Source: an uncultured Eubacteriales bacterium
GTDB taxonomy: Bacteria > Bacillota > Clostridia > Christensenellales > Aristaeellaceae
DNA length: 33,191 bases
Direction of reading: 5' to 3'
Assembly (NCBI GenBank): GCA_902785105.1
Contig: CACZXF010000064.1
Location: forward strand, 1-33,191
The first letter of the stretch is position 1. Each line of letters begins with the position of its first letter. The notes beneath the pieces were generated by a model. That model had not been told where the DNA came from and did not search any database. It was given only the letters and a program-made list of their open reading frames with translations. This document shows, one piece after another, positions 1 through 33,191 of the stretch. The translations under genes and the position numbers were made by a program.

Positions 1-143
1 CCCGCTCATCCTCCTTCACTCGCTCCCGACTTTCCCAGCCGATCTTCGCAAGCTCCAAAGAACTTCTCTATCATTCTCTGTATCGTTTTCAAGGTTCGCG
101 CTGTCGCTTTCCGCTCAGTTAGTGAGTGTCTCTCGCTGACAGC
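1..143 (-). other. putative rRNA operon leader (partial, runs off left edge)
   Basis: This is the transcribed region downstream of the strong minus-strand promoter at 150-178. Read on the minus strand it contains an ACCTTGAAAAC segment and a TTCTTTG segment (plus-strand 56-62). Both resemble the boxA-type antitermination and leader/spacer sequences of Firmicute rRNA operons. No mature 16S sequence is in the window, so the rRNA assignment is inference; a tRNA or other stable-RNA operon is the alternative. A 90-codon open frame crosses the region but reads through the promoter itself and has no ribosome binding site. Confidence 0.45.
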
Positions 144-149
144 TTGTAC

Positions 150-178
150 AGTATAGCAAAAGCCCCTTGGTTTGTCAA
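150..178 (-). promoter_or_regulatory. strong sigma-A promoter facing left (likely rRNA promoter)
   Basis: On the minus strand this reads TTGACA (173-178), a 17-bp spacer, then TATACT (150-155). That is nearly perfect consensus, typical of stable-RNA operons. A second TATAAT on the same strand at 192-197 has only a poor -35 partner but could be an upstream tandem promoter. Confidence 0.75.
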
Positions 179-291
179 CCCCCTTTTTTTGATTATACAA
201 ACACATAACTTTTGAGCTTTTTATTCTGTCACATTTCAAATATTTACCCGAATTATATATCAAAAGGACGCGTTTCACGTTCGGAAATATC

Positions 292-603
292 TTAAAACAC
301 CACCTGCACCAGCACCATATAAAGCAGGGTACCGGACAATATGCTGATGAGGGAATTGCGCTTCCATACCTGTGCTTCCACGACGCATATTGAGGCGATC
401 AGCTCGGGCAGACCATAGGGATGCACTGTGAGGCTTACATCCTTCAGGCAATAGATCACCAGCATACCGATGATGGCGGGCTGCAATACCCGTCCGAGAT
501 AATTCACATAATCCGGTGTCTGTTTTCTGAAAACGATAAAGGGAAGAAAGCGCAGGATTATCGTCACCAGTGACATCGTCAGTATCAAAATGGCCGCCCT
601 CAT
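292..603 (-). CDS. azlD: AzlD-family branched-chain amino acid transport subunit
   Basis: The 103-residue protein is small and very hydrophobic, with about four predicted membrane segments. It begins MRAAILILTM and contains an FLPF segment near the N-terminus, as in AzlD proteins. In the family, AzlD is the small partner of AzlC and the pair exports branched-chain amino acids or analogues. The ATG at 601-603 overlaps the azlC stop as ATGA, so this start is chosen over a longer upstream reading that would run through azlC. No terminator is evident between the stop codon and the leftward promoter at 150-178. Family identity rests on size, hydrophobicity and pairing; the substrate is inferred. 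Confidence 0.85.
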   Translation of the reverse strand: MRAAILILTMSLVTIILRFLPFIVFRKQTPDYVNYLGRVLQPAIIGMLVIYCLKDVSLTVHPYGLPELIASICVVEAQVWKRNSLISILSGTLLYMVLVQVVF

Positions 604-1286
604 GTTCTGCCCTCCTCTCTGCTCCGCAGCAATGTCAGCACCAGGGTGATCAGCAGCATGGCCGGAATCAGAAAGCGTCCCGGGCCAAATACAATGAGGC
701 ATATTAGCGTGCACACAAGTCCTGTCACCGCCGGAATATGATCCCGTGTGGTCAGCCACTGTTCGGTAAAGGATGCGATAAAGAGCGCGGTCATGGAGAA
801 CTCTATGCCTGCCGTTGAAAAGGGCAATACGGCGCCCAGCAGACTGCCGAGAACGCTCCCGAGGACCCAATAGCAGTGATTGAAGAGGGAAACCAGGAAA
901 CGATAGAGATTGGGATCACACCGGTCGGGCGCATGACCATCGCTGAGAAGCGAAAAGGTCTCATCCGTCAGGGCGAAGATGAGGTAGGGCTTGTATTTCC
1001 CCGCGTTTTTATAGTGATTGAACATGGAGATGCTGTAAAACAGGTGGCGGGCATTGACCATGAAGGCGGTCAGCAGCGCGGTCAGCACGGACGCGCCTTG
1101 GGCAATGAGTCCCACGCCCACATATTGAAGGGACCCGGCATATATAAGAAGGCTCATGGCCGCCGCCCACAATACGCCGTAGCCCGCGCCGCGCAGCAGT
1201 ATGCCAAAGCCCGTTCCCAATACAATATATCCCGCCATCACCGGCAGGGATTTCAAAAAAGCCTCGCGTAGGATGCGACGATTCAT
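600..1286 (-). CDS. azlC: AzlC-family branched-chain amino acid exporter, large subunit
   Basis: This 228-residue integral membrane protein is normal length for AzlC. Landmarks are the glycine-rich first helix region (GYIVLGTGFGILL), the SLLIYAGSLQ segment and the NARHLFY motif, which are characteristic of the family. It probably forms the channel-bearing subunit of the AzlCD branched-chain amino acid exporter in the cytoplasmic membrane. The ribosome binding site AAAGGAAG lies at 1298-1305. An extended -10 promoter lies at 1317-1325. It is translationally coupled to azlD through a 4-bp overlap. In other species this operon is often controlled by Lrp- or AsnC-type regulators; none is encoded here. 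The exact substrate cannot be read from sequence. Confidence 0.9.
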   Translation of the reverse strand: MNRRILREAFLKSLPVMAGYIVLGTGFGILLRGAGYGVLWAAAMSLLIYAGSLQYVGVGLIAQGASVLTALLTAFMVNARHLFYSISMFNHYKNAGKYKPYLIFALTDETFSLLSDGHAPDRCDPNLYRFLVSLFNHCYWVLGSVLGSLLGAVLPFSTAGIEFSMTALFIASFTEQWLTTRDHIPAVTGLVCTLICLIVFGPGRFLIPAMLLITLVLTLLRSREEGRT

Positions 1287-1316
1287 AAAAGCATCAGCTT
1301 CCTTTCATTGCGTAGT

Positions 1317-1325
1317 ATTATAGCA
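1317..1325 (-). promoter_or_regulatory. extended -10 promoter for azlCD
   Basis: The minus strand reads TGCTATAAT, a TGnTATAAT extended -10 box, about 30 bp upstream of the azlC start codon. No good -35 hexamer is placed 17 bp upstream, which is usual for extended -10 promoters. Confidence 0.5.
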
Positions 1326-1453
1326 AATCAGTAAAGTTAATTCTATCTGTCTTCGTAAAAAGTTCACTGTCTCCTTCGTGAATTAACACATCGGACCATC
1401 TTGAAATACATTCTGTATTTTGATATCATGGGATGGTAAATGGAGGGATTGTA

Positions 1454-2089
1454 TTGAAGGTATATGAATATGGAAAAAGTGATTCCCGCTTTGTACTGCT
1501 GCAGGCGGTTGACGACCATGATCTTTCTTTTATGGACGATGAAATCAAGGCGCTTTCCGAAATGGCTGGCGGGGATTTCCGTTTAATCACCCTGAAAGTG
1601 GAAAGCTGGAATCGCGATATTTCGCCCTGGAGGGCTCCGGCCGTATTCGGCAATGCGGACTTCGGAGATGGCGCAAGGGAGACTTTGGAGACATTTCTTG
1701 GGTACTGCACCGACCCGGACAAAGTATATTTTATCGGCGGCTATTCTCTCGCGGGGCTGTTTTCACTGTGGGCTGGCTGTCAGTCAGCGGTCTTTCAGGG
1801 CGTTGCGGCGGCTTCGCCATCCGTCTGGTTTCCCGGCTTCACGGATTATCTGAAAGCCCACCCTGTCAGAAGCAAGGCTGTGTATCTGAGCCTCGGCGAC
1901 CGGGAGGAGAAGACCAGAAATCCTGTGATGGCCACGGTCGGCGATTGCATCAGGGAGGACTATGAACTTCTGAAGGCGCAGGGGCTTCGCTGTACGCTGG
2001 AATGGAATAGGGGGAATCACTTTAAGGACGCGGATTTGAGGACGGCAAGGGCATTTACTTGGCTGCTGAAACAATTATCCGGTCGTTGA
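1454..2089 (+). CDS. alpha/beta-hydrolase, putative esterase
   Basis: This cytoplasmic protein of 211 residues (TTG start) has an alpha/beta-hydrolase fold signature. The nucleophile elbow GYSLAG is at residues 96-101 with Ser98; the likely acid is Asp149 (LGDREE) and the likely catalytic His is 189 (GNHF). The arrangement matches the putative esterase/Fes-like group, which includes enterochelin-type and acyl esterases; the substrate is unknown. I chose the TTG at 1454 because GGAGGG at 1442-1447 lies six bases upstream. The in-frame ATG at 1433 would add seven residues but has no good ribosome binding site. It is a single gene with no signal peptide, and nothing in its neighbours reveals its role. 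Confidence 0.75.
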   Translation: MKVYEYGKSDSRFVLLQAVDDHDLSFMDDEIKALSEMAGGDFRLITLKVESWNRDISPWRAPAVFGNADFGDGARETLETFLGYCTDPDKVYFIGGYSLAGLFSLWAGCQSAVFQGVAAASPSVWFPGFTDYLKAHPVRSKAVYLSLGDREEKTRNPVMATVGDCIREDYELLKAQGLRCTLEWNRGNHFKDADLRTARAFTWLLKQLSGR

Positions 2090-2131
2090 TTCCATGTCGG
2101 TCTGCAGATTGAGACAGTCCTTCGTTTTTAC

Positions 2132-2160
2132 TTGAAATCAAGTGCTAAATCCATTATAAT
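2132..2160 (+). promoter_or_regulatory. sigma-A promoter of the histidine phosphatase gene
   Basis: TTGAAA (2132-2137), a 17-bp spacer and TATAAT (2155-2160) form a near-consensus promoter about 32 bp upstream of the start codon. GGAAGGAG at 2178-2185 is the ribosome binding site. Confidence 0.8.
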
Positions 2161-2192
2161 ACAATCGTGTAATACATGGAAGGAGTGCTACC

Positions 2193-3491
2193 ATGAAGAA
2201 AAAGCTAATACTGATGCTCACCGTCGCCATGGCTCTGTGTCTCGCCGCCCAGGCGGCGCTGGCCGCGCCGGAGGGCTACACCCTGCGACAGGTCACCATC
2301 CTCAGCCGGCACAACCTGCGGGCGCCGCTGTCCAGCAACGGTTCCGTGCCCGAGGAGCTGACCCCCCACACCTGGACCCAGTGGACCGCCAATTCCAGCG
2401 AGCTGACGCTGAAGGGCGGCGTGCTGGAGACCCGCATGGGCCAGTATTTCCGCCAGTGGCTGGAGAGTGAGGGACTCATCCCCGAGAACTACGTCCCCGG
2501 CGAGGGCGAGGTCCGCTTCTTCGCCCGGAACAAGCAGCGCTGCATCGCCACCGCACGGTATTTCGCCACCGGCATGATACCCATGGCCACCGTAAATGTG
2601 GAGTACACCGGCGACGCCAACCACCCCGAGGACATCTTCAAGCCCGTCCTGCGCTATTACAGCGATGATTTCGCCCAGGCCGCCATCGAAAGCGCCAACG
2701 CGGTTGCCGGCGAAAATGGATTTGCCAGCGCCAGCGACGCGCTGCATGACGGCATCCAACTGGTGATGGACGTGGCCGATATGCAGGAGAGCGAGATTTA
2801 TCAGAGCGGCAAATACGGCGACCTGCTGGCCGACCCCTCGGGCCTGGAGCTGGCGGCGGAATCCGAGCCGAACCTATACGGCCCCATCAAGACCGCCAAC
2901 CAGGTGGCCGACGCACTGATGCTGCAATACTACGAGCTCCCCGATCCGGTGGCCGCCGCCTTCGGCCACGAGCTGACCGATGAACAGTGGAAGCAGATCG
3001 TGGACGTCAAGGAGACCTTCAGTATGCTCCGCCATGGCACGCCGCTGGTGGCCCTGTCCATCGCCAATCCCGTGGTGAAGGAGCTCTACAGCGAGCTGAA
3101 GAACGAGAATCGCCTGTTCAGCTTCAGCTGCGCCCACGACTGCACCATATTAGGCGTGCTGTCCTCGCTGGGCGTGGAGGACTACGAGCTGCCCAACACC
3201 CTGGAGATGCACACCCCCATCGGCGTCAAGCTCATGTTCCAGCGTCTCACCGACGCGGAGGGCAAGGCCTGGTACGATGTGAGCCTCGTCTATCAGTCCA
3301 CCGCCCAGACCCGAAGCGTGGAGGAGCTGACCCTCGCCAATCCGCCGATGCAGTACACCCTCGACTTCAAGGGCATCGAAAAGAATGCCGACGGCCTCAT
3401 CTCCGAGGCGGACTTCCTGGGTCTGTTCGAAAATGCCATGGATGCCTTTGACCACCTCGACGACCAGTACGGTCTGCAAGCCGCGGCCTGA
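2193..3491 (+). CDS. secreted histidine acid phosphatase, glucose-1-phosphatase-like
   Basis: This protein of 432 residues has a clear signal peptide: a KKK N-region, a hydrophobic core, and a predicted AxA-type cleavage near residues 22-25. The first catalytic motif, SRHNLRAPL with His40, is the variant seen in E. coli Agp glucose-1-phosphatase rather than the usual RHGxRxP of phytases. The second motif, AHDC, at residues 314-317 supplies the proton-donor Asp316. Family members form a phosphohistidine intermediate and release phosphate from sugar phosphates or inositol phosphates outside the membrane. Length agrees with the family. It has its own promoter and a strong downstream hairpin terminator, so it is probably monocistronic. 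The enzyme class is well supported; glucose-1-phosphate as the natural substrate is inference from motif similarity to Agp. Confidence 0.88.
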   Translation: MKKKLILMLTVAMALCLAAQAALAAPEGYTLRQVTILSRHNLRAPLSSNGSVPEELTPHTWTQWTANSSELTLKGGVLETRMGQYFRQWLESEGLIPENYVPGEGEVRFFARNKQRCIATARYFATGMIPMATVNVEYTGDANHPEDIFKPVLRYYSDDFAQAAIESANAVAGENGFASASDALHDGIQLVMDVADMQESEIYQSGKYGDLLADPSGLELAAESEPNLYGPIKTANQVADALMLQYYELPDPVAAAFGHELTDEQWKQIVDVKETFSMLRHGTPLVALSIANPVVKELYSELKNENRLFSFSCAHDCTILGVLSSLGVEDYELPNTLEMHTPIGVKLMFQRLTDAEGKAWYDVSLVYQSTAQTRSVEELTLANPPMQYTLDFKGIEKNADGLISEADFLGLFENAMDAFDHLDDQYGLQAAA

Positions 3492-3513
3492 TACACAGAC
3501 TGCTTCACAAACC

Positions 3514-3593
3514 GACGCCCTCTCAGGCGCTTCAAACCAGCGCTCCCATTCGCGGGAACATACGGCGAAGCGTGCTGAGAGGGCGTCTTTTCT
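3514..3593 (+). terminator. long hairpin terminator after the phosphatase gene
   Basis: A 13-bp perfect stem (3514-3526 with 3575-3587) is followed by TTTTCT. The stem continues after a small bulge with CGCTTC (3528-3533) pairing GAAGCG (3567-3572), so the whole 74-nt segment can fold. Confidence 0.75.
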
Positions 3594-3746
3594 CAATTCT
3601 ACAATTTGACATCCAATATCGTTCCTGTGTTTCATCTCTTTCAGCCAGCATTATTATACAGCCTTCATCCTTCCATCCCATTTTCCCGGCGAAGTTCTTT
3701 TTTCTTCCCTCCGCGCACAAGATTAGACAGAATGGAGGGATGTGCC

Positions 3747-4985
3747 ATGAAGAGAGTCGTTGCGCTTGTGTTAATATGCCTGTCATTAGCCCTGCCCGGA
3801 TATGCGGGGACGGATGCGGAGGAGCTGGATCTGGCCCCGTCTCCGGCCCCTGAGGCGGTGGAACCGGCATCGCTGAGCCCGCTGTCCGCCGAACCGCTGG
3901 AGACATCGCTGCCGGTGCAGGCCGACTGTGGCGCGGTGCTGCTTTGTGAGCAGGACAGCGGGCAGGTTATATTTGAGATGAACCCGGACGTGCCCCGCCC
4001 CGTGGCCTCGGTGACCAAGGTCATGACCATACTGCTGACCCTGGAAATGCTGGATTCCGGGCGGCTGAATCTCAACGACGAGGTGACCATCTCCCGTGCC
4101 TCCGCGGGCATGGGCGGCTCTCAGGCACTGCTGGACGTGGGAGAAAGGCAGAGCGTCGCCACGCTGCTGGAATGTATGATCGTCGGTTCCGCCAACGACG
4201 CCGCTGTGGCCCTGGCCGAGGCGATGTACGGCACGGAGGAAGCCTGCGTGGACAGGATGAACGCCCGTGCCGCCGAGCTGGGCATGGCGAACACCCATTT
4301 TGTCAACTGCACCGGCCTGCCCGCCGAGGGCCAGCACACCACCGCGAGGGACGTGGCCATCATGTCCCGTCAAGTGTTCACCCACCCGACTTACTTCGAA
4401 TTTTCCAAAACCTGGATGGATGACATCGATCACCACGACGGCCGGGTGACACAACTGGTCAACACCAACAAGCTCCTGCGCCTCTGCGACGGCTGCGACG
4501 GGGGCAAGACCGGCTCCACGAAGGAGGCGGGGTACTGCATCTCCGCCACCGCCCGCCGGGGAGGGATGCGGCTGGTGGCCGTAGTGCTGGGTGCAGACTC
4601 CGGGGCCGAGCGCTTCGCCATCGCCCAGCGGATGCTGGACCACGGCTTTGCCAACTATCGCCACTACCCCGTGGCCCGGAAGGGCACGAGGGTCAAGGGG
4701 AAGCTCCCCGTCACCGGCGGCGCGGCGGAGGGCGTAACCCTGGAGCTGGGCAGCGATTTAACATTGCTCATGAACCGGGGCGACGAGCAGCGCGTCCAGC
4801 TCACCCCCGACCTGCCGGAAAGCCTCGCCGCGCCCGTGAACCCCGGCGCTGAGGTGGGCAGCGTGGACGTCTCCCTCGATGGCCGCACGCTGGCAAAAAT
4901 CCCCGTCGTCACCGCCGAGGGCGTCGAGGCTCGCGGCCTGTCCAGCGGCGTCGACCGGTTTTGGAAAATGTGGCTGTTGCTGTAA
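3747..4985 (+). CDS. D-alanyl-D-alanine carboxypeptidase (S11, DacF/PBP5-like)
   Basis: The protein has 412 residues with an N-terminal signal peptide (MKRVVALVLI core, end near GYA at 18-20). A Pro/Ala/Glu-rich linker runs to about residue 55, followed by a penicillin-binding S11 peptidase domain. The active-site motifs are all present: SVTK (Ser88, Lys91), SAN (148-150) and KTG (254-256). A C-terminal beta domain follows, and the protein ends in a hydrophobic FWKMWLLL tail that could be a membrane anchor. It removes the terminal D-Ala from peptidoglycan pentapeptides at the outer face of the membrane. I chose the ATG at 3747 because GGAGG at 3734-3738 precedes it and the signal peptide starts there; an upstream ATG at 3606 would bury the signal sequence. 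DacF in spore formers affects cortex crosslinking; whether this copy is vegetative or sporulation-specific is unknown. Confidence 0.9.
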   Translation: MKRVVALVLICLSLALPGYAGTDAEELDLAPSPAPEAVEPASLSPLSAEPLETSLPVQADCGAVLLCEQDSGQVIFEMNPDVPRPVASVTKVMTILLTLEMLDSGRLNLNDEVTISRASAGMGGSQALLDVGERQSVATLLECMIVGSANDAAVALAEAMYGTEEACVDRMNARAAELGMANTHFVNCTGLPAEGQHTTARDVAIMSRQVFTHPTYFEFSKTWMDDIDHHDGRVTQLVNTNKLLRLCDGCDGGKTGSTKEAGYCISATARRGGMRLVAVVLGADSGAERFAIAQRMLDHGFANYRHYPVARKGTRVKGKLPVTGGAAEGVTLELGSDLTLLMNRGDEQRVQLTPDLPESLAAPVNPGAEVGSVDVSLDGRTLAKIPVVTAEGVEARGLSSGVDRFWKMWLLL

Positions 4986-5060
4986 TCGCCATCTTTTCAG
5001 AAGTTTCCCACAAACCTTCCGAATTTTAACGCCAATCGCCGCACAGCCTTTTTACAGCGC

Positions 5061-6551
<1,491 letters not shown>

Positions 6552-6557
6552 CATTCG

Positions 6558-6600
6558 ATCCGCCAAATCCCGGCCAACGGGTTTGGCGGATTTCCTTTTT
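6558..6600 (+). terminator. rho-independent terminator of guaB
   Basis: A ten-base stem, ATCCGCCAAA (6558-6567) with TTTGGCGGAT (6582-6591), encloses an inner CCCG/CGGG pairing and is followed by TTCCTTTTT. Confidence 0.9.
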
Positions 6601-6682
6601 CGCCTTTCCATGCCTGTGCTAATCTTCCATTCTCCCTCATAAGCTGTCAACAAACGGCATTGACCATCAGGAGGGATTTGCT

Positions 6683-8182
6683 ATGGCATTGGAATTGACG
6701 AAGCAGGGCTTTGAGGTGGAGAATCTGATCGGCGCGCGGGTCTCGCAGGTGCTGCTGCGGGCGGAGGCGCTGGTGCCGGGGGCGGGACGGGAGGCCATCG
6801 AGCCGCTGCTGGCGGATGCCACGCTGTTCATCGACACTGCCGACTTGCAGTCGGGACGCATCGTGCTGGACGGCTCGGTGTCCTGCCAGGCGGTCTACCG
6901 GCAGGGCGGAGAGACCGCCCTGCGGGCGCTGGCGGCACAGACCACACTCAGCCACGTCATCGAGATTCCCGGCGCAGAGGCGGGCATGTTCTCCCGGGTA
7001 TGGGGCACGGTGGAGCACGTGGATGCCAAGTATGAAAACGGCCACATGATCTTCCTGGTCACCTGTTCATTGAGGGTCCAAGCGCTGCGGCTTCAGCCGG
7101 TGGAGGGCATCGCCTCCGTGACAGGCCAGCCGGGACTGGAGACGGCCTTTGAAACGCTGACCTCGGTGAAGCTGGCGGCGGAGTCCAGCGAGATGTCGCT
7201 TCTGCGGGATACGGTCTCCCTGCCCGCCGCGCTGGACGCGAGAGCCACGCTGATGGACTGGCTGGTGGCCGAGGTGGAGGACGTCTCCCCGGATCTGGGC
7301 GGCGTCCGGGTCAAGGGCCGGGTGTTGGTGGAGACGCTGATTTCCTGTGGCTCGGCAGATCGCCCCGCGGCGGTGGTCCGGGCACCCATGGAGCTGAACC
7401 AGCTTGTGGAGCTGCCCGAGTGGCTGACCGGTGACGTGACCGCCGAGGTGGACGTGCGCGGCGTCCGCAGTCAGATCGCCCTGGGGCCGGACGGCGACAA
7501 CCCGAATCTCACCGTGGAGGCCGAGCTTCGCGTCCGCGTGCTGGCCAACACCACGGATTCCCCGGAGGTATTGACGGACATCTATGCTACCCAGGGGGAT
7601 TCGCTGGAGGTGGAACGGGAGACCCTGCAGCTCTGCGATAAGGTCAACCGCGCCCGGCTGACGGAGTCCGTCCGGGGCACAGTGCTGCTGCCCGACGACG
7701 CGCCGCGGGTGGGCTCCGTCATCGCCGCCCAGGTGAAGCCCGTGGTGGGCGAATGGCAGGGCAGCGGCGACACGGGCCGCGTTGAGGGCATACTGGAAGT
7801 CTCCGTGCTGTATACACCCAACGGCGGCGACCAGCCCGCCTCGGTACAGTCAGAGCTGCCCTTCTCCGTGGACGTCCCCGTGGGACTGGACGAAGCCTCC
7901 GGGCTGACGGTGCAGGTCCTGGCCGCCGAGGCCAGCGCCCTGATGGGGGATCGGCTGGACATGAAGGTCCAGCTCGGCATTCGCTGTGAGACGCGAAACC
8001 GGCGAAGCGTCGGCCTCGTCACCGGCGTCGAGACCGGCGAGCCCATATGCCGCAGGCCCGGCATCGTCATCGTCTGGCCCGAGTCCGGGGAGAACGCCTG
8101 GTCCATCGGCCGCCGCTACGCCATCCCCGCCGCCCAGGCCGCGGAGGCCGCGCCGGGAAGACCGCTGGTGCTGAAGGTTTAA
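6683..8182 (+). CDS. SPOCS/DUF3794-domain protein with LysM-like C-terminus (SipL-like)
   Basis: The protein has 499 residues and no signal peptide or membrane segment. It consists of repeated beta-rich DUF3794/SPOCS units, each containing a VxGxVxVxxLY-like or VxGRVLVETL-like strand pattern (about residues 40-130, 175-285 and 320-430). The last 45 residues, with a PESGENAWSIGRRYAIP core, look like a diverged LysM domain. That architecture is the one known for SipL of Clostridioides difficile, a spore-coat morphogenetic protein that binds SpoIVA, so this gene suggests a spore former. The ribosome binding site AGGAGGG is at 6669-6675. A CATAAGCT sequence at 6638-6645 matches the CATAnnnT form of a sigma-E -10 box, but I could not find a matching -35, so sporulation control is only a suggestion. 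Confidence 0.8.
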   Translation: MALELTKQGFEVENLIGARVSQVLLRAEALVPGAGREAIEPLLADATLFIDTADLQSGRIVLDGSVSCQAVYRQGGETALRALAAQTTLSHVIEIPGAEAGMFSRVWGTVEHVDAKYENGHMIFLVTCSLRVQALRLQPVEGIASVTGQPGLETAFETLTSVKLAAESSEMSLLRDTVSLPAALDARATLMDWLVAEVEDVSPDLGGVRVKGRVLVETLISCGSADRPAAVVRAPMELNQLVELPEWLTGDVTAEVDVRGVRSQIALGPDGDNPNLTVEAELRVRVLANTTDSPEVLTDIYATQGDSLEVERETLQLCDKVNRARLTESVRGTVLLPDDAPRVGSVIAAQVKPVVGEWQGSGDTGRVEGILEVSVLYTPNGGDQPASVQSELPFSVDVPVGLDEASGLTVQVLAAEASALMGDRLDMKVQLGIRCETRNRRSVGLVTGVETGEPICRRPGIVIVWPESGENAWSIGRRYAIPAAQAAEAAPGRPLVLKV

Positions 8183-8235
8183 ACATAGATAAAACAACAA
8201 ATGATTTGGAATGGGAAAGCCGCCCTATGCGCACG

Positions 8236-8266
8236 AAAAAGGACAGACAGGTTCTCCTGTCTGCCC
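8236..8266 (-). terminator. terminator of the xpt/HAD operon
   Basis: On the minus strand an 11-base arm (plus 8256-8266) pairs with its partner (plus 8241-8251) around a 4-base loop, with one G-U pair, and is followed by five T (plus-strand A 8236-8240). The T tract is on the minus side only, so it serves the leftward genes. Confidence 0.85.
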
Positions 8267-8311
8267 TGTAACATCAGTCATCCTGACGTTGTGGCTCGGT
8301 TCAGAAACGCC

Positions 8312-8575
8312 TTACCCCTGCAGCCCTCTGGACTGCCGGTCCATGTCCTCCACCACGATGTCGTAGATCTCGCCCAGCGTAGCGCAGTATTCCAGCACCT
8401 TCCAGGGCTCATTGGTGTGGTAGTGAATCTTGATGAGCTCGTCGTCGCCCACGGCCAGCAGGCAGTCGCCCTTGAAGTTGGCCTCGAAGTAATCGCGGAT
8501 GACGTCCTCGTCCAGGTTCTCGCCCTCGATCAAGAGCTGGGTATCATAGCGAAATTCAGTGTATTCTCCACTCAT
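8312..8575 (-). CDS. stand-alone FakA/YloV-like middle-domain protein
   Basis: This 87-residue acidic protein resembles a single internal region of FakA/YloV (DAK-like fatty acid kinase). It has the YxTQLLIEG start, the DxxVIRDYFEANFKGDCLLAVGD stretch split around a GD turn, and the I-K-I-H-Y-H-T-N segment that in FakA reads HVHT. It lacks the N-terminal ATP-binding DhaL-like domain and the C-terminal lipid-carrier-binding domain, so it cannot be a kinase by itself. Similar small proteins in Clostridia are, as I recall, labelled kinase to dihydroxyacetone kinase; no function is established to my knowledge. AAAGGAGATA at 8581-8590 is the ribosome binding site. It is the last gene of the minus-strand run, 16 bp after the HAD phosphatase, and directly precedes the terminator. 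Confidence 0.6.
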   Translation of the reverse strand: MSGEYTEFRYDTQLLIEGENLDEDVIRDYFEANFKGDCLLAVGDDELIKIHYHTNEPWKVLEYCATLGEIYDIVVEDMDRQSRGLQG

Positions 8576-8591
8576 TTTAATATCTCCTTTT

Positions 8592-9371
8592 TTACAGCAG
8601 CGGTATCATGTCGGCCAGGCGATCGTACTTCAGATCCGGTTTGGTTTCAGAGGCGGCGAGCATGGCCTCGGTGGTCTCGCCGCTCATGACCAGTATGGAC
8701 AGCATACCGGTGCGTCTGCCGGTTTCAATGTCGGTGTAGAGGCGGTCGCCCACCATGGCCAGCTCATTCAATTGGAAGCCCGTACGGCGCAGGGCAGCCT
8801 CCACGATGCCGGGGTGGGGCTTGCCGATGATGAGGTCCGGGCGGCGGAAGGCGGAGGCCTCGATGAAGGCCATGATGGCGCCCATGTCCGGCATGAAGCC
8901 CGTCTCGGTGGGGCAGTTGAAATCCGGATGGGTGGCGATGTAGGGCAAGCCGGCGCGGATGTAGTCGCACACGTCCCGCATCTTCTGATAGGTCAGCGTG
9001 GTATCGAAGCCCACCACCACGATCTCCGGGTTCTGATTGTCCACCTCTATGCCCGCCTCGGCAAACTCTTCATAAAGGAATTCATTGCCCAGCAGGAAGG
9101 CACGCTTGCCGGGGTACAGCTCCCTGAGCTTTGCGCAGGTGGCCTCGCCGGAGGTCAGCACATGGCGGCGGTCTGTATCCAGACCCATGCGCTTGAGGCG
9201 CTGGACGTAGAACTCGGCATTGTGGCTGGAATTGTTGGTGAGGAACAGGTAGTCCCGTCCCGTCGCCTTCACCTTTTCGATGAATTCCAGCGAACCCTCG
9301 ATGATTTTGTCTCCCAGGTAGAAGGTGCCGTCCATGTCCAGCAGGAAGCATTTGACGTCATTCAGTGTCAT
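8592..9371 (-). CDS. HAD-IIA family phosphatase (NagD-like)
   Basis: The protein has 259 residues. HAD motif I, DMDGT, at residues 12-16 provides the nucleophile and general acid aspartates. Motif II is the Thr of LTNNSS. A GKPHPGIVEAAL segment supplies the motif III lysine, and VGDRLYTDIETG is motif IV. The order and the long C2-type cap between motifs II and III are those of the NagD/phosphoglycolate group of subclass IIA. The substrate is some small phosphate ester; a nucleotide is plausible because the gene follows xpt by only three bases, but that is inference. It is probably co-transcribed with xpt and the small FakA-like gene. Confidence 0.88.
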   Translation of the reverse strand: MTLNDVKCFLLDMDGTFYLGDKIIEGSLEFIEKVKATGRDYLFLTNNSSHNAEFYVQRLKRMGLDTDRRHVLTSGEATCAKLRELYPGKRAFLLGNEFLYEEFAEAGIEVDNQNPEIVVVGFDTTLTYQKMRDVCDYIRAGLPYIATHPDFNCPTETGFMPDMGAIMAFIEASAFRRPDLIIGKPHPGIVEAALRRTGFQLNELAMVGDRLYTDIETGRRTGMLSILVMSGETTEAMLAASETKPDLKYDRLADMIPLL

Positions 9372-9374
9372 GTA

Positions 9375-9947
9375 TCAATCCTCAAATTCTATGCGTCCCT
9401 CGGACATGCTGCTGACGGCGGCGAGGGCCTCCACGCGGTAGCCGGCCTTGCGGAGCTTCTCCATGCCGGGCTGGAAGGCCTTGGCGATGACGGTGCCGAC
9501 GCCACCCACCTTTGCCCCCGCCTTTTCCAGCAGGGCGATGCCGCCAAAGGCCGCCTCGCCATTTGCCATGAAGTCGTCGATGAGCAGCACGTTGTCGCCG
9601 GGATGGACGAACTGGGTCTTCAGCGTCAGCAGATAGGGGGCGTTCTTGGTGAAGGAGAACACCTCCCTCTGGATGATGCCCTCGCTGAGGATGCTGGAAA
9701 CCGACTTTTTCATGATGACCAGGGGCAGGTCCATCGCCAGCGCCGTCATGGCCGCCGGGGCAATGCCCGAGGACTCGATGGTGGCGATGCGGGTGATGCC
9801 GGCGTCCGCGAACAGGCGGGCGAATTCCTCCCCCACCGCCTTCATCAGCTTCACATCCACCTGATGATTCAGAAAGCAGTCCACCAGCAGCACGTGTTCA
9901 TTCAGCGCCCGACCCTCCGCCAGTATCTTTTGTTTCAGCAGGTCCAT
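9375..9947 (-). CDS. xpt: xanthine phosphoribosyltransferase
   Basis: This 190-residue enzyme converts xanthine and PRPP to XMP, salvaging the base for GMP synthesis. It has the family start (LKQKILAEGRAL), the FLNHQVD segment at 26-31, the IESSGIAPA stretch at 58-65 and the PRPP-binding loop LLIDDFMANGEAA at 121-133. The ribosome binding site is AAAGGAAG at 9956-9963. In Bacillus, xpt is usually preceded by a purine riboswitch. Here only 36 bp separate it from the upstream gene and none fits, so regulation must come from the upstream promoter or elsewhere. Confidence 0.93.
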   Translation of the reverse strand: MDLLKQKILAEGRALNEHVLLVDCFLNHQVDVKLMKAVGEEFARLFADAGITRIATIESSGIAPAAMTALAMDLPLVIMKKSVSSILSEGIIQREVFSFTKNAPYLLTLKTQFVHPGDNVLLIDDFMANGEAAFGGIALLEKAGAKVGGVGTVIAKAFQPGMEKLRKAGYRVEALAAVSSMSEGRIEFED

Positions 9948-9983
9948 CTTGATGACTTCCTTTCAGTGACAATTTAGCTTCGG

Positions 9984-11300
9984 TTATTCATCCTTCTTAG
10001 CTTGACTCTCCGGCAGTTTTTCCACGATGGCCCATTCCACCCGGCGGTCGGCAATGCGCTCGACGCTGATGCGCAGGCCGAAGCACTCCACCACAGGGTG
10101 CTGGCCGTCAGCGGGAATCTCGGTGAGGCGGCTGAATATCAGGCCGCCGAGGGTGTCAAACTCCTCCTCGGTGGGCAGGTCGATCTCCAGCGCCTCGGCC
10201 ACGTTTTCAAGCTCCGCCGCACCGGAGACACGCCACTTGCCCGCGCCCAGGGGCTGGATGTCCTCGTCCTCCTTGGGGTCGAACTCGTCGTAGATGTTGC
10301 CGACGATCTCCTCCAGCAAATCCTCCAGGGTGATCAGTCCGCTGGTGCCGCCGTATTCGTCCACCACAATGGCGATGTGCTGCTTTCGGCTCTGCATCTC
10401 CTTGAAAAGCACGTCCGTGCGGACGGATTCGGGGACGAAGTGGGCCGGGCGGATCAGCTTTTTGAGCGGCGAATGACGGCCCTCGCACTGGTCCAGCAGG
10501 AAATCGCGGGTGAAGAGTATGCCCAGCACGTTGTCGATGGAATCCTCGTAGACCGGGAAGCGGGAGCGGCCGCTTTCGCGGATGGTGTTCATGATCTCAT
10601 CGTGGGTAGCTTCGATGTCGATGGCGATGATGTCCTTGCGGTGGATCATGCAGTCGCCGGCGTCCATGTTGTTGAACTCGAAGATGTTTTCGATCATCTC
10701 CTTCTCGTCCGACTCGATGGCGCCCTTTTCCTCGCCGATGTCCACCATTTGAAGGATGTCTTCTTCTGTCACCAGCTCACCGGAATCCGCGCCGGTCAGG
10801 CGGAAGGGCTTGAGCAGGGCCTTGCCCACGGCGCTGGCAAACAGGGTCAGCGGGGAGAGGATGATCAGCGTCCACTCCGCCACGGGAGCGATGGTGTCAA
10901 ACAGCTTCTGCTTGCCGTGCGCGCCGATGTAACCGGTTATGACTCCGGTGAGCATCAGGGCCAGAGCACAGAAGGCGATGAGCAGCAGCGCCGCCGACCA
11001 CATGGGATGGGCGGGAATGACCTTCGCCGCCACCCGTGCACCCAGCCAGCCGTAGAGCACCGTCCAGTCCGCTGCCAGCAGTATGAACCAGGCCATGTGA
11101 AACTGGCTGAAATGCTCGAAGGGCTTCTCGGCGCGCTCGATCAGGCGCACGGCGCGCTTCGCCCGGGGGGATTCGCCCTCCGCTAAGCGGCGCAGCTCGC
11201 CCTCGTCCAGCCAGGGAATCGCCGCCGCCGCCGTCCGCACGACAGCCGCCAGCAGCGTTAAAAATGCAATGATAATAATCGGACCGAATGGGTCGTCCAT
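9984..11300 (-). CDS. CNNM/CBS/CorC-type membrane protein (hemolysin family)
   Basis: The protein has 438 residues in three blocks. An N-terminal CNNM/DUF21 membrane domain covers about residues 1-165, with segments near 5-25, 70-90, 105-130 and 140-160. A CBS-domain pair follows at about 190-330 (RFPVYEDSIDNVLGIL and AIVVDEYGGTSGLITLEDLLEEIVG). A C-terminal CorC/HlyC domain covers about 350-430. Such proteins have been linked to magnesium or other cation efflux; the name hemolysin is historical. Note that the usual acidic-rich DUF21 start is replaced by a short MDDPFGPIIIIAF lead. The ribosome binding site GGGGAGGT is at 11311-11318 and an extended -10 promoter is at 11357-11365. The gene probably leads the operon with xpt. 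Confidence 0.88.
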   Translation of the reverse strand: MDDPFGPIIIIAFLTLLAAVVRTAAAAIPWLDEGELRRLAEGESPRAKRAVRLIERAEKPFEHFSQFHMAWFILLAADWTVLYGWLGARVAAKVIPAHPMWSAALLLIAFCALALMLTGVITGYIGAHGKQKLFDTIAPVAEWTLIILSPLTLFASAVGKALLKPFRLTGADSGELVTEEDILQMVDIGEEKGAIESDEKEMIENIFEFNNMDAGDCMIHRKDIIAIDIEATHDEIMNTIRESGRSRFPVYEDSIDNVLGILFTRDFLLDQCEGRHSPLKKLIRPAHFVPESVRTDVLFKEMQSRKQHIAIVVDEYGGTSGLITLEDLLEEIVGNIYDEFDPKEDEDIQPLGAGKWRVSGAAELENVAEALEIDLPTEEEFDTLGGLIFSRLTEIPADGQHPVVECFGLRISVERIADRRVEWAIVEKLPESQAKKDE

Positions 11301-11356
11301 TTGGACACAAACCTCCCCTTTTGCAATTGAAAATGGAAAACTGATTATTAAGAGTT

Positions 11357-11365
11357 ATTATAGCA
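11357..11365 (-). promoter_or_regulatory. extended -10 promoter of the CNNM/CBS gene
   Basis: The minus strand reads TGCTATAAT, identical to the azlCD and bioY -10 boxes. It faces away from the cca promoter, making 11301-11589 a divergent intergenic region. Confidence 0.55.
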
Positions 11366-11413
11366 TATCCCTGTTACGTTTGATATAGATAATGGAAAAT
11401 TTATATGGGGAGA

Positions 11414-11442
11414 TTGTAGCGTTTGCGTGGGGATGGTATAAT
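11414..11442 (+). promoter_or_regulatory. promoter of cca
   Basis: TTGTAG (11414-11419), a 17-bp spacer and TATAAT (11437-11442) preceded by TGG form an extended -10 promoter. Transcription would start near 11449, so the RNA leader includes the whole repeat element at 11468-11576. Confidence 0.65.
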
Positions 11443-11464
11443 TTGCAAAGACAAAACCAGTATT

Positions 11465-11579
11465 TAAGGACCTGTGCATAAATAATTCGTACAGAATGCG
11501 CAGGATGAATTCGTCAGCGCAAGGCGGAGGAGGGAGGCGTGCCGGGGCACGTTGACCGACGATTATGCACAGTTCCTAA
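11465..11579 (+). repeat. MITE-like element, copy 1 (109 bp, internally deleted)
   Basis: The element core is 11468-11576, flanked by TAA on both sides (11465-11467 and 11577-11579). Its first 95 bp and last 14 bp are identical to copy 2 at 23140-23293, but 45 bp present in copy 2 are missing. The ends are imperfect inverted repeats (GGACCTGTGCATAA and, inverted, GGAACTGTGCATAA). A CGTGCC/GGCACG hairpin sits inside at 11538-11551. It has no open reading frame, so any movement would depend on a transposase elsewhere. It lies between the cca promoter and its ribosome binding site. Confidence 0.8.
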
Positions 11580-11589
11580 GAGGCATTGA

Positions 11590-12945
11590 ATGAATACACA
11601 TGAACAGGATTTAAAGCTGTCCATTGAAATCGCCCGTGAAGTAAAGGCCGCGGGCGGGCGGGCGATGTATGTCGGCGGGATGGTGCGGGACGGGCTGATG
11701 GAGATTCCCTGCAAGGATATCGACATCGAGGTCTATGGATTGCGGCCCGCGCAACTGAAAGAGGTTTTGGCGAAGCTGGGAAAGGTGCAGGAATACGGGG
11801 CCAGCTTCGGGGTCTACGGGCTGATGCACAGCGCCATCGACATCGCCATGCCCCGGCGGGAGCGGTGCGTGGGCATCAAGCATACGGACTTTGAGGTGTC
11901 GGTAGACCCGGAAATGTCCTTCCATGACGCTACGCTCCGCCGTGATTTGACCATCAACGCCATGATGCGGGATGTGCTGACCGGCGAACTGGTGGACCTT
12001 TGGCACGGTCAGGAGGATTTGAGGGATAAAATCATACGGCACGTCGGGGATGAGACCTTCCCGGAGGACGCTTTGAGAGTGTTCCGGGCGGCACAGTTCA
12101 CGGCGCGGCTAAACGGGACGGTCGCGGCGGAGACGATGGCGCTTTGTCGGAGCATGAAGGTCGATGACATCAGCCATGAGCGGGTGTTTGACGAGCTGTG
12201 CAAAGCACTGTTAAAGGCGGAAAAGCCCTCCATATTCTTCCGGGTATTGAAGGAAATGGACCACCTGAAGGAGTTTTTCCCGGAGGTCGAGGCGTGCGTC
12301 GGGGTCCGGCAGAATCCGGTCCACCATCCCGAGGGGGACGTTTTCGAGCACACCATGCTGGTGCTGGACTGCGCGGCGGCGCTGAGGGCACATGCCCAGT
12401 GGCCGCTGGGCTTCATGCTGGCGGCGCTGCTGCACGATCTGGGGAAGATCGTCGCCACGGAAATTCAGCCGGATGGGAAGATCACCGCCTACGGGCACGA
12501 GGTCCAGGGGCTGGAGCTGTGCGAAAAGCAGATGCGGCGGCTGACCAGCCAGGCAAAGCTGATCGAGTATGTCAAGAATATGATGTGGCTGCACATGCGG
12601 CCCAACATACTGGCGGGCGGCCATTCCAAGAAGAAAAAGACGCGGCAGCTCTTTGATTTATCCGTTTGCCCGGAGGACTTGATTTTGCTTTCAAAGGCCG
12701 ACGCCTCAGGAAAGCTGGACGAGCCCTATGACGCGGAGAATGAGGCGTTTTTGAGGGAGCGGCTGGAGGATTACCGGAAGGTCATGGAGCGGCCCATGGT
12801 CACGGGGAAGGATTTGATCCAAGCCGGGTTGAAACCGGGGCCACAGTTTTCCGAATGGCTGGCTCGAGGGCGGCAGCTTCACTTCGCGGGGCTGGAAAAG
12901 CAGCGGGCCTTGCAGCAGATACTGATGGAGGCCGGAAAGGAATAA
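11590..12945 (+). CDS. cca: CCA tRNA nucleotidyltransferase with HD domain
   Basis: This 451-residue enzyme adds or repairs the 3' CCA of tRNAs using CTP and ATP. The class II nucleotidyltransferase head has the GGMVRD motif (GG 29-30, RD 33-34) and the metal-binding DIDIE at 43-47. RRDLTINAM at 118-125 and the EDALRVFRAAQF neck helix follow. An HD phosphohydrolase domain starts around residue 245 (HHPEGDVFEHT) with the His-Asp pair at 282-283 (LLHDLGK). This head-plus-HD form is common in Bacteria. The ATG at 11590 is preceded by AAGAGG at 11578-11583, which directly adjoins the end of the repeat element. A strong terminator follows. The C-terminus contains MVTGKDLIQAGLKPGP, normal for the family. 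Confidence 0.95.
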   Translation: MNTHEQDLKLSIEIAREVKAAGGRAMYVGGMVRDGLMEIPCKDIDIEVYGLRPAQLKEVLAKLGKVQEYGASFGVYGLMHSAIDIAMPRRERCVGIKHTDFEVSVDPEMSFHDATLRRDLTINAMMRDVLTGELVDLWHGQEDLRDKIIRHVGDETFPEDALRVFRAAQFTARLNGTVAAETMALCRSMKVDDISHERVFDELCKALLKAEKPSIFFRVLKEMDHLKEFFPEVEACVGVRQNPVHHPEGDVFEHTMLVLDCAAALRAHAQWPLGFMLAALLHDLGKIVATEIQPDGKITAYGHEVQGLELCEKQMRRLTSQAKLIEYVKNMMWLHMRPNILAGGHSKKKKTRQLFDLSVCPEDLILLSKADASGKLDEPYDAENEAFLRERLEDYRKVMERPMVTGKDLIQAGLKPGPQFSEWLARGRQLHFAGLEKQRALQQILMEAGKE

Positions 12946-12951
12946 CATTTT

Positions 12952-13005
12952 GCAGGAAGTGCTGCATTTCAAGTATTGTGATGCAGCACTTCCTGCCTTT
13001 ATTTT
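12952..13005 (+). terminator. rho-independent terminator of cca
   Basis: A perfect 16-bp stem (12952-12967 with 12981-12996) with a 13-base loop is followed by CTTTATTTT. It insulates rpoB from cca transcription. Confidence 0.92.
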
Positions 13006-13105
13006 GCGTGCTTATATCCACTCTTTCAGTGTAATTCCTCCCTGATTATATGTTAAACTTTTGCGTATTTTTGCTGTTTTTCGTCTATTTTAGCGATGGC
13101 ACAGC

Positions 13106-13134
13106 TTGACATCTAAAAAATCCTATGCTATACT
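13106..13134 (+). promoter_or_regulatory. strong sigma-A promoter of rpoBC
   Basis: TTGACA (13106-13111), a 17-bp spacer and TATACT (13129-13134), with TGC before the -10, form a near-consensus promoter. Its hexamers are the same as those of the left-edge promoter at 150-178. Confidence 0.9.
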
Positions 13135-13140
13135 CTTATA

Positions 13141-13351
13141 TTGCGTTAGTATGGACAAAAAGCCGCTTCCGCGGCGAAAGTGCCTGAAATCAAAGGATTT
13201 TCGCAATGTGGCGATCATCGAAAATGCGATGAATCTTCACAGAGAAAATCACATTTAACAAAATATTTACCAAAGATTTCAAGGCAGTCCTCGCCGCGCC
13301 GCGGACAGAGCGTGTTCGCGGGGATGAATAAGATAAGGGGTGATTGAAGGC
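13141..13351 (+). promoter_or_regulatory. long untranslated leader of rpoBC
   Basis: About 210 nt separate the likely transcription start from the rpoB ATG, and no open frame with a ribosome binding site is seen. Possible stems are GCCGC/GCGGC (13162-13175), ATTTTCG/CGAAAAT (13197-13225), and two mutually exclusive pairings near the end: GTCC/GGAC (13287-13306) or CCGCG/CGCGG (13299-13321). The last would lie just before the ribosome binding site AAGGGGTGATT at 13335-13345. The stretch 13006-13105, before the promoter, shows nothing else. Confidence 0.5.
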
Positions 13352-17146
<3,795 letters not shown>

Positions 17147-17250
17147 GTTGAGTGTGGAGTTTTGAGTGTGGAGTGTGGCGTTGAGTTTGCCGCCCTTGTA
17201 CGGATGTGGCAAACTCTCCCCCATTCCCCGTTGCCTGCTCCCTATTGTAT
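17147..17250 (+). other. rpoB-rpoC spacer with short repeats and a hairpin
   Basis: Just after the rpoB stop, GAGTGTGGAGT-type units recur three to four times (about 17151-17182). A perfect 9-bp hairpin GAGTTTGCC/GGCAAACTC (17183-17191 and 17208-17216) follows. No T tract follows it, so it is not a classical terminator; it could stabilise or cleave the mRNA between the two subunits. Confidence 0.55.
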
Positions 17251-17272
17251 ATAAATGAAAGGAGAGAGCTCC

Positions 17273-20836
<3,564 letters not shown>

Positions 20837-20842
20837 TAAAAG

Positions 20843-20876
20843 AATCCCTGCCGCGTCGGATGACGCGGCAGGGATT
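20843..20876 (+). terminator. terminator of rpoBC, possibly bidirectional
   Basis: A 15-bp perfect stem (20843-20857 with 20862-20876) with a GGAT loop is followed by TGTTAT. On the other strand the hairpin is followed by CTTTTAT, so it may also stop the leftward YdcF transcript. Confidence 0.9.
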
Positions 20877-20918
20877 TGTTATATTAGAATAGACTCATTC
20901 CATATTTGATACTGACAC

Positions 20919-20998
20919 TGTAGGGGCGCCGTTTCGGCGCCCGTCCTTGTACGCAGCGATTCTTCGTACATGGCGGGCGGCGAAACGCCGCCCCTACA
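20919..20998. repeat. 80-bp palindromic three-hairpin repeat
   Basis: The ends TGTAGGGGCG and CGCCCCTACA are inverted copies and the whole element is close to a palindrome. Internally it forms three separate stems: GGGCGCC with GGCGCCC, a central TGTACG with CGTACA (20949 region), and GGGCGGC with GCCGCCC. Dispersed elements with GTAGGGGCG ends are common in gut Firmicutes. It has no coding capacity. It lies between the convergent ends of rpoC and the YdcF gene. Confidence 0.75.
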
Positions 20999-21015
20999 AG
21001 GTTGTATCGGTTTTC

Positions 21016-21759
21016 TTACAGATTTCCCCTTAAAAAATCCACCACGATGCACACGGCCTCGCGGATCATATAGTGGAACTTAGTGTGGCCGGTGTATTCG
21101 GCGGCGATGCCGTAGGCGTTGGTGAGCCCGGCCTTTTTTGCGATGGCGGTGGCACGCCAGACGTGGTAATTATTGGTGATAATGCCCGTTCGGGCGTCGG
21201 GGCTGTCCATCAGGGCCTTGGAATAGCGTATGTTTTCGATGGTGGCGGTGGATTGGTCCTCCAGAATGATGCGGTTTGCGTCCACGCCCCGGTCGATGAG
21301 CTGTTCCCGGATGCACCGGGCCTCGCTCATGGGTTCGTCGCTGCCCTGGCCGCCGGAGGCGATGATCGTGGCGTGGGGATGGTCCTCGATGCAGGCCATG
21401 ACGGCGTTCAGTCGGCGTCTGAGAGCGGGGCTGGGGCCGTCGAGGTCCACCCGCGCGCCCAGCACGATCAGGTAGTCCATATCCGGCGGCGCGGAGGCGT
21501 TCAGACCGGAGACCACCAAGCCCTCCAACGCCAGCACCGCCGCCAGCGCCACGCACAGGCCCATGCGCCACAGGCCGTGGAACCAGCGGGGAATTTTCGG
21601 GCTGTCGCTGAATATACCACAGACAATAAACACAACACCGAGAACAGGCCAAATCATGCTCATGCTCAGGCCCATTCGGGAGGCGTGCCACAGCACGAAA
21701 TAATAGGCGACGCAGGCGATGCCCACGGCAATATAGATGAATTTCAACAGCCGCTTCAT
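21016..21759 (-). CDS. YdcF/SanA-family (DUF218) membrane protein
   Basis: The protein has 247 residues. About three N-terminal membrane segments (residues 5-25, 35-50 and 65-90) precede a DUF218 domain from residue 95. Family motifs are YLIVLGARV, the SPALRRRL segment, IIASGGQGSDEPMSEA, EDQSTATIENI and ITNNYHVWRA. DUF218 proteins act at or near the envelope; SanA affects vancomycin barrier function in E. coli, but no reaction is firmly established. Its start overlaps the stop of the upstream GT2 glycosyltransferase as ATGA, so the two are probably coupled and may work on the same surface glycan or lipid carrier. The role is inference. Confidence 0.88.
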   Translation of the reverse strand: MKRLLKFIYIAVGIACVAYYFVLWHASRMGLSMSMIWPVLGVVFIVCGIFSDSPKIPRWFHGLWRMGLCVALAAVLALEGLVVSGLNASAPPDMDYLIVLGARVDLDGPSPALRRRLNAVMACIEDHPHATIIASGGQGSDEPMSEARCIREQLIDRGVDANRIILEDQSTATIENIRYSKALMDSPDARTGIITNNYHVWRATAIAKKAGLTNAYGIAAEYTGHTKFHYMIREAVCIVVDFLRGNL

Positions 21760-22991
21760 GATCTCACCTCACCGGTGCCGCGCCGGTCCATATCCGCCAT
21801 GGAGACGCCACGGGTGTGCCGCACCATGCGCCACTTCGGCGGCGGGGTCAGGCAGGCGAAGATGTTGATGGGCAACCAGCTCACGACAAACAGCGGGAAC
21901 AGCAGCACCGTGGGCAGGCTCTCCCGCACCAGCATCCCCTCCCGCCGCAGCATGAAAGCCGCCGCACCGCTGCACACCAGCCACAGCACCACCACATAGG
22001 CTATGCCCAGAGCCAGCGCCAGCGGCAGGTGATTGACTATAAGGTCTTTGTATTGAATGATCGAGGCCACAGCGGTCAGAATGCCCACATAGTTCATCAG
22101 GTTTCCGAGAAACAGACAGCCGATGTCCAGGCTCCATGGGGTGTGCTTCTTAAACAATCTGCCCACATAGCGCCGAGTGCATTGCAATGAGCCCGCCGTC
22201 CAGCGGCGGCGCTGCACCGCGGAATCCCGGAAGCGGATGGGCTGCTCATCGTAGACCTTCGCGTCGGGCATCCAGCCGATGCGGCAGTCTGACAGGGCGC
22301 ACTGGGCGGTATATTCCAAATCCTCGGTGAGGGTATAGGTGTCCCAGCCCAGTTTGCGCACCAGTTTGTCCGTCACCATGAAGCCCGTGCCGTTGAGGTG
22401 GCAGGACAGGCCCAGCCGGGCGCGGCTCTCGTTGAATATGCGGCTCATGAACCAGTAGAAGATCGTAGTGCCCCCGGCCAGCCAACTGTCGAAGGGGTTC
22501 TTGCTGTCGCGGAAGCCCTGAGCAGCGGCATAGCCGGCCTGGCAGGCGTTGTTGACGGAGCGCATGAATTTTGGGTGGACCAGATTGTCCGCGTCGAAGA
22601 TGCAGTAGGCGTCGTAAGCGCCGGTTGCGCTGAGCTGGGCGAAGGCCTGGCGCAATACGTCGCCCTTGCGATGGACCGGAGCCTCACAGCGCAGGATCTT
22701 CGCGCCAGCTTTTATTGCGGCCTGCTCCGTGTCATCCGTACAGTTGTTGGGGACCACATAGATGTCCAGCAGTTCCGCCGGGTATTCCTGCGCCTTCAGC
22801 GACTTCACCAGCTCCCCGATCACCGCCGCCTCGTTCCGGGCGGGGATCACCGCGGCGATCCGCGTGGCGTCGGCATATGCTTTTAATTCATAGGACTTGC
22901 CGAACAGAAAGCCGCCCAGGCTCGTCAGCACAAAATAGATCGCCAGAAGCGCGCCAAACACGCCCCCCAGCGCCAGAATCACATTCGCCAT
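21756..22991 (-). CDS. membrane glycosyltransferase family 2 (processive type)
   Basis: The protein has 411 residues. An N-terminal membrane helix (about 2-28) is followed by a GT-A domain starting AAVIPARNEAAVIG. Catalytic signatures are the FDADN motif (DAD 133-135), TED at 222-224 and QRRRW at 260-264, the Q(Q/R)xRW signature of BcsA, chitin-synthase and HAS-like GT2 enzymes. Three or four C-terminal membrane helices follow. Such enzymes polymerise or transfer sugars at the inner face of the membrane and often export the product. The ATG at 22991 with GAGGT at 22998-23002 is preferred over an upstream ATG at 23033 that lies beyond the -10 box. The sugar substrate is unknown. An operator-like palindrome sits in its promoter. 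Confidence 0.9.
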   Translation of the reverse strand: MANVILALGGVFGALLAIYFVLTSLGGFLFGKSYELKAYADATRIAAVIPARNEAAVIGELVKSLKAQEYPAELLDIYVVPNNCTDDTEQAAIKAGAKILRCEAPVHRKGDVLRQAFAQLSATGAYDAYCIFDADNLVHPKFMRSVNNACQAGYAAAQGFRDSKNPFDSWLAGGTTIFYWFMSRIFNESRARLGLSCHLNGTGFMVTDKLVRKLGWDTYTLTEDLEYTAQCALSDCRIGWMPDAKVYDEQPIRFRDSAVQRRRWTAGSLQCTRRYVGRLFKKHTPWSLDIGCLFLGNLMNYVGILTAVASIIQYKDLIVNHLPLALALGIAYVVVLWLVCSGAAAFMLRREGMLVRESLPTVLLFPLFVVSWLPINIFACLTPPPKWRMVRHTRGVSMADMDRRGTGEVRS

Positions 22992-23006
22992 CGTCTTACC
23001 TCGCGT

Positions 23007-23026
23007 GTATAGTGACACTACTATAC
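23007..23026 (-). promoter_or_regulatory. operator-like palindrome overlapping the GT2 promoter
   Basis: GTATAGT, a 6-bp centre and ACTATAC form a perfect 7-bp-arm inverted repeat; the sequence AGTGACACT inside it is itself palindromic. On the minus strand it contains TGGTATAGT, an extended -10 box, and it lies just upstream of the ribosome binding site. A repressor binding here would block the promoter. No regulator is encoded next to it. Confidence 0.5.
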
Positions 23027-23107
23027 CACACAAAGATAAACTGTATAAAAAGGAAGTGCTAACATTGAGGAAGAAACGGTATGCGTTGACATATGCGATA
23101 AACAGGA

Positions 23108-23306
23108 ACGGACTCCCTCAGTCACCAAAGCGTGGCTAAGGACCTGTGCATAAATAATTCGTACAGAATGCGCAGGATGAATTCGTCAGCGCAAGGCGGA
23201 GGAGGGAGGCGTGCCGGGGCACGTTGACCGACGACAACGCAGCGATGGCGGATTCAGACAAGCAGAATGTATGAATAATTTATGCACAGTTCCTAAGGGA
23301 GTCCGT
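23108..23306. repeat. palindromic hairpin interrupted by the MITE-like element
   Basis: ACGGACTCCCT (23108-23118) is the exact inverse of AGGGAGTCCGT (23296-23306). The 154-bp element with one TAA lies between them. Removing it leaves an 11-bp stem with a loop of about 21 bases, so this looks like an older palindromic repeat into which the element inserted. CTCCCTCAGTCA-type repeats are frequent in gut Clostridia. A 24-codon TTG frame (23065-23139) ends at the TAA and is probably not a gene. Apart from these repeats and the GT2 promoter, the 22992-23328 intergenic region holds nothing recognisable. Confidence 0.6.
23137..23296 (+). repeat. MITE-like element, copy 2 (154 bp, full length)
   Basis: The core 23140-23293 is flanked by TAA at 23137-23139 and 23294-23296. 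The terminal inverted repeats are 32 bp (23140-23171 and 23262-23293) with 26 matching positions. The inner part holds a GC-rich AAGGCGGAGGAGGGAGG run and a CGTGCC/GGCACG hairpin (23210-23223). It is the same orientation as copy 1, with identical shared sequence, which suggests recent activity. It encodes no protein. Confidence 0.82.
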
Positions 23307-23328
23307 GACCCCGACAGCTTTCAATTTC

Positions 23329-24351
23329 TCAGTTAAACCCAAATATCCTCCGGCTGACCTTGTACCCCACGATGGTCGCGCCGCGGCCGATGCGGCCGGG
23401 GAGATGGGTCAGGCGACCGAGGAAGCGGCGCTTTAATATGATATAAACATCAGGCTGCTGCTCGTGGATATAGGCCCAGAGCGCTCGCTTCTTTCTGCGG
23501 TTTTCGGGGGTGCCGCTCTTGATGAGCAGCACGGAGGACACGGTGGTGATGATCTCAAGATACCTGAGCATATAGCGCCGCTTGTGCTTATCCTTGATCT
23601 CGCTGATCTTCACCGAGGACACCAGCAGCCGGTTTACCAGCAGCGCCTGGTCGATGCGCTGGATCATGATGTTCTCCTGGACGGATTGGTCCTCGCGGCC
23701 GATGAAATAGTGATAGACGTCCTCATCGAGGTACAGCATGCGCTCCACGCTGTTCAGCGGCACATAGGCGTAGAGCTCATCCACATAGAAGGTGTGCTTG
23801 GGCAGCTCCAGCCCGCACTCCCGCAGCAGGCTTGTGCGATAGATGATGGAGTGCATCTGGATGTAGTGGCCCACGCGGAAGTGATGGGTCTCTTCCCAGC
23901 CAAAAATCTGATTTTCCGGGAGGGTGTGGTGATAGCGGGTGACATACTTGTGCTTCTGACCTACCTTGTCGTAGACAAAGTTGCTCAGCACCATGTCGAT
24001 GCTCTCCCCCGCCTCCGTCAACTCCTTGATGCGTTTCAACACCCGGATAAACGTCTCTGTGTCAAACCAGTCGTCCGAATCCAGCACCTTGAAATAGACG
24101 CCTGTGGCGTTGCGGATGCCCGTCATCACGGCGTCGCCGTGGCCGCCGTTTTCCTTGTGGATGGCCCGCACGATGCCGGGATAGCGGGCGGCGTAGTCGT
24201 CCGCCACCTTCGCGGTGTCATCCTTCGTGGAGCCGTCGTTGACGACGAGTATCTCCACATCTTCCCCCGCCGGCAGGACAGATTCGATGGCGTGCGCCAT
24301 GTATGCCTGGGAATTATAACAGGGTATGGCTACCGTCAACAGCTTCGTCAT
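23329..24351 (-). CDS. glycosyltransferase family 2
   Basis: The protein has 340 residues and lacks membrane helices in its catalytic part. The GT-A nucleotide-sugar domain begins LTVAIPCYNSQAYM. It carries NDGS at 38-41 and the metal-binding DSDDW at 91-95. The later GGHGDAVMTGI segment and the HSIIYRTSLLREC region are usual in GT2 enzymes that decorate cell-wall polymers. The basic C-terminus (KRRFLGRLTHLPGRIGRG) may bind the membrane surface. I chose the ATG at 24351 because GAGG at 24361-24364 precedes it and the family start lies there; an ATG at 24384 has no ribosome binding site. The donor and acceptor sugars are unknown. A TATACT box lies upstream at 24423-24428 with a weak -35. Confidence 0.9.
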   Translation of the reverse strand: MTKLLTVAIPCYNSQAYMAHAIESVLPAGEDVEILVVNDGSTKDDTAKVADDYAARYPGIVRAIHKENGGHGDAVMTGIRNATGVYFKVLDSDDWFDTETFIRVLKRIKELTEAGESIDMVLSNFVYDKVGQKHKYVTRYHHTLPENQIFGWEETHHFRVGHYIQMHSIIYRTSLLRECGLELPKHTFYVDELYAYVPLNSVERMLYLDEDVYHYFIGREDQSVQENIMIQRIDQALLVNRLLVSSVKISEIKDKHKRRYMLRYLEIITTVSSVLLIKSGTPENRRKKRALWAYIHEQQPDVYIILKRRFLGRLTHLPGRIGRGATIVGYKVSRRIFGFN

Positions 24352-24460
24352 TTTATCAGCCTCGTTTGCATTTGATATATTCATAGACAGTTCGTGCGTC
24401 CAAATAGTTGCAAAAACTCTATAGTATATAATAACACATTTTTGTCACAAATTGCAATAC

Positions 24461-24493
24461 ATAATAAGAAAGCGCCGGTTATTTAACCGACGC
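24461..24493 (-). terminator. terminator of the Bax-inhibitor-1-like gene
   Basis: On the minus strand GCGTCGGTT pairs with AACCGGCGC (one G-U pair) around an AAAT loop and is followed by TTTCTTATT. It sits directly downstream of the stop codon at 24513. Confidence 0.8.
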
Positions 24494-24512
24494 ATAGAAG
24501 TAAAATGGTTTT

Positions 24513-25205
24513 TTAGTCCTTTTTCCTCGACATGATTTCCAGAATCCGAAGGAACAGGTTGATGATGTCCAGATACAGGGACGCTGCCATGTCCACGGCG
24601 TTGTCCACGGTTCGGGCGCAGCTGTTGGCCCTGGCCCAGTCATAGCCGATATAGAGCGAGAAGATGGCGGTGAAGATCCACTCGTAGACACCGGAATAGC
24701 GGCGGAAGATTAAGATCGTCACCAGCTCCGCCACGAGGGTGGCCAGCAGGCTGAAGCCCAGCATGCGGCCCAGGCTCAGGAAGAAGCCGGGGGCGATGGT
24801 GGCCAGTATCATGAAGGACAGTGTGACGATGGCCGTGACCAGCACCGCCGTCTGGACCGTGCTCGTTGGGATGCCGTCCACGCAGGCGCAGACCACCACG
24901 CCCACGGGAAGGGCGATCAGATTGTAGCCAATGAAGCTCATCACCGCGCCGCCTTTTCCGATCATGATGCTGCCCACAATGACCATCACAAAGTAGCCGA
25001 TCAAAAACGGCAGGACGCCCATGCCGGCGACCATGGCGATAATCTGCTGGCCGAACAGCGTCACCATCAGATAATTCAGCGCAAAGCCCCAGAAAAGCAC
25101 CGCGCCGATGATTAGATTATAGGCCCGCTCGGAAATCTCCACGTCGTCGGCGCGGAGGTATCGCCGTTCTTCTATCATCTTTTGAGAATTGCTGAATACT
25201 GCCAT
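24513..25205 (-). CDS. Bax inhibitor-1/YccA-like membrane protein
   Basis: The 230-residue protein has about seven membrane segments after a 25-residue polar start. The C-terminal signature DNAVDMAASLYLDIINLFL is that of bacterial BI-1 family proteins (YccA, YetJ). YetJ is a pH-sensitive calcium leak channel, and YccA modulates the FtsH protease; which applies here is unknown. The ribosome binding site is AAAAGGAGGG just upstream, and a TATAAT box is at 25228-25233 on the minus strand. It is a single gene with its own terminator. Confidence 0.88.
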   Translation of the reverse strand: MAVFSNSQKMIEERRYLRADDVEISERAYNLIIGAVLFWGFALNYLMVTLFGQQIIAMVAGMGVLPFLIGYFVMVIVGSIMIGKGGAVMSFIGYNLIALPVGVVVCACVDGIPTSTVQTAVLVTAIVTLSFMILATIAPGFFLSLGRMLGFSLLATLVAELVTILIFRRYSGVYEWIFTAIFSLYIGYDWARANSCARTVDNAVDMAASLYLDIINLFLRILEIMSRKKD

Positions 25206-25519
25206 AGATATCCCTCCTTTTGACTCTATTATACAGGCGCATTGTGAACTGGATGTAACATCGGAAGTAAATTTCAGTGCCGGGACGCATACTATATCAT
25301 TGTTCGGATTCCTGGTATATTAGAATTTGATAGGGAGACGACTCCCTCCCCGACAAATCCCTGTTTACATAGAACATCAGGCAGAACCTCTACTGTTAAA
25401 TATGAAGAAAGGGAGAAAAGCAACGGGGAATTAGCATTGGGGTGGTATAATATAAAATAGAGATATTATAGCAGGCGCGAAACCTGCTTTTGATGAAATT
25501 TGAAAGGCGGTATAGCCGA
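25206..25519 (+). other. intergenic region upstream of ddl, with small hairpins
   Basis: This 314-bp region between divergent genes holds the Bax-inhibitor-1 promoter (25228-25233), a perfect hairpin AGGGAG-ACGA-CTCCCT (25332-25347) that may be a worn palindromic repeat, the ddl promoter (25443-25451) and a short AGCAGG/CCTGCT hairpin followed by TTTT (25470-25491) in the ddl leader. No gene is seen. Confidence 0.55.
25443..25451 (+). promoter_or_regulatory. extended -10 promoter of ddl-murF
   Basis: TGGTATAAT matches the TGnTATAAT pattern and is the same box as for cca. No good -35 is placed at 17 bp. It lies about 70 bp before the ddl start. Confidence 0.6.
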
Positions 25520-26566
25520 ATGAAGATCGTGGTACTTTGCGGCGGGCTGAGCATGGAGCGCAACGTCTCCATCACCAGCGGCACGCTGATCTGCAAGGCC
25601 TTGCGGGAGCTGGGGCACCGGGCGCTGCTGGTGGACATGTTCTACGGGCTGGAGGACGTGGACACCCCGCTGGAGCAGCTCTTCGACGAACTGCCGACGG
25701 TGGTGGACGCCCATGTGGACAGCCTCGCCCCTGACCTTGAAAAGGTGCGTGCCTCCCGGAAATGGCAGAGCCCCAGCCTGGTGGGCAAGGGCGTTTTCGA
25801 GCTTTGTGCGCTGGCGGACGTGGTTTTCCTGGGACTGCACGGAGCCTGCGGCGAGGACGGACGCATCCAGGCGGCGCTGGAGCTGATGGGCATTCCCTAC
25901 ACGGGCTCTGGCTGTCTCGGTAGCGCCATCGCCATGGACAAAAATCTGACCAAGCAGCTCTGTGCCGCCGCCGGGGTGCGCACGCCCCGCTGGCAGATCG
26001 TCTATTACGATGAGGGCGACACGCTGATGCAGGCAGCCAGCATCGGCCTGCCCTGCGTGGTGAAGCCCGTGGACAGCGGCTCCTCCATCGGCGTGGCCAT
26101 CGCTCACAACCAACAGGCGCTCTCCGACGCGCTGGAGGTCAACCGTCCCCTGGGTCGTTGCATCGTGGAGCAGTATGTCCAAGGCCGGGAGATCGACGTG
26201 GGCGTGCTGAAGGGCACGGGCCTGCCCTCCATCGAGATCCGTCCCAAGCATGGCTTCTACGATTACTTCAACAAGTATCAGGCCGGGGCTACCGAGGAGA
26301 TCTGCCCCTCCCCCATCGAGCCGGCGATCGAGGCGGAGCTGCGGCGGGTGGCGGTCAAAGTTCACAACCTGCTGGGGCTCAAGACCTATTCCCGGTCGGA
26401 CTATATCGTCGATAAGAACGGCGACGTCTACTTCCTTGAGATCAACACCCTCCCCGGCATGACGCCCACCAGCCTGATGCCCCAGGAGGCCGCCGCCGTG
26501 GGCATTGACTACAAGACCCTCTGTCAGATCATCGTGGACGACGCCGTCAAAGGAGGCCGCGCATGA
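25520..26566 (+). CDS. ddl: D-alanine--D-alanine ligase
   Basis: This 348-residue ATP-grasp enzyme joins two D-alanines for the peptidoglycan stem peptide. It begins KIVVLCGGLSMERNVS, where Glu and Ser of the SMERNVS segment correspond to the conserved SAERxVS of Ddl. It contains LHGACGEDGRIQ, YTGSGCLGSAIAMDK, the ATP-grasp lysine in VVKPVDSGSSIGV and the metal-site motif LEINTLPGMTP. The omega loop reads FYDYFNKY; its Lys-Tyr is typical of D-Ala-D-Ala, not D-Ala-D-Lac, ligases. The ATG at 25520 follows AAGGCGG at 25504-25510. A TTG at 25490 would add ten residues before the first beta strand and is less likely. It overlaps murF by ATGA. Confidence 0.95.
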   Translation: MKIVVLCGGLSMERNVSITSGTLICKALRELGHRALLVDMFYGLEDVDTPLEQLFDELPTVVDAHVDSLAPDLEKVRASRKWQSPSLVGKGVFELCALADVVFLGLHGACGEDGRIQAALELMGIPYTGSGCLGSAIAMDKNLTKQLCAAAGVRTPRWQIVYYDEGDTLMQAASIGLPCVVKPVDSGSSIGVAIAHNQQALSDALEVNRPLGRCIVEQYVQGREIDVGVLKGTGLPSIEIRPKHGFYDYFNKYQAGATEEICPSPIEPAIEAELRRVAVKVHNLLGLKTYSRSDYIVDKNGDVYFLEINTLPGMTPTSLMPQEAAAVGIDYKTLCQIIVDDAVKGGRA

Positions 26567-27924
26567 AGCCGTTTTTGCTGAGAGACGCCGTGTACGCCTG
26601 CGGGGGCAGGTATGTGGGACCGGAGGCCGCGCTGGACAGGGAAGTCTCCTTCGTCACCAGCGACAGCCGCACCGCCGCGCCGGGAGCGCTGTTCGTGGCC
26701 TTTAAGGGCGAGCGGGTGGACGGCCACGCTTTCATGGCGGACTGTCTGAAGAAGGGCGCCGTGGCCTGCGTGTCCGAGCGTGAGCCCATGAGTGATGAGG
26801 AGACCCCTTGCGTCGTGGTGGATTCCTCCCTGCGGGCCATCGGGGCCATCGCGGCCTGGCATCGCGGACGGTTCGACATCCCCGTCATCGGCATCACCGG
26901 CTCCGTGGGCAAAACCACCACCAAGGAGATGATCGCCTCGGTGCTGTCCCAGCGGTTCGACACCCACCGCACTGAGAAGAATTTCAACAATGAGCTGGGC
27001 GTGCCGTGGACGCTGCTTCGGCTGGACGATAACAACGAGGTCTCCGTGGTGGAGATGGGCATCAACCAGTTCGGCGAGATGCGGCGGCTGACGGGCATCG
27101 TCCATCCCACGATGGCGGTGTTCACGGTCATCGGCGACGCCCATCTGGAATTTCTGGGTGACCGGCCCGGCGTGCTCCGCGCGAAGGGCGAGATCGTGGA
27201 GGGTATGCCGGAGGACGGGCTGCTGGTCCTGAACGGCGACGACCCGCTGCTGGCGGACTTCCTGCCCGAGCATCGGCGGGTGACCTACGGCAGGAATCCC
27301 AACTGTGACGTGCGGGCGGAGAACATCACCAGCTTAGGCGCGGCGGGCACGCGCTTCACCATCCGCCATCCCGGCGGCAGCTTTGACGCAGAAGTCCACG
27401 CCTACGGCTCCCATCTGGTCAACGCGGCATTGGCCGCGGCGGCAGTGGGTCTGGCCCTGGGCCTGACGGAAGGTGAAATTGCCGCGGGCATCGCCGCCTA
27501 TCACACCGTGGGCGACCGGGCGCGGATCATCCCCGCCAACGGCTTCACCATCGTCAGCGACTGCTACAACGCCAACCCCAATTCCGTCCACGCCGCCATC
27601 GATTCCCTGGCTGGGATGGAGGGGCGAAGGGTCTGCATACTGGGCGACATGCTGGAGCTGGGCGATGACACCGTCGCGCTTCACCGGGAGGTGGGCGGCT
27701 ACGCCGCCAAGAACGGTGTGGGACTGGTCGTCGGCTGCGGTCCCCTCGGACGGCACATCGCCGAAGGGGCAAGGGACACCGGCGGTCAGGCGATGGCATA
27801 TGACAGCCGGGATGCCCTCGTCGAGTCACTCCCCCATTTCATACAACATGGCGACACCGTGCTCGTCAAAGCATCCCACAGCATGGCCTTCGAGAAGGTC
27901 GTCGATGCGCTCAAACAATTATAA
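26563..27924 (+). CDS. murF: UDP-MurNAc-tripeptide--D-alanyl-D-alanine ligase
   Basis: This 453-residue Mur ligase attaches the D-Ala-D-Ala made by Ddl to UDP-MurNAc-tripeptide in the cytoplasm. An N-terminal UDP-binding domain (about 1-100) precedes the P-loop GITGSVGKTTT (110-120). The EKNFNNELGVP segment and VVEMG motif are in the central domain. The C-terminal domain contains DCYNANPNS, ILGDMLELG and KASHSMAFE, all family signatures. Start overlaps the ddl stop by 4 bp, and AGGAGG at 26551-26556 lies inside the end of ddl, so translation is coupled. A terminator follows. Confidence 0.97.
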   Translation: MKPFLLRDAVYACGGRYVGPEAALDREVSFVTSDSRTAAPGALFVAFKGERVDGHAFMADCLKKGAVACVSEREPMSDEETPCVVVDSSLRAIGAIAAWHRGRFDIPVIGITGSVGKTTTKEMIASVLSQRFDTHRTEKNFNNELGVPWTLLRLDDNNEVSVVEMGINQFGEMRRLTGIVHPTMAVFTVIGDAHLEFLGDRPGVLRAKGEIVEGMPEDGLLVLNGDDPLLADFLPEHRRVTYGRNPNCDVRAENITSLGAAGTRFTIRHPGGSFDAEVHAYGSHLVNAALAAAAVGLALGLTEGEIAAGIAAYHTVGDRARIIPANGFTIVSDCYNANPNSVHAAIDSLAGMEGRRVCILGDMLELGDDTVALHREVGGYAAKNGVGLVVGCGPLGRHIAEGARDTGGQAMAYDSRDALVESLPHFIQHGDTVLVKASHSMAFEKVVDALKQL

Positions 27925-27927
27925 TAC

Positions 27928-27974
27928 AACGCGCCGTCCCCGGGTATCAACCGGCAGACGGCGCGTTTATTATT
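27928..27974. terminator. convergent terminator between murF and the editing protein gene
   Basis: An 11-bp stem AACGCGCCGTC/GACGGCGCGTT (27928-27938 and 27957-27967) is followed by TATTATT on the plus strand. The minus side has TGTATTAT, so it may serve both converging transcripts. The plus-side T tract overlaps the stop codon of the minus-strand gene. Confidence 0.85.
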
Positions 27975-28479
27975 CCAGAAAATCATGTATTTCCACGAAC
28001 ATCGGCGCGGCTCCCACGGCAGGCAGGTATTTTTCGAAAAAGTCCTCATGGGACATGGCGAGGGTGAGGGTGTTGTCACAGGGGTGGAAGGCCAGTCTCG
28101 GCGCATTCCGGAGAGCGCTGTCGATAAGCAGGGAAACCGCCCGGTCCGTATCAAAGATCAGCCCCAGCGGACTGGCCGCGCCGGGATGGCATTTCAACAG
28201 GTCGAAGAGCCTGTTCTCCGGAGCGAAGCTAAGCCGGGAAGAGCCCGCCTGCTTTGAGATGTCCGCCGTGCGGAAACGGGCCTCCGGACGGGTCAGGCAG
28301 AGGCAAAAGCGCTTGCCGTTCTTCGTGGTCAGAAAGATGTTCTTCGGCGTCAGCGCTTCCAGCTTCCGGTCGATCTCCGCACAGGCCTCCATGGTCGCGG
28401 TCGGCGCGTGTTCCGAGAGGCGATAGCTGACACCCAGCCCATCCAGAAAAGCCATCACCTGTTCCGCTTCCCCGTTCAT
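27970..28479 (-). CDS. YbaK/ProX-type prolyl-tRNA editing protein (PrdX-like)
   Basis: The 169-residue free-standing domain resembles the PrdX/ProXp-ala group that hydrolyses mischarged Ala-tRNA(Pro). Visible family features are the KNIFLTTKNGKRFCL stretch with its central lysine, the SSRLSFAPENRL segment, the HPGAASPLGLIFD region (usually GxVTPFGL) and FHPCDNTLTLAMS near the end. The ATG at 28479 overlaps the stop of the DnaI-like gene as ATGA and has GAGG six bases upstream; a start at 28521 would lie wholly inside that gene. Its place in a replication operon is unexplained by function. Substrate specificity is inferred from the family. Confidence 0.85.
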   Translation of the reverse strand: MNGEAEQVMAFLDGLGVSYRLSEHAPTATMEACAEIDRKLEALTPKNIFLTTKNGKRFCLCLTRPEARFRTADISKQAGSSRLSFAPENRLFDLLKCHPGAASPLGLIFDTDRAVSLLIDSALRNAPRLAFHPCDNTLTLAMSHEDFFEKYLPAVGAAPMFVEIHDFLE

Positions 28480-29450
28480 CGCTGCCTCAGGTCCTTTCCT
28501 TTGAACAATGCTGTCAAACAAACGCTCGTATCAAGCATTCGGGAGGCTACGCGCTCCCCATAGCGCTCCTTGATCTGCGGCGGTGTCAGGTTTGTTGCGA
28601 TGACGGTATGCCGACGATTCACCATGCGCTCATTGAGCAGCGTAAACAGGTATTCCACGGTGATGTTGCGCATCATGGGCTCGGTGCCGAGATCGTCAAT
28701 GAGCAGCAGCGGCGCTTCCACCAGCGTGGTAAAGCCGTCGAATTTTTCATCGTTGCCCACGTGCTGCTGGCGCATTGCCTCGAACATTCTGAAGGCGGTG
28801 ATGCGCACGGCGGAAAAGCCGCGGGAGGTCACGCGCTCAAAGATGCAGTTCAGCAGGAATGTCTTGCCCAGCCCGCCGCTGCCCGTCAGCACGAGATTGC
28901 GGAATTTGAAATTGGGGAACTCATCCGCATAGGCCTCGCAGAGGCGGCGGATTTCAAGCATACGCTTTCGCTGGCCGTCGGCTTCGGGGAATACATCGGG
29001 ATCAAAGCGTTCAAAATTCTGCTCATCTATCCCTGCCATGCTGCCGTCCTCATACTGACGAAGCCTCAGCCGGGTCTCAAAGCATTCGCAGAACCGGGCG
29101 GGCGCCTCGCCTACATAGCCGGTATCCCGGCATTTGGGACAGCGATAGGTCATGTCCAGCGCGTTTTCGGGCAGACCGACGGACTTCAACAGTCCTCTGA
29201 TTTCAGCGTTGATGGCAAGGCCCCGGGCCTTCATGCTCTGGGCGATGGCGATTCGTTCAGCCTCGCTCTTGCCATCAAGTATGGCGCGCATGGCGTTCAG
29301 CGCCAAAGACGCACTCTCGGCCCGCAATGCCTCAATGCGCGGAGCCTTCATAATCGCCTCGCGATAGCGGCGCTCCTGGGCCAGCTCGTTGGCGGCGCGC
29401 TGTCGGGCATAATCCTCCAGCAGCGCTCGAATGTGTTCAGCGCGAGTCAT
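28476..29450 (-). CDS. DnaI/DnaC-like helicase loader ATPase
   Basis: The protein has 324 residues. An N-terminal helical region (1-100) is followed by a zinc site with Cys104, Cys107, Cys121 and Cys123 (CPKC, CEC). The AAA+ domain has Walker A GSGGLGKT (190-197) and Walker B LLLIDDLG (248-255). The arginine-finger or sensor region NLTPPQIKERYGERVASR follows. This order is that of Firmicute DnaI and phage DnaC loaders, which place the replicative helicase on DNA. It overlaps the DnaD-domain gene upstream and the editing protein downstream by ATGA, so the three are probably coupled. A chromosomal rather than phage origin is likely because the neighbours are housekeeping genes. Confidence 0.9.
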   Translation of the reverse strand: MTRAEHIRALLEDYARQRAANELAQERRYREAIMKAPRIEALRAESASLALNAMRAILDGKSEAERIAIAQSMKARGLAINAEIRGLLKSVGLPENALDMTYRCPKCRDTGYVGEAPARFCECFETRLRLRQYEDGSMAGIDEQNFERFDPDVFPEADGQRKRMLEIRRLCEAYADEFPNFKFRNLVLTGSGGLGKTFLLNCIFERVTSRGFSAVRITAFRMFEAMRQQHVGNDEKFDGFTTLVEAPLLLIDDLGTEPMMRNITVEYLFTLLNERMVNRRHTVIATNLTPPQIKERYGERVASRMLDTSVCLTALFKGKDLRQR

Positions 29451-30907
29451 GCTTTGCTCTCCTCGCTTCCAAAGACCTTGTCATAGTCAAAATAGAAATC
29501 GTCCCCGAAATCCTCGTCCTTATATTCCCGCTGGGCGTAGTCCAGGGCGGGATTAGTGGGCTTATCCGCTGTCCTGCCCGACTGTTTCCACGCCTCATGC
29601 TGGACGCGGGCCTGCTCCAGGGTGGCCGCGCCGTCCTTCTTCCACTGGGTCAGCAGCTTCTCCATGTAGGCCATGGAGCCGCCCGCGCCTTTGGCACACT
29701 CGGCGGCGTAGTCGATCAGTTCGGCGGGATAGGCGTCCTTCCAGCCGCGATAGGTTTGCAGGTCGCCGTAGGCAGGGCGCTTTTCCGATCCCGCACGGCG
29801 AAAGACCTCCCGCAGCTCCCGGGACAGCGCCGCCATCTGCCGCATGTAGGCGTCGGCCTCCCCGGGGGTGGAGACGCCGTCCTTGCGCCACACGCTCAGA
29901 CGCCATTCCAGATCGTCGAAGCGCTCCTTGTTCAGCCGGTGGCACTGCACCGCGGCGAGGCGGATCATCTCCGGGGCAAAGCCCTGGTCGATCAGCGCCG
30001 CATAGCGATCCAACTGATCCGGGGTGGGCTGAGCGCTCTTCGGATTCAGCTCCCTCAGAACCGCCGCCACCTCGCCGAAATGCTTCTGCTTTTCGTCGCG
30101 CTGGTTTTCGAGGATGCTGTTGAGGTACTTCATCGTGGGATACTGGGCGCTGGTGGTGCTGTCGCAGGCAGCCAGTATGGCGTCCTTATCATAGCCCCAG
30201 TCCTTGATCCAGCAGCGGATATAAGCCAGGTCGGGTTCGGAGGGGTTGCGCGAAATGCCCAGCTTTTTGAGAATCTCCCTGGCGATTGCGACTTCGCCGG
30301 TATCCTCGGCGATGGCCCGTTCCACCTCGGCCAGCGTATGTATGCCGCGTTCTGACCAGTCCTTCATCAGCTTATTCGCCTTGTCAAACACGGAACTCGG
30401 CCTCGGGTTCTTGCTCCTGACCAGCGATTTGGCATAGGCGAGCAGACGTATGATGGCATCCTGATCGAGCTTAAAAGTATCCCGCCATTCTGTAGCCTTG
30501 TTGATCTCATGCTGGCCGATGAAGCCGTCGTCGAACAGGGCACTCAACTGATTGTTGAACTCCCGGTTGGCGCGCATCTCCAGATCCAGCGGGTTGCCCG
30601 CGGACTGGTTGGCGTAGAACACCGGTTGTATGGCGTAGGTAGGCGGCTGGTCGGTGAGGCGCCTGACGAGGCCCCGATTCTCCCAGTACGTGAAGGCGCG
30701 GTAGACCTCCTCCTCGTCCATGCTTAGCACCGCGGCGATATCCTGAAGCGAACCGCCCAGCTCCGGGTGGAGCGCCAGCATACGGGCGTAGAGGTAGACC
30801 TTCAGCGCCGAATTTGTGGCGTCGGGCATGTATTCCGTGATGAACAGGTTTTCGATGGGCGTGGAATCAAACAGCGCCGCCCCTTCGGCATAGGTACAAA
30901 ACGACAT
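29447..30907 (-). CDS. DnaD-domain replication protein
   Basis: The protein has 486 residues. The N-terminal winged-helix-like part runs about 20-120 (LKVYLYARMLALHPELGGS, IAAVLSMDEEEVYRAFTYWENRGLV in parts). DnaD/DnaB_2-type repeats follow, ending in YxxxxWxxxWGYDKDAI-like motifs (for example YIRCWIKDWGYDKDAI and LLTQWKKDGAATLEQA). A related WRLSVWRKDGVSTPGEA unit may be a further repeat. The C-terminus is acidic (DEDFGDDFYFDYD). In Bacillus, DnaD and DnaB work with DnaI to load helicase at oriC or restart sites. The ATG at 30907 follows GGAG with good spacing; the frame is open to 30967 but that reads through the promoter. It leads the three-gene unit. Confidence 0.88.
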   Translation of the reverse strand: MSFCTYAEGAALFDSTPIENLFITEYMPDATNSALKVYLYARMLALHPELGGSLQDIAAVLSMDEEEVYRAFTYWENRGLVRRLTDQPPTYAIQPVFYANQSAGNPLDLEMRANREFNNQLSALFDDGFIGQHEINKATEWRDTFKLDQDAIIRLLAYAKSLVRSKNPRPSSVFDKANKLMKDWSERGIHTLAEVERAIAEDTGEVAIAREILKKLGISRNPSEPDLAYIRCWIKDWGYDKDAILAACDSTTSAQYPTMKYLNSILENQRDEKQKHFGEVAAVLRELNPKSAQPTPDQLDRYAALIDQGFAPEMIRLAAVQCHRLNKERFDDLEWRLSVWRKDGVSTPGEADAYMRQMAALSRELREVFRRAGSEKRPAYGDLQTYRGWKDAYPAELIDYAAECAKGAGGSMAYMEKLLTQWKKDGAATLEQARVQHEAWKQSGRTADKPTNPALDYAQREYKDEDFGDDFYFDYDKVFGSEESKA

Positions 30908-30938
30908 GGCAATCTCCAAGCTCTTCTGTAATACACTC

Positions 30939-30967
30939 ATGATACCATAATTTTGATAAAAAAACAA
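30939..30967 (-). promoter_or_regulatory. promoter of the dnaD-dnaI unit, inside the bioY terminator
   Basis: On the minus strand TTGTTT (30962-30967), a 17-bp spacer and TATCAT (30939-30944) with TGG upstream form a promoter. The -35 box shares bases with the stem and T tract of the bioY terminator. Confidence 0.55.
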
Positions 30968-30985
30968 CAGGGACGCGCCCTGTTG
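30958..30985 (-). terminator. terminator of bioY
   Basis: CAACAGGG pairs with CCCTGTTG (30978-30985 and 30965-30972 in plus coordinates) and is followed on the minus strand by seven T. Confidence 0.88.
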
Positions 30986-30992
30986 AATTTTG

Positions 30993-31595
30993 TCACTGAT
31001 GTCTGGCTTTCGCCAGCGCGGGTCTGAGCCTCGCGGAGAGCAGCGCGGCGATGAAGCACAGCGCCAGGTCCGGCAGGAAGGTGGTCAGACAGCCCACAAT
31101 GGCGACGCCGAGTCCCCACTCCGCCGGGGTCTCCAGCACGCAGGAATACATGAAATAATAGTAGGCGATGCCGATGAAATAGTAGACCACCAGCCCGGCC
31201 ACCGCAGCGATCATCAGTCGGATGAATTCACCCGCGGAGGATTGTATCTGCGGCAGCCTCTCCACCAGCAGCCCGATGAGAAACGCCGCCGCCAGGAAGC
31301 CCAGCAGGAAGCCGAACCCCGCCCGGAAGATGTACTGCGGCCCGCCGCCATGAACGAACACCGGCACGCCCACCAGGCCCACCAGCAGGTAAGCGCCCAC
31401 GCTCATGGCCCCTAATTTCGCCCCCAGCAGCATACCCGCCAGCAGCACGAACAGCCATTGCAGCGAAAACGTGAAGGGATAGGGCTGTGTCGGCAGCGTG
31501 ATGCGTATGAACGCGCCCACCGCCACCAGCGCGGCAAATAATCCACAAAGTACAATGTCAATCGTGCGCATCCCCGCGCCCTGTCTCCCGCCCAT
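30993..31595 (-). CDS. bioY: BioY biotin transporter S component
   Basis: The 200-residue protein has about six membrane segments. The LPTQPYPFTFSLQWLFVLLAG region near residues 34-54 (shown in part) and GGGPQYIFRAGFGFLLG are family signatures, the latter matching GPTGGYLxGF of BioY. It is the substrate-binding membrane component of an ECF biotin importer, working with a shared EcfA/EcfT module encoded elsewhere. GAGG a few bases before the ATG at 31595 is the ribosome binding site; a second ATG at residue 9 is possible. No BirA operator is recognised in the promoter at 31627-31656. Confidence 0.88.
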   Translation of the reverse strand: MGGRQGAGMRTIDIVLCGLFAALVAVGAFIRITLPTQPYPFTFSLQWLFVLLAGMLLGAKLGAMSVGAYLLVGLVGVPVFVHGGGPQYIFRAGFGFLLGFLAAAFLIGLLVERLPQIQSSAGEFIRLMIAAVAGLVVYYFIGIAYYYFMYSCVLETPAEWGLGVAIVGCLTTFLPDLALCFIAALLSARLRPALAKARHQ

Positions 31596-31626
31596 GCTTC
31601 AGCCTCTTTCGTATGTGTGGTACGTT

Positions 31627-31656
31627 ATTATAGCATGAACGGCAGGTAGTATTCAA
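31627..31656 (-). promoter_or_regulatory. promoter of bioY
   Basis: On the minus strand TTGAAT (31651-31656), an 18-bp spacer and TATAAT (31627-31632) preceded by TGC form an extended -10 promoter about 30 bp upstream of the start. Confidence 0.65.
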
Positions 31657-31768
31657 GCAGGCTGAGTAAACATGTTGTTTATCGGTATAGGCAAATTCAG
31701 CAAACCGCCTTTATCATTCTGTATATACATATGATCACATTGAAGTATTGCCTCTCAGAGGCGCGACT

Positions 31769-32665
31769 TTACATTTGTAGTTTTTTATGCATCAGTGTAC
31801 TGTAAATCATTTCGATGATTTCATCATCTGTCTCTTCATCAAATTTGCGGGCAAACATGCATTTGGTTTTCATCAGAAAATCATAATCTTCTTTTCTGAA
31901 AACATAGGGGCTGCCCCGATTCCAGTCGATCGCCCTCATTATTTCATTTTCGTTCGGCTCCGGTTTATATATTCTGTCCTTAAAAATCGAATCTACAATC
32001 AAAGGCTGAATCATGCTTTCATCTGCACAAAACGTAAACCGCAAGCGCTTTCGGACACTGGGCTCATTTTCGCAGACATACCTTGCAAAATCGTCAGTGA
32101 TACTGAACCACTGATGCCCTTTGGCAAAGGTAAAATCCCTAATTCGATTGACTCCGATGATTTTCTGGATCTGAATACTGATCCATTGGACGATTCGCAG
32201 CGGGTTTTTCCTCGATTTGCCAATTAGTTCCTGGAAAAACCAATAGTATTTTAGCCGCGGTCTGAACATGTCGATATGGCAAGCCTCGGAAAGGCGAACG
32301 AACTCTTTGCCCTGATTCCGATCGAAGAAAGCGTGGATTTCATCGTTTGTTCGGACGGGTAAATCCATGCTGGAAATCAGGTGATAATAGCAATAGGCCC
32401 CCGCATGAATGGCCGTATTCAGCAATTCGAATTCCGCCTTAACAATACTGTAGCCACCCCAGGAAATCCGGTGCCGCTTTACCATAGTAATATTTGAATG
32501 TACCGCTACCTGGCTGATCCTTCGCATTTCATCCGCACTGATCCTGCTTTTTCGGTCGATATGAAGAAAGATATCGTTTCTTTCATCGTCGATCAGCTCT
32601 ATCAACTTCCGAAGCTGTTCCCAGTTCTTATGGACCAAGATCAGATAGGCGTGCTTACAATTCAT
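31769..32665 (-). CDS. GT14-type (Branch family) glycosyltransferase
   Basis: The protein has 298 residues and no signal peptide. It matches the core-2/I-branching beta-1,6-N-acetylglucosaminyltransferase family (GT14). It starts KHAYLILVHKNWEQL, with IFLHIDRKS, then SWGGYSIVKAEFELLNTA, the SSMDLPV motif, GHQWFSITDDFARYV, FCADESMIQPLI and IDWNRGSPYVF. Bacterial members transfer sugars to surface polymers; the acceptor is unknown. The coding sequence is far more AT-rich than the rest of the window (by eye near 40-45% GC, against about 60% or more in rpoBC) and lies beside a broken transposase, so transfer from another genome is likely. The ribosome binding site is AGG with wide spacing. A small palindrome GCCTCTCAGAGGC (31750-31762) follows the gene without a T tract. 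Confidence 0.85.
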   Translation of the reverse strand: MNCKHAYLILVHKNWEQLRKLIELIDDERNDIFLHIDRKSRISADEMRRISQVAVHSNITMVKRHRISWGGYSIVKAEFELLNTAIHAGAYCYYHLISSMDLPVRTNDEIHAFFDRNQGKEFVRLSEACHIDMFRPRLKYYWFFQELIGKSRKNPLRIVQWISIQIQKIIGVNRIRDFTFAKGHQWFSITDDFARYVCENEPSVRKRLRFTFCADESMIQPLIVDSIFKDRIYKPEPNENEIMRAIDWNRGSPYVFRKEDYDFLMKTKCMFARKFDEETDDEIIEMIYSTLMHKKLQM

Positions 32666-32845
32666 AATCTCAAACCTTTCTCTTCACTTTTCCCGGTAGA
32701 GCTTCGGTTTTTCTTATGCTTTTTGAAAAACACGACAATTCACCCATCTTTTTAAAAATGCTTCTTTTATTGTTGTGTGTTTTCAATCAAAATAGATTCT
32801 ATAGTAATAGCCCCAATACCGCGTCTGACAAATCATTTTTAGTGT

Positions 32846-33191
32846 TGGCTCTTCTCCTATTTTTAATGGAAATGCCCTTTAGAACAGGGCGGACACATCC
32901 AATTCGAGCATGATGCCAATGAAAAAGATCATGGTTTTGAAGCCTTCAAAGGTGTTGAGGCCAAAAGATATCAAGCGTTTCCACGATACGATGGGCTCTT
33001 GCCGTCTTCGGACAGGTTTCCGACAGAGCTCTGTAGCAGTGCTTCTGCTTCTTACTCATATAGTCATCCCGCATCATGAACAGTTTGCGGTGCTGAAACA
33101 GGGTCTTCTTGTCATCAACCTCACGCTGTTCGTTCTTGCGAACTTCGTCCAGCGCTTTTGTGAGAACCTGCTTGACGTGGAATTTGTCAAT
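32846..33191 (-). mobile_element. ISL3-family insertion sequence remnant (cut by window edge)
   Basis: The region holds the 3' part of an ISL3-type transposase. Beyond its stop codon, GGCTCTTCTCCTATTTTTA begins at 32846 and resembles the GG(C/G)TCTT start of ISL3 terminal repeats, so it may be one end of the element. The other end is outside the window. From 32666 to 32845 the sequence is AT-rich and I see nothing in it. Confidence 0.65.
32879..33191 (-). pseudogene. ISL3-family transposase, internally deleted and partial
   Basis: On the minus strand the frame entering from the right edge reads IDKFHVKQVLTKALDEVRKN and later CPKTARAHRIVETLDIF, typical of the ISL3 DDE domain. This frame stops at 32946. 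A second frame then gives GLNTFEGFKTMIFF and ends LELDVSALF with the stop at 32879-32881, which is the usual ISL3 C-terminus (RGFNTFxGFKTMI). The section normally between them, which carries the catalytic glutamate (EGxNxxIK region), is missing and the frame changes at the join. The protein cannot be active. Confidence 0.8.

Follow-up and report, generated by a model that had tools for sequence, protein, structure and literature searches.

A hairpin element, probably moved by ISAzo13-type transposases, with a core found in Actinomycetota and Bacillota and ends that appear to change

Two short noncoding segments in the DNA of an uncultured Eubacteriales bacterium, one of them a shortened form of the other and both standing between direct TAA triplets, raise the question of what moves such sequences, and of whether their interior has a part of its own in their spread. 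The window, that is, the whole stretch of 33,191 nucleotides analysed here, is contig 64 of a draft host genome (3.44 Mb, 131 contigs), and an initial annotation had described the segments as two copies of a MITE-like element. Comparison of the copies bears out this anatomy: their first 95 and last 14 bp are identical, copy 1 indeed lacks 45 internal bp, TAA stands in direct orientation on both sides of each, and a hand count returns the claimed match between the 32-bp inverted ends of copy 2 (Table 1), for which an automatic repeat search gives 30 nt at 87%. As had also been stated, no protein is encoded, the longest stop-free stretch within either copy being of 46 codons. Moreover, a 15-mer end pattern (up to 3 mismatches) has 4 matches in the window, the mean in shuffled sequences being 0.5 and none of 100 reaching 4, and the 158-nt strand 23139-23296 has a predicted fold of -79.4 kcal/mol (z = -11.1, with 0 of 200 shuffles as good). 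This fold spans the whole element, making it a single hairpin, beyond a mere pair of inverted ends. The explanation preferred here, to which we give a probability of about 75%, is that of a MITE hairpin which an ISAzo13-family transposase would move in trans, its core being kept for its own spread and its ends being exchanged.

Table 1. Features of the two copies in the window (window positions) and, in the last row, core elements with a foreign insert (genome, contig and locus handles)
Feature	Position	Strand	Remark
Target duplication TAA, left of copy 1	11465..11467	.	direct flank
Copy 1, 109 bp	11468..11576	+	deletion derivative, 45 bp of the 3' arm gone (ref 96-140), otherwise equal to copy 2
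Core remnant of copy 1	11521..11562	+	strand 1, apical stem-loop and GACCGACGA of strand 2
Target duplication TAA, right of copy 1	11577..11579	.	ATG start at 11590, 10 bp on
Target duplication TAA, left of copy 2	23137..23139	.	direct flank
Copy 2, full length, 154 bp	23140..23293	+	
Left inverted end of copy 2, GGACCTGTGCATAAATAATTCGTACAGAATGC	23140..23171	+	26/32 positions equal to the right end
Core strand 1 in copy 2, AAGGCGGAGGAGGGAGGC	23193..23210	+	
Apical stem-loop in copy 2, GTGCCGGGGCACGTT	23211..23225	+	covarying stem
Core strand 2 in copy 2, GACCGACGACAACGC	23226..23240	+	
Right inverted end of copy 2, reverse complement GGAACTGTGCATAAATTATTCATACATTCTGC	23262..23293	-	26/32 versus the left end
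Target duplication TAA, right of copy 2	23294..23296	.	direct flank
Core elements with foreign insert	G000:C13:40379-40614 (L042, L013) and L058 (G013:C52)		

A pair without further copies, or a likeness running on past the TAA, had been named in advance as signs of a simple duplication. What was found is that a 158-bp query matches 15 places in the host genome and that the sequence common to the two window copies ends at the TAA. Thirteen of these places are close apart from gaps (the copies of C19 and C52, both counted among them, are contig ends and possibly parts of one copy), and two, at C30:56537 and C3:11734, are diverged. The exact pattern TWAGGANCTGTGCATAAATWATT occurs 22 times in the host genome, with no occurrence in 27 other genomes of the genus and none when reversed. 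A 3-bp repeat, TAA or TTA (TWA), is identical on both sides of all ten fully resolved host copies, the one in C13 among them. Furthermore, empty sites in relatives, which the annotation had named as support, came to light in a search of the genus with the joined flanks of six insertions and on inspection of three sites as alignments; they concern three insertions, neither of the two window copies being among them. In G021, G025, G009 and G008, the C21 site lacks the element (77-85% identity), the span past the junction in G008 being deduced from alignment length. The C66 insertion sits in a copy of another repeat, other copies of which lack it, both in the host (96% over 168 bp) and in G001 (91%), the alignments running through without a gap. 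At C48, G015 appears to have an empty site, on weaker evidence (75%).

A full IS with the same ends, which the annotation had proposed to look for, was found in part: a matching end lies beside the C-terminus of an ISAzo13 transposase, but no whole copy is assembled in the host, where the IS is visible only as one end at contig borders. Contig ends are indeed to be expected at the copies of a repeated IS. Near the end or start of contigs C13, C29, C74 and C109, TWA is followed by GGAGCTRTGCATAAATTATT, which resembles the right end of the element, agreeing with the first 20 bases of that end at 19 positions in C29, C74 and C109 and at 18 in C13. In C109, this IS end adjoins the protein end YPKGIKVSDDELASVNIVGDNFHPNWNYTILPQTT, whose match to PF07592 (ISAzo13 transposase; E 1.8e-5) is only just above threshold, with 27.0 bits for a cut-off of 26.9. 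Complete ISAzo13 elements were read in the relative G027 (TTAA, then GGAACCGTC...GACAATTCC, then TAA) and in G473 (TAA, then GGAACTGTTAAAAAATAAC...TTAATTAACAATTCC, then TAA). Since both have ends of the form GGAAYYGT.. between TAA triplets, the present element is of ISAzo13 type in its ends and its 3-bp repeat. The near-identical copies, the TWA repeats at ten of ten resolved sites, the empty sites and the ISAzo13-type IS end support the MITE reading of the annotation, and the mover is probably, to judge by the sequence, a resident ISAzo13-family transposase.

The likeness to the ISAzo13 family (PF07592) lies in the GGANCTGT-like end sequence and in the TAA on both sides. In contrast to that family, the element lacks a transposase of its own; the core, sought with 4 (strand 1) or 3 (strand 2) mismatches, was not found in either of the complete ISAzo13 elements from G027 and G473 (L077 and L251). 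PF07592 was found in just 2 of 28 genomes of the genus, and was not found in G001 or G017, though both have many copies of the element; among 20 other core-bearing genomes, it was found in 4 and not in 16, all of these genomes being drafts.

The core, of about 50 nt, consists of AAGGCGGAGGAGGGAGGC, a stem-loop and GACYGACGACAACGC. A search for exact occurrences of AAGGCGGAGGAGGGAGGC-N(6-26)-GACYGACGACAACGC in the genome collection returned at least 119 stretches, several of them sharing a genome, of which at least 97 are from Actinomycetota and at least 22 from Bacillota by record title. Streptomyces, Actinacidiphila, Nocardioides, Kribbella, Actinomadura, Microlunatus, Gordonia, Williamsia, Frankia and others represent the former among the matches listed; Lachnospiraceae, Blautia, Clostridiales of the RUG series and Family XIII represent the latter. 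At the level of the whole element, the 158-bp query (E <= 1e-6) matches 11 of 60 relatives searched, host included, all within the genus, and many of these matches have the same middle with other ends. Four Streptomyces plasmids match the window copy in the core region only, and 21 match a Streptomyces version used as query. The strict pattern, sought in even samples of the two phyla, turned up in 1 of 398 genomes and in 1 of 100, in both cases the genome at the centre of the sample, so that the spread of the strict core is patchy. No phage record matches the query from S. niveus (Streptomyces), and two patterns gave 0 matches in viral contigs; phage carriage was rejected on these two results. 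Rfam yields no match at gathering threshold in the window or at nine related loci, and none for copy 2 at E up to 5. In open-licence PubMed Central papers, no description of the element was recognised and neither core string was found.

Covariation supports a folded core. The starting set was of 113 core instances, each with flanks of 14 nt; once 7 damaged ones had been removed, 62 of the remaining 106, hand-picked for diversity, were aligned. A two-helix structure (outer and apical stem) pairs 89.0% of the cells in these 62 sequences, as compared with 65.0% after shuffling (0 of 500 reach it), and the covariation score of the stems is 0.632 versus 0.202 (again 0 of 500), slid controls giving at most 0.161. 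Two of the five covariation measures are weak: 12 of 14 pairs are changed on both sides, for a shuffled mean of 9.9, with 15 of 500 shuffles reaching this value, and 37 further pair types are present, for 34.3 in shuffles, 47 of 500 reaching it. The letter conservation of the core is partly built in, most instances having been found by exact pattern; the stems are mostly free of this constraint. Core strands 1 and 2 lie opposite one another, forming an internal loop.

A covariance model found matches at E <= 0.01 in 28 of 291 genomes of the class and in 25 of 181 genera. Sixteen of these reach 30 bits, one of them (L317) reading like coding DNA, and the rows below about 25 bits look mostly like chance. 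The better matches are divergent members that keep, by eye, the outline AAGGCGGAGGA-NN-GA, stem, GA-N'N'-GACGACAACGC. In several of them, NN and N'N' are complementary by eye (GG/CC, AA/TT, AG/CT), with TT/TT in L312 and L315 as exceptions, and we read the flanking letters as candidate tandem G.A pairs on either side. A G-quadruplex as the cause of the G-rich strand was discarded, as the divergent L307, L308 and L320 lose the G runs and keep the hairpin layout (by eye). A kink-turn was likewise discarded for the internal loop since, as that motif is commonly drawn, the bulge would have to lie on the other side of the G.A pairs.

Outside the core, the ends vary. Among 112 distinct core instances, 91 have an end pair of at least 14/16, with a median length of 162 bp, and single-link grouping of the end pairs gives 23 groups differing in the outer 20 bp or so, although the ends were chosen automatically and some groups are divided or wrongly placed for that reason. 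The largest group, with ends CTAGGG..TGT, is from Actinomycetota (n=43); other classes are TWA followed by CGACCTCGGGGGCAAT or by GAGGYCGCGCGGATAGGTGG, TAA followed by GACCGACCGGC, AGGAGGGTGGTGTCAAAC, CTAGTACATTGTTGCA and the window type. Seventeen hand-picked elements form 136 pairs, of which 40 have inner arms (36 nt) that are alike, no more than 3 of 300 shuffles scoring as high. The outer 24 nt are dissimilar in 28 of these 40 pairs (more than 30 of 300 shuffles as high) and similar or nearly so in the other 12. L113 and L137, for instance, score 67 in the inner part (0 of 300 shuffles) and 9 in the outer one (109 of 300), and L158 and L123 score 48 and 10, the latter reached by 70 of 300 shuffles. 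Even a single genome of the class, G718, has two end classes on one core, namely TTA followed by GGAACAACTGAATAATAAA, and TAGTACTCTGTAAC; its nine copies with a measured end pair are 157-165 bp long. A shared middle with different ends across two phyla suggests one hitch-hiker that changed carriers several times, and our reading is that a single structured, nonautonomous element switches from one transposase to another by exchanging its ends. In addition, the Streptomyces loci L220 and L228 are coreless remnants, hardly more than two inverted ends; it is possible that such remnants are landing pads for an exchange of ends by nested insertion.

A second carrier type is possible in Streptomyces, in two genomes of which the ends of core elements resemble those of IS5-type (DUF4096, PF13340) elements, the IS5 family and subgroup being the names that we presume to apply to them. 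In S. niveus, the DUF4096 IS at L295 has CTAGGC..GTTTCGTTYGGATCA ends, both agreeing with the resident element end at 16 of 20 positions, and one end at L281 agrees at 15 of 20. For Streptomyces NBC_00572, the agreement is 17 of 20 at L286, close to a DUF4096 gene whose IS ends were not delimited separately. A match of 15/20 also arises away from any IS end (L276), the IS ends of that locus resembling those of Actinomadura elements (AGGGYCTGTTTCATAAG) instead. The other four of six hosts gave no convincing end match with DUF4096 loci, and for many of the end classes no IS is assigned. PF13340 was found in 7 of 8 core-bearing Actinomycetota genomes, but 5 of 14 controls give a match as well. 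A search for the core within the two DUF4096 elements read was negative, L295 holding just two weak strand-2-like matches with 3 mismatches each. The exact 20-bp S. niveus end, sought in ten genomes as an IS finder, was abandoned: it yielded core elements and shrunken remnants, and no IS was recognised among the loci read. CTAGG-type ends like those of IS5-type elements occur in some of the core family in Streptomyces, whereas the ends and 3-bp repeat of the window element belong to the ISAzo13 type. At L275, also in Streptomyces NBC_00572, the two 20-base ends of a core-type element lie directly against the end of a DUF4096 IS, with CTAG common to both.

Further indications on the core come from internal deletions. 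Nine other host copies are 98-100% identical to the full copy save for one contiguous indel each, all of them different, and several have deletions within the core. In G001, 14 loci were fetched and the 9 copies with both ends were used, five without both ends being left out; they comprise five deletions, one insertion and three copies without indel, at 97-100% identity. In host and G001 (L383-L394) together, 11 of 13 deletions end at ref 56-61 or 95-99, windows chosen after the data were seen, for a random mean of 2.5 and 0 of 20,000 trials reaching this. These are two opposite points of the core loop, and ref 62-94 is kept in all 13. No deletion was seen twice, although the ends are intact. 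Breaks could happen at the core loop, the deleted copies not spreading again. Alternatively, the deletions could have arisen in the sequencing library, where a polymerase may jump across so strong a hairpin and leave products that look like them, the intact copies having been collapsed in the assembly.

The preferred mechanism would begin with the DDE transposase of an ISAzo13-family IS binding the ends and moving the element in trans. One element lineage would retain the folded core and swap its ends, plausibly by nested insertion into an IS-derived repeat or by one arm being copied from the other within the folded strand. The core may be kept because its folded single strand, as DNA or RNA, would serve the spread of the element itself, and its participation in that propagation is the hypothesis that we favour. 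A more ambitious form, held only tentatively, is that one hairpin lineage in Actinomycetota and Bacillota hires transposases by end exchange, with the loop as its working site, possibly for a programmed break or processing.

Other explanations account for part of these observations. The core could be an RNA element acting at transcript level (terminator, processing or regulatory hairpin), kept because it benefits the host or softens insertions; the strong fold, the covariation and the conserved unpaired strands, as found in structured RNAs, would suit it, as would the several elements that lie, by eye, directly at stop codons or gene ends. Abutting would, however, also be explained by TWA and CTAG targets overlapping stop codons. 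Between tandem genes, 22 elements run along and 13 against (n=35), without significant orientation bias, and the spacers are convergent in 16 cases, divergent in 13 and tandem in 35 for a background of 73, 79 and 181, without enrichment; gene calls were crude, and 52 of 116 elements are unclassified (29 at locus edges and 23 inside called ORFs). A terminator or orientation-selected RNA was rejected on the lack of bias with this crude gene finder. With no Rfam match at the loci searched and core deletions in several host copies, a role for the host is unlikely. It is quite unlikely, in turn, that elements with different ends captured a common core independently and repeatedly, without any end exchange on one lineage. 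The difference of outer ends among classes is what such capture would leave, but the inner arms beyond the core are also alike across end classes, mostly within Actinomycetota (as in L113 and L137), and the recurrence by chance of 33 given bases in order is, by estimate, negligible.

An ordinary MITE, that is, an internally deleted ISAzo13 element with nothing special inside, would agree with ends nearly equal to those of the resident IS, with the short open frames of both copies and with the many copies. This reading is nevertheless highly unlikely: derivation of the interior by internal deletion is not what was observed, the core being absent from L077 and L251 and present with other ends in two phyla, and PF07592 was not found in 16 of 20 such genomes. 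Finally, the window copies could stem from the duplication of a single locus or from an error of assembly, to which palindromes are prone; beyond the two copies themselves, nothing else speaks for this, and the differing flanks, perfect target repeats, 15 places and empty sites already refute it, leaving a practically negligible probability.

Among known systems, the ERIC, BOX and REP palindromic repeats are hairpin repeats present in many copies, like the present element, and the REP/RAYT hairpins have a conserved GTAG foot and a partner TnpA-REP transposase. As these repeats are commonly described, the element differs from them in having 3-bp target repeats and IS-like ends. It shares with prokaryotic MITEs, as characterised in the review PMC10969869, its short length, noncoding nature, inverted ends, target duplications, stable fold and, probably, movement by an IS in trans; according to passages of that review, MITEs are mainly IS-derived and typically AT-rich (PMC10969869). 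Its main text uses none of the terms Actinobact, Streptomyces, Clostrid, ISAzo13 and "conserved core" (PMC10969869). Unlike prokaryotic MITEs in general, the element has an interior conserved across phyla and ends that differ. A MITE with an ISAzo13-type partner would alone be of a known kind, and the new part is the cross-phylum core with apparently exchanged ends. MITEs are usually taken to be decayed remnants of a single IS; a nonautonomous element with a conserved interior and with ends following different transposases would instead be a parasite of transposases in general, and conservation of that interior across phyla would mean that it does something. The family is directly testable, since a 33-base pattern finds it and its hosts include named strains (Streptomyces, Nocardioides, Actinomadura).

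Several minor observations accompany these results. Between the two window copies lie homologues of rpoB and rpoC (window 13340-20836; recognised by eye), and copy 2 sits within another small palindrome, ACGGACTCCCTCAG...CTAAGGGAGTCCGT (window 23108-23306). The C48 copy (G000:C48:6248-6396) lies in a gene reading, by eye, like a DUF559/Vsr-type endonuclease, which the insertion probably breaks. A second hairpin repeat, of about 168 bp and more abundant in the genus (G000:C66:14405-14709; L368, L369, L372), has the ends TACTAAATTGC[AT]TCTAA and carries a variant core, GCGGAGCGGAGGGAGGC..GTTGACCGAAGCAACGC; the joined-flank query matches all 28 genomes of the genus, and most of the rows listed are this second repeat. 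Lastly, a foreign insert beginning with AGGCGCGAAACCAGAGGTTT stands directly after GACCGACGA, at the same position of the core, in two core elements of two species.
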